A DNA stretch of 42,397 bases from Alistipes sp. Lineage in GTDB: Bacteria > Bacteroidota > Bacteroidia > Bacteroidales > Rikenellaceae. The position numbers and the translations under genes were made by a program. Location: assembly GCA_017629035.1 (NCBI GenBank), contig JAGBXX010000018.1:1-42397 (forward strand), read 5' to 3'. The notes beneath the pieces are model-generated. The model worked only from the letters and a program-made list of their open reading frames with translations. It was not told the origin of the DNA and ran no database searches. Positions 1 to 42,397 of the stretch are shown piece by piece (position 1 is the first letter of the stretch; each line of letters opens with the position of its first letter).

Positions 1-172
1 CCACTTTACCGACTTGTCTTTTTGGTCGAGTCGTTTTTTTTTTGTTGTGCGCAAAGGCCACAACCTTGCGGTTGTATCGTGGCTGAGTGGTTTTGCTCGT
101 TGTGAGCCAAACTCCCATCACTCAAGACCATTATCTCTCTGCGCCATGCTCCTATCTTGCCCTATATAACAA
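1..172. other. Gene-free left edge
   Basis: No credible coding region is seen here. The only structure I notice is a short perfect hairpin at 60-75 (ACAACC, loop TTGC, GGTTGT) inside a weaker outer GCCAC/GTGGC pairing. It may be the end of a transcription unit lying outside the window. Confidence 0.4.
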
Positions 173-200
173 CAATGGCTGCCCTGAGGGACAGCCATTG
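173..200 (-). terminator. Terminator hairpin after dsbD
   Basis: A 9-bp stem (CAATGGCTG 173-181 with CAGCCATTG 192-200) lies just past the dsbD stop codon on the minus strand. The T-rich run that should follow is weak (TTGTTATATA), so termination efficiency is uncertain. Confidence 0.6.
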
Positions 201-221
201 CTATTTACAGAGTAGCTAGGA

Positions 222-2633
222 CTACTTCTTTGTTACGTTACCTGAGAAGGCGCCGTTACCGAAGCTTACGCCATTCTTGTGGTTGTTCAAACCTGTCTCG
301 AGGAAGTCAACGAAGTGAGAGATCTCGCGATCGTAGCTCATAGTCTTAGCAGATACCATGTTCTGACCATCAGGTGTGAGGAGAACATAGCCTGGCTGAG
401 CGTTGATACCCCAGCGGTCGATAGCGATAGCAGCGTTCTTACGGCCGAGCTCACGCATCTCAACACCATTCTCGTTAGTGTAGTAGTCACCCTCAGCCAA
501 TGGTGTCTTATCGTCAACGTAGAGTGCGCATACGATATACTCCTCAGACATAAGACGAGTAACCTTAGTGTCGCTCCATACGTAAGACTCCATCTCACGG
601 CAGTTGTTACATGCGTGACCTGTTACGTCAACGAAGATAGGCTTGTTCTGCTCCTTAGCAGCCTCGATAGCCTCCTCAAGGTCGAAGTAACCCTCGAGGT
701 TGTTAGGAATATGGAGGAAGTCGCCATACTTAACCTGAGTGTTGTGGTTCTTTGGATTGCCATCAAGACGGAAGTCCTGAGTGCTCATAGGAGGCAAGTA
801 ACCTGAGATACCCTTCAATGGAGCACCGAACATACCTGGGATGAGGTAAACAACGAATGAGAATACCAAGATAGCCATCACAAGACGCTTAACAGAGAGA
901 GTCTCCATCTTATCGTCGTGAGCAAAGCGGAGCTTACCCAAGAGGTAGAGGCCGAGCAATGCGAATGTTACGATCCAGATAGCGAGGTAGATCTCACGGT
1001 CGAGCAAGCCCCAGTGGTAAGTCTGGTCAGCAGTCATCAAGAACTTCAAACCGAGAGCGATCTCAATGAAACCGAGGACAACCTTCACAGAGTTCAACCA
1101 GCCACCGCTCTTAGGCATATTCTTGAGCAATGATGGGAACCACGCAAGGAGTGTAAATGGAAGAGCAAATGCTGTTGCAAATGCAGCCATTGTGAGGATA
1201 GGCATCCATACGCTACCACCGCTTGTAGAGCTGATGATAACAGTACCTACGATAGGACCTGTACATGAGAATGACACGAGCACGAGTGTGAGTGCCATGA
1301 AGAAGATACCGAGCAAACCGCCCTTCTCAGCACCTGCATCGCTCTTGTTAACAAGGCTTGAAGGCATAGTGATCTCGAATGCACCGAAGAACGAAGCTGC
1401 GAAGATCATGAAGATAGCGAAGAAGATGAGGTTTGGAATCCAGTGTGTAGACAACCAGTTGAAGATGTCGTTTGTAACGTTTGTACCACCTGCGAGGTTA
1501 GAGATAAGGATCAATGCAGCGATAGGCAAAACGTAGAGAGCCACGATGAAGAAACCATACATTGAGGCACGGAAACGGCCCTGTGCTGGTGACTGTGAAC
1601 CCTTGATGAAGAACGACACTGTCATAGGCACCATTGGGAATACGCAAGGTGTCAAGAGTGCTGCGAAGCCCCAGAGGATAGCTGTGATGAGTGAGCTCCA
1701 GTCGAGCTTTGTAGCGTCCTCCTGGCTTGAAGGCAATGAGATCTCGTAGCTGTACTCAGTGTTGTTGTAGTTGATAGTACCGTCGATCTTAGCTACGTCC
1801 TCGCCGAGGTCAGCAGCCTTGAAGTTGTTGGTAACGATACGGAGAGTATCCTGAGCCTTAAGACCCTCGTAGTCGATCTCGCTGTCACGGAGAGCTACAG
1901 CCTCTACTGCCTGGCCATTGCTAAGGAATGTGATAGCTGGCATTGCTGGCTTAGCAGCGAGGTCAGCCTCTGTGAGCACGTGGCTGAATACAAGACCAAG
2001 AGTCTCACCCTTGATAGTACCGTCAACCATCCACTCTGCGCCGTTAGCCACAGCTACCTCAGCCTTAGGCTCCTCGGTCTTAACCTCCTCTGCCTTAGGC
2101 TCCTCAGCCTTTTTCTCCTCTACCTTTGCAGGCTCAGCCTTAGCCTCAGCAGGTGCCAAAGTGATTGAGAAGTCGAAAGAGCTCTGCTGGCACTGGTTTG
2201 TAGCATCAGTACAGATGTTTGTGCTGATAGTACCTGTGATCTTGGTGTCAGCCTCAGCCTTGATGCGCTGTACGAAGATCATCTGGCCGTGGTAGTGCTT
2301 TACCTTGTCGCCATACTCGTCAACAACCTCCTCAGGCTTGCATGTCTCAATCATGCCACCCACCTTAGTACCATTGTTGAACTCGAAGATAGGTGCTGAA
2401 TATGGATCGCTCAATGGGTAACCGTGGTAGCCATTGTTGATACGACCCTGGAACCAGAGAGCATAGGTGTCGTTGCCCTCCTCCACTGCGTAGAGTGTCC
2501 ACTTTACTGGAGCACCACCGAGAACATCTACAACCTTACCATAGATAGGGTCGGCTGCAATCGCATTTGTGCTGCTGGCAAATGTGAATACAAGTGCCAG
2601 TGCCAACACAAGTGATTTAAGTAGTTTTTTCAT
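222..2633 (-). CDS. dsbD: Thiol:disulfide interchange protein DsbD
   Basis: This membrane protein passes electrons from cytoplasmic thioredoxin across the inner membrane to periplasmic thiol-disulfide proteins. The 803-residue product starts with a signal peptide (about residues 1-27). A DsbD-alpha-like domain follows, with a paired cysteine segment (C-x6-C in ICTDATNQC, near residue 140). Next come a Pro/Glu/Ala/Lys-rich linker, a second beta-rich segment, and the transmembrane electron carrier domain with its hallmark cysteines in LTPCVFPMVP and SFSCTGPIVG. The C-terminus is a thioredoxin-like domain with a CNNC active site (motif HACNNC). Two N-terminal beta domains and the acidic linker make it longer than the roughly 565-residue E. 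coli protein. It lies 28 bases after the AraC-family gene on the same strand with no promoter evident between them, so the two are probably cotranscribed. Confidence 0.95.
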   Translation of the reverse strand: MKKLLKSLVLALALVFTFASSTNAIAADPIYGKVVDVLGGAPVKWTLYAVEEGNDTYALWFQGRINNGYHGYPLSDPYSAPIFEFNNGTKVGGMIETCKPEEVVDEYGDKVKHYHGQMIFVQRIKAEADTKITGTISTNICTDATNQCQQSSFDFSITLAPAEAKAEPAKVEEKKAEEPKAEEVKTEEPKAEVAVANGAEWMVDGTIKGETLGLVFSHVLTEADLAAKPAMPAITFLSNGQAVEAVALRDSEIDYEGLKAQDTLRIVTNNFKAADLGEDVAKIDGTINYNNTEYSYEISLPSSQEDATKLDWSSLITAILWGFAALLTPCVFPMVPMTVSFFIKGSQSPAQGRFRASMYGFFIVALYVLPIAALILISNLAGGTNVTNDIFNWLSTHWIPNLIFFAIFMIFAASFFGAFEITMPSSLVNKSDAGAEKGGLLGIFFMALTLVLVSFSCTGPIVGTVIISSTSGGSVWMPILTMAAFATAFALPFTLLAWFPSLLKNMPKSGGWLNSVKVVLGFIEIALGLKFLMTADQTYHWGLLDREIYLAIWIVTFALLGLYLLGKLRFAHDDKMETLSVKRLVMAILVFSFVVYLIPGMFGAPLKGISGYLPPMSTQDFRLDGNPKNHNTQVKYGDFLHIPNNLEGYFDLEEAIEAAKEQNKPIFVDVTGHACNNCREMESYVWSDTKVTRLMSEEYIVCALYVDDKTPLAEGDYYTNENGVEMRELGRKNAAIAIDRWGINAQPGYVLLTPDGQNMVSAKTMSYDREISHFVDFLETGLNNHKNGVSFGNGAFSGNVTKK

Positions 2634-2661
2634 AAATGTTTTGATTAAGTTTATGTATTAG

Positions 2662-3642
2662 TTAATTGTTGTCTTCGTATGTCTGGCTCTCGTCGAAGCT
2701 CATGTTGTCGTCAAAGAGCACGCTATCCTCGCTGTTGAGCAGCTCCTCGGTGCGACCATCCCAGATCTTGTATCGTGATGGCGATACACCCACACGCTGC
2801 TTGAAATACTTGCCGAAGAATGACTGCGATGCGAAGTTGAGCTTTGTCGATATCTCCTGTATGCTCAGTCCCGAGTATTTGAGCAGACGCTTAGCCTCGT
2901 ATACCACAGCCTCGTCGATAAGTTTCGAGGCGTTGCGGCCGCTCTTCTTCTTGAGTATGAGCGATAGATACTTTGGTGTGATGCCCATCTTCGAGGCGTA
3001 GAACTCCACGCTACGCTCCGTGCTACAGTTCTCACGCAGCAGCGTCAGGAAGTTGTTGAATAGCTCGTCTGTGCGGTTGCTCACTGCGCCCGTTGTTGGC
3101 AGGCTGTGCTGCTGCAATATTCCCATTACGTAGTGGAACATGGCACCAAAGAGTGAGTTTATGATCTTGTTGCGGTTTGCCGTTGGGGCGTAGTCGCAGA
3201 GCACCGAGCGCATGAGCTTCGATATGTCGTGGATGTAGCTTGCCTCCTGAGGCTTGATCTGCACACAAGGCTCGTTCAGGAAGCCATGATATATAGATAT
3301 TAGGTCCTGCGTATCCACGTGAATAGAGTTGAGATACTGACGTGAGTATGTGATCATGTATCCCGATGAGCGTATCGAGGCCTTCACCTGCTCGATTACG
3401 GTGTTTTCGTTGAATATGAATAGGGTATTTGGGCGCAACTCGTGTAGCTTGCCGTTGATCTTGATCTTGGCTGTGCCACTCACGGTTACACCAATCGAGA
3501 CACCCTGTATGAGTGCCGTTAGGTCATCGAGCTCGCGGAACATCACCAGCGGAGTAATCACCAGATCCTCCGAGTAGTACGCTGTCTCGAATCGTGATTT
3601 GAGCTTCTCAATCGAAGCTCGCTTAATGCCGTCTTGCTTCAT
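2662..3642 (-). CDS. AraC-family transcriptional regulator
   Basis: This is a DNA-binding regulator of 326 residues. The N-terminal 170 residues are beta-rich and look like a cupin-type sensing domain. The C-terminal ~100 residues hold the two helix-turn-helix units of the AraC/XylS family, with segments such as ASKMGITPKYLSLILKK and the second-helix signature SIQEISTKLNFASQSFFGKYF followed by GVSPSRYK. The last ~25 residues are an acidic Ser/Asp-rich tail. The gene is directly upstream of dsbD, so a role in controlling envelope redox or neighbouring genes is possible, but the target is unknown. About 100 bases separate it from the lipid kinase gene upstream, and I see no Bacteroidetes-type promoter there. 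Confidence 0.88.
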   Translation of the reverse strand: MKQDGIKRASIEKLKSRFETAYYSEDLVITPLVMFRELDDLTALIQGVSIGVTVSGTAKIKINGKLHELRPNTLFIFNENTVIEQVKASIRSSGYMITYSRQYLNSIHVDTQDLISIYHGFLNEPCVQIKPQEASYIHDISKLMRSVLCDYAPTANRNKIINSLFGAMFHYVMGILQQHSLPTTGAVSNRTDELFNNFLTLLRENCSTERSVEFYASKMGITPKYLSLILKKKSGRNASKLIDEAVVYEAKRLLKYSGLSIQEISTKLNFASQSFFGKYFKQRVGVSPSRYKIWDGRTEELLNSEDSVLFDDNMSFDESQTYEDNN

Positions 3643-3745
3643 TTATTCATCTTTTGTGGCTCGACATTGCCGTAGCCTTTGTATCCTCTCTTCTGTTTGG
3701 GCCTCGCCCCTGCGCAGTGTCGTTCACCTCGCCATGCCCCCTTTT

Positions 3746-4597
3746 TTAGTACCTAAGGCGTAGGCGGCCCGCCGCACAGCGTATGTGCATTGGGAACTTG
3801 GGTCCTGGCTGACCATCCATATCGGTGCGCTCGTCGAGCGTTGTTGTTATCTCCACCTCGCTGCAACGTAGGTGGTGCACCGCCCCTGGATGTCCCTTAA
3901 CAAGGTGTCGAAGCATGTTGAAACATGTCGTCACAGGGTTGTGATACTCGAGTATCAGCACGTCGAGCATGCCGTCGTCGAGCTTGGCATCGGGCGCCAG
4001 CGGTATGCTTCCCGCTGTCATGCCGTTGAATACCAGACACATCACAGCGTCAATCTCCAACTCCTTGCCCTCGTATCTCACCTTGAGCGGTATGGGGTGC
4101 ATTGTCATCAGGTCGTGCGCTCCTGTACGTATGTATGCCAGTCTTCCCACCAGCTGCTTCTCCTTGTCGAGTGTCTGCTGCGATGTTGTCGTCAGCACTC
4201 CGAAGCTCAGCACGTTGACAAACCATGTTCCGTCAACACATCCACAATCTGTCTTGTGCTCCTGGCCCTCGACTATGCGTTGTGCAGCGTGCATTATCGC
4301 TCGTGGCATTCCTATGGCTCCTGCAAAGTCGTTTGCCGTGCCCGAGGGTATTATGCCCAGCTGAGGGTTTATTCCTCGCTGAAACATCTTGTTGACAACG
4401 AAGTTTATCGTTCCGTCGCCTCCAGATACCACCACCAGCTCTACGTCGCCATCCTCCTCAAAGGGGTCGGCGTCGAAGCTCAACTCCTTGGCCTTGAGTG
4501 TTATGCCGTGCGAGGCAAAGAGAGCGATAATCTCCTCTATGTGGCCCACTATTCGTCCACGTCCAGCACGACTATTGTATAGTAGCAGCGCCCTCAT
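3746..4597 (-). CDS. Diacylglycerol kinase-like lipid kinase (YegS/DgkB family)
   Basis: This is a predicted soluble or membrane-peripheral lipid kinase that phosphorylates diacylglycerol or a related lipid using ATP. The 283 residues match the family length. The N-terminus has NSRAGRGR, and the nucleotide-binding signature SGGDGTINFV (GGDGT at residues 59-63) is followed by GIIPSGTANDFA (about 81-92), both diagnostic for the DAGK catalytic domain. The C-terminal beta domain contains the usual VLIL and LRLRY strands. The start lies 7 bases after the apbE stop, so the two genes are almost certainly cotranscribed. The lipid substrate cannot be read from sequence; sphingolipid or ceramide substrates are conceivable in Bacteroidales but that is speculation. 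Confidence 0.88.
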   Translation of the reverse strand: MRALLLYNSRAGRGRIVGHIEEIIALFASHGITLKAKELSFDADPFEEDGDVELVVVSGGDGTINFVVNKMFQRGINPQLGIIPSGTANDFAGAIGMPRAIMHAAQRIVEGQEHKTDCGCVDGTWFVNVLSFGVLTTTSQQTLDKEKQLVGRLAYIRTGAHDLMTMHPIPLKVRYEGKELEIDAVMCLVFNGMTAGSIPLAPDAKLDDGMLDVLILEYHNPVTTCFNMLRHLVKGHPGAVHHLRCSEVEITTTLDERTDMDGQPGPKFPMHIRCAAGRLRLRY

Positions 4598-4604
4598 CTC
4601 TCCT

Positions 4605-5618
4605 CTACTTTAATGACTGAGAGGCCTCGATGTGGTAGCCCTCGCCCTCGGCGTATATCAGGTAGTAGCGCCAGCCATACTCCCTCTCGCAGTACTTGGC
4701 AAGCTCGAGTGTCTCACTCTCCGAGCCCATTGCCATGAACATTGTCGCTGCAGCATCCGCCTCGGCACATGTTGGTGCTATCACCGTTGCCGATAGCAGG
4801 TTGCTAATCACGCTATATCCCGTCTTGGGGTTTATCGTGTGTGCCACCTTGTCGCCACTCTCGGTTATGTGGAAGCGTCGGTAGTTGCCCGATGTCGCCA
4901 CGGCAGAGTCGCTGATGGCTATAATCTTCTCTATCGACTCCTGCTCGAAGTTACCCTCGTATGGAGTCTCAATACCTATTGTCCAGTCGTTGCCACGAGG
5001 GTTGCTGCCCTTGCAACGTATCTCGCCACCAATGTTCACCATGTAGCTCTCTATGCCCATCTCGTCCAAACGCTCAGCCACAAGATCCACGACATAACCC
5101 TTGGCAATAGAGTTGAAGTCGAGCTGTGTGCGGCTGTCGCTCTTTACGAGTCGGTCGCCTGCAATCGCTATCTTGTCAAAACCCACAAACTCGAGTAACG
5201 AGTCGATGTTTGGGTTCTCTGTGGCATTGCTCTTCTCCGCAAAGCCCCATGCCGATGTTAGAGGCTTTACTGTCACGTCGTATGCTCCGTTGCTGAGCTC
5301 GTGGTATTTTGCCGATAGCTCAATGTTGAAGCGTATGTGTCTATCCAGAGAGTCCGTTTCGTTGCGGTTTATTCGAGAGATAAGCGAGCTCTCGTCGAAT
5401 ATCGACATCGAGGCCTTTGCTTCTTGGTCAATTTCGGCAATGATTCGTGTTAGCTCGGCGGTGGGGGTATCCGTGAGGCAGGTCATCTGTACAAATGTGC
5501 CAAGTGCAAAGCTATCGATTGTCTTATAGCGAGATACACTGCTTTGGCAGCTACATAGTAGGGTAGCAACGCTCAGCATGGCCGACATTAGTAGTGATGT
5601 AATAATTCTCTTTAGCAT
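4605..5618 (-). CDS. apbE: FAD:protein FMN transferase ApbE (lipoprotein)
   Basis: ApbE covalently attaches FMN from FAD to threonine residues of flavoproteins such as the Nqr and Rnf subunits, outside the cytoplasmic membrane. I chose the ATG at 5618, giving 337 residues beginning MLKRIITSLLMSAML and a lipobox ending at Cys24 (LCSC). The reading frame stays open to 5795, but the upstream part is not signal-like and would overlap the promoter. Family signs are DFNSIAKGYVVD (flavin and metal binding), NIGGEIRCKG, and HTINPKTGYS near the C-terminus, followed by the usual TCAEADAAATMFM segment. The promoter at 5645-5652 would give a short leader. The gene heads a probable operon with the lipid kinase and perhaps the AraC and dsbD genes. 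Confidence 0.93.
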   Translation of the reverse strand: MLKRIITSLLMSAMLSVATLLCSCQSSVSRYKTIDSFALGTFVQMTCLTDTPTAELTRIIAEIDQEAKASMSIFDESSLISRINRNETDSLDRHIRFNIELSAKYHELSNGAYDVTVKPLTSAWGFAEKSNATENPNIDSLLEFVGFDKIAIAGDRLVKSDSRTQLDFNSIAKGYVVDLVAERLDEMGIESYMVNIGGEIRCKGSNPRGNDWTIGIETPYEGNFEQESIEKIIAISDSAVATSGNYRRFHITESGDKVAHTINPKTGYSVISNLLSATVIAPTCAEADAAATMFMAMGSESETLELAKYCEREYGWRYYLIYAEGEGYHIEASQSLK

Positions 5619-5644
5619 TATATCCAATATATATAATTGGCCCA

Positions 5645-5652
5645 CAAAGTTA
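5645..5652 (-). promoter_or_regulatory. Promoter -7 box for apbE
   Basis: The minus strand reads TAACTTTG, an exact match to the Bacteroidetes -7 consensus TAnnTTTG, 27 bases before the chosen apbE start. No good TTTG -33 element is seen at the expected distance. It supports the start at 5618 rather than 5795. Confidence 0.6.
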
Positions 5653-5920
5653 GTGAAAAATTTATAATTTTCTACTATTTTTCTACAAAAAGTGTAGAGG
5701 GATGTGAAAAATCGTAGAATTTGCAGTTTTTGCCATATGAATATATTGTTCTTGTTTATTTGGAATATGGTTATTAAAATAGATATATGTGTCATTGTTG
5801 TGACTATTAATGCGTGGGTGGTTTGGGTCGATTTAGAGTGTTGTTTGTTCCATTTGGAAAAAGTAAAGAAAAAAGTGTGGAAATTATTTGCGTAAAATCC
5901 TCTTTTTCTTTGAAAAAGCC
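5653..5920. other. AT-rich divergent intergenic region
   Basis: About 270 bases between apbE (minus) and the rpsO promoter (plus). It is strongly AT-rich. Short open frames occur on both strands, but their translations are Trp/Phe/Lys-rich and resemble no protein. A small hairpin with CTACA/TGTAG arms (5682-5699) is the only structure I noticed. Confidence 0.4.
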
Positions 5921-5951
5921 TTTGCTGTTCAAAAAAAAAGATTTATCTTTG
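5921..5951 (+). promoter_or_regulatory. Promoter of rpsO
   Basis: A TTTG box (5921-5924) and TATCTTTG (5944-5951) are separated by 19 bases, an excellent Bacteroidetes-type promoter. Transcription would begin near 5957, leaving a leader of about 100 bases before rpsO. Confidence 0.8.
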
Positions 5952-5953
5952 CG

Positions 5954-6040
5954 CCACGCTCCGGCAGGATCAAGGTAAGGATGATCTGTCGTGGAGTGGA
6001 ACCAGGGGCGTACTCCTCGGGAAATTGATCGGGAGGCGCA
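5954..6040 (+). ncRNA. Structured rpsO leader RNA (candidate S15 autoregulatory element)
   Basis: The rpsO leader is GC-rich in an AT-rich surrounding and folds into two hairpins by eye. The first pairs CCAC (5954-5957) with GTGG (5991-5994), GGCA (5963-5966) with TGTC (5987-5990), and GATCA (5968-5972) with TGATC (5982-5986), leaving a purine-rich loop AGGTAAGGA. The second pairs GCG and CTCC (6008-6016) with GGAG and CGC (6032-6039). Protein S15 represses its own mRNA through leader structures in several bacterial lineages, and those structures are unrelated between lineages. A similar role here is inference only. Confidence 0.5.
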
Positions 6041-6059
6041 CCATAAAACATTAAACACT

Positions 6060-6329
6060 ATGTATTTGACACCTGAGAAGAAGCAGGAGTTGTTTGGCCA
6101 GTACGGCAAGTCTACAACAGACACAGGCTCACCCGAGAGCCAGATCGCGTTATTCACTTACCGTATCAACCACCTTACCGAGCACATGAAGAGCAACCGT
6201 CACGACTACGGCACACAGCGTTCGTTGTTGCGCCTCGTAGGTAAGCGTCGTAAGTTGCTTATGTACTTGAAGGAGGTTGATATCGAGCGTTACCGCGCAA
6301 TCATCAAGACTCTTAACCTCCGTAAGTAA
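6060..6329 (+). CDS. rpsO: 30S ribosomal protein S15
   Basis: S15 is a primary binder of the central domain of 16S rRNA in the small ribosomal subunit. I chose the ATG at 6060, giving the standard 89 residues beginning MYLTPEKKQELF. The frame remains open upstream to 5991 only because the leader lacks stops. Family landmarks are GSPESQIALFTYRINHLTEH, the HDYGTQRSL stretch and the RRKLLMYLKEVD helix. It is followed by pnp 115 bases downstream, the same gene order as in E. coli and many other bacteria. Confidence 0.97.
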   Translation: MYLTPEKKQELFGQYGKSTTDTGSPESQIALFTYRINHLTEHMKSNRHDYGTQRSLLRLVGKRRKLLMYLKEVDIERYRAIIKTLNLRK

Positions 6330-6340
6330 GAGTGTGCAGC

Positions 6341-6374
6341 AAATGAAGGCGATGCTTCGGCGTTGCCTTCATTT
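6341..6374 (+). terminator. UUCG-capped hairpin between rpsO and pnp
   Basis: AAATGAAGGC (6341-6350) pairs with GCCTTCATTT (6365-6374), and the inner arm closes on a C(TTCG)G tetraloop at 6355-6360. The stem has no T-run directly after it, although T-rich sequence appears further on, so it may be a partial terminator or an RNA-processing site rather than a strong stop. In E. coli the hairpin at this same place is the RNase III site used in PNPase autoregulation; an equivalent role here is untested. Confidence 0.65.
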
Positions 6375-6444
6375 ACATGGAAATCGACTTTATTTCGAGA
6401 TATTTTTTTTGAGGAAATTTTTTTAGAGGTTTTTTACAAATTTT

Positions 6445-8679
6445 ATGGAAGCTAACAAGTTGTACAATGCTGTACAGAAGACAATCACTCTTGCCGACGG
6501 TCGTGAGATTATGATCGAGACAGGTAAGCTCGCTAAGCAGGCTGATGGTTCGGTGGTTGTACGTATGGGCGACACAATGCTTTTGGGTACTGTTGTTGCC
6601 GCTAAGGATGCCAAGGAGGGAACCGATTTTATGCCCTTGCAGGTAGAGTATAAGGAGAAGTATGCGTCATGTGGTCGCTTTCCTGGCGGTTTCATGAAGC
6701 GCGAGGGTAAGGCTGGCGACTCAGAGATTTTGGTTGCACGTCTTATCGACCGTGCTTTGCGCCCACTCTTCCCTGCTGACTACCACGCAGAGGTTTTTGT
6801 TACTGTAAATCTTATCTCTGCCGAGAAGGATATTCAGCCAGATGCACTCGCAGGTTTGGCTGCATCAGCTGCTTTGGCTGTATCTGATATCCCATTCGGT
6901 GGCCCTATCTCTGAGGTTCGTGTAGCTCGCATCAATGGCGAGTATGTCATCAACCCAGGTTTCGAGGCTATGAAGAGCGCTGACCTTGATATCATGGTCG
7001 GTGGTACTATCGATAACATCCTCATGGTTGAGGGTGAGATGAACGAGGTGTCTGAGGAGGTTATGCTCGGCGCTATCATGTTCGCTCACGAGGAGATCAA
7101 GAAGCACTGTGCTGTTCAGATCGAGCTTATGAAGGAGCTCGGCAAGGACGTTAAGCGTGAGTACTGCCATGAGAACAACGACGAGGAGCTCCGTCAGACA
7201 ATCATCTCTGAGCTCTACGACAAGGCTTATGCTATCGCTACAAGCGGTACTATGAAGCATGAGCGTGCTGAGGCTTTCGATGCTTTGGAGGCTGAGTTCG
7301 CAGCACGTTACACTGAGGAGGAGCTCGAGGAGAAGGCTCCACTCATCCACAAGTATTTCCACGACGATGTTCAGAAGAAGGCTATGCGTAACATGATCCT
7401 CGACGAGGGTAAGCGTCTTGATGGCCGTCGTACTGACGAGATTCGTCCTATCTGGTGCGAGATCGATTACTTGCCATGTGCGCACGGTTCAGCTATCTTC
7501 ACACGTGGTGAGACTCAGTCACTCACAACCGTAACCCTCGGTACTAAGCTCGACGAGAAGCAGAAGGATGAGGTTTTGGTTCAGGGCACAGAGCAGTTCG
7601 TATTGCACTACAACTTCCCTCCATTCTCTACTGGCGAGGCACGTCCAGCACGTGGTTTGAGCCGTCGTGAGATTGGTCACGGTCACTTGGCATGGCGTGC
7701 GTTGAAGCCTATGGTGCCACTTGGCGAGGAGAACCCATACGCAGTACGTGTAGTATCTGACATCCTCGAGTCTAACGGCTCATCATCAATGGCTACTGTA
7801 TGTGCAGGTACACTTGCACTTATGGACGCTGGTGTTAAGTTGCGTAAGCCAGTATCTGGTATCGCTATGGGTCTTATCTCTGACTCTGCAACAGGCCGCT
7901 GGGCAGTATTGTCAGATATCTTGGGCGACGAGGATCACTTGGGCGATATGGACTTTAAGGTTACAGGTACACGTGACGGTATCACTGCAACACAGATGGA
8001 TATCAAGGTTGATGGTCTTTCATACGAGGTATTGGCTAAGGCTTTGGAGCAGGCTCGTCAGGGTCGTCTACACATCCTTAACAAGATGGTTGAGACTATC
8101 GCTGAGCCACGTGAGGATTACAAGCCATTTGTTCCACGTATCGTTCAGATCTCTATCCCACAGGAGTTCATCGGTGCTGTTATCGGCCCTGGTGGTAAGG
8201 TTATCCAGGAGATCCAGAAGACTACAGGCACAACTATCACCATCACTGAGGTTGACGAGAAGGGTATCGTAGATATCTTTGGTCAGAACAAGGAGGCTTT
8301 GGATGCTGCTCTTGCACGTGTTAAGGCTATCGTTGCTGTTCCAGAGATTGGCGAGACCTACAACGGTAAGATTCGCTCTATCGTAGACTTTGGTGCTTTC
8401 GTTGAGATTCTCCCAGGCAAGGATGCGTTGCTCCACATCTCTGAGATCGACTACAAGCGTTTCGAGACTATGGAGGAGACAGGCCTCAAGGAGGGTGATA
8501 TGATCGACGTTAAGCTTATCGCTAAGGACCAGAAGACTGGCAAGCTTAAGCTCTCTCGCAAGGCGTTGTTGCCAAAGCCTGAGGGTTGGGTAGAGCGTGA
8601 GCCACGTGAGCGTAAGCCACGTGAGGGTCACGATGGCGAGAAGCGTGAGCAGCGTGGTCCACGTCGTGAGCGTCGCTAA
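6445..8679 (+). CDS. pnp: Polyribonucleotide nucleotidyltransferase (PNPase)
   Basis: PNPase degrades RNA 3' to 5' by phosphorolysis and can also add nucleotides; it works as a trimer in mRNA turnover. The 744 residues show two RNase PH folds, the second with [20 protein letters not shown] and the active-site region [20 protein letters not shown]. An all-alpha linker lies between them. A KH domain follows ([12 protein letters not shown], about residues 570-630), then an S1 domain ([14 protein letters not shown], about 630-705) and a basic Arg/Glu-rich tail of ~30 residues ending in ERR. Codon choice is strongly biased (GCT, CGT, GAG, AAG), as expected for high expression. The start used is the first in-frame ATG after the intergenic hairpin. 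Confidence 0.97.
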
Positions 8680-8687
8680 TTGTTAGA

Positions 8688-8738
8688 CTTAATCGTTCTG
8701 CACCATATATATATTAATATGTGGTGCGGGGCGTTAAG
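8688..8738 (+). ncRNA. 22-bp hairpin in the pnp 3' region
   Basis: By direct pairing, 8688-8710 folds on 8717-8738 into 22 base pairs with a single bulged T (8693) and a loop of 6 bases; four pairs are G-U. No T-run follows, so it is not a typical intrinsic terminator. It sits 9 bases after the pnp stop codon and could protect or define the 3' end of the pnp message. No promoter matching TAnnTTTG is visible between it and the next gene. Confidence 0.6.
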
Positions 8739-8816
8739 ATAGAGAGTGCGCCGTGAGGCGTGCTACACCAAGCAAACAGAAAACATTAAATAACATTTTA
8801 AAACATTTTGAAGTCT

Positions 8817-10571
8817 ATGAAGAATCTTTTTAAGATGAGCCTTGTGCTCGCTTCAGCAGTTTTGGTGCTTTCGGGCTGTAACTGCTTCAAGAAGATGGCT
8901 AAGAACCAGGAGGATGTGAATATCACTTGCACTCCAGAGGTTTTGGTTCTTAACAACGGTAAGGTTGACGCCGACATTAAGGTTACTTTCCCAGAGAAGT
9001 ACTACAACAAGAAGGCTGTTCTCAAGGTTACTCCAGTTATCGTATTCGACGGTGGTGAGGTAGTTGGTACTACTCAGTACTTCCAGGGTACAAAGGTTGA
9101 TGACAACTACACTGTTATCGACAGCAAGATGGGTGGTGAGTACACTATGCACGTATCATTCCCATACGATGAGCGTATGGCTTGCAGCGAGCTCCAGCTT
9201 CGTGCTGAGATCAAGTGCCCTAAGGGTGACTGCAAGGAGTTCACATTGGTAAACCTTAACAACGGTGCTATCCCAACTGAGGAGGAGGCTGCTATCTTGG
9301 CTGCTGACGGTGCTGAGGCTTTGGCACTCAAGCGTCAGTTCGGTCTTACTATCGCTCAGGGTATCAATACTTTGCAGCGTGACCTCAACTACGCTTCAGC
9401 TATGCAGGCTATGGCTTCTGGCTACCAGAACGTAATCACTGTTGAGACTAAGGCTAGCTACAAGTACGAGATCAACTCTTCTACATTGTCTAAGAAGGCT
9501 ACTAAGAGCGACGAGCTCACAGCTTTCCAGCAGAACGCAATGGATCAGAAGGACAACGATCGTATCAAGCAGAACATCTACGTTAAGGGTTACGCTTCAC
9601 CAGATGGTCCTGAGAAGTTCAACGACAAGCTCTCTGCTGCTCGTAGCGAGTCAGGTAAGAAGGCTGCTGAGAAGTTGCTCAAGGAGGTAGGTCTCGAGCT
9701 CGACGCTGCATCATACGGTGAGGACTGGGACGGTTTCGCTGAGCTTGTTGCTGCTTCAGATATGGAGGACAAGGAGGTTATCCTCTCTGTATTGCGCAGC
9801 TACGACTCTTCAACAGATCGTGAGATCCAGATCAAGAACATGTCACAGGTTTACGACACTTTGAAGAACGACATCCTTCCACAGCTCCGTCGTGCACAGC
9901 TTATCAACAGCTCAGACATCACAGGTAAGACTGATGATGAGATGGTTGCATTGGTTCGCGCTGGCAAGTTCAACGAGCTCAACGAGAAGGAGTTGCTCCA
10001 CATCGCTTCAACTGGCAAGCTCACTGAGGCTGAGAAGATCGCTACTTTGGAGGCTGCTGCTAAGGAGTACAAGTCTGCTGCTGCATACAACAACCTCGGT
10101 GTAGCTTATGCTGCTGCTGGTGAGGGTAAGAAGGCTATCAACGCTTTCGAGAAGGCTATGGCTGCTGGTGGTAAGACTTCACAGCTCAACAACAACCTTG
10201 CTCTTGTTAACCTTATGAACGGCGACACTGAGGCTGCTAAGAACTACGTAGGCGCTGCTTCAGCTCAGACTAAGGCTTTGGCTGCTGCTGCTGAGGGTAA
10301 CTACGCACAGGCACAGTCACAGCTCGATGGCTACAACGCTGCAGTTGCTGCTACAATGAACGCTGACTACACAGCTGCTAAGCAGGCTATCGCTAACGAC
10401 AAGAGCGCTCAGGCTGACTACTTGCGTGCTATCATCGCTACAAAGCAGGGTGATTTCACTACAGCTACTGCTGAGCTCAAGTCTGCAATCTCTAAGGATG
10501 GTTCTTACGCTGAGCGTTGCAAGAAGGACGTTAACCTTCGCAAGTACATTGGCAACGAGATTCAGTTGTAA
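8817..10571 (+). CDS. Lipoprotein with OmpA-like and tetratricopeptide regions
   Basis: This is a 584-residue predicted outer-membrane lipoprotein. The ATG at 8817 is preferred over the upstream TTG at 8808. A lipobox LSGC puts the lipid on Cys21. Residues ~35-165 are beta-rich with several Cys (FPYDERMACSELQLRAEIKCPKGDC). Around residues 255-305 there is an OmpA-like peptidoglycan-binding segment (VKGYASPDGP, then LSAARSESGKKAAEKLL). The C-terminal third has TPR-like repeats (AAYNNLGVAYAAAGEGKKAINAFEKA) and is very Ala-rich. It may link the outer membrane to the cell wall. Extreme use of GCT, CTC and AAG codons suggests an abundant protein. Its specific function is not known to me. Confidence 0.8.
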   Translation: MKNLFKMSLVLASAVLVLSGCNCFKKMAKNQEDVNITCTPEVLVLNNGKVDADIKVTFPEKYYNKKAVLKVTPVIVFDGGEVVGTTQYFQGTKVDDNYTVIDSKMGGEYTMHVSFPYDERMACSELQLRAEIKCPKGDCKEFTLVNLNNGAIPTEEEAAILAADGAEALALKRQFGLTIAQGINTLQRDLNYASAMQAMASGYQNVITVETKASYKYEINSSTLSKKATKSDELTAFQQNAMDQKDNDRIKQNIYVKGYASPDGPEKFNDKLSAARSESGKKAAEKLLKEVGLELDAASYGEDWDGFAELVAASDMEDKEVILSVLRSYDSSTDREIQIKNMSQVYDTLKNDILPQLRRAQLINSSDITGKTDDEMVALVRAGKFNELNEKELLHIASTGKLTEAEKIATLEAAAKEYKSAAAYNNLGVAYAAAGEGKKAINAFEKAMAAGGKTSQLNNNLALVNLMNGDTEAAKNYVGAASAQTKALAAAAEGNYAQAQSQLDGYNAAVAATMNADYTAAKQAIANDKSAQADYLRAIIATKQGDFTTATAELKSAISKDGSYAERCKKDVNLRKYIGNEIQL

Positions 10572-10585
10572 TTTGCTACGATAGG

Positions 10586-10599
10586 GTAGCTTCGGCTAC
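10586..10599 (+). repeat. Small TTCG-loop hairpin
   Basis: GTAGC (10586-10590), loop TTCG, GCTAC (10595-10599) form a perfect 5-bp UUCG-capped hairpin 14 bases after the preceding stop codon and just before the main terminator. It may stabilise the 3' end. Confidence 0.5.
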
Positions 10600-10616
10600 G
10601 CATATCGCATGAAAGA

Positions 10617-10660
10617 CCCCTCGGGTTGTACGTCGAGTACTTCCCGAGGGGAACTTTTTT
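10617..10660 (+). terminator. Terminator after the OmpA/TPR lipoprotein gene
   Basis: CCCCTCGGG (10617-10625) pairs with CCCGAGGGG (10643-10651), followed by a T-run (CTTTTTTG). This is a good intrinsic terminator with a 17-base loop. Confidence 0.85.
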
Positions 10661-10697
10661 GTTTGGCACTGCTTGTTGCAATAATTTTCGCCCAATT

Positions 10698-10731
10698 TTT
10701 GTACTCAAATAGATTTTTTTGATTATCTTCG
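10698..10731 (+). promoter_or_regulatory. Promoter of the FN3-like lipoprotein gene
   Basis: TTTG (10698-10701) and TATCTTCG (10724-10731) sit 22 bases apart; the second box differs from TAnnTTTG at one base. The leader to the start at 10870 would be about 130 bases with no ORF, long for this window, so post-transcriptional control is possible. Confidence 0.5.
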
Positions 10732-10869
10732 CATCGTAATATGCAACTATACTCTATGTGTCCTATGATTGTTGCAATAAACTGTTGTAGTCCACGTTAG
10801 TAGTATTGAGGTGTGAAATATACGTAGAACAACTTTTTACTTTTATATTTTATTAATTAACAATCAATT

Positions 10870-12168
10870 ATGAAAAAGTTTTTTTCAATGATGATGATTG
10901 CAGCTGCAACTTTTGCATTTGCAGCCTGCACTCCTACAGACGAGCCAGATGAGCCAGTTAAGCCTACTGGTAAGAAGCTCGAGACTCCAGTTCCTACTGC
11001 TGAGGCTGGTGACACTTTCTTCACTGTATCATGGGAGGCTATCAACGGTGCTGACTCTTACACTTTGAACTGCAAGGGTAAGAACTACACTACAGCTGAG
11101 ACTTCTTACAAGTTTGAGAACCTTAACGCTGGTGATTACACTGTACGTGTAAAGGCTACTGGTGCTGGTCGCGAGGATTCTGACTTCGGTTCAGTAACTG
11201 TTACTTTGACTGGTGCTACTTCAGTTAACTGGTTCGAGTCTTCATGCAAGCCAGCTGAGGCTAACGAGGCTGAGGGTTACGGTCCATACAACGCTATTGA
11301 GTTCACATGGAAGGGTACTAACGTTAAGTCACTTGCTTACGGTCTCTACTATGCTGACAACTTGATCGGTGTTTCTGATACTGATATCAAGAACGCTCTT
11401 ACACTTGTTGACGACAAGACTCTTGCAGCTGTTAACTCTGCAGAGGGTCTTACAAGCGTTATGGGCCCAGTTGATGGTGGTACAACTTTCGCTATGTGTC
11501 TTCTCGTAACTAACGCTGAGGGTATCGAGTTCTTCTCTAAGGAGGAGGTTACTACTCTTACAGCTGAGCCAAGCGAGGCAACAAAGGCATGGGTTGGTAC
11601 ATGGACTGTAAACTCTACTCAGATGTACTCTATCAATGATCAGGGTGAGGGTACTGTTCTCGAGCAGGCTGACTCATTCACTGTTACTATCACTCCAAGC
11701 GCAAGCAACCCAGATGAGGTAGTTATCGATGGCTTCAGCGTACTCGGCGAGGGCTTCATCACTTACGGTTCTGTTGAGGGCGAGACTCTCTACATCTTGA
11801 ATGGTACTAACCTTGGTATGAGCGAGGATGGTGCGTTCTACTACTACTGGTTGGGCTGGTATGACTTCGGTATCACAATCGACGCTTACCCATCTAACAT
11901 CGTAACTTTGAACGGCACATCTGCTACTTCTACAAACGAGATGACATTCTACGATGAGAACAACAACGAGGTTCCTGTTGTTTGCTACGCATCTGACGTA
12001 TTCGGTGTAACTGACGCAGGTAACATCTACTTCCTCATCCCAGAGTTCCCAGGTGTATACCGCACAGGTGCTATGGCTTGGACTAAGACTGGTGCTGCTG
12101 CTCAGGCTCTCTCTGCTCAGGCTAAGAAGAACCTTCCAGCTTACGCAACATCAATCGTTGTAAAGTAA
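10870..12168 (+). CDS. Lipoprotein with fibronectin type III-like domain
   Basis: A predicted lipoprotein of 432 residues. The signal peptide ends in a lipobox FAAC with lipid Cys20, followed by TPTDEPDEP, an acidic stretch of the kind that favours surface export in Bacteroidota. Residues ~35-115 look like one fibronectin type III domain (FFTVSWEAINGADSYTLNC ... YTVRVKATG). The remainder is beta-rich with no family I recognise and ends KNLPAYATSIVVK. Codon use is extremely biased (GCT, ACT, AAG), as in the preceding lipoprotein gene and pnp, suggesting high expression. It has its own promoter and terminator, so it is monocistronic. A structural or adhesive surface role is inference. Confidence 0.75.
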   Translation: MKKFFSMMMIAAATFAFAACTPTDEPDEPVKPTGKKLETPVPTAEAGDTFFTVSWEAINGADSYTLNCKGKNYTTAETSYKFENLNAGDYTVRVKATGAGREDSDFGSVTVTLTGATSVNWFESSCKPAEANEAEGYGPYNAIEFTWKGTNVKSLAYGLYYADNLIGVSDTDIKNALTLVDDKTLAAVNSAEGLTSVMGPVDGGTTFAMCLLVTNAEGIEFFSKEEVTTLTAEPSEATKAWVGTWTVNSTQMYSINDQGEGTVLEQADSFTVTITPSASNPDEVVIDGFSVLGEGFITYGSVEGETLYILNGTNLGMSEDGAFYYYWLGWYDFGITIDAYPSNIVTLNGTSATSTNEMTFYDENNNEVPVVCYASDVFGVTDAGNIYFLIPEFPGVYRTGAMAWTKTGAAAQALSAQAKKNLPAYATSIVVK

Positions 12169-12198
12169 TCATAGGCTAATAGCTTTTGATATAGCTTT

Positions 12199-12234
12199 GA
12201 GTTGCCCGACACTGGTCGGGCAACTCTCTTTTTA
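12199..12234 (+). terminator. Terminator after the FN3-like lipoprotein gene
   Basis: A perfect 12-bp stem (GAGTTGCCCGAC 12199-12210 with GTCGGGCAACTC 12215-12226), loop ACTG, then CTTTTT. A strong intrinsic terminator. Confidence 0.93.
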
Positions 12235-12275
12235 TCTATATATCCCCTTTTTGGTGCGAAAAATGGAGATTTGTG

Positions 12276-12306
12276 TTGTCTATTTCTAAAAAAAAGTATA
12301 TATTTG
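12276..12306 (+). promoter_or_regulatory. Promoter of deoC
   Basis: A TTGT box at 12276-12279 and TATATTTG at 12299-12306, 19 bases apart, precede the deoC ATG by about 20 bases. This supports the ATG at 12328 rather than the in-frame TTG at 12310. Confidence 0.65.
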
Positions 12307-12327
12307 TGATTGCAAAATAGTGTGACT

Positions 12328-13203
12328 ATGGACTACGCAAAGGAATTAGAGAAATACTCACCCGCACATAGCGAGGCTCAGGTGGCCAAGGAGGTCGCTA
12401 AGATTAAGGTGGCGGCTAACTGCAATGGTAACGTCGATGTCTACAAATTCTGCTACTCGGCAATCGACCTTACAACTCTCTCGTGTACAGACTCGCATGA
12501 GTCGGTGCGTGAGTTTGCACGCAAGGCTGTAGACTTCTACAACGCATATCCAAATATTCCTAATGTTGCCTCAATCTGCATCTATCCTCCATTTGTCGAG
12601 ACCGTAGGCCTTGAGGTCGATGGTACACCTATGCGTATCACGAGTGTGGCTGGTGCCTTCCCTGCGTCGCAGAGCTTTATCGAGGTTAAGGCCCTCGAGG
12701 TGGCTATGGCTATCGAGAATGGTGCCGACGAGATCGATATTGTGCTCAACCCAGGCATGGTTATGTCAGACCATATCGACGAGGCAGCAAGCGAGGTGGA
12801 GCTATTGCGCGAGGAGGCTAAGGATGTTGTCCTGAAGGTCATCATCGAGTCGGGTGCTCTCAAGACCCCAGAGCTTATTCGCCGTGCATCACTTATTTCG
12901 ATGTTTGCAGGAGCAGACTTTATCAAGACCTCGACAGGTAAGATCGACGTGGCAGCAACGCCCGAGGCAGCTTTTATCATGTGTCATGCTATCAAGGACT
13001 ACTACAACGAGACTGGCCGCAAGGTGGGCTTCAAGGCTGCTGGTGGTGTTAAGACCCCAGAGGATGCAGCGCTCTACTACACCATCGTCGAGGAGGTTCT
13101 CGGCAAGGAGTGGCTTACTACCGACCTATTCCGTATCGGTGCTTCGTCGGCTGCAAACAACCTGATTTCGGCAATTCTTGATAAACCTACTAAGTACTTT
13201 TAG
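12328..13203 (+). CDS. deoC: Deoxyribose-phosphate aldolase
   Basis: DeoC splits 2-deoxyribose-5-phosphate into glyceraldehyde-3-phosphate and acetaldehyde in deoxynucleoside salvage. The 291-residue product starts at the ATG at 12328 (MDYAKELEKYS). The Schiff-base lysine is K200 in ADFIKTSTGK, and the helper lysine is K236 in GFKAAGGVKT. Further landmarks are NGADEIDIVLNPG and VLKVIIESGAL. It is longer than the ~220-residue short type and fits the ~260-residue E. coli-like group plus a short N-terminal extension. It is transcribed alone, converging on the CYTH gene across a shared terminator. Confidence 0.95.
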   Translation: MDYAKELEKYSPAHSEAQVAKEVAKIKVAANCNGNVDVYKFCYSAIDLTTLSCTDSHESVREFARKAVDFYNAYPNIPNVASICIYPPFVETVGLEVDGTPMRITSVAGAFPASQSFIEVKALEVAMAIENGADEIDIVLNPGMVMSDHIDEAASEVELLREEAKDVVLKVIIESGALKTPELIRRASLISMFAGADFIKTSTGKIDVAATPEAAFIMCHAIKDYYNETGRKVGFKAAGGVKTPEDAALYYTIVEEVLGKEWLTTDLFRIGASSAANNLISAILDKPTKYF

Positions 13204-13227
13204 TGCTAGGGTATAGAAAATATTTGG

Positions 13228-13255
13228 GGCTGTTCAACCTTTTGGTCGGACAGCC
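13228..13255. terminator. Shared terminator between deoC and the CYTH gene
   Basis: GGCTGTTC (13228-13235) pairs with GGACAGCC (13248-13255), with an inner ACC/GGT arm. It lies between two convergent genes and could stop both, though T-runs are short. Confidence 0.65.
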
Positions 13256-13278
13256 ACAAATCTTTTGTTGTAGCTATG

Positions 13279-13761
13279 TTATGCTCGCTCCTCGTCGCTC
13301 CACTCGGAGTATGGATGTTGGCGCAGGTGCGAGTTGTAGTATCGCTTTATGCCTGTAAGCTCTCGACCCAGCCAGTCGGGGTGCTCAAACTCTTCGTCGA
13401 CGCTGCGAAGCTCAATCTCGGCAATAGTAAGACCCTCGTTCGTACCATGAAACTCATCGACCTCGAACGTGTGGCCTCTGTACTCCACGATGTAGCGATC
13501 TTTCTCAATCGGTGCACCCTCGCTGAGCTGCATTAGCTCGAGAGCCTCCTTTGCCTCAATCTCCTTCTCCCACTCGTAGCGTGAGAGTCCGCCGTCACAC
13601 GATGGCCCCTTGATCGTGAGCCACGCTCTATCATCGCTTATGCGCACACGCACGGTTCTTCGTCCCGAGGCAATGTATCCCTGTATGATATGATGCGAAG
13701 AGTGGGCGAGATGTTTATACTCGCCCACAACTTCGAACTTACGTTCAATCTCCTGTGCCAT
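13279..13761 (-). CDS. CYTH-domain triphosphate tunnel protein
   Basis: This is a predicted inorganic triphosphatase or related metal-dependent phosphohydrolase. From the ATG at 13761 it has 160 residues, the usual length of single-domain bacterial CYTH proteins. The N-terminal signature ExExK is present (EIERKF, residues 4-9), followed by alternating charged beta strands typical of the tunnel: RRTVRVRIS, RAWLTIKGP, RYEWEKEIE, DRYIVEYRG, FEVDEFHG, LTIAEIELRS. Related proteins hydrolyse tripolyphosphate; the true substrate here is unknown. The start lies 11 bases after the peptidase stop, so the pair is probably cotranscribed. Confidence 0.88.
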   Translation of the reverse strand: MAQEIERKFEVVGEYKHLAHSSHHIIQGYIASGRRTVRVRISDDRAWLTIKGPSCDGGLSRYEWEKEIEAKEALELMQLSEGAPIEKDRYIVEYRGHTFEVDEFHGTNEGLTIAEIELRSVDEEFEHPDWLGRELTGIKRYYNSHLRQHPYSEWSDEERA

Positions 13762-13772
13762 ATACCTAAGGC

Positions 13773-15161
13773 TTACTCCTCGTAAGCAAACATAGGATCC
13801 CACGATGGAAGCATTGTTGGCTTCTGCTCTAGGAGCTTAAGGGTCTCGGCAGGGATATACTTCTTGTTGACAACAACACGGAACATATACTCCTCGAACC
13901 ACTCGTCGGTCATGATGAGGTTGCCCTTCCAACCAGACTGTGGGCCCCAGCTGTTCTCCACCATCCACTTCTTAGCCTCGCCATTCTCGTCAAGGTCTAC
14001 GGCGATGAGTGTCATGGCGTGTGACGAGCCACTTGCGAAGGTGCGTACACGCTCCTCCTTTTTCATTGGGAACTCAACGCCAAGAAGCGATGCGTAGTCG
14101 AAGTTGTTGATATCGAGTGTGCCCTTCTTCGAGAGCAAGAACTTGCCTACGTCGCATGAGAAGTACATCGCAGCGTTATCCTTGATTGAGGCAATAGCCA
14201 GAGCCTTAACCTCGTCGATAGGAAGGTTGAGATATACCCAGTTCTGACCATCGTATACGTGGCGGTCGTACTCAATCTCGTATACCTTGTGATACTCACG
14301 TGTAGGGTCGTTCATAATCATTACGTAGTCCTGCTCGAGGTCAAGATCACCAAAGTACTCCTTGTAGAATGACTGTGGGGTGTAGGTCTTGGTATCTACA
14401 GCCTTGCCACTCTTGTCGTAGCGTGTCCACTCAAACTCAGTAGGAGGCACACCATAGGCACGCACGAGCATGCCGTAGATCTCCTTGAGCATCTCCATCT
14501 TGAGAGCTACAGGAGCACGGCGATCCTTCTGCTCACGGAGCTTAAGGCCAAACTCACGGAGCTTCTGCGAAATGAGGTTTGAAATCTGCGAGGTGTTGTT
14601 CGACTGGTAGTTCTCGGGCATAACCTCGGCTGGCACAACGCCATACTTCATCACGAGGTTAGATACGCCAGTAAACTGACCACCGTCGCTGAGTGGGTTC
14701 TTGAACAACCACTCCACCTGGCGATCATCCATCTTGAGGTGCTTGGTGTCGATTACTGCCTGGAGGAAGAGGTTACACTTCTCCAACTGGTCGTAGAAGA
14801 AGAGGTAGTTGTGCGAGAATACCATCTGTGACATGTCGTACTTCTCGATCATCTCAGCACGGAGCACGTTAAGACCTGTGAACAACCAGCAGCGTCCCGA
14901 CTGGTGCTGGTTGGTGATACCCTCGGTCTTTACTCGGTGTGAGAAGTGGGTGTCGATCATGGCGAGGTTGTCGCCATTTATCGCGAGTGTAGCGATGGCT
15001 GTCTGCGCCATGGCGTTGTGTGCAGCACGATCAGCCTGGGTCATGGTGTGCGAGCTACGAATCTCGTTGAGCATAGTCTCGCTGATACCTCCATCTGTCT
15101 GCTGTGCGCTGAGTGCGCCCACGGCCATAAGCGAGATGGCCAAAGTGAAGAGTCGTTTCAT
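13773..15161 (-). CDS. Secreted C1-family aminopeptidase (bleomycin hydrolase/PepC type)
   Basis: This is a papain-fold cysteine peptidase of the aminopeptidase C group, which trims N-terminal residues from peptides. The 462-residue protein has the catalytic Cys91 in HQSGRCWLF, the His in SGSSHAMTLI and the Asn in VENSWGPQSG. Unlike cytoplasmic PepC it begins with a clear signal peptide (MKRLFTLAISLMAVGALSAQ), so it should act in the periplasm or outside the cell, as other Bacteroidales homologues appear to do. It is transcribed from a good promoter at 15202-15233 and followed by the CYTH gene. Confidence 0.9.
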   Translation of the reverse strand: MKRLFTLAISLMAVGALSAQQTDGGISETMLNEIRSSHTMTQADRAAHNAMAQTAIATLAINGDNLAMIDTHFSHRVKTEGITNQHQSGRCWLFTGLNVLRAEMIEKYDMSQMVFSHNYLFFYDQLEKCNLFLQAVIDTKHLKMDDRQVEWLFKNPLSDGGQFTGVSNLVMKYGVVPAEVMPENYQSNNTSQISNLISQKLREFGLKLREQKDRRAPVALKMEMLKEIYGMLVRAYGVPPTEFEWTRYDKSGKAVDTKTYTPQSFYKEYFGDLDLEQDYVMIMNDPTREYHKVYEIEYDRHVYDGQNWVYLNLPIDEVKALAIASIKDNAAMYFSCDVGKFLLSKKGTLDINNFDYASLLGVEFPMKKEERVRTFASGSSHAMTLIAVDLDENGEAKKWMVENSWGPQSGWKGNLIMTDEWFEEYMFRVVVNKKYIPAETLKLLEQKPTMLPSWDPMFAYEE

Positions 15162-15201
15162 TTTGTCTATAGTTTTATTGTTAGTATTTTCTCATATCAC
15201 G

Positions 15202-15233
15202 CAAAGATACGAAATATTTTGATACGTGTCAAC
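15202..15233 (-). promoter_or_regulatory. Promoter of the C1 peptidase gene
   Basis: On the minus strand a TTGAC-like -33 box (about 15230-15233) and TATCTTTG (15202-15209) are separated by about 20 bases. The -33 box lies immediately beyond the MATE gene stop codon. Confidence 0.75.
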
Positions 15234-15235
15234 AC

Positions 15236-16579
15236 CTACTTCTTGCCTTCTGCCTCCAGGTAGATGTCGTTGAGCTTGTGCGACATGAAGTATTGAAACA
15301 CGCCACGCAGCAACATATACATCGAGAAGGCGAGCCATATAGCGTTGTTGCCTATCATCCAGCGTGTGCCATAGAGTAGCACGAAGAAGCTCACCGATGA
15401 CCATATCATCGAGTTGCGCATGATTCGGCTGCGTGTGGCACCAACCATAATTCCATCCATAACAAATGGCAGTGCTGCGGCAAGAGGTATCGCTATTATC
15501 CAGCCGATATACTGCTCTGCAACGCCAATGAGTGTTGTCACGTCGCCCTGCTCGGGGTTGACCAGGAGGTAGAATATATCTCGCCACCAACCAATATATA
15601 CACCTATGAATATGAACGACACGGCAAAGCACCACACCAGGCATAGCTTTATGCAACGACGTAGCGATACGCTATCTCGAGCACCAATGTATCGTCCTGT
15701 GAGTGCCTCGGCAGCATAGGCAAAGCCGTCGTTCATATATGAGAATAGCGTGAAGAACTGCAGCAAAATAGCATTCACGGCAAGAATATTCTTGTCGCCA
15801 CTATCTGCCGAAGCCTTTGTAAAGAATGTGTATACAGCCACAAGACAGAAGGTGCGGATGATAATATCGCCATTGATACTAAAGAAACGGCGCATTGCCT
15901 TTAGATCCATGATCTCGCTAAGGCTCACTCTTGTTATGCGATTGCGATACTTGAACGCAATGATTATAACCATCACCACCACGCCTGTCCACTGCGCTAC
16001 GACCGAGCCGAGGGCTATTCCCTCAAGGCCCATGGTGCCAACAATCGAGAATAGATAGCTACAACCTATATGCAGCAGGTTGACCATGATCGCCACGCTC
16101 ATGGGTATTACCGCATTCTGCATACCTGTGAGCCAGCCGTTGAAGGCAAATAGCATGATACCTGCAGGCACTGCCCAGATACGGGTGTAGAAGTACTTGC
16201 TTATCATGCCATCAATGGTAGCATCGTTGGTGCTCATAAACTTTATGGAGAACTCGCCGATAGGGTATTGCAACGCAAAGGCGATAATGCCAACGCCCAG
16301 AGCCACGATTATCGAGCGCCACAACATTAGCGAGTACTCCTTGTGCTCTGCTGCGCCGAAGGCCTGTGCCGTAAGGCCGCTGGTGCCCATGCGGATAAAC
16401 GAGGTGTTCCAGTATATAAAATTAAATATGGTAACACCTATTGATAGCGCACCAATGGTCGTAGCTGCGTCGCTGCCACCCACCTGGCCCGCAATGATTG
16501 TCGAGGCGATACCCATAAGTGGAACTGTGATGTTCGATATTATGTTGGGCAGCGCTATTCGTAGAATCTCTCTGTTCAT
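15236..16579 (-). CDS. MATE-family multidrug/cation efflux transporter
   Basis: An inner-membrane antiporter of 447 residues that would export drugs or metabolites using a cation gradient. It has about twelve hydrophobic segments and MATE landmarks near the N-terminus: ILRIALPNIISNITVPLMGIASTIIAGQVG, followed by GTSGLTAQAFGA. The substrate cannot be told from sequence. A minus-strand TACCTTTG box at 16600-16607 is a plausible promoter. It is transcribed divergently from the pseudouridine synthase gene, with about 128 bases between the two starts. Confidence 0.92.
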   Translation of the reverse strand: MNREILRIALPNIISNITVPLMGIASTIIAGQVGGSDAATTIGALSIGVTIFNFIYWNTSFIRMGTSGLTAQAFGAAEHKEYSLMLWRSIIVALGVGIIAFALQYPIGEFSIKFMSTNDATIDGMISKYFYTRIWAVPAGIMLFAFNGWLTGMQNAVIPMSVAIMVNLLHIGCSYLFSIVGTMGLEGIALGSVVAQWTGVVVMVIIIAFKYRNRITRVSLSEIMDLKAMRRFFSINGDIIIRTFCLVAVYTFFTKASADSGDKNILAVNAILLQFFTLFSYMNDGFAYAAEALTGRYIGARDSVSLRRCIKLCLVWCFAVSFIFIGVYIGWWRDIFYLLVNPEQGDVTTLIGVAEQYIGWIIAIPLAAALPFVMDGIMVGATRSRIMRNSMIWSSVSFFVLLYGTRWMIGNNAIWLAFSMYMLLRGVFQYFMSHKLNDIYLEAEGKK

Positions 16580-16599
16580 GGTCTAAATATTTTACGCCG

Positions 16600-16607
16600 C
16601 AAAGGTA
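16600..16607 (-). promoter_or_regulatory. Promoter -7 box for the MATE gene
   Basis: The minus strand reads TACCTTTG, a full match to TAnnTTTG, 21 bases before the MATE start. A TTTG -33 box at proper spacing is not obvious. Confidence 0.55.
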
Positions 16608-16644
16608 ACATATTTCGTGGTTTTTGGTATAATTATTGCAAAAG

Positions 16645-16676
16645 TTTGTAATCGCCAAAAAAAAAGGTTACCTTTG
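16645..16676 (+). promoter_or_regulatory. Promoter of the pseudouridine synthase gene
   Basis: TTTG (16645-16648), a 20-base spacer and TACCTTTG (16669-16676) match the Bacteroidetes promoter. The ATG at 16708 follows by 31 bases, supporting that start over an upstream in-frame TTG that overlaps the promoter. Confidence 0.8.
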
Positions 16677-16707
16677 CAGCGAAAATTCTATAAAGTATTT
16701 ATTAGCA

Positions 16708-17988
16708 ATGAAAAACAAGACAACAGACTCAACAGCAAACCTTTCACGTTTTGCACGTGACAAGCGTCAGCGTGTAAGCTCTACCGAGCGTGTTGAGCGC
16801 AACCCTCGTCCTCGCCGTGAGGCCGATAATGAGGGTAACAACGATTTCAGAGAGAAACGAACATCTAACTCACAGCCACGACGTTCGTCATTCAACCCCC
16901 ACTTCACCGCAGACAACCGTCTTCGTCCTGAGTACGAGCGTACTAACAATCGCCGTGAGGAGAGTAACTTTAATAACGAGCGTGAGGAGTTCCGCCCACG
17001 TCGTACAGAGGAGCGTTCGGGCAACTTCCGCCCACGCCGCACCGAGGAGCGCTCAGGTGACTTCCGCCCACGCCGCACTGAGGAGCGTTCAGGCGATTTC
17101 CGCCCACGCCGCACTGAGGAGCGTTCAGGCGATTTCCGTAAGAGCGATAACCGCAAGGGTGGTTTTGGCGCAGATAGCCGTCCACGTCGTGACGATGGCA
17201 AGAAGCGCACATCAGCACCTCGCCGCGATGATAAGCCTAAGTCATATCCTAAGTACAACCCTAACAAGCAGACAGGTGAGATGCGTCTTAACCGCTTCAT
17301 CTCGCAGTCAGGCGTATGCTCACGTCGTGAGGCCGATGATTTCATCCTCGCAGGCGTGGTGACAGTAAATGGTCAGATTGTAACTGAGCTTGGTACAAAG
17401 ATCTTGCCTACCGACGAGGTACGTTTCAACGACGAGCGTCTGCAGGGCGAGAAGAATGTATACCTCGTTCTCAACAAGCCTAAGGGCTATGTTACATCGC
17501 TCGACGATCCTCATGCCGACAAGACCGTTATGGATCTTGTGCGTGGTGCTTGCTCTGAGCGTGTATACCCAGTAGGTCGTCTTGATAAGAACTCTCTCGG
17601 CTTGTTGCTCATCACCAACGATGGCGACATCACACGTCAGCTCACACACCCATCATACCTCAAGAAGAAGATCTATCAGGTGACTCTTGATAAGCCTCTT
17701 ACTCGTGCGGACATGGACTCTCTTACTGAGGGTATTACACTCGAGGATGGTGACATCTTTGCCGACGAGGTAGCTTATGCATCTGAGGATAAGCGTACAG
17801 TAGGTGTTGAGATTCACTCTGGCCGCAACCGTATCGTGCGTCGTATGTTCGAGCACCTCGGCTACACCGTGCAGAAGCTCGACCGTGTGTACTACGCAGG
17901 TCTTACCAAGAAGAACCTTAAGCGTGGTGCATGGAGATTCCTTACTAAGGAGGAGGTTATGCGACTTAAGACTGGCCAATACGAGTAA
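16708..17988 (+). CDS. Pseudouridine synthase (RluB/RsuA family) with repeat-rich basic N-terminus
   Basis: This enzyme isomerises a specific uridine of ribosomal RNA to pseudouridine. The 426 residues split into a disordered Arg/Glu-rich region (1 to ~190) and an ordinary enzyme. The enzyme begins with an S4 RNA-binding domain (MRLNRFISQSGVCSRREADDF, from about residue 192). The catalytic Asp293 sits in VGRLDKNSLGLL, followed by SGRNRIVRRMFEHLGY. Within the N-terminus, a 12-residue unit FRPRRTEERSGD is repeated four times in tandem. Family members in E. coli are ~230-290 residues, so the extension is the main difference; it probably binds RNA or promotes ribosome association. Whether the target is the RluB site or another cannot be read. 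Confidence 0.9.
   Translation: MKNKTTDSTANLSRFARDKRQRVSSTERVERNPRPRREADNEGNNDFREKRTSNSQPRRSSFNPHFTADNRLRPEYERTNNRREESNFNNEREEFRPRRTEERSGNFRPRRTEERSGDFRPRRTEERSGDFRPRRTEERSGDFRKSDNRKGGFGADSRPRRDDGKKRTSAPRRDDKPKSYPKYNPNKQTGEMRLNRFISQSGVCSRREADDFILAGVVTVNGQIVTELGTKILPTDEVRFNDERLQGEKNVYLVLNKPKGYVTSLDDPHADKTVMDLVRGACSERVYPVGRLDKNSLGLLLITNDGDITRQLTHPSYLKKKIYQVTLDKPLTRADMDSLTEGITLEDGDIFADEVAYASEDKRTVGVEIHSGRNRIVRRMFEHLGYTVQKLDRVYYAGLTKKNLKRGAWRFLTKEEVMRLKTGQYE
16990..17133 (+). repeat. Four tandem 36-bp coding repeats
   Basis: Four in-frame copies of a 36-base unit encode the 12-residue motif FRPRRTEERSG(N/D) inside the pseudouridine synthase gene. Copies 2 to 4 are almost identical at the nucleotide level, which points to recent expansion and likely copy-number variation between strains. 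Confidence 0.9.
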
Positions 17989-18027
17989 TTTTCGATTATA
18001 AGGCAGCATCTGCGGCCTCTCAATCAC

Positions 18028-18070
18028 TGCCCCGAATGGGAAATACGCCAAGTATATCCCATCCGGGGCA
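18028..18070. terminator. Twin hairpin, copy 1
   Basis: TGCCCCG-A-ATGGG (18028-18040) pairs with CCCAT-C-CGGGGCA (18058-18070): 12 pairs around one A-C mismatch, with a small inner ATAC/GTAT arm. Followed by CTCTCTTTA on the plus strand, it should terminate the pseudouridine synthase message. It shares its architecture with the hairpin at 18157-18200. Confidence 0.8.
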
Positions 18071-18156
18071 CTCTCTTTATCGAGGCCACATCTGCAAACT
18101 TCTAATCAAAAATTATTTTCGCTCATAAAGCAGACATCTACTGCCGCTAACAAATA

Positions 18157-18200
18157 ATGCCGTCAATGGGATGTATATCAAGTATACCCATCGACGGCAT
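18157..18200. terminator. Twin hairpin, copy 2
   Basis: ATGCCGTC-A-ATGGG (18157-18170) pairs with CCCAT-C-GACGGCAT (18187-18200), again with a single A-C mismatch next to ATGGG, and an inner GTATA/TATAC arm. It lies just past the threonine aldolase stop on the minus strand, so it should terminate that unit. The outer stem differs in sequence from copy 1 while the inner part is shared. Confidence 0.8.
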
Positions 18201-18221
18201 TTATGTCGTGTGTTATTTATG

Positions 18222-19253
18222 TTATAGTCCGAGTAGAGCCTCCAGTTTGTCGATATCCTCGTCGGTGGTATACCAGCTGGTTACAAACCTCACGACGCTA
18301 TCTACTTCGCCACGGGGACCCCAGTAGTCAAACGAGGCCTCCTGACGTAAGTTGTCGATGACGCTATTGGGTAGGCGGAAGAACTGCTGATTTGTTCGTG
18401 AGTCTATGATTGGCTCATAACCGGCCCTCTCAAAGGCCTTGCGGATGCGCATAGCAAGACGCACGCCATGGGCACCTATGCGCTCATATAGGCCATTACG
18501 AAAGAGTGTGGTAAACTGAACGCCGAGCAGTCGTCCCTTAGCAAGTAGGGCTCCGTGCTGCTTGACAAGAGAAAATAGGTTTTTGAGCAACTTGCGATTG
18601 GTCACAACGACAGCCTCGCCAAAGAGCGTACCCACCTTTGTGCCACCTATATAATATACATCGGCAAGCTGCGATAGCTCCTTGAGTGTGAAATCGGCAC
18701 TCTCAGCACCTAAGGCGTAGCCAAGACGTGCTCCATCTACATATAGCGGAATGTCGTGGTTGTGGCACACCTCGCTGAGCTGCTTAAGCTCCTCAAGCGA
18801 GTATACTGTGCCATACTCCGTAGGTTGCGAGATATAGAGCATGCCTGGTGCCACCATGTGTTGATATGTCTCATCGGCGTAGAACTCCTCAATAAACTGC
18901 TCCACATCCTCGGCCTTAACCTTGCCGTCATAGTGGGGTAGTGTGAGCACCTTGTGTCCCGAAGCCTCGATAGCGCCCGACTCGTGAACAGCAATATGTC
19001 CACTCTCGGCAGCTAATACACCCTCATGACGTGAGAGTATGCCGTCGATAACTGTTGCATTGGTCTGCGTGCCACCCACAAGGAACATGACCTCGGCGTC
19101 GGCGCATCCTGTAGCTTTGCGAATAAGCTCCTTAGCCTCAGTAGTATAAGGATCATTGCCATATCCTGCCGTAAGCTCCATATTTGTGCGCACAAGAGCC
19201 TCGAGCACCTCGGGGTGAGCTCCCGCCATATAGTCTGAATCGAAACGTATCAT
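18222..19253 (-). CDS. Low-specificity L-threonine aldolase family enzyme
   Basis: This PLP enzyme of fold type I splits L-threonine or allo-threonine to glycine and acetaldehyde. The 343 residues match the family. Landmarks are the N-terminal FDSDYMAGAHPEVL, GYGNDPYTTEAKELI, LVGGTQTNATVI, the ESGHIAVHESGAIE stretch that stacks on the cofactor, YVDGARLGYAL with the PLP-pairing Asp, and the Schiff-base Lys in YIGGTKVGTLFGEA. It starts 3 bases after the stop codon of the lipoprotein gene upstream, so the two are cotranscribed from the promoter at 20924-20956. The product acetaldehyde is also the product of DeoC in this window, but the genes are not linked. Confidence 0.92.
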   Translation of the reverse strand: MIRFDSDYMAGAHPEVLEALVRTNMELTAGYGNDPYTTEAKELIRKATGCADAEVMFLVGGTQTNATVIDGILSRHEGVLAAESGHIAVHESGAIEASGHKVLTLPHYDGKVKAEDVEQFIEEFYADETYQHMVAPGMLYISQPTEYGTVYSLEELKQLSEVCHNHDIPLYVDGARLGYALGAESADFTLKELSQLADVYYIGGTKVGTLFGEAVVVTNRKLLKNLFSLVKQHGALLAKGRLLGVQFTTLFRNGLYERIGAHGVRLAMRIRKAFERAGYEPIIDSRTNQQFFRLPNSVIDNLRQEASFDYWGPRGEVDSVVRFVTSWYTTDEDIDKLEALLGL

Positions 19254-19256
19254 CGC

Positions 19257-20894
19257 TTATCGTCTAAGTGTTAAGATTGTTGCCTGGTTGCTGTTATTAA
19301 CATACGAGAAGAACTCCTCGGCAGGGTCGCACATATCCTTTGACAGGAGGAATGTGTCGCTATAGTATATCTCGCTCATGTTGCCATTATCATCCTCGGC
19401 AATACCCGCAAATAGCCAGCGCTCATCCTCGCTATAGCTGTAGTACATATCCATGATCTCTGGATTGTTGGCATAAGGGTACATGAGCAGATCCTCGAGG
19501 AATGCCTCCTCGGAGTACTCCACACGCATCCACTCCTCGTACCACCAGAAGTAGAGCTTGTCGCAAGGTATGTTGGTCTTAGCCTCGACAATAGCTACAC
19601 ACTCGCAGTTAGATAGCATGTTGCGATATGAGTTGTCGAGTGCTATAACCTCCTGAGCATCAAAAAGCTTGATGATGTCAATGCTCTCGATATATACCTC
19701 GCCTATGCCTGCTGTGAGCGACTTAAATCGGTAGCTGAACATATCGGTCGTAGGCAGATTGTTCTCAATGCCAAATGCTATTACCACATACTCTGTATCT
19801 GGCATCAGCGGTTTCAGTGCCTCGCTAAATGGGGCGCTAAATATTGCTGGGTCGAAGTTCTCGATGATAAACATCATCTGCTCGTACTCGCTCTGGTAGG
19901 GTGGTAGCTGTGAGGCTGCGAGGAATACGCAGGCATACTCCTCGCCCTTTTTCGATGGTGTCACACTAAGCATTGCGTTGTACTGAGTAATGTCGGTAAC
20001 CTCGATTTTAATGCTCAGATCACTCTTGTTGCTCTCCAATGTTGCGAAGTATGACACCTCGGGCTCTGAGCAGAGTATAGGTGTCTGATCTTTGCTCACG
20101 GCAAAGCAGATGACCATATAATTTGTGTTGGGGTTGAGTCGCTCGTTTATGGTCGCTACGCCACTATGGCAGAACTGATTAGCAGGGATACCCTGATTGT
20201 TTATCAACTCGTTGAAAGTGTTAAGTGTGGTGTTGCGGTAGTGAGAGATGTAGTCCTCGTTAAGCTCCATGCCCTCGGGGAGATAGTAGTTGTCCGACTC
20301 TGGTACGATGTAGCTATAATATAGACCGTCGTAGTTCTCTGGAGTGATTGTAACCGCCACGCTATTGCCATTGATGTTGGTGGTGATATCGAAGCTAACA
20401 TCTTGCAACTCAGGTGCTGATGTTGTTACTATCTCGTAGCATATTGGTGTTGTAGCCTCGATATTATCGCCATCAATCTCCACGCCGTAGCAGTATACAA
20501 CATAGTCAGTAGCAGGGTATAGGTTGGTGACCGTGTAGCCAAGTTTATCGCCCTTTACAAGCCACTTCATGCCCTCGAGGAACTCACGTATAGTTATTCC
20601 ATAGTAGTTGGCGTAGTCACGCAGCATCGCCAGGTCATCGGCCACGAGCTCCTCACGTGTGTCAATGCCATTTGCTACAAAGTGTTTCTTATCGGCAAAG
20701 AGCACTACATACTCCAACTCCTTATCCTGGGGTACAATATCGACGCTGAGTGTGGTGTGTGTGACACTCTTATTTGTGAACTGAAACTCTCTGTTTTCGG
20801 GTGGTATTGGCGTAGGATCTTGGCTCTGAGGCGTGCACGATAGTGTGGCGATGAGTGCCAAAAGTAGGATTGTGTGGTGAAGAATAACTCTCAT
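19257..20894 (-). CDS. Lipoprotein of unknown function with FN3-like repeats
   Basis: A 545-residue predicted lipoprotein with lipobox TLSC (Cys20), then a Pro-rich spacer. The body looks like several consecutive beta-sandwich modules of about 110 residues, each containing a phrase such as EYVVLFADKKHF, TNYMVICFAVSKDQ or TEYVVIAFGIENN and a preceding Leu/Ile-rich strand. This pattern resembles the fibronectin-like lipoproteins common in Bacteroidales, but I do not recognise a named family. It is the first gene of a two-gene unit with threonine aldolase, 3 bases apart, an odd partnership of surface and cytoplasmic functions. A role in binding or sensing at the cell surface is conceivable but unproven. 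Confidence 0.72.
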   Translation of the reverse strand: MRVILHHTILLLALIATLSCTPQSQDPTPIPPENREFQFTNKSVTHTTLSVDIVPQDKELEYVVLFADKKHFVANGIDTREELVADDLAMLRDYANYYGITIREFLEGMKWLVKGDKLGYTVTNLYPATDYVVYCYGVEIDGDNIEATTPICYEIVTTSAPELQDVSFDITTNINGNSVAVTITPENYDGLYYSYIVPESDNYYLPEGMELNEDYISHYRNTTLNTFNELINNQGIPANQFCHSGVATINERLNPNTNYMVICFAVSKDQTPILCSEPEVSYFATLESNKSDLSIKIEVTDITQYNAMLSVTPSKKGEEYACVFLAASQLPPYQSEYEQMMFIIENFDPAIFSAPFSEALKPLMPDTEYVVIAFGIENNLPTTDMFSYRFKSLTAGIGEVYIESIDIIKLFDAQEVIALDNSYRNMLSNCECVAIVEAKTNIPCDKLYFWWYEEWMRVEYSEEAFLEDLLMYPYANNPEIMDMYYSYSEDERWLFAGIAEDDNGNMSEIYYSDTFLLSKDMCDPAEEFFSYVNNSNQATILTLRR

Positions 20895-20923
20895 TTTATA
20901 CTTTTTTATTCAATAACTTTAGG

Positions 20924-20956
20924 CAAAGATACTGAAAAAAGGTGAATAATGACAAA
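20924..20956 (-). promoter_or_regulatory. Promoter of the lipoprotein/threonine aldolase operon
   Basis: On the minus strand TTTG (20953-20956) and TATCTTTG (20924-20931) are 21 bases apart, a good match, 30 bases before the lipoprotein start. The -33 box lies only 9 bases from the divergent -7 box for the RelA/SpoT gene. Confidence 0.8.
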
Positions 20957-20965
20957 TTTTTTTAT

Positions 20966-20973
20966 TAACTTTG
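20966..20973 (+). promoter_or_regulatory. Promoter -7 box for the RelA/SpoT gene
   Basis: TAACTTTG at 20966-20973 lies 19 bases before the ATG at 20992, implying a very short leader (about 12 bases). This rules out the in-frame TTG at 20971 as start. No good TTTG -33 box is seen. Confidence 0.65.
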
Positions 20974-20991
20974 CAGATAAATCCCAAAACT

Positions 20992-22866
20992 ATGGAAGAG
21001 ATCTACCAAACCCAAATACGCAAGAGTGTGGAGTTGCTCTTTAGCTATCTTGCTGAGCGTGCTACCACCGAGGAGGTCGATCGTATGCGTCGTGCGTACG
21101 AGCTTGCCTACGAGGCTCACAAGGAGCAGAAGCGTAAGAGTGGAGAGCCATTTATCATGCACCCTATAGCTGTTGCGAGCATTGTGGCTCGTGAGCTTGA
21201 ACTGGGCGATAATCCGGTAATATCGGCCTTTCTGCACGATGTTGTTGAGGATACCGACTATACTGTCGACGATATCCGAGAGCGTTTTGGCGACGATGTG
21301 GCCTTTCTTGTCGATACTGTCACCAAGCGTAAGAAGGATAGCTACGAACACTCAAAGCAGGTGGATAACTATCGTCAGATGCTCGAGTCGGTGCACTACG
21401 ATATTCGTGCTCTGCTGATCAAACTTGCCGACCGTCTGCACAATATGCGTACGCTCGATAGTATGCGTGCCGATAAGCAGATGAAGATTGCAGGTGAGAC
21501 CGACTACTTCTACGCACCTCTTGCCAACCGTCTTGGACTATACCAGATTAAGACCGAACTCGAGAACCTCTCGTTCCGCTATCGCTGTCCTCGTGACTAT
21601 GCCGATGTGGAGCGTCTGTTGAGCCAGGAGCGCACGTCTGATCGTCCTCGTCTTGAGCGTTTTACAGCCAAGATTTCGGAGATTCTTGAGGCGGCGGGTA
21701 TCGAGGCACGTACCGAGATTCGCTACCGCAAGCCATATAGCATCTGGCGCAAGATGCAGTCTAAGGGTTGCGATATCAAACATGTTGACGGCAAGCACTA
21801 TATCCGTATCATATATCCTAATGTTGTGGAGAGTAGCGAGAAGGCGACAAGCCTGCTTATATACTCTGCCCTTACAGACCACTTCAAGGAGAAGCCCGGA
21901 AGTGTTGCAAACTATATCGATGCACCTAAGGAGAATGGATATCAGAGCTTCCATGTCAAACTGCTCAGCGAGCAGGGTGTGTGGGAGGAGGTACATATCT
22001 CCTCTGAGCGCATGGTGCGCAACTCACGTCTTGGCTGTGCCGCAGAGCGCACTGAGGATAATGTTATTGCTTGGCTCGAGAAATTCAAGTCTGTGTTGCA
22101 GGATGTTGCCGAGGATAACCACGACATGGAGTTTATGGATGGCGTAACGCTGAGTTTCTATAATGATGATATTATGGTCTTTACGCCTAAGGGTCGAGGT
22201 GTGATCTTGCCTAAGGGAGCTACGGCTCTCGACTTCGCATTTGAGATTCATAGTAGGGTGGGTGCCCAGGCGGTATATGCTCGTATCAATGGTAAATTGT
22301 CGTCACTACGTACTGTCTTGCACCGTGGCGACTGTGTGGAGATTGGTACTGCCGAGGATGCTAAGCCCGAGCCCGAGTGGATGGAACATGTATCTACCTA
22401 TCGTGCAAAGAGATATCTGCGTGGTTATTTTGCCAATACGCCACGTCTGGAGTATGAGCGTTGCGAGCGTTGCAGTCCACTGCCTGGCGATGAGGTCATT
22501 GGCTTCAAGGCTGCTGATGGCACCATCACGCTCCATAAGCGTGATTGCCCTCATGCCATACGTCTTGCATCGCAGCATGGCGACTCAATTTTGTCTGTTA
22601 ATTTCCCCGAGAACGAGTCGTTCCTCTACCCTGTGCGAATACGTATCAAGGGTATCGACCGCTATCACCTCATGAGCGACCTAATTGATTGTATTACAGA
22701 TAAGTTGCATCTTACAATGTCGTCGCTTGCAACTGAGAATATCGACCGCATTGCAATATGTAATATTGACTTTTCGGTGCACTCGCTCCACGAGCTCCAG
22801 CAGGCAATGGATAGTATCGCCCGAATTGACGGTATCGACGAGGTTACTCGCCTGAGCCACTCGTAG
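20992..22866 (+). CDS. RelA/SpoT-family protein, hydrolase-type with degenerate synthetase
   Basis: Long RelA/SpoT proteins make and break the alarmone (p)ppGpp. Here 624 residues form: an HD hydrolase domain (1 to ~190), a synthetase-like domain (~200-370), a TGS domain (~380-455), a short linker, a Cys-rich finger (CERCSPLPGDEVIGF) and a C-terminal ACT domain. The hydrolase has all landmarks: MHP with H57, HDVVEDT (H82-D83, E86-D87) and KLADRLHNMRTL. In the synthetase part, YRKPYSIWRKM and GYQSFH remain. However, the catalytic Asp of the usual DLxAxR motif aligns with G267 (HVDGKHYIR), ExQIR has become EVHIS, and VAAHW has become CAAERT. I infer a (p)ppGpp hydrolase with little or no synthetase activity. 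It is ~100 residues shorter than typical family members. Confidence 0.9.
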   Translation: MEEIYQTQIRKSVELLFSYLAERATTEEVDRMRRAYELAYEAHKEQKRKSGEPFIMHPIAVASIVARELELGDNPVISAFLHDVVEDTDYTVDDIRERFGDDVAFLVDTVTKRKKDSYEHSKQVDNYRQMLESVHYDIRALLIKLADRLHNMRTLDSMRADKQMKIAGETDYFYAPLANRLGLYQIKTELENLSFRYRCPRDYADVERLLSQERTSDRPRLERFTAKISEILEAAGIEARTEIRYRKPYSIWRKMQSKGCDIKHVDGKHYIRIIYPNVVESSEKATSLLIYSALTDHFKEKPGSVANYIDAPKENGYQSFHVKLLSEQGVWEEVHISSERMVRNSRLGCAAERTEDNVIAWLEKFKSVLQDVAEDNHDMEFMDGVTLSFYNDDIMVFTPKGRGVILPKGATALDFAFEIHSRVGAQAVYARINGKLSSLRTVLHRGDCVEIGTAEDAKPEPEWMEHVSTYRAKRYLRGYFANTPRLEYERCERCSPLPGDEVIGFKAADGTITLHKRDCPHAIRLASQHGDSILSVNFPENESFLYPVRIRIKGIDRYHLMSDLIDCITDKLHLTMSSLATENIDRIAICNIDFSVHSLHELQQAMDSIARIDGIDEVTRLSHS

Positions 22867-22889
22867 CTTTCGGGTTGTAAGGATAGTTA

Positions 22890-22938
22890 TTAGCTCCGTA
22901 TCAAGGTCACAATTTGGCCTTGCTGCGGAGCTAATTTT
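22890..22938 (+). terminator. First terminator after the RelA/SpoT gene
   Basis: TTAGCTCCG (22890-22898) pairs with CGGAGCTAA (22926-22934), with an inner CAAGG/CCTTG arm, followed by TTTTTA. Confidence 0.85.
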
Positions 22939-22970
22939 TATAGTTATTTCGACTTGGTGGAGCCATTGGC

Positions 22971-22994
22971 CCTACCTTTAGGTAGGCTTTTTTG
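22971..22994 (+). terminator. Second, tandem terminator
   Basis: CCTACC (22971-22976), loop TTTA, GGTAGG (22981-22986), then CTTTTTTG. A compact intrinsic terminator 36 bases after the first, insulating the envelope operon from the RelA/SpoT gene. Confidence 0.8.
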
Positions 22995-23046
22995 AATTTT
23001 TCGCAATAATCTTGGCTTTAGATACGTTAAAAGAAAAGAAAAATCG

Positions 23047-23054
23047 TATCTTTG
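23047..23054 (+). promoter_or_regulatory. Promoter -7 box of the envelope-assembly operon
   Basis: TATCTTTG at 23047-23054, 10 bases before the ATG at 23065, is an exact match to TAnnTTTG. The -33 element is weak (a TTGG near 23012 is too far). The message would be almost leaderless. Confidence 0.6.
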
Positions 23055-23064
23055 CAAATTGAAT

Positions 23065-24273
23065 ATGAAGAGAACTCATTACATAGTATTGCTCGTTGTC
23101 GCAACGATGTTTGCGGCTTGTGGCAGTGGCGACAACCTCTCAGGTGGCGCCAACGGAAAGCGTGTAGTCGCTCAGGTAGATGATAAGGAACTCATGGTTC
23201 GTGATATTCTTGCCGACATGCCCGAGGGTTTGACCGGTATTGATAGTGCTACGTTTGTGCGTATGTATACCGATACGTGGGTGCTCAACCAGCTCAAGAT
23301 ATCTCGTGCCGACGAGGTGCTCACGTCGCATAAGGATATTGATCGTCTTGTGGAGGACTACCGCCAGTCGCTCATCATCCGTCAGCTCGACCAGTATTAT
23401 GTCGACAAGGAGATTGATGCCGAGATCACCCCTCGTCAGATTGCAGCGCACTACCGCCTGCACTCATCGCAGTTTAAGCTCGACCATGACAAGGTGCGTG
23501 GCGTGGTTGTTCGTGTGTCGAATAACTTCCGCAACACTTCGGCCCTCAGCGATGTGCTTCGCAGTGTGTCGGACGATGGCCTTGCGGAGCTTAGTGCCTT
23601 TGTCGAGAAGCACTCGTTGCAGATGAGTGACCTCTCGGCCGACTGGGTGTCGTTCTCTGACTTTTTGAGCTATCTGCCTACTGTGCGCACTCGCTCCTAC
23701 GACAATCTGTTGCAGAAGGGTAAGGTACAGAGCATGAAGGCTGATGATGTTGTCTTCTACTTCACCATTGTCGATATTGTTCGCAAGGGTAGCACAGCGC
23801 CACTCGAGAGTGTTGAGGATGATATTCGCCGTATGCTCTATGCAGAGCGCCGCTTTGAGATTGTTAAGAACTACGAGCAGGAGCTTAAGTACGAGGCTGT
23901 GCAGAGTGGCCGTGTGAGTGTCGATGACTCGGTGCTCATGGAAGCAATGTCCAATCGCCCAAAGATGGCTGACGACACGCCTGTAATCAAGGAGGCTGCA
24001 GATGTTGTCGAGGAGGAGGATATTGAGCAGAAGCGTGAGAGCAAGAAGGATAAGGATAGCAAAGAGGTCAAAGAAAGCAAAGATAGCAAAGAGGATAAAG
24101 AGAAGAAGTCTGATGATAAGTCAGAGCAGAAGCCTAAGGCTGAGGATAGCTCTGAGGAGTCTAAGACCGAGAAGAGCGCCTCTGAGGAGCCTGCACCTGC
24201 CGAGCAGCCTAAGGCCGAGGCTGAGAAGCCTGCCGAGAAGCCCGCAACAGAGGGCGAGGCTGATGCTGAGTAA
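23065..24273 (+). CDS. PpiC/SurA-like chaperone lipoprotein with charged tail
   Basis: A 402-residue predicted lipoprotein (lipobox FAAC, Cys19). Residues ~30-260 look like the helical chaperone region and following segment of a SurA/PrsA-type peptidyl-prolyl isomerase: VVAQVDDKELMVRDILADMP, then EITPRQIAAHYRLHSSQFKL, which precedes the isomerase module in relatives. I cannot see a complete parvulin active site, so it may act as a holdase rather than an enzyme. From about residue 300 the protein is a low-complexity tail of Lys, Glu, Ser and Asp, likely disordered. It is the first gene of a four-gene operon with a second SurA-like protein and an OstA-like protein, which suggests a role in outer-membrane biogenesis. 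The ATG at 23065 is preferred to the TTG at 23059. Confidence 0.78.
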   Translation: MKRTHYIVLLVVATMFAACGSGDNLSGGANGKRVVAQVDDKELMVRDILADMPEGLTGIDSATFVRMYTDTWVLNQLKISRADEVLTSHKDIDRLVEDYRQSLIIRQLDQYYVDKEIDAEITPRQIAAHYRLHSSQFKLDHDKVRGVVVRVSNNFRNTSALSDVLRSVSDDGLAELSAFVEKHSLQMSDLSADWVSFSDFLSYLPTVRTRSYDNLLQKGKVQSMKADDVVFYFTIVDIVRKGSTAPLESVEDDIRRMLYAERRFEIVKNYEQELKYEAVQSGRVSVDDSVLMEAMSNRPKMADDTPVIKEAADVVEEEDIEQKRESKKDKDSKEVKESKDSKEDKEKKSDDKSEQKPKAEDSSEESKTEKSASEEPAPAEQPKAEAEKPAEKPATEGEADAE

Positions 24274-24309
24274 TAACAATCTATTTGAGTTTTAAGCAAA
24301 CAGATATTT

Positions 24310-25731
24310 ATGCGTAAGATAGTTCTATTTGCGGCTACTGCCGCACTCTTGATAACTACATGTTTTATGGTCTCGGCACAACGTCGCCAGGTAATTCTGG
24401 ATAAGGTTGTGGCTATTGTTGGTGGCTCGTCGATTCTCTACTCCGAGGTTTCGGAGTATGCCGAGGCTCTTGTCATGCAGCAGCGACAGATGGGTTACAC
24501 CTCTGACCGTGATCCTATGCACGAGGCTCTCGAGTCGTTGCTCGAGCAGAAGTTGCTCTACAATCAGGCACTGCTTGATTCTGTCGAGATCAATAGTGGC
24601 GAGGTGTCGCAGCGTATCGAGGAGTATCTTCAGTCGGTTATCGACGAGGCAGGTGGTATTCAGGCTGTGGAGACACGTGAGCACATGCCTATCTTCAACT
24701 ATCGTGAGCTGCTACGTGCTCGCTACGAGGAGCAGGCCTACGCACAGGCTATGCAGGGTAACATCGTTGGTGGTGTGACCATCGTCCCAGGCGAGGTTGA
24801 GCGCTACTATCGTCGTATTGACAAGGATAGCCTTCCGATGATTGGTGAGCAGTATGTATATGCCCAGATTACTCGATTCCCCGAGTCGATGCAGGAGGCT
24901 AAGCAGCGTACCAAGGAGCGTCTACTCGATATGCGTGAGCGTATCATCACAGGCCAGACCAAGTTCTCAACACTGGCACGTATGTACTCGGTTGATGGCT
25001 CGGCACTCTATGGTGGTGAGATGCAGCCAGCACCTTCATCGATGTATGTTCGTCCCTTTGCCGAGGCTCTCGAGAAGCTCAAGCCAGGACAGGTATCCGA
25101 GATTGTAGAGACAGAGTTTGGCTTCCACATTATTGAGCTTATCGACAAGAAGGGCGAGTTGTACCACTGTCGTCACATCTTGTTGCGCCCCACATATACT
25201 CGTGATGAGTTGATTCAGCCAGCTCATAAACTTGATAGCCTTGCTCGACTCATCCGCCTCGACTCTATCTCGTTCGAGGAGGCTGCTTTGCGCTTCTCGG
25301 ACGATGCTACATCGAAGATGAATGGTGGTATCGTGTCGAACCACGATATCTTGGCTCGTCAGGGTGTCTACGATGGTGCTCGTCTTACAGCAACTCGCTT
25401 CCTCAAGGAGGATTTCGGTCTTGAGGGTGGTAAGGCTCTTGAGGACTACAACGCACTTATGCGTCTTAAGGTAGGCGAGGTGTCGGATTCGTTCCAGACC
25501 GTGGACTTCAATGGCAACCAGATGAGCAAAATCGTAAAGCTCGTCGAGATTGTGCCTTCGCACGTAGCTTCGCTCGAGGATGACTATATCCGACTCGAGG
25601 AGATGGCACTCAACGACAAGCGTGAGCGAGTATTCCGTGAGTGGCTCAACCGCAAGATAGAGTCGATGTATGTATATATCGACCCAGAGTTCCGTGATTG
25701 GAACTTCGTAAATCGTAATTGGATAAAGTAG
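24310..25731 (+). CDS. SurA-like periplasmic peptidyl-prolyl isomerase
   Basis: SurA chaperones unfolded outer-membrane proteins across the periplasm. This 473-residue protein has a signal peptide ending VSAQ (about residue 23). A SurA N-terminal domain follows (LDKVVAIVGGSSILYSEVSEYAEAL), then two parvulin-like modules. The first contains FSTLARMYSVDGSALYGGEM and FGFHIIELIDKKG (~175-280). The second starts YHCRHILLRP and contains FEEAALRFSDDATSKMNGG (~283-410). Length and order match E. coli SurA (~430). It starts 36 bases after the lipoprotein gene and ends 17 bases before the OstA-like gene, consistent with one operon. The two modules differ, and which is catalytic cannot be decided here. 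Confidence 0.9.
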   Translation: MRKIVLFAATAALLITTCFMVSAQRRQVILDKVVAIVGGSSILYSEVSEYAEALVMQQRQMGYTSDRDPMHEALESLLEQKLLYNQALLDSVEINSGEVSQRIEEYLQSVIDEAGGIQAVETREHMPIFNYRELLRARYEEQAYAQAMQGNIVGGVTIVPGEVERYYRRIDKDSLPMIGEQYVYAQITRFPESMQEAKQRTKERLLDMRERIITGQTKFSTLARMYSVDGSALYGGEMQPAPSSMYVRPFAEALEKLKPGQVSEIVETEFGFHIIELIDKKGELYHCRHILLRPTYTRDELIQPAHKLDSLARLIRLDSISFEEAALRFSDDATSKMNGGIVSNHDILARQGVYDGARLTATRFLKEDFGLEGGKALEDYNALMRLKVGEVSDSFQTVDFNGNQMSKIVKLVEIVPSHVASLEDDYIRLEEMALNDKRERVFREWLNRKIESMYVYIDPEFRDWNFVNRNWIK

Positions 25732-25748
25732 GAAGAAGATTATAGAGC

Positions 25749-28517
25749 ATGCGCCGTAAAAATATAGCAACGCTAATTGTACTTACGCTCGTGGCTGGAT
25801 TGTTTCTCTATGCCGCAAGTGGAAAGATGTTTGTGAGATACTCCACTCTTGACAGTGTCGAGCCCGTGATGGCCTCGGCCAAGTTCGAGGCGATGATACC
25901 TCAGCAGCCCAAGGATGGTGCTCAGGATAAACGTATGGTCGACATGACTGCCGACGATAGTTATCTTATCGAGAAGGGCGACTCTACGATATTTATTCTC
26001 GTGGGTCACTTTGCGGCACACCACAATGGCGCTGTTATTATTGCCGATAGTGCTGTGCGCTACTCTAACCAGAGCTTCGAGTGCTTTGGTAATGTGCTTA
26101 TTAATCAGAACTCTACATATATCTACGGCGAGCGTGCTGAGTACAACCGTATGAACAATACGGCTAAGGTCTTCTCGAAACTTGTCAAGGTTGTCGACGA
26201 GGATGCTGTGATGTACACCTACCACTGTGAGTTTAATACTGCTAAGTCGCTTGGTGAGTTCAGTGGTGGCTGCTATGTTGAGAAGGGCGAGAACCTGCTC
26301 GAGGCCGAGCGTGGCTACTACAACACCAAGACCCATGAGCTCAAGGCTGTGCGCCGTGTTCAGATGCGTGACGACACCTATCAGGTGATTAGCGATTCGG
26401 TGATCTTCAATACTCAGACCGAGGATGCCGAGTATTTCACAAATACACATATCTGGAATAAGAACGACGAGTATCTATATGCCGATGCTGGTACATATAC
26501 CAAGCGTAACGATCTACATCACCTCACACGCAATGCCTATATCCTCTCGCCCGAGCGTGAGATATGGAGCGACACGGTGATGTACTATCGTACCGATGGC
26601 CATATTATCGCACGTCGCAATATTCAGGTCGACGATACTACGCAGAAGGTGTTGGGTTATGCCGACTATGCTGAGTGGTGGGATGTTCCGGGCAATGCCT
26701 TCTTTACACGTCGTCCATCGTTGATCAACTACGACCCCGAGCAGTCAGATTCTGTTTATCTCTCGGCCGACACATTGTGGATGTACACCATCCCTGTTCG
26801 CCCTGAGCCCGAGGTGCAGGATACTACGAATGTAGCAAGCGAGGAGAGCCGTGAGCAGGGTAGAGAGCGTGAGGTTGAGCAGCGAGATGCATCTTCTCAG
26901 GCCGATAGCGTGCGCCCTGAGTCACGTGAGCAGAAGCGTGATGTTGAGAAGCGTGGAGAGCCACGTGAGCAGAAGCGTGAGGAGTCAACACCTAAGAGAG
27001 AGAGCCCACGAGGCGAGGCTGCTCCTGTAGATCGAGGAGCTAAGGTCGATGATAAGGCTGCCGCTCGTCGTGATCGTGATGCTGAGCGTGGCGAGAAGGT
27101 CGATGCTCGTGGTCGTGATGGCGAGACTCGTTATGACCCTACGGCACAACGCCCACAGCCAGGCGAGGCACGACCATCGGCGCCTCAAGATACCGTTGAA
27201 CGTGAGTCTGTTGTGAGCGAGAGTGTAGATAGCTTGCCTATCGCTGATACTCTTGCCGTGGATAGCTTGAAGGAGGATACTACAAAATATACACCTAAGC
27301 AGTTGCGCCGTCGTGCCAAGATGGCTAAGAGAGCTGAGCGAGAGCAGATCAAGGCTGCCCAGAAGGCTATTCAGGACTCTATTGATGCTATTGAGCAGGC
27401 CTACAAGGACTCTGTGCAGCATATTCGTGATTCGTTGCTCCGCATCAAGATTGATACTATCATTGCCCAGCGCATTGAGCGCAGCTCACGCCTTGCCGAC
27501 GAGGAGGCAGCACGTATCGAGCGCATCAAGCAGAAGGCCGAGCAGCGTCGTCGCCACAAGATTGACAAGGCTAAGGCTTGTGCATTGAAGCGTGGCAGAG
27601 AGTACAAGGGAGAGGATTACGATCCTGAGGATACAACAACACTATCTCTTGGTGACTCTATTGCTGCTGCACCAGCTATCGACTCATTGCGTGATACTAC
27701 CATGGTGGACTCGCTCCTTGATAGTACAGCACTGCGCCCTGTTATCCCTGAGGATAGTGCCTACAAGATGATCAAGGCCTACCGCCATGTCAAGATGTTC
27801 CGCTCTGATTCGCAGATGATATGTGACTCACTCGTGGCACTTAACACCGACTCGATAGTACGCATGTATATCAACCCAGTGATGTGGAACGAGCAGAATC
27901 AGATCAAGTCCGACTCATCGTGGATATACACCGAGCGCCAGATGATTACCAAGGCGCACTTCATGGGTGCACCAATCATGGGCTCACAGATTGATACTGC
28001 TTGCTACAATCAGGTCAAGGGTAAGGATATGAAGGCATTCTTCCGTGATGGCGAGGTATATCGCTACGATGTTGATGGCAACGCCCAGACACTCTACTAT
28101 ATGCAGGAGGAGGATGCTCCCGATGTTACGGCGATGATGTATATCGAGAGCTCGGCTATCAGCTTCCACCTCGACGAGGGTCAGATGGATCATATCGTCT
28201 TCAAGCAGAATCCAGAGTATGTGCTCTATCCTATGAATATGATTCCTGACACGCAGGAGCGTATCCTTCAGGGCTTTGAGTGGAACGATACGTTGCGACC
28301 CACACGCCACCAGATTTGCGACCGTGCTCACCGCAGCTCACGTCGCCTGAGCGTGGCCAAGATACAGAAGCCTACGTTCCCAACACATGAGCGTATAGAC
28401 TACGACCGTCGTCGCCTTGTGGAGAATAGAGTGTGGAAGGATCGCCACGAGCGCCTCAGCCCCGATGTTGTCGAGTGGCGCAACTCATGTCCATCATATA
28501 AGAACAGACGTAAGTAA
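25749..28517 (+). CDS. OstA/LptA-like protein with a large charged insert
   Basis: OstA/LptA-fold proteins form the beta-jellyroll bridge that carries lipopolysaccharide across the periplasm. The 922-residue product has an N-terminal hydrophobic anchor (IATLIVLTLVAGLFLYAA). Residues ~75-345 show the repeating pattern of OstA domains (ADSAVRYSNQSFECFGNVLINQ, AERGYYNTKTHELKAVRRVQM). Residues ~350-665 are a low-complexity insert, first rich in Arg, Glu and Asp, then a long charged helix likely to form coiled coil. Residues ~670-922 resume the OstA-like pattern (AYRHVKMFRSDSQMICDSLVAL). I infer one OstA-like unit interrupted by the insert. Its stop codon overlaps the start of the next gene by one base, indicating translational coupling. 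It probably works with the SurA-like proteins upstream. Confidence 0.85.
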   Translation: MRRKNIATLIVLTLVAGLFLYAASGKMFVRYSTLDSVEPVMASAKFEAMIPQQPKDGAQDKRMVDMTADDSYLIEKGDSTIFILVGHFAAHHNGAVIIADSAVRYSNQSFECFGNVLINQNSTYIYGERAEYNRMNNTAKVFSKLVKVVDEDAVMYTYHCEFNTAKSLGEFSGGCYVEKGENLLEAERGYYNTKTHELKAVRRVQMRDDTYQVISDSVIFNTQTEDAEYFTNTHIWNKNDEYLYADAGTYTKRNDLHHLTRNAYILSPEREIWSDTVMYYRTDGHIIARRNIQVDDTTQKVLGYADYAEWWDVPGNAFFTRRPSLINYDPEQSDSVYLSADTLWMYTIPVRPEPEVQDTTNVASEESREQGREREVEQRDASSQADSVRPESREQKRDVEKRGEPREQKREESTPKRESPRGEAAPVDRGAKVDDKAAARRDRDAERGEKVDARGRDGETRYDPTAQRPQPGEARPSAPQDTVERESVVSESVDSLPIADTLAVDSLKEDTTKYTPKQLRRRAKMAKRAEREQIKAAQKAIQDSIDAIEQAYKDSVQHIRDSLLRIKIDTIIAQRIERSSRLADEEAARIERIKQKAEQRRRHKIDKAKACALKRGREYKGEDYDPEDTTTLSLGDSIAAAPAIDSLRDTTMVDSLLDSTALRPVIPEDSAYKMIKAYRHVKMFRSDSQMICDSLVALNTDSIVRMYINPVMWNEQNQIKSDSSWIYTERQMITKAHFMGAPIMGSQIDTACYNQVKGKDMKAFFRDGEVYRYDVDGNAQTLYYMQEEDAPDVTAMMYIESSAISFHLDEGQMDHIVFKQNPEYVLYPMNMIPDTQERILQGFEWNDTLRPTRHQICDRAHRSSRRLSVAKIQKPTFPTHERIDYDRRRLVENRVWKDRHERLSPDVVEWRNSCPSYKNRRK

Positions 28518-29821
28518 TGAAACGTAGTAATCGAAATATACTCGCCCAGGCGCTTGCAGTGGCCTTTATGCTCATTGCTCCAGCGCTCCACGCACAGCCT
28601 TCAGTGGGCTGTGACCCTTACCGTACTCGACTCATACCATATCCTACGGCCACCTTGGCCGAGGCTCGTGGCCTTGAGCGTCAGCGCTATATGCAGCCTA
28701 TTACCGAGTGGCAGCGCCCCGAGACAAATATCCTTCGTGGTAAATATACCTTCCCATTCTCGTGGCTTGAGCGTCAGGTATATCTGCGTGTCGAGGATGC
28801 ATATCAGCCCTACGAGGTATATATAAATGGTAAGCTCGCCGGCTCATCACGCAACGGCTTTGGTGCTGCCGAGTTTAATATCACCAAGATCTCGCGCGAG
28901 GATAGCAACGATGTAGAGATTCGTCTGCTTTCGGCTGAGGAGGTCAATAAGATTGAGTGCTTTGCCCGTGCCTCTAATACACTCAAGGTATATGTAATCT
29001 CGCAGCCTCGTGTGCGTGTGCGTGATATTACATGGAGTGCTGAGATAGGTCAAAATGGTATTGCCAATAGCAACTTCGAGGTTGTGATGCACAATGCCAC
29101 ACTTGGCGATAAGGTATCTACGCTCTACTACGAGCTCTATCTCAACGATACTATTCGCCTGGGTGGTGGTCGTCGTGATGTTGCTCTGGGTAAGTATGGT
29201 GTTGACACTATGCGCTTTGGTATTGCCGTACCCGACTCTATTGTGTGGTCGAGCGCCAAGCCTCAGCATGTGCGCCTTATGCTCAAGAATCGTGTCGAAG
29301 GTCGTGATGTGGAGTTCTACGACTTCCCCGTGGCTCTTCGTGAGCTGAGCTATGATAAGGGTGAGTTTACGATCAATAATCGTGTTGAGACTATTGACTT
29401 TCATGCTATGTCGCCCGCCTCGAGTGTCGACGATGTTGCTAAGGTCTACGAGCGTGGTGTGCGTGCTATACGCTTTACTGCGGGCTGCGTAGACGATGCG
29501 GTGCTTGATTACTGCGACCAGCAGGGTATATATGTTGCCGTGACAGCACCTATCGACTCATCGTTGTCGGGCAACTCACGTAAGCGTGGTGGTAACCCCT
29601 CGAACGACCCTAAGTGGCGTGAGGACTATGTCGAGCGCACACTTCAAATGTTCTACACCACCAAGCGTCACCCTTCGGTTATCGCCTATGTTCTGGCCGA
29701 TAATAGCTCAAATGGTATCTGCTTGTATGAGAGCTACCTTGCTCTTAAGGCGGTAGTTGGTGATCGTCCGCTATTCTACTACGACGGTGGCAAGGAGTGG
29801 AATACCGACCATCTGAAGTAA
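28517..29821 (+). CDS. Truncated GH2-like protein, probable pseudoenzyme
   Basis: A 434-residue secreted protein (signal peptide ending LHAQ) with the domain order of glycoside hydrolase family 2: a jelly-roll sugar-binding domain (QVYLRVEDAYQPYEVYINGKLAG, ~50-160), an Ig-like domain (~165-280) and the first part of the TIM barrel (DYCDQQGIYVAVTAPI, then HPSVIAYVLADNSSNG). In active enzymes the last motif reads like HPSIIMWSLGNES with a catalytic Glu after Asn; here that position is Ser397. The protein also ends before the barrel strand carrying the nucleophile. It is therefore unlikely to be a glycosidase. It is translationally coupled (TAATG overlap) to the OstA-like gene, so a structural or glycan-binding role in envelope assembly is plausible. 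Confidence 0.8.
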   Translation: MKRSNRNILAQALAVAFMLIAPALHAQPSVGCDPYRTRLIPYPTATLAEARGLERQRYMQPITEWQRPETNILRGKYTFPFSWLERQVYLRVEDAYQPYEVYINGKLAGSSRNGFGAAEFNITKISREDSNDVEIRLLSAEEVNKIECFARASNTLKVYVISQPRVRVRDITWSAEIGQNGIANSNFEVVMHNATLGDKVSTLYYELYLNDTIRLGGGRRDVALGKYGVDTMRFGIAVPDSIVWSSAKPQHVRLMLKNRVEGRDVEFYDFPVALRELSYDKGEFTINNRVETIDFHAMSPASSVDDVAKVYERGVRAIRFTAGCVDDAVLDYCDQQGIYVAVTAPIDSSLSGNSRKRGGNPSNDPKWREDYVERTLQMFYTTKRHPSVIAYVLADNSSNGICLYESYLALKAVVGDRPLFYYDGGKEWNTDHLK

Positions 29822-29841
29822 TGGGGTATATATAAATAGTT

Positions 29842-29874
29842 AGGGGTTGTCCACCGGACAACCCCTAATTGTTT
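29842..29874. terminator. Shared terminator after the envelope operon
   Basis: AGGGGTTGTCC (29842-29852) pairs perfectly with GGACAACCCCT (29856-29866) around a 3-base loop, between convergent genes. A T-rich segment follows on the plus strand. Confidence 0.88.
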
Positions 29875-29895
29875 GTAGTTGGTTGATATCTCTGA

Positions 29896-30177
29896 CTACT
29901 CGCAAACTGCGCTGAGGTCAGCAAACAAACCTGCGAAGCTCTCAGCCATGTCACGACGAAGTGCTGAGTAGTGCTTCTTAACCAAAGAGCGGTTCTTAGG
30001 CTCTGCTGGGTTGTTAGCCTTAACGTAGAGAGCATTGCGCAAGTCAACACCCTTAAGCATAAGTGCTACAATCTGCTCCTCCTTGTTGGGCTGTACAAAT
30101 GCTGCCATCTCGCAGTCAAAAACAAACTCCTCCAAGCGGTAGTCAATCTCCTTCTTCAAAACTCGTAAATTTGCCAT
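29896..30177 (-). CDS. Small conserved hypothetical protein
   Basis: A 93-residue protein with no signal peptide or membrane segment, rich in charged residues and probably helical (LRVLKKEIDYRLEEFVFDCEMAAFVQP, then KKHYSALRRDMAESFAGLFADLSAVCE). I do not recognise a named domain, but the composition, good promoter and matching terminator argue that it is real. It is monocistronic and cytoplasmic. Codon use resembles ordinary housekeeping genes here. Confidence 0.75.
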   Translation of the reverse strand: MANLRVLKKEIDYRLEEFVFDCEMAAFVQPNKEEQIVALMLKGVDLRNALYVKANNPAEPKNRSLVKKHYSALRRDMAESFAGLFADLSAVCE

Positions 30178-30208
30178 AGTTATATTAGTTTTAGTATTTG
30201 CTATTATG

Positions 30209-30240
30209 CAAAGATAGTAAAAGGAAATAATATTTGCAAA
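30209..30240 (-). promoter_or_regulatory. Promoter of the 93-residue protein gene
   Basis: Minus-strand TTTG (30237-30240), a 20-base spacer and TATCTTTG (30209-30216), 32 bases before the start. Confidence 0.8.
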
Positions 30241-30260
30241 TAAAAGTTAAATTTATTCAG

Positions 30261-30291
30261 TTGTTTTATTGTCAAAAATTTTATAACTTTG
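30261..30291 (+). promoter_or_regulatory. Promoter of the zinc-ribbon/CD225 operon
   Basis: A TTGT box (30261-30264), a 19-base spacer and TAACTTTG (30284-30291), 27 bases before the ATG at 30318. It supports that start over the upstream in-frame TTG. Confidence 0.75.
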
Positions 30292-30317
30292 CTGAGTATT
30301 ACTTATATCACTTTTTT

Positions 30318-30728
30318 ATGGCAGCAAGAGTTTGTAGTGAATGTGGTGGACTTGTAGCATCGTCATTGTCGATGTGTCCACATTGTGGTTATGCGATTGG
30401 CCGTTCTGATGGTGTTCAGGATGAGTATAACAGTAATTATTCGCAAGCTAACAACTATGCGAGGCCAGAGAATTATGGACTTAATCCCCATAATAATATA
30501 TTGTGGCCAGTGATTGCACTCGTATTCTTTTGGCCATGTGCTATTGGCTCACTTATATACTATATTAAATCGGACCAGGCGTGGAACGTGGGTAATGCCG
30601 CATTGGCAAGGAGCTATGGCGAGTCATCGGCTAAGTGGGGCCACGCCTCAATATGGATTGTTATCATCATTTTGATATTTACCATCGCCTGCTTTGCGTG
30701 CGTTGGATCATGTATGTATGATTATTAA
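30318..30728 (+). CDS. Zinc-ribbon CD225-like membrane protein
   Basis: A 136-residue protein from the ATG at 30318. The N-terminus holds a zinc ribbon with two CxxC knuckles (CSECGG and CPHCGY). After a Asn/Tyr/Ser-rich linker come two hydrophobic segments: LWPVIALVFFWPCAIGSLIYYIKSD, then a short loop WNVGNAALARSYGESSAKWGH, then IVIIILIFTIACFACVGS. This two-helix layout with a small-residue intracellular loop matches the CD225/dispanin family, which includes eukaryotic IFITM proteins and many bacterial proteins of unknown role. It overlaps the start of ispE by 11 bases and is probably cotranscribed with it. A membrane-shaping or regulatory function is inferred from family resemblance only. 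Confidence 0.8.
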   Translation: MAARVCSECGGLVASSLSMCPHCGYAIGRSDGVQDEYNSNYSQANNYARPENYGLNPHNNILWPVIALVFFWPCAIGSLIYYIKSDQAWNVGNAALARSYGESSAKWGHASIWIVIIILIFTIACFACVGSCMYDY

Positions 30729-31533
30729 AGCGCATTGTAAGATAAATATTGGCCTTAGGGTGGTGCGTCGTCGTGAGGATGGCTACCACGAGTTGCAGAC
30801 CGTGATGTATCCCGTTCGTGAGCTCTACGATCTGATCACTATCGAGCCTCTCGATAGCCTCGATGTGGAGTTTGAGAGTCGAGGTATTATAGTGGACTGC
30901 CCTGCGGATAAGAATCTATGTGTGCGTGCTGCACGCCTCATGCAGCAGCGATATGCTACACGAGGTGTTCGCATCACACTCAATAAGCGTGTACCCTTTG
31001 GTGCAGGTCTTGGCGGTGGCTCGGCCGATGCTACGGCTGTGATTGTTGCCATGAATGATATATTCGAGCTTGGCATTGATCGACCTACACTCTCGTCGCT
31101 TGCCGCAGAGCTCGGTAGCGATACTACATTCTTTGTCTACGACTCGGCTCAGTATTGCACTGGTCGTGGTGAGATTATGGAGCCCGTGGAGGTTAACCTG
31201 AGTGGTAAGTGGCTCGTTGTAGCTAAGCCACAGGAGGGTGTCTCTACGGCGGAGGCCTATGGTGGTGTAACGCCCGCAGTCCCCACAGATAATCTCTGCG
31301 AGCTGGTATCACGACCCGTTAGTGAGTGGCAGGGCTCTGTTGTCAACGACTTTGAACGACATATCTTGGTGTCACATCCACGTATTGCCGAGATTAAGCA
31401 TTCGTTGCTCGACTCAGGTGCTGAGTATGCAGCGATGTCGGGCTCAGGATCAGCCGTGTTCGCAATTTTTGCACAGTGCCCTGAGCTTAACTTTGGCACT
31501 GAAACCTTTGTGCATAAAGAATTAATAAAATAA
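30718..31533 (+). CDS. ispE: 4-diphosphocytidyl-2-C-methyl-D-erythritol kinase
   Basis: IspE phosphorylates CDP-methylerythritol with ATP in the MEP pathway to isoprenoid precursors. The 271 residues begin MIIKAHCKINIGLRV at the ATG at 30718, which overlaps the previous gene by 11 bases. The family pattern is complete: an N-terminal AK(I)N-like motif (AHCKINIGL), DGYHELQTVMYPV, the GHMP glycine loop PFGAGLGGGSADA, GSDTTFF and the C-terminal MSGSGSAVFAIF. The overlap implies translational coupling to the zinc-ribbon protein. The start of the next gene lies 11 bases downstream of the stop. Confidence 0.95.
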   Translation: MIIKAHCKINIGLRVVRRREDGYHELQTVMYPVRELYDLITIEPLDSLDVEFESRGIIVDCPADKNLCVRAARLMQQRYATRGVRITLNKRVPFGAGLGGGSADATAVIVAMNDIFELGIDRPTLSSLAAELGSDTTFFVYDSAQYCTGRGEIMEPVEVNLSGKWLVVAKPQEGVSTAEAYGGVTPAVPTDNLCELVSRPVSEWQGSVVNDFERHILVSHPRIAEIKHSLLDSGAEYAAMSGSGSAVFAIFAQCPELNFGTETFVHKELIK

Positions 31534-31544
31534 ATTAAAGAAGT

Positions 31545-32096
31545 ATGAAAAAGTTTATCTCAGTTGCATTGCTCTTTGTGGCAATGCTCGTGTGTGGCTC
31601 AGTGATGGCTGCACAGCCTAAGGCTAAAGAGTTTCTTGGTGAGTGGAGAGTATCAGACGATACTGTTTCGCTAATTCTTGGCGAGGTGCCCACGGAGATG
31701 GGCGATGCATCTTTCGGCTGTGTGATCGACTTTGTGAGCAAGTCTAAGGTCGAAGTATATATCGACGCTAACCTTCAGTTCTCTATCGATGAGGGTGTTA
31801 ATATGGTTATGACCTTTGGTTGCAAGCTCGACTGTAATTGGAAGTATAAGAAGGGCGTTCTCAATATTGAGTACTACGATATAAATGCTTGGCTTGAGGA
31901 TCTTAAACTTGAGCCTAACGACCCTGAGTTCCAGATGGCTATCGAGATGTTCCGCCCAAGTGTAGAGGAGGAGATGTCACGTATTATCATCGACTCATTC
32001 AAGGGTCTGCCAGTTGTCGAGTCTGGCGACGTTACAATCAATGGTGATAAGATGATTATCTTTGATGGTGGTAACTGCTTAGTTCTCGAGCGATAG
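31545..32096 (+). CDS. Secreted protein of unknown function
   Basis: A 183-residue protein with a clear signal peptide (MKKFISVALLFVAMLVCGSVMA). The mature part opens KEFLGEWRVSDDTVSLILG and continues in alternating beta strands (SKVEVYIDANLQF, MVMTFGCKLDCNWKYKKGVLNIEYYDI) with a helical insert (~115-150). The layout resembles the lipocalin-like secreted proteins frequent in Bacteroidales, a guess based on the GEW opening motif and strand pattern. It is third in the operon after ispE. The stop lies 4 bases from the end of the convergent znuC gene, leaving no room for a separate terminator. Confidence 0.72.
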   Translation: MKKFISVALLFVAMLVCGSVMAAQPKAKEFLGEWRVSDDTVSLILGEVPTEMGDASFGCVIDFVSKSKVEVYIDANLQFSIDEGVNMVMTFGCKLDCNWKYKKGVLNIEYYDINAWLEDLKLEPNDPEFQMAIEMFRPSVEEEMSRIIIDSFKGLPVVESGDVTINGDKMIIFDGGNCLVLER

Positions 32097-32100
32097 GCGA

Positions 32101-32880
32101 CTACTTGTCGCAATGTGGACAATGGTGGTGTTCTCCAAGTACTGTGTGGGGGACATCACCATGTGTTATTATCTGTATAGGGCAGTCGTAGTTGCGCAGC
32201 TGCTCCTCGGTTATCACGTTCGAGTCGTGGCGATGCACGTAGCGATTTACGCAGACTATGTTGCGCACAACGCTCGAGATTGTTCCCACGTCGTGCGACA
32301 CCATGATGATAGCCATTCGCTCAGATAGATGGTGTAGCAAGTTGTATAGCTCGTTCTCGAAGCGGTTGTCTACGAAGTTGGTAGGCTCGTCGAGCACCAG
32401 GAGGCGTGGCTCAGAGATTATGGCACGGCAGAGCATAACACGCTGCAGCTGACCACCCGATAGCTCGCCTATGGGGCGATTTGCCAGATGCGCCAGCTCC
32501 GCCTGCTCGAGAGTCTGCATAGCCCTTAGTCGCACCTCTTTACCATATCGGTGTAATAGTCCACGCTCACGTTGTAGACCCGACATCACAACCTCGATAA
32601 CCGAGATAGGAAATGCCTTGTCGAACGATGATACTTGGGGTAGGTAGCCGATATGTGGTTTACCACCACGCATCAATCTCTCGGAGTACTCTATCTTTCC
32701 CGTGTGGGGTGTGGTGCCCATTATAGCCTTCACAAGCGAGCTTTTACCACCGCCATTAGGGCCTATAACTCCAAGAAAATCATCGTCGTATATCTCCAAG
32801 TCCACGTGCTCGAGTGCTACGGTGTTGTCGTAGCGCACGCCGAGGTCGTGAATTGCGATTATGCTCTCTCTCTTACTCAT
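32101..32880 (-). CDS. znuC: Zinc/manganese ABC transporter ATPase with metal-binding-like tail
   Basis: This ATPase powers uptake of zinc or manganese captured by the binding protein encoded upstream. In 259 residues it shows Walker A (GPNGGGKSSLVKAI), the ABC signature (LSGGQLQRVML), Walker B (RLLVLDEPTNFVD) and the switch His in MVSHDVG. The last ~25 residues are unusual: several His residues and a CPHC motif (HTVLGEHHHCPHCDK), a probable metal-binding site. The start overlaps the stop of the binding-protein gene by 8 bases. No permease gene is present on either side. Zinc as the substrate rests mainly on the binding protein's His-rich loop. Confidence 0.88.
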   Translation of the reverse strand: MSKRESIIAIHDLGVRYDNTVALEHVDLEIYDDDFLGVIGPNGGGKSSLVKAIMGTTPHTGKIEYSERLMRGGKPHIGYLPQVSSFDKAFPISVIEVVMSGLQRERGLLHRYGKEVRLRAMQTLEQAELAHLANRPIGELSGGQLQRVMLCRAIISEPRLLVLDEPTNFVDNRFENELYNLLHHLSERMAIIMVSHDVGTISSVVRNIVCVNRYVHRHDSNVITEEQLRNYDCPIQIITHGDVPHTVLGEHHHCPHCDK

Positions 32881-33733
32881 TGCTCTGCGATATTAGCTCC
32901 ACAACCTTGCGTATCTCAGCCTCGATATCTTGGCTTAGAGGGTCGCACTCAATAATCTCTGCATCTATCTCCTCGGCAATGGAACTTAGCTTGTCAGGGC
33001 TATACTGAGGCTGGTGGAATATGCGCTTAATACCCATCGTGCGTGCTCTCTCTATCAACACTACGAGCTGATGTGGTGTTGGCTCTTTGCCCTCCTGCTC
33101 GATTGTTATCTGCTCTATGGCATAGTCACGAGCAAGATAGGTGTAGGCGGGGTGGTATATCATTATTGCCTTTGTGCCAGATGCTGCAATATGCTCGCCA
33201 CACTCCTTGTCTAGGGTCTCAAGGCGGTCGATGATGCGCTCCACGGAGTCGAAATATTTTGTTGAGTCCGAGTATGATGTGCGCAGTGCCGACTCGATGT
33301 TGCGTACCATGGTGATGAGTGCACGTGGCGATGTCCAGATATGTGGGTCTACGCCGTGCGAGTGGCTGTGGCCATGGTGGTGATGATGTGAGCAGCTGCC
33401 CTTGATAAGCTCAATGCCCTGAGATAGGTCGATAAGGCGTGAGCTGTTATCTATGTGGCGTGTGAGGCTCTTTTCGAAGTCAATGAGTCCAGTGGAGAAT
33501 ATTAGCTCTGCATCGCTGAGCTTGGCAATCTGCTGCGATGTAGGCTCGTAGCTCTCGGGACTTGCACCCTGGGGCACAAGAATCTCTACGTCAAAGTCGC
33601 CACATGTAGCCTCGTTTACAAGAGCCTGGAGTGGTGGAATTGTTACAAATATACTCTTTTGGTCAGTCTCTTTACTCTCTGAGCAGCCTGCGATTAGGAG
33701 TGTAAGGCTGAGTATTGCAAATAGTTTTTTCAT
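32873..33733 (-). CDS. znuA: Zinc ABC transporter substrate-binding lipoprotein
   Basis: A cluster A-I metal-binding protein of 286 residues anchored as a lipoprotein (lipobox IAGC, Cys17) from the ATG at 33733. Metal ligands of the family are visible: an upstream His in the early domain, His in the GVDPHIWTSPR segment, and MIYHPAYTYLARDY in the second lobe. The His-rich loop HHHHHGHSHSHG (~120-135) is typical of zinc-specific members, where it helps gather zinc. The reading frame extends to 33817, but that part crosses the promoter. A minus-strand TAACTTTG box at 33754-33761 lies 20 bases before the start. The ATPase gene follows with an 8-base overlap. Confidence 0.92.
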   Translation of the reverse strand: MKKLFAILSLTLLIAGCSESKETDQKSIFVTIPPLQALVNEATCGDFDVEILVPQGASPESYEPTSQQIAKLSDAELIFSTGLIDFEKSLTRHIDNSSRLIDLSQGIELIKGSCSHHHHHGHSHSHGVDPHIWTSPRALITMVRNIESALRTSYSDSTKYFDSVERIIDRLETLDKECGEHIAASGTKAIMIYHPAYTYLARDYAIEQITIEQEGKEPTPHQLVVLIERARTMGIKRIFHQPQYSPDKLSSIAEEIDAEIIECDPLSQDIEAEIRKVVELISQSNE

Positions 33734-33753
33734 TAATTTCGGAATTTGTTGCG

Positions 33754-33761
33754 CAAAGTTA
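33754..33761 (-). promoter_or_regulatory. Promoter -7 box of znuA-znuC
   Basis: Minus-strand TAACTTTG, 20 bases before the znuA start, with a weak -33 region. I looked for a Zur-type dyad around it and did not find a convincing one. Confidence 0.6.
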
Positions 33762-33781
33762 TAAAAAAAGTGGTACGATAT

Positions 33782-33813
33782 TTTGTTTTTCTGCTTAAAA
33801 ATTAAGATATTTG
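33782..33813 (+). promoter_or_regulatory. Promoter of the flavodiiron protein gene
   Basis: TTTG (33782-33785), a 20-base spacer and GATATTTG (33806-33813, one mismatch to TAnnTTTG), 28 bases before the ATG at 33842. Confidence 0.55.
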
Positions 33814-33841
33814 CCATTGAAATGAGAAAAACTTATGCAAA

Positions 33842-35029
33842 ATGATTAAGAATATAACTGAAAAAATCGTTTACATTGGTGTCGATGACACCGATATCGA
33901 CTTGTTCGAGAGCCAGTATGTAGTACCCAATGGAGTGTCGTACAACTCATATCTCATTCTCGATGAGAAGGTTGCTATCATGGATACCGTTGACCCTCGC
34001 AAGGGTGACGAGTGGTTCGAGAACCTCCGTGTTGCTCTCAATGGCCGTCAGCCTGACTACCTTGTAGTTCAGCACCTTGAGCCAGATCATGCAGGTAACA
34101 TCGCACGTGCTATGGAGCTCTACCCAGATATGCAGGTTGTTGCTTCGGACAAGGCACTCAAGATGATGCCTCAGTTCTTCTTCGAGACTCAGTTCGAGGG
34201 TCGTGCTATCGGCGTTAAGGAGGGTGGTACACTCTCACTTGGTGGCCGCACGCTCCACTTTGTTATGGCTCCTATGGTTCACTGGCCAGAGGTTATGGTT
34301 AGCTACGATAGCACTGATAAGGTGCTCTTTGCGGCCGATGGCTTCGGTAAGTTCGGTGCCCTTTGCCACGAGGAGGAGTGGGCATGCGAGGCTCGCCGCT
34401 ACTACTTCAACATCTGTGGTAAGTATGGTGCACCTGTCCAGGCACTCTTGAAGAAGGCCGCTACGCTCGATATCGCTATCATCTGTCCTCTTCATGGCCC
34501 TGTGCTCACCGAGAATCTCGGCTACTACATTGGCCTCTACGATACTTGGAGTAAGTATGAGCCTGAGACCGAGGGTGTGCTTGTTGCCTATGCTTCGATC
34601 CATGGCAACACTGCCGAGGTAGCTCGTAAGTTTGCCGACATACTTCGTGCCAAGGGTGCTGAGAAGGTTGTTGTTGCCGACCTCTCACGCTGCGACATGG
34701 CCGAGGCTGTCGAGGATGCTTTCCGTTATAGCCGCCTTGTTGTCGCTGCTGCGTCGTACGACTCCGATGTATTCCCACCTATGCACGACTTCTTGCACCA
34801 CCTTGCTATCAAGAACTTCTGCAAGCGTCGTATCGGTATTATCGAGAATGGCTCATGGGCACCATCAGCAGGCCGTGCTATGCGCAATATCATTGACCGC
34901 TTCAAGGATGTTCAGGTTGTTGAGCCTATGGTGACTATCATGTCACGCATGAAGCCATCTGATGTTCCTGCACTCGAGGCTTTGGCCGATGACATTTTGA
35001 CCGATAAGTGTGATCGCTGCGTAGAGTAA
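33842..35029 (+). CDS. FprA-family A-type flavodiiron protein
   Basis: Flavodiiron proteins reduce oxygen or nitric oxide to harmless products and protect anaerobes. The 395 residues combine an N-terminal metallo-beta-lactamase-like diiron domain and a C-terminal flavodoxin domain that binds FMN. Iron ligands are visible: H78, E80, D82 and H83 in VVQHLEPDHAGN, the His in VHWPEVM, the Asp in FAADGFGKFG and the His in CPLHGPV. The flavodoxin part starts VLVAYASIHGNTAEVARKFAD (~residue 250). It ends at the family's usual length with no extra rubredoxin domain, so it needs a separate electron donor. The C-terminus KCDRCVE carries a CxxC-like pair of uncertain use. Confidence 0.95.
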   Translation: MIKNITEKIVYIGVDDTDIDLFESQYVVPNGVSYNSYLILDEKVAIMDTVDPRKGDEWFENLRVALNGRQPDYLVVQHLEPDHAGNIARAMELYPDMQVVASDKALKMMPQFFFETQFEGRAIGVKEGGTLSLGGRTLHFVMAPMVHWPEVMVSYDSTDKVLFAADGFGKFGALCHEEEWACEARRYYFNICGKYGAPVQALLKKAATLDIAIICPLHGPVLTENLGYYIGLYDTWSKYEPETEGVLVAYASIHGNTAEVARKFADILRAKGAEKVVVADLSRCDMAEAVEDAFRYSRLVVAAASYDSDVFPPMHDFLHHLAIKNFCKRRIGIIENGSWAPSAGRAMRNIIDRFKDVQVVEPMVTIMSRMKPSDVPALEALADDILTDKCDRCVE

Positions 35030-35052
35030 CACTCTATCCTGAGATATACAAA

Positions 35053-35094
35053 GTTGGGACTGCTCCACCTCGGAGCAGTCCCAACTCTCTTTTA
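35053..35094. terminator. Shared terminator between the flavodiiron gene and the porin-like gene
   Basis: A perfect 14-bp stem, GTTGGGACTGCTCC (35053-35066) with GGAGCAGTCCCAAC (35072-35085), followed by TCTCTTTT. It lies between convergent genes and should work in both directions. Confidence 0.93.
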
Positions 35095-35105
35095 TGTCGA
35101 TACCT

Positions 35106-35678
35106 TTAGAACATCCAGCTAAAACGTAGCTGAACTTTGTGCTCTTTGAATCTATAATCTACATTGACATCATCCTCCGTATTTGGAAACTGGTGGCCGT
35201 CGAAGATGTAGTTTAGTGACATAGCAAAGCGCTTGGTCATCTTAATACCTATACCTCCGCCATAGAGAGGGTGTATGCTTCTTGGCTCGATAGCAAACGA
35301 GCCTCCTGCTTCGGCCATGAGGTATGGTGTTACCTTGCCATTTGTTGGGATCCAAAACTTGAAGTCTGCATATACCGGAATAAGCGCGGCCATGAGTGAG
35401 AAGTCATCAGTTGCGCCAAACAAAAGGTCGACACCTGTGCCTATACCTGCCGAGAAGTACTCTCCGAACTTTGCTCCCTGAATTGTCTGCACCGATACGC
35501 CATACATCATTGGTGTTCCATCGATGATCATATCCCATAGCTTAAGATGAATATCCGTTTTCGCAGCGCTGCCCGAAACAAATACCTCACCATAATACTT
35601 GGTATTGCCCTTCTGTGCCGTGGCAGGTGTTGAGATCATGGCTGCCATGGCCACTAATATTATGATAAACCGTTTCAT
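35106..35678 (-). CDS. Outer-membrane beta-barrel protein, paralogue A
   Basis: A 190-residue secreted protein with a signal peptide (MKRFIIILVAMAAMISTPATAQ) and alternating beta strands ending in an aromatic residue (LRFSWMF), typical of small outer-membrane barrels. It is clearly related to the product of 37218-37718. Shared phrases include YYGEVFVSG / YQGEVYISG, TIQGAKFGEYFSAG / TIHGARVGECFSAG, and the TxGKxxPxLM stretch. The function is unknown. It is the downstream gene of a two-gene unit with the BACON-like lipoprotein (18 bases between them). Confidence 0.78.
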   Translation of the reverse strand: MKRFIIILVAMAAMISTPATAQKGNTKYYGEVFVSGSAAKTDIHLKLWDMIIDGTPMMYGVSVQTIQGAKFGEYFSAGIGTGVDLLFGATDDFSLMAALIPVYADFKFWIPTNGKVTPYLMAEAGGSFAIEPRSIHPLYGGGIGIKMTKRFAMSLNYIFDGHQFPNTEDDVNVDYRFKEHKVQLRFSWMF

Positions 35679-35696
35679 GGTGCTCGATATTTTTTG

Positions 35697-36134
35697 TTAT
35701 TCAGAGAGCTGTGTGATTTTTATAGAGTCGACCTTTGTGAAGCTGCGTGCAGTGACTGTCGCCTCACGCTTCAAGCCCGAGTCGTTAGCTTTGATGCGTA
35801 CTACAATAGCCGAATCCCACTGAATGAGGGCACGTGTCTGCTCGTCGTAGTGGTTTATAACCTTTACAATCTCAATCCATGACTCCTTAGGTGTGAGGTC
35901 GCCACTCTCGTTGTCTACTTCCCAACGATCTGAGTAGTTGCCCGCTGTGATGTAAACCTCGTCAATACCTGTAGATTTTACTGGGATGATAAACTCCTCA
36001 GCACCCACTGCCTCTGCGGTCATCGCATCCTCGTAAAAATTAATCTCGGGTTTATCCTCAATCTTGCTTGGTATAATCTCCTCGCATGATACCAAACCCA
36101 AAACTGCTACTGCTAAAAACATAAACTTTTTCAT
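35697..36134 (-). CDS. Small lipoprotein with BACON-like domain
   Basis: A 145-residue predicted lipoprotein (lipobox LVSC, Cys17, then EEI, acidic and compatible with surface export). After ~25 residues the rest looks like one Ig-like/BACON-type module: IPVKSTGIDEVYITAGNYSDRWEVD, then KESWIEIVKVINHYDEQTRALIQWDSAIVVRIKANDSGLKREATVTARS, ending VDSIKITQLSE. That final VxSIxITQ phrase is characteristic of BACON domains. It has a strong promoter at 36204-36236 and is followed by an outer-membrane barrel gene, so the pair may act together at the surface. Confidence 0.78.
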   Translation of the reverse strand: MKKFMFLAVAVLGLVSCEEIIPSKIEDKPEINFYEDAMTAEAVGAEEFIIPVKSTGIDEVYITAGNYSDRWEVDNESGDLTPKESWIEIVKVINHYDEQTRALIQWDSAIVVRIKANDSGLKREATVTARSFTKVDSIKITQLSE

Positions 36135-36203
36135 AGTCGTAAATATTAGATGTTATTAAATATATGTATAGGCGTGATTTGTGTTTTCTGACTTTTCTTA
36201 CTG

Positions 36204-36236
36204 CAAAGTTACTGTGCAGAGGTGCCTGAAACCAAA
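36204..36236 (-). promoter_or_regulatory. Promoter of the BACON-like lipoprotein operon
   Basis: Minus-strand TTTG (36233-36236), a 21-base spacer and TAACTTTG (36204-36211). Confidence 0.82.
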
Positions 36237-36277
36237 TTTTTTGACCTAAAGTTTTTCCGTGACCCCCCCTAAAGTAT

Positions 36278-36336
36278 TGATAATCAGGATGTTGAAAAAT
36301 TGATTTTTGCCAATTTTTCATAGTGCTGATAATCAG
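36278..36336. repeat. Symmetric element: two TGATAATCAG sites flanking a hairpin
   Basis: Identical sites TGATAATCAG at 36278-36287 and 36327-36336 are 49 bases apart. Exactly between them lies a 9-bp hairpin (GAAAAATTG 36294-36302 with CAATTTTTC 36311-36319). The gaps on either side are 6 and 7 bases. Each site is itself nearly palindromic (CTGAT/ATCAG). It sits upstream of the BACON-like lipoprotein promoter. It may be a regulator-binding region or a small mobile-element relic. Confidence 0.6.
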
Positions 36337-36362
36337 TGAGTTACGAGGATGGATTTGGATGA

Positions 36363-36391
36363 ATTCTGAAAAGTTGTGTAACTTGCAGAAT
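36363..36391. repeat. Intergenic hairpin
   Basis: ATTCTG (36363-36368) and AGTT (36372-36375) pair with AACT (36380-36383) and CAGAAT (36386-36391). With the symmetric element to its left and the terminator at 36422-36446, it makes this ~330-base gap unusually structured. No ORF is credible here. Confidence 0.45.
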
Positions 36392-36421
36392 ATTAGATAT
36401 TTACGTTGCTATGAAACAAAG

Positions 36422-36446
36422 AATGCCGAGCTCGAAGCCCGGCATT
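36422..36446 (-). terminator. Terminator of the 36469 gene
   Basis: AATGCCG (36422-36428) pairs with CGGCATT (36440-36446), with an inner GC arm, just past the stop codon on the minus strand. The T-rich tail is weak. Confidence 0.7.
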
Positions 36447-36468
36447 GTAGATTTTTGTTGCGCTATGC

Positions 36469-37101
36469 TTAGAAGTAGAGCTTGAAGCCTACCTGTGCAT
36501 TTGCAAGAAGGTTAAAGTTCAAACCACTGCTGCTAACTTTGGTGTTAATCTTCTGGTTGAGTATCTCCTCGGTATCTGAGTCAGCGAGGTAGGCGTACTG
36601 CAACGAGCAGAGGCTAACACTCATCGCAAACTTCTTTGTTGGGCGGAACTCCACGGCAAATGGCTGAAGCTCGGTAGCAAAACCGCACATGGTGAAGCTC
36701 TCATCTGTCAACTCACTCTTACCTGTTGTGCCGAGGCCAAAGCCGATGGCGAAGTTAGGAGTGTAGTAGAAGTTGTCGGCAAGGCGAACGTAGTATGCAA
36801 TATTAGGTGTAATAGTCAGCGAGTGGCTCTTTGAACCATCAGCAGTGTAGCCATAGCCAATATGGCCGCCGATACGGAGGTTGTTAGCCACGAAGTAGCC
36901 ATACTCTACACCTACGCTGAGGTTGTCGCCGCCGAGCACGGTCATGCTGTCGCTCTGCTGATCATTTACCGTGATCTTTGATGTTGTCTTGCCAGTGTTG
37001 TAGCCGAGGTTGATGCCGAGGGTCTGCTCGCCCTTCTGCTGCGCTGAGGCTGAGAATACCATTGAAGCAATGGCAACGAGGGTCAATAATGTTCTTTTCA
37101 T
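36469..37101 (-). CDS. Outer-membrane beta-barrel protein
   Basis: From the ATG at 37101 the product has 210 residues with signal peptide MKRTLLTLVAIASMVFSASAQ. The mature part has about ten amphipathic beta strands (LGINLGYNTGK, NLSVGVEYGYFVANNLRIGGHIGYGYTAD, HSLTITPNIAYYVRLADNFYYTPNFAIGFGLG, KFAMSVSLCSLQYAYL) and ends FNLLANAQVGFKLYF, with an aromatic final residue as barrel-insertion signals require. This is the generic small porin-like barrel found in many Bacteroidales genomes; substrate or partner unknown. The upstream open frame to 37182 crosses the promoter and is excluded. Confidence 0.82.
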   Translation of the reverse strand: MKRTLLTLVAIASMVFSASAQQKGEQTLGINLGYNTGKTTSKITVNDQQSDSMTVLGGDNLSVGVEYGYFVANNLRIGGHIGYGYTADGSKSHSLTITPNIAYYVRLADNFYYTPNFAIGFGLGTTGKSELTDESFTMCGFATELQPFAVEFRPTKKFAMSVSLCSLQYAYLADSDTEEILNQKINTKVSSSGLNFNLLANAQVGFKLYF

Positions 37102-37138
37102 AATAAAAGGGATTAGGTTTATGTTTAGTTTGCTTATA

Positions 37139-37169
37139 CAAAGGTAGCACAATTTTCTGCGCACCCAAA
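37139..37169 (-). promoter_or_regulatory. Promoter of the 36469 gene
   Basis: Minus-strand TTTG (37166-37169), a 19-base spacer and TACCTTTG (37139-37146), 38 bases before the ATG at 37101. Confidence 0.82.
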
Positions 37170-37217
37170 CAAATTTCAACATAAACCTAATATCTTAAAA
37201 CAGATTTCACTGTTGTA

Positions 37218-37718
37218 TTAGAATGCAAAGCCGAGTTTTAGCTGAACTGCGCTCATGCCCAAACTCACACCACTTGTGCCTAGCTGCTGAAGGTGGTAGC
37301 CGAGCGACATTGCAAAGACACCCGCCTTGAAGCCGAGGCCTGCGCCAAACATTAGTCCGCCAAACGATGGATCCTCGATTGCCAATCCGTAACCTACGTC
37401 AACCATGAGGAATGGGTCGAATTTGCCATAGGTAGGAGCATATAGCTTTATGTCGGCAAAGAGTGGAGCCATCAATATTCCCGACTCAAAATCCTGTGTG
37501 TAGTAGTCCACACCAAGGCCTACACCCGCCGAGAAGCACTCGCCAACACGTGCGCCGTGAATGGTGTGCAGCTGGAAACGGTTCACTGGCAATGAGCCTA
37601 CGCCGTAGTTACCCGAGATATATACCTCACCCTGATACCTTGTCTGCTGTGCCTGGGTGGTTGTTGAGATACCTGCAAATAGAGTTATTGCTAGTATAAG
37701 AGAAAATAGTCGTCTCAT
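37218..37718 (-). CDS. Outer-membrane beta-barrel protein, paralogue B
   Basis: A 166-residue secreted barrel (signal peptide MRRLFSLILAITLFAGISTTTQAQ) ending in LKLGFAF. It shares a series of phrases in the same order with the 35106-35678 product: GEVYISG, TIHGARVGECFSAGVGLGVD, APLFADIKLYAPTYGKFDPFLM and the GLAIEDPSFGG turn. The pair are therefore paralogues that diverged after duplication. It lies 5 bases after the stop of the 37724 gene and is cotranscribed with it. Its role is unknown. Confidence 0.8.
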   Translation of the reverse strand: MRRLFSLILAITLFAGISTTTQAQQTRYQGEVYISGNYGVGSLPVNRFQLHTIHGARVGECFSAGVGLGVDYYTQDFESGILMAPLFADIKLYAPTYGKFDPFLMVDVGYGLAIEDPSFGGLMFGAGLGFKAGVFAMSLGYHLQQLGTSGVSLGMSAVQLKLGFAF

Positions 37719-37723
37719 AGTCG

Positions 37724-38230
37724 TTAGTATTTAATTGTGTAGTTGTCGTCGATTACGATGTTTGGAAGTACGGTGTTCGATGGTATGTAGGCATCCTCAC
37801 CCTTGATGCAGAGGCAGAAGAAACCGAATGGGAATACCACAATGCCGCCACCTACGCCAAGACCTATGGCAAGACCCTCGCGCTCCTTGCCCACAGACTG
37901 CATGCCGCCCATGAGGAATATGCGCTGGCCGTCAACAGCGGTGGTCGATAGACAGTCGATACGGATCTCACCTGGCTTGCCCAGACCCTTGTGCTCCACG
38001 GTAGATACGTTGAGCTCTACGTTTGTACCACGACGAATAAGGATGTTACCCTCGCCATCAGTGACATTGGCGTCGATTATTGCTGTTGGTGTTGTCTGGA
38101 ACTTAGCGCCGCTACTTACATCCGAGCATAGACGTACACGCACTGCCTGTCCATTTGTGATATTTGGCTGCTGGGCCGATACTGCGCCAATCGAGAGTAG
38201 TGCAACGAAAAAGAGAATGAGTTTTTTCAT
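37724..38230 (-). CDS. Secreted protein with Gly-rich hydrophobic segment
   Basis: A 168-residue protein with signal peptide MKKLILFFVALLSIGAVSAQ. The first part is beta-rich (AVRVRLCSDVSSGAKFQ, TAIIDANVTDGEGNILIRRGTNVELNV). A Gly-rich hydrophobic stretch follows (LAIGLGVGGGIVVFPFGFFCLCIKG, ~120-145), which could insert in a membrane. It ends IPSNTVLPNIVIDDNYTIKY. I recognise no family. It is the first gene of an operon with a beta-barrel protein, from a good promoter at 38271-38300. Association with that barrel at the outer membrane is a reasonable guess. Confidence 0.72.
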   Translation of the reverse strand: MKKLILFFVALLSIGAVSAQQPNITNGQAVRVRLCSDVSSGAKFQTTPTAIIDANVTDGEGNILIRRGTNVELNVSTVEHKGLGKPGEIRIDCLSTTAVDGQRIFLMGGMQSVGKEREGLAIGLGVGGGIVVFPFGFFCLCIKGEDAYIPSNTVLPNIVIDDNYTIKY

Positions 38231-38270
38231 AGTTATAAGTTTTTTAGGTTCTACGTTATATCTGTTCTTA

Positions 38271-38300
38271 CAAAGTTAGCAATTTTTTCTGCTTGTCAAA
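38271..38300 (-). promoter_or_regulatory. Promoter of the 37724-37218 operon
   Basis: Minus-strand TTTG (38297-38300), an 18-base spacer and TAACTTTG (38271-38278). Confidence 0.8.
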
Positions 38301-38320
38301 TTATTTGTTCATGATTTGTT

Positions 38321-38713
38321 TTATTCCGTTTGGTCGTCGTACAGCCCTTTGTGTTCATCCTTGTACATTCTGCGAGTGTATATGCCCTCGGTAATTTCGG
38401 CCTCGGAGTTGACCTCTTTGACAAGTATCCAGTATGTGGGGTTGTCATACGAATTTTGCACCTCGTCAAGCTCCCAGCCGTAGTCGGTAAGGTAGTTGAG
38501 CGCCTGCACCAACGTCTTGAAATGGATGCTGTTGCCATTTTTGTCGACCAGCCAATTTAGTCGATCGTCGTCTTGTCCGTAGTCGACGTGTAGTCGCCCG
38601 GCGACCGACCCTGTTTCGCTGCCACGTATCGTGCAGTATGCCCGCTTGGGTGACTGCGCCTGGAGTGTTGCAATGCAAAAGATTGCAAGTAGTAGTGTTA
38701 TAAGCCGTTTCAT
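38321..38713 (-). CDS. Small secreted protein, paralogue 1
   Basis: A 130-residue protein with signal peptide MKRLITLLLAIFCIATLQAQ. The mature part shows RAYCTIRGSETGSVAGRLHVDYGQ, a strand pair LVDKNGNSIHFKT, and the helix LVQALNYLTDYGWELDEVQ, ending in a charged tail. It is related to the next gene (38893-39267): shared pattern YCxIxGS, VxYGQ, DxxGxxxxFxT, ALNYxxxxGWxL. I recognise no named family. Its promoter contains a run of nine C's. Confidence 0.75.
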   Translation of the reverse strand: MKRLITLLLAIFCIATLQAQSPKRAYCTIRGSETGSVAGRLHVDYGQDDDRLNWLVDKNGNSIHFKTLVQALNYLTDYGWELDEVQNSYDNPTYWILVKEVNSEAEITEGIYTRRMYKDEHKGLYDDQTE

Positions 38714-38758
38714 GGTATAGATTTTTAGGTTGTTTAGTCCGCTTGTCGTTCACTTTTG

Positions 38759-38788
38759 CAAAGTTAACAATTTCCCCCCCCCACCAAA
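38759..38788 (-). promoter_or_regulatory. Promoter with a C9/G9 spacer tract
   Basis: Minus-strand TTTG (38785-38788) and TAACTTTG (38759-38766) frame an 18-base spacer that contains nine consecutive G's (C on the plus strand at 38774-38782). Slippage of this tract would change spacer length and promoter strength. Confidence 0.7.
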
Positions 38789-38824
38789 TTTTGGGCTTAA
38801 AATCTGTTCTATGGCCCGTAAAAA

Positions 38825-38860
38825 GTTGCATATTCATTATATAAACACCGAATATGCACC
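38825..38860 (-). terminator. Terminator of the 38893 gene
   Basis: GTTGCATATTC (38825-38835) pairs with GAATATGCACC (38850-38860) with one mismatch; on the minus strand it is followed by CTTTTTAC. It lies 32 bases past the stop codon. Confidence 0.75.
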
Positions 38861-38892
38861 TTTTCTGACATGAGGGTGCGATTTTACTCTGC

Positions 38893-39267
38893 CTATTCTG
38901 AAATGTTGGCCTCAGGGGTCTGCTCTCTACTTAGAATCATAACAATGTTTATCTCGTCGAGCCCACTGCCCTCGAGTATGCTCGGCTGAAATCGGGTGTA
39001 GGTAGACTCAAGCCTCCATCCAAGCTCAGCCATGTAGTTGAGTGCCTCGATCATCGTGTCGAAGCTTAGTCGCCGACCTCTCTCATCCTCGAGGTATTTG
39101 GTGTGTCGTGACTTCTGCCCGTAGTTAACCTCCACGGGACCTATGCGTCCATTTTTAATGCTTGCCAGATGACTACCCGTGATTGAGCAGTATACGATTG
39201 TTGGCTCCTGGGCGTAGAGTGTTGTGGCGCATGCCAGTGCAATAATTAGTGATAGAATACGTTTCAT
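38893..39267 (-). CDS. Small secreted protein, paralogue 2
   Basis: A 124-residue secreted protein (signal peptide MKRILSLIIALACATTLYAQ), paralogous to 38321-38713. It carries IVYCSITGSHLASIKNGRIG, VEVNYGQ, LEDERGRRLSFDTMIEALNYMAELGWRLE and ends with an acidic Ser/Asn tail. It is the upstream member of the pair but has its own promoter and terminator, so the two are transcribed separately. Function unknown; small periplasmic or surface proteins of this size are often overlooked. Confidence 0.75.
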   Translation of the reverse strand: MKRILSLIIALACATTLYAQEPTIVYCSITGSHLASIKNGRIGPVEVNYGQKSRHTKYLEDERGRRLSFDTMIEALNYMAELGWRLESTYTRFQPSILEGSGLDEINIVMILSREQTPEANISE

Positions 39268-39296
39268 AATTGTGGGGTATTTATGTTTGCTTAATA

Positions 39297-39304
39297 CAAA
39301 GTTA
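39297..39304 (-). promoter_or_regulatory. Promoter -7 box of the 38893 gene
   Basis: Minus-strand TAACTTTG, 30 bases before the start; the -33 box is weak. Confidence 0.6.
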
Positions 39305-39348
39305 CTACCACCAACTCTTATATCACTCTTCGCCCTCGCCCAATCGCC

Positions 39349-39397
39349 CCATTTGCAGGGTGAAACGACTAATAGGTGGGGTGAAGCGACAAATGGC
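39349..39397. repeat. Pair of 19-base direct repeats inside a hairpin
   Basis: GGGTGAAACGACTAATAGG (39358-39376) and GGGTGAAGCGACAAATGGC (39379-39397) match at 15 of 19 positions, 21 bases apart. An outer pairing CCATTTG (39349-39355) with CAAATGG (39390-39396) encloses them. The element lies in the gene-free stretch 39305-39466, between mnmA's terminator and the 38893 promoter. Confidence 0.5.
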
Positions 39398-39459
39398 TCT
39401 CTGCAAGTTGATTTTATACGTAGTAGACTGCCCCAAAAAATAGTTCTACGCCTAAGAAC

Positions 39460-39491
39460 AAAAAAAATAGCAGTGATCTGCTCACTGCTAT
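39460..39491 (-). terminator. Terminator of mnmA
   Basis: ATAGCAGTGA (39467-39476) pairs with TCACTGCTAT (39482-39491), followed on the minus strand by eight T's. A strong intrinsic terminator. Confidence 0.92.
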
Positions 39492-39511
39492 CTCTATTTT
39501 ACTTACTATTT

Positions 39512-40687
39512 CTATCGCTGGATGACGCCGCTACCCACGAGGATGTCGTCTGAGTACCAGGCGGCAAACTGGCCGGCGGTGATGCCTCGCTGTGGCTCGT
39601 CGAATAGGATATATAGGCCGTCGCTCTCCATGATAAGCTCTGCGCCCTGGAGTGGCTGGCGGTAGCGTATGCGTACCATATATCTGCGGCGCTGGCCAAC
39701 GCTCATACGATCGCACGCATCGGTCCAGTGTATATCCTGCATCTCAATCTTGAGAGCCTTGCGGTATAGACCTGGGTGGTTGTCGCCCTCGCCAACATAT
39801 ACAACATTCTGCTCCACATCGGTGCCAATGACAAACAACGACTCCTTGCGACCACCAATACCCAAGCCCTTGCGCTGGCCTATGGTGTAGAAGTGAGCAC
39901 CCTGGTGAGTGCCTATCTTCTTGCCGTCACGCACCGTGAGGCGGAATGGCTCTGCGAGCGTGCGGAAGTCATCACTCTCAGAGTTGCGCACAAAGCGTGG
40001 CGAGTGGGGTAGTATCTCGTGTACATTACCCTGCTTGGCGGCGAGCTTCTGTTGTAAAAATACGGGGAGGTCAACCTTGCCTACAAAGCAAATACCTTGC
40101 GAGTCCTTGCGCTTTGCCGTGGCGAGCTTCTGCTCCTCGGCTATGCGGCGCACCTCGGGCTTGAGGAGCTCTCCGACAGGGAACATGGCATAGGATAGCT
40201 GCTCCTGCGTAAGCTGGCATAGGAAGTAGCTCTGGTCCTTATTGGGGTCTGAGCCCGCAAGTAGCTGATAGTGAGTATCGCCATTCTCGTCGACCCACTC
40301 CCTACGGCGGCAGTAGTGGCCCGTAGCAACACGCTCAGTACCAAGCTTTAGTGCCTCCTTGAGAAAGGCGTCGAACTTAATCTCTCTGTTGCATAGCACG
40401 TCGGGGTTGGGTGTGCGGCCTGCCTCGTACTCCGAGAACATATACTCCACAACACGCTTGCGGTACTCCTCGGAGAGGTCGACATAGTGAAACTCTATAT
40501 CGAGTCGCTTGGCTACGAGCTCGGCAAATACCTGGTCGTCGTACCATGGACAGTCGCCCTCGAGCGTGCCCGTGGTGTCGTGCCAGTTGCGCATGAAGAG
40601 GCCGATGACCTCGTGACCCTGCTGCTTGAGCAGGTACGCCGCCACCGACGAATCTACACCTCCCGAAAGACCTACAACAACCCTCAT
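39512..40687 (-). CDS. mnmA: tRNA-specific 2-thiouridylase
   Basis: MnmA puts sulfur on U34 of tRNAs for Lys, Glu and Gln, using ATP and sulfur relayed by a sulfurtransferase. The 391-residue product has the PP-loop SGGVDSSVAAYLL at the N-terminus, the catalytic cysteines in PDVLCNREIKFDAFL and QGICFVGK, and the GTHQGAHFYTIGQRKGLGIGG segment that contacts tRNA. The C-terminal beta-barrel ends in DILVGSGVIQR. It lies 11 bases after folE on the same strand and is cotranscribed with it. Confidence 0.96.
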   Translation of the reverse strand: MRVVVGLSGGVDSSVAAYLLKQQGHEVIGLFMRNWHDTTGTLEGDCPWYDDQVFAELVAKRLDIEFHYVDLSEEYRKRVVEYMFSEYEAGRTPNPDVLCNREIKFDAFLKEALKLGTERVATGHYCRRREWVDENGDTHYQLLAGSDPNKDQSYFLCQLTQEQLSYAMFPVGELLKPEVRRIAEEQKLATAKRKDSQGICFVGKVDLPVFLQQKLAAKQGNVHEILPHSPRFVRNSESDDFRTLAEPFRLTVRDGKKIGTHQGAHFYTIGQRKGLGIGGRKESLFVIGTDVEQNVVYVGEGDNHPGLYRKALKIEMQDIHWTDACDRMSVGQRRRYMVRIRYRQPLQGAELIMESDGLYILFDEPQRGITAGQFAAWYSDDILVGSGVIQR

Positions 40688-40698
40688 AATACGACCTG

Positions 40699-41301
40699 CT
40701 ATCGTATAAGCTGCATGAACTCATCACGTGTACGTGGGTCCGAAAGGAAACAACCTGTAAATGCCGATGTGGTAGTCACCGAGCGCTGCTTCTCGACACC
40801 TCGCATCTGCATGCAGGTGTGGCTTGCCTCAATAACGACAGCTACACCAAGTGGATTGAGTGCCTGCTGAATACTATCACGAATCTGCACAGTGAGGCGC
40901 TCCTGCACCTGAAGACGACGTGCAAAGCACTCGACAACACGTGCAACCTTCGACAAACCAGTGATATAGCCATTAGGGATATATGCCACGTGTGCCTTGC
41001 CGATGAATGGCAACATGTGGTGCTCGCACACCGAAAAGAGCTCGATATCCTTCACGAGAACCATCTGCTGATACTCCTCCTTGAATATCGCCGAGCGAAG
41101 AATCTCGATAGGATCCTGCTGATAGCCCTTCGTAATAAACGACATAGCCTTGGCTACACGCTCTGGGGTCTTGATGAGTCCCTCACGCTCGGGATCCTCG
41201 CCAAGCAGACGCAAGATCTCACGATAGTGACCCATAAGCGCCTCGATCTTCTCCTGGTTGTATATATCTAAACGCTGATAATTTGATGTGTACTCCTCCA
41301 T
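40699..41301 (-). CDS. folE: GTP cyclohydrolase I
   Basis: FolE converts GTP to dihydroneopterin triphosphate, the first step to folate and related pterins. In 200 residues it shows the zinc and substrate site [21 protein letters not shown], the ring-forming helix [24 protein letters not shown], and [15 protein letters not shown] with the second zinc cysteine and the MRGV motif. The N-terminal extension of ~25 residues ([21 protein letters not shown]) is normal for the family. It is driven by a promoter at 41321-41350 and leads a two-gene operon with mnmA. Confidence 0.97.
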
Positions 41302-41320
41302 AATCTTATATTATATATTA

Positions 41321-41350
41321 CAAAGGTATAAAAATATTCCGTTATACAAA
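41321..41350 (-). promoter_or_regulatory. Promoter of folE-mnmA
   Basis: Minus-strand TTTG (41347-41350), an 18-base spacer and TACCTTTG (41321-41328), 20 bases before the folE start. The -33 box overlaps the T-run of the rimM terminator. Confidence 0.8.
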
Positions 41351-41384
41351 AAAAGTGCGTACCTAACCAGGTGGTTATGCACGC
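41346..41384 (-). terminator. Terminator of rpsP-rimM
   Basis: GCGTACCTAACC (41357-41368) pairs with GGTTATGCACGC (41373-41384), with one mismatch and one G-U; the minus-strand T-run follows at 41347-41353. Overlaps the folE promoter. Confidence 0.85.
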
Positions 41385-41413
41385 TCTTCGTTAGTTGCGC
41401 TCGTCGAAATCGG

Positions 41414-41911
41414 CTATAGCTCCAGGAGTCCCTCGGGCAGCACGAACTTAATGATTCGTCGCTCGAAGTCTATGTTGGCTATAAACTCCTCGGCAGCGGG
41501 TATGAGGTGCTCTCTACCTTCGAGTGTGATCTCAAAGAGAGGGTTGGCCTCGCTGTCGTAGTAGTCGCTGATAGAGCCCTTGCGCTTGTCGACAATAGCG
41601 GTAAAGCCAATGAGATCCTCCATGTAGAACTCGTCATCGGCATCCTCCGACTCCTCGTCCTGGATAAATATCTCGTGACCGACAAGGAAGTCCTCTGCAC
41701 GGCGCGATGTGTCGATATCGTCGAAGTGAGCCACAGCACCTGCCTGACCGCGACGCTCAAACGAAGAACAAAAAATAGGAACCGCTAATCCGTCAATAGT
41801 GACAAATAGCGGTTCCTCGATTGTGAAATCGTCGGGGAACGCAGCGTAGAGCGAAATCATCACTCCGCCATCGGTGCCGAATAGTCGGCCTATACGTCCC
41901 ACGGCGATCAT
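41414..41911 (-). CDS. rimM: Ribosome maturation factor RimM
   Basis: RimM helps fold the head of the 30S ribosomal subunit around S19 and is almost always encoded beside rpsP. The 165 residues show the family outline: an N-terminal barrel starting VGRIGRLFGTDGGVMISL, and a C-terminal PRC-barrel with FYMEDLIGFTAIVDKRKGSISDYYD, then HLIPAAEEFIANIDFERRIIKFVLPEGLLEL, a characteristic ending. The acidic loop QDEESEDADDEFY is larger than usual. The start is 14 bases after the rpsP stop, so both are on one transcript. Confidence 0.93.
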   Translation of the reverse strand: MIAVGRIGRLFGTDGGVMISLYAAFPDDFTIEEPLFVTIDGLAVPIFCSSFERRGQAGAVAHFDDIDTSRRAEDFLVGHEIFIQDEESEDADDEFYMEDLIGFTAIVDKRKGSISDYYDSEANPLFEITLEGREHLIPAAEEFIANIDFERRIIKFVLPEGLLEL

Positions 41912-41925
41912 ACACCTCAGGTGGA

Positions 41926-42397
41926 TTAAGCCTCTGTAGCCTCCTCAGCTGGAGCCTCAGTTGCCTCAGCAGCCTCAGCAGCAGCCTCAGCAGCGGCAGC
42001 AGCCTTCTTCTCAGCGATAGCTGCAGCACGATCCTCCTTAACCTTAGTCTCGGCAGCAAGCTGTGCCTTCTTAGCAGCAGTAGCATCAGATGCGAGCTTG
42101 TTGCTCTTAGCATCGATCTTTGACTGCTTCTCAGAAGCCCAAGCGTTGAACTTTGCCTCAGCCTCAGCCTCGGTGAATGCGCCCTTAGCTACACCACCCA
42201 AAAGGTGCTTCTTATACAATACGCCCTTGTACGAGAGAATTGCTCGACAAGTGTCTGTAGGTTGTGCGCCCTTAAGTAACCAATCCAAAGCTCGGTCGAA
42301 CTTCAAATCGATTGTAGCAGGATTCGTGTTAGGGTTGTAAGTACCCAACTTCTCGATGAACTTACCATCACGTGGCGCTCTGCTATCTGCGGCAACG
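41926..42397 (-). CDS. rpsP: 30S ribosomal protein S16, 5' end cut by the window edge
   Basis: A core small-subunit protein. About 156 residues are visible; the first ~25 lie beyond the window. The visible reading begins [22 protein letters not shown], typical of S16, and continues [26 protein letters not shown]. An apparent start at 42348 is only an internal Leu codon, so the gene is extended here to the edge. After the S16 fold (~80 residues in E. coli) comes a long tail rich in Ala, Glu and Lys, ending in repeats such as [22 protein letters not shown]. Long charged tails on S16 are known in Bacteroidota. rimM follows 14 bases downstream. Confidence 0.95.

Follow-up and report, generated by a model that had tools for sequence, protein, structure and literature searches.

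The window analyzed in this work, a stretch of 42,397 nucleotides from an Alistipes-like (Rikenellaceae) genome, carries on its plus strand a block of four genes that encode, in this order, a SurA-like lipoprotein, SurA, an OstA/LptA-like protein and a truncated GH2-like protein. Gene 1 (23065..24273) encodes 402 aa; the list of open reading frames places its start at a TTG at 23059, and we use the ATG at 23065. Gene 2 (24310..25731) encodes a SurA of 473 aa with two PPIC-type parvulin stretches, gene 3 (25749..28517) the OstA/LptA-like protein of 922 aa, and gene 4 (28517..29821) a product of 434 aa that is probably an exported half-barrel pseudo-beta-galactosidase, assigned here to family A. 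An earlier note on this DNA had described a co-directional four-gene block with gaps of 36, 17 and -1 bases, which agrees with the ORF coordinates, and the TAATG that it reported, in which the stop of gene 3 overlaps the start of gene 4, is present at 28515..28519 of the plus strand.

Signals for transcription were searched for by consensus. The scan for sigma-70 promoters returned 11 candidates vs 7.8 in shuffled sequences (sd 2.9), which is not clearly above chance, and no significant promoter was found by consensus scan before gene 1. The pattern TTTG-N17-23-TAnnTTTG, which we take to be the consensus of the Bacteroidota-type two-box promoter, has 11 matches in the window where 0.4 would be expected from shuffles, consistent with promoters of the Bacteroidota type; the sole match within the block lies inside gene 1 (23229), and a lone TATCTTTG is found at 23047-23054, ahead of gene 1. 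Downstream of gene 4, a terminator-like hairpin of 13 pairs (29840..29868, listed for the minus strand only) lies between convergent genes; it is not significant, the region containing 5 terminator-like hairpins vs 4.2 in shuffles, a number not above chance. The gene convergent with gene 4 across this hairpin (29896-30177, minus strand) encodes a protein of 93 aa that has no Pfam match. Further on, 30318-30728 encodes a small protein that begins like a zinc ribbon and contains a CD225 domain (interferon-induced transmembrane-like, E 3.5e-10); this gene overlaps the start of ispE.

Predicted products of genes 1 to 3

Both the N-domain and the parvulin domains of SurA are found in gene 2. The Rotamase model matches two stretches (E 4.7e-24, 85.6 bits vs a cut-off of 21.7), the SurA_N models score below their cut-off, and structure comparison gives matches to PDB 8hm4_A (E 7.4e-62) and to SurA itself (1m5y, E 5.7e-24), with SurA structures aligned from residue 28. 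Gene 1 belongs to no family above cut-off (the best match is SurA_N_3, E 0.02) and has no parvulin domain by sequence; its predicted fold is similar to SurA/PEB4/PpiD, Cys19 is conserved, and the C-terminal tail is charged and disordered. The proposal of two SurA-type chaperones is thus upheld by sequence for gene 2, whereas gene 1 is probably SurA-like, to judge from its predicted fold. The same division applies when the two proteins are compared with the SurA and BAM-associated chaperones of Bacteroidota (Bt3848 SurA, BamJ and BamK) of PMC12578637, gene 2 being alike by sequence and gene 1 probably so by predicted fold. The words OstA and Alistipes do not occur in the text of that article, so the four-gene block is not treated there.

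The OstA/LptA-like identity of gene 3 holds, as its OstA_2 domain scores above cut-off (E 1e-17, 64.7 bits vs 21.2); LptD_N matches with E 2.1e-5, the LptA equivalog model TIGR03002 reaches 13.8 bits, under its cut-off of 71.7, and the protein contains a long, low-complexity charged insert. It is the sole OstA_2 match in its own genome, which is 85% complete. No match to LptD (PF04453) was obtained in this genome, from which nothing follows, since the same model finds LptD in just 2 of 14 control genomes.

Architecture and conservation of gene 4

Gene 4 combines a GH2 N domain (Glyco_hydro_2_N, E 1.9e-6) with a partial GH2 barrel that matches positions 37-163 of the 302 in the profile, and it aligns to about residues 13-500 of LacZ. 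In its confident structural model (pLDDT 93.7), a jelly roll and an Ig domain precede a (beta-alpha)4 half-barrel. The two N-terminal beta-sandwich domains ahead of the barrel appear both in the model and in the PDB alignment (residues 23-434), and the model has four beta-alpha units only in place of the complete (beta-alpha)8 catalytic barrel. The truncation is not peculiar to this protein, the match to the barrel profile ending at 163-170 of 302 in all ten proteins scanned. The available text of PMC5145203 describes five GH2 architectures with a central TIM barrel common to all of them.

In LacZ, the acid/base Glu that follows an Asn is E461 of the pair N460-E461, and the nucleophile Glu is E537. 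Gene 4 carries D395-N396 at the position of N460-E461, and among 99 relatives the acid/base column holds Glu in only 14, two of which are linked to OstA. The nucleophile column is empty in 80/80 short forms and holds Glu in 27/27 aligned full-length relatives; both catalytic Glu are found in all 29 full-length LacZ relatives, including L003 and L174. Residues conserved in full LacZ are mostly replaced at positions 299, 300, 322, 343, 345, 347 and 349 of gene 4, which presumably correspond to the metal and substrate sites of LacZ. By contrast with LacZ-type GH2 beta-galactosidases such as E. coli LacZ and the B. thetaiotaomicron proteins 3bga and 3dec, gene 4 stops near LacZ residue 500 and has no second half-barrel, nucleophile or later domains, and it has lost most of its acid/base and metal-site residues. 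The designation as a GH2 pseudoenzyme is supported by both sequence and model: with the half-barrel that bears the nucleophile gone and the acid/base Glu mostly replaced, gene 4 should not perform ordinary GH2 catalysis.

One could still suppose that the protein is an enzyme, the half-barrel dimerizing or pairing with paralog B (described below) so as to rebuild a working or altered active site. The clean (beta-alpha)4 unit of the model would suit such an arrangement, as would the fact that paralogs A and B end at about the same position of the barrel. Engineered half-barrels of a GH1 beta-glucosidase, as reported in the available part of PMC4591997, turn catalytically active on an activation accompanied by a size increase that is read there as oligomerization, so that some hydrolytic activity may survive in gene 4. 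What these half-barrels share with gene 4 is that a (beta/alpha)4 half of a glycosidase barrel stands without its counterpart; they differ in being laboratory-made from GH1, whereas gene 4 is natural, conserved and joined to two beta domains. The missing nucleophile half and the replaced acid/base, metal-site and substrate-site residues nevertheless make a surviving GH2 enzyme very unlikely. Nor does the missing half appear to be supplied by another gene: when 27 second halves of the barrel were searched with tblastn against 155 sources, L003 and L053 gave matches, at their true LacZ genes, and L065 a weak one 14 kb into the locus; no other source matched, and a second half encoded nearby was rejected as a candidate.

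The truncation relative to LacZ could also suggest a decaying pseudogene or an assembly artifact. We consider this hardly credible, as it is contradicted by the conservation data: the frames are intact, the end point is identical on 31 distinct contigs and recurs in many other species, and dN/dS lies between 0.12 and 0.20. Over four pairs (NG86), dN/dS is 0.115-0.202 for the GH2 gene, 0.144-0.187 for OstA and 0.089-0.121 for SurA, values that are rough because dS is near saturation (0.87 to 1.97). Gene 4 is under purifying selection. Given the low dN/dS, and frames that are intact and terminate at a similar point across many species, we take it to be a working protein without ordinary GH2 catalysis; evolution has kept it, and its function is probably something other than the cleavage of sugars. 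The most conserved stretch of the family comprises codons 351-365 (29567..29611, plus strand), a segment ending in GGNPSNDP, where the mean frequency of the majority residue over 99 relatives is 0.71 vs 0.38 to 0.59 in the other six regions compared. In the model this segment is the loop after the third barrel strand and lies on the former catalytic face. Signal-like N-termini, recognized by visual inspection, and an N-terminal helix in the model lead us to infer that the product is exported and periplasmic.

Distribution of the pseudoenzyme family

Relatives of the gene 4 product are far more widespread than the arrangement with OstA. In a sample of 200 Rikenellaceae genomes, 198 have a match at E 1e-25 or better, a figure to which true LacZ genes and paralog B may contribute, and in 162 the best match is 1e-45 or better (a count from the table, in which matches were not each inspected). 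In 24 genomes of other families, the best match is 5e-28 and belongs to a full-length frame. When 149 genomes of the order were searched at E 1e-40 or better, nearly all frames from other families among the matches listed were at least 1000 aa long; the shorter frames among those matches (530 aa in G042, 565 in G269, 720 in G059, 467 in G053 and 888 in G356) may be due to contig ends. Partial GH2 genes at contig ends are seen in L036 and L044.

The Rikenellaceae have two paralogs, A (gene 4) and B. In the genome of the window, B is a half-barrel pseudo-GH2 of 442 aa (G000:C41:68314-69414) that also ends at an EWNSD motif and adjoins genes reading as AsnRS and RpoN. A search for B in 22 genomes of 17 other genera gave, by reading, short B-like frames in 15; the remaining seven have full-length frames (G071, G073, G081), a frame of 720 residues (G067) and frames of 499-582 residues (G066, G080, G085), the last three falling outside the B group in the tree. 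This comparison leaves out L194, L198, L205, L206, L207 and L211, where the longest frame is not GH2, and, deliberately, L216-L218.

Proteins of family A in other genera are longer, 556 to 698 aa in 18 loci. They share with gene 4 the jelly roll, the Ig domain, the half-barrel, the deletion and a similar GGNPSNDP-type loop, but they have an additional C-terminus that matches LacZ domain 4 and they are not located beside OstA. The domain 4 match follows the half-barrel in 6/6 long A proteins scanned, exceeding the Pfam cut-off in three. The A proteins of Alistipes in the tree are short, with the exception of L030 (G018) at 594 aa.

Linkage with OstA

Within one clade of the gut bacteria of the genus Alistipes, the order gene 1-SurA-OstA-GH2 is intact in all 25 loci with long flanks, the window excluded, so the operon-like, co-directional block proposed for the window is conserved there. 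The outer neighbors are reshuffled: SpoT lies upstream in 7/24 loci with enough sequence, and IspE downstream in 1/13. An intact block amid reshuffled surroundings indicates that the GH2-like gene acts as an operon member in this clade. The A-type gene of the OstA-linked clade occurs in 20 of the 200 sampled Rikenellaceae genomes, the genome of the window included, and is adjacent to OstA in each of the 20. The TAATG overlap itself is not conserved. Over the 31 distinct loci of the clade that remain after removal of eight same-contig repeats (L037, L085-L089, L119, L127), the gap between OstA and GH2 is -1 in three, 2 to 17 in 27 and 84 in one, with a median of 3; recomputation for L006 and L116 gave 3 in both. 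Inspection of the sequences shows that the GH2 genes of the clade start with codons of their own and encode hydrophobic N-termini. Two long open frames, listed with 1351 residues in G231 and 1381 in G235, were considered as OstA-GH2 fusions and rejected, as a TAG separates the two genes at the junctions.

Outside this clade the picture changes. No OstA was found near the A-type gene in the fetched flanks of 41/41 loci, some of which end at contig ends, and a general partnership between the GH2-like gene and OstA across Bacteroidales is not supported. The comparison of gene neighborhoods that the earlier note had offered as a refuting test is therefore divided in its outcome, the gene being always adjacent to OstA in one clade and not so placed elsewhere in the family; stable linkage with SurA and OstA is confined to that clade and does not extend across the whole family.

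The history of the linkage can be followed in the tree and in sister genomes. In a tree computed in quick mode with no bootstrap, a single branch with SH-aLRT 100 separates the 30 OstA-linked copies from the rest; the tree omits identical copies as well as fragments shorter than 380 aa and proteins longer than 760 aa. In the sister genome G098, OstA and the GH2 gene are on one strand but 5,069 nt apart, the GH2 gene lying downstream, beside an esterase gene and an HsdR-like gene; the other sister, G167, has the same GH2-esterase-HsdR group and no OstA within the fetched 19 kb. In six OstA-linked genomes the HsdR-like gene is on another contig or, in G163, more than 100 kb away, and no GH2 match was found within about 1.5 kb on each side of it. 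In Alistipes that do not have the linkage, 10 loci could be read beyond the end of OstA, and in six of them the frame that follows reads as homoserine sulfhydrylase-like. G011, which has a clade-like OstA (54% identity) on a contig that ends inside OstA, was left out of the linkage count. The presence of other genes behind OstA in non-linked Alistipes, together with the sister genomes and the fate of the HsdR-like gene, indicates that gene 4 moved or was brought behind an existing group of three genes. The link arose once, later than the family itself, and is a derived trait of one clade, so that the remaining members of the family function without it. In another Alistipes group (loci L091-L095 and L097), a different gene stands behind OstA on its strand, an O-acetylhomoserine sulfhydrylase-like frame of 428-436 aa.

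Proposed role of gene 4

The reading that we favor, with a probability of roughly 0.55, is that genes 1-4 form an operon in this clade and that gene 4 encodes an exported, non-catalytic GH2 remnant that was recruited behind ostA and serves as a periplasmic binder, probably as an oligomer. Genes 1-3 would be envelope-assembly factors (a SurA-like lipoprotein, SurA and an OstA/LptA-like protein). Gene 4 would be what remains of a LacZ-type GH2, namely a jelly roll resembling a sugar-binding domain, followed by an Ig-like domain and the (beta-alpha)4 half-barrel, retained in Rikenellaceae as a non-catalytic protein before the operon link existed. A single later rearrangement would have placed it behind ostA, so that it would be made together with the factors for OMP and LPS assembly. 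The conserved 351-365 loop and the open face of the half-barrel most likely bind a glycan or a protein partner in the periplasm, and the product probably works as an oligomer, as the open edge of the half-barrel would favor dimers. Under this reading gene 4 would be co-transcribed with its neighbors, and its product would have a ligand and a role in the envelope.

A serious rival, tentative in our estimation, is that gene 4 is a bystander with an old periplasmic function, for example the sensing or holding of galactosides or mucin glycans, and that its position behind ostA is accidental and supplies a promoter only. Its weight comes from the fact that the greater part of the family has no OstA link, whether elsewhere in the genus or in other genera. 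Moreover, paralog B has an AsnRS-like and/or RpoN-like gene close by in 19 of 20 fetched loci, and elsewhere A adjoins malic-enzyme-like, HsdR-like, or histidine kinase and LytTR genes (all names by reading of sequences), none of which belongs to envelope assembly. Against a simple accident stand the persistence of the GH2 gene beside OstA in every long-flank locus despite reshuffled outer neighbors, and the gap of a few bases in 30 of the 31 distinct loci. Since the family extends beyond the linkage and includes an unlinked paralog, we go no further than saying that gene 4 could be the glycan-binding or scaffold component of LPS/OMP delivery that had been suggested for it. A bolder version, which we regard as improbable, is that the half-barrels of A and B dimerize or pair as a pseudo-barrel and bind glycans or client proteins in the periplasm, the A protein of the clade having become a dedicated accessory subunit of SurA/OstA-driven assembly of the outer membrane or of LPS.

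If the link of our favored reading is functional, gene 4 is a concrete candidate for an additional factor, particular to this lineage, in the outer-membrane assembly of Bacteroidota. The family of half-barrel pseudoenzymes is, however, more interesting than the operon. Among the titles and abstracts listed by our searches of the non-subscription literature, none describes an OstA-GH2 operon or a family of truncated GH2 proteins from Alistipes or Rikenellaceae. A half-barrel that is natural, conserved and descended from a modern (beta-alpha)8 enzyme would be a good case for the old question of self-standing half-barrels, and the family offers a graded series that runs from full-length LacZ with both Glu, through the half-barrel with domain 4 and the half-barrel alone, to capture by an operon. 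It also carries the warning that Rikenellaceae genes matching GH2 domain models need not be enzymes. Loci from other genera include a full-length relative of LacZ (L208, G081:C5 around 41543-42673, a frame of 1046 residues) in which the acid/base Glu is replaced by Lys and the nucleophile Glu by Ala, apparently a full-length but dead beta-galactosidase.
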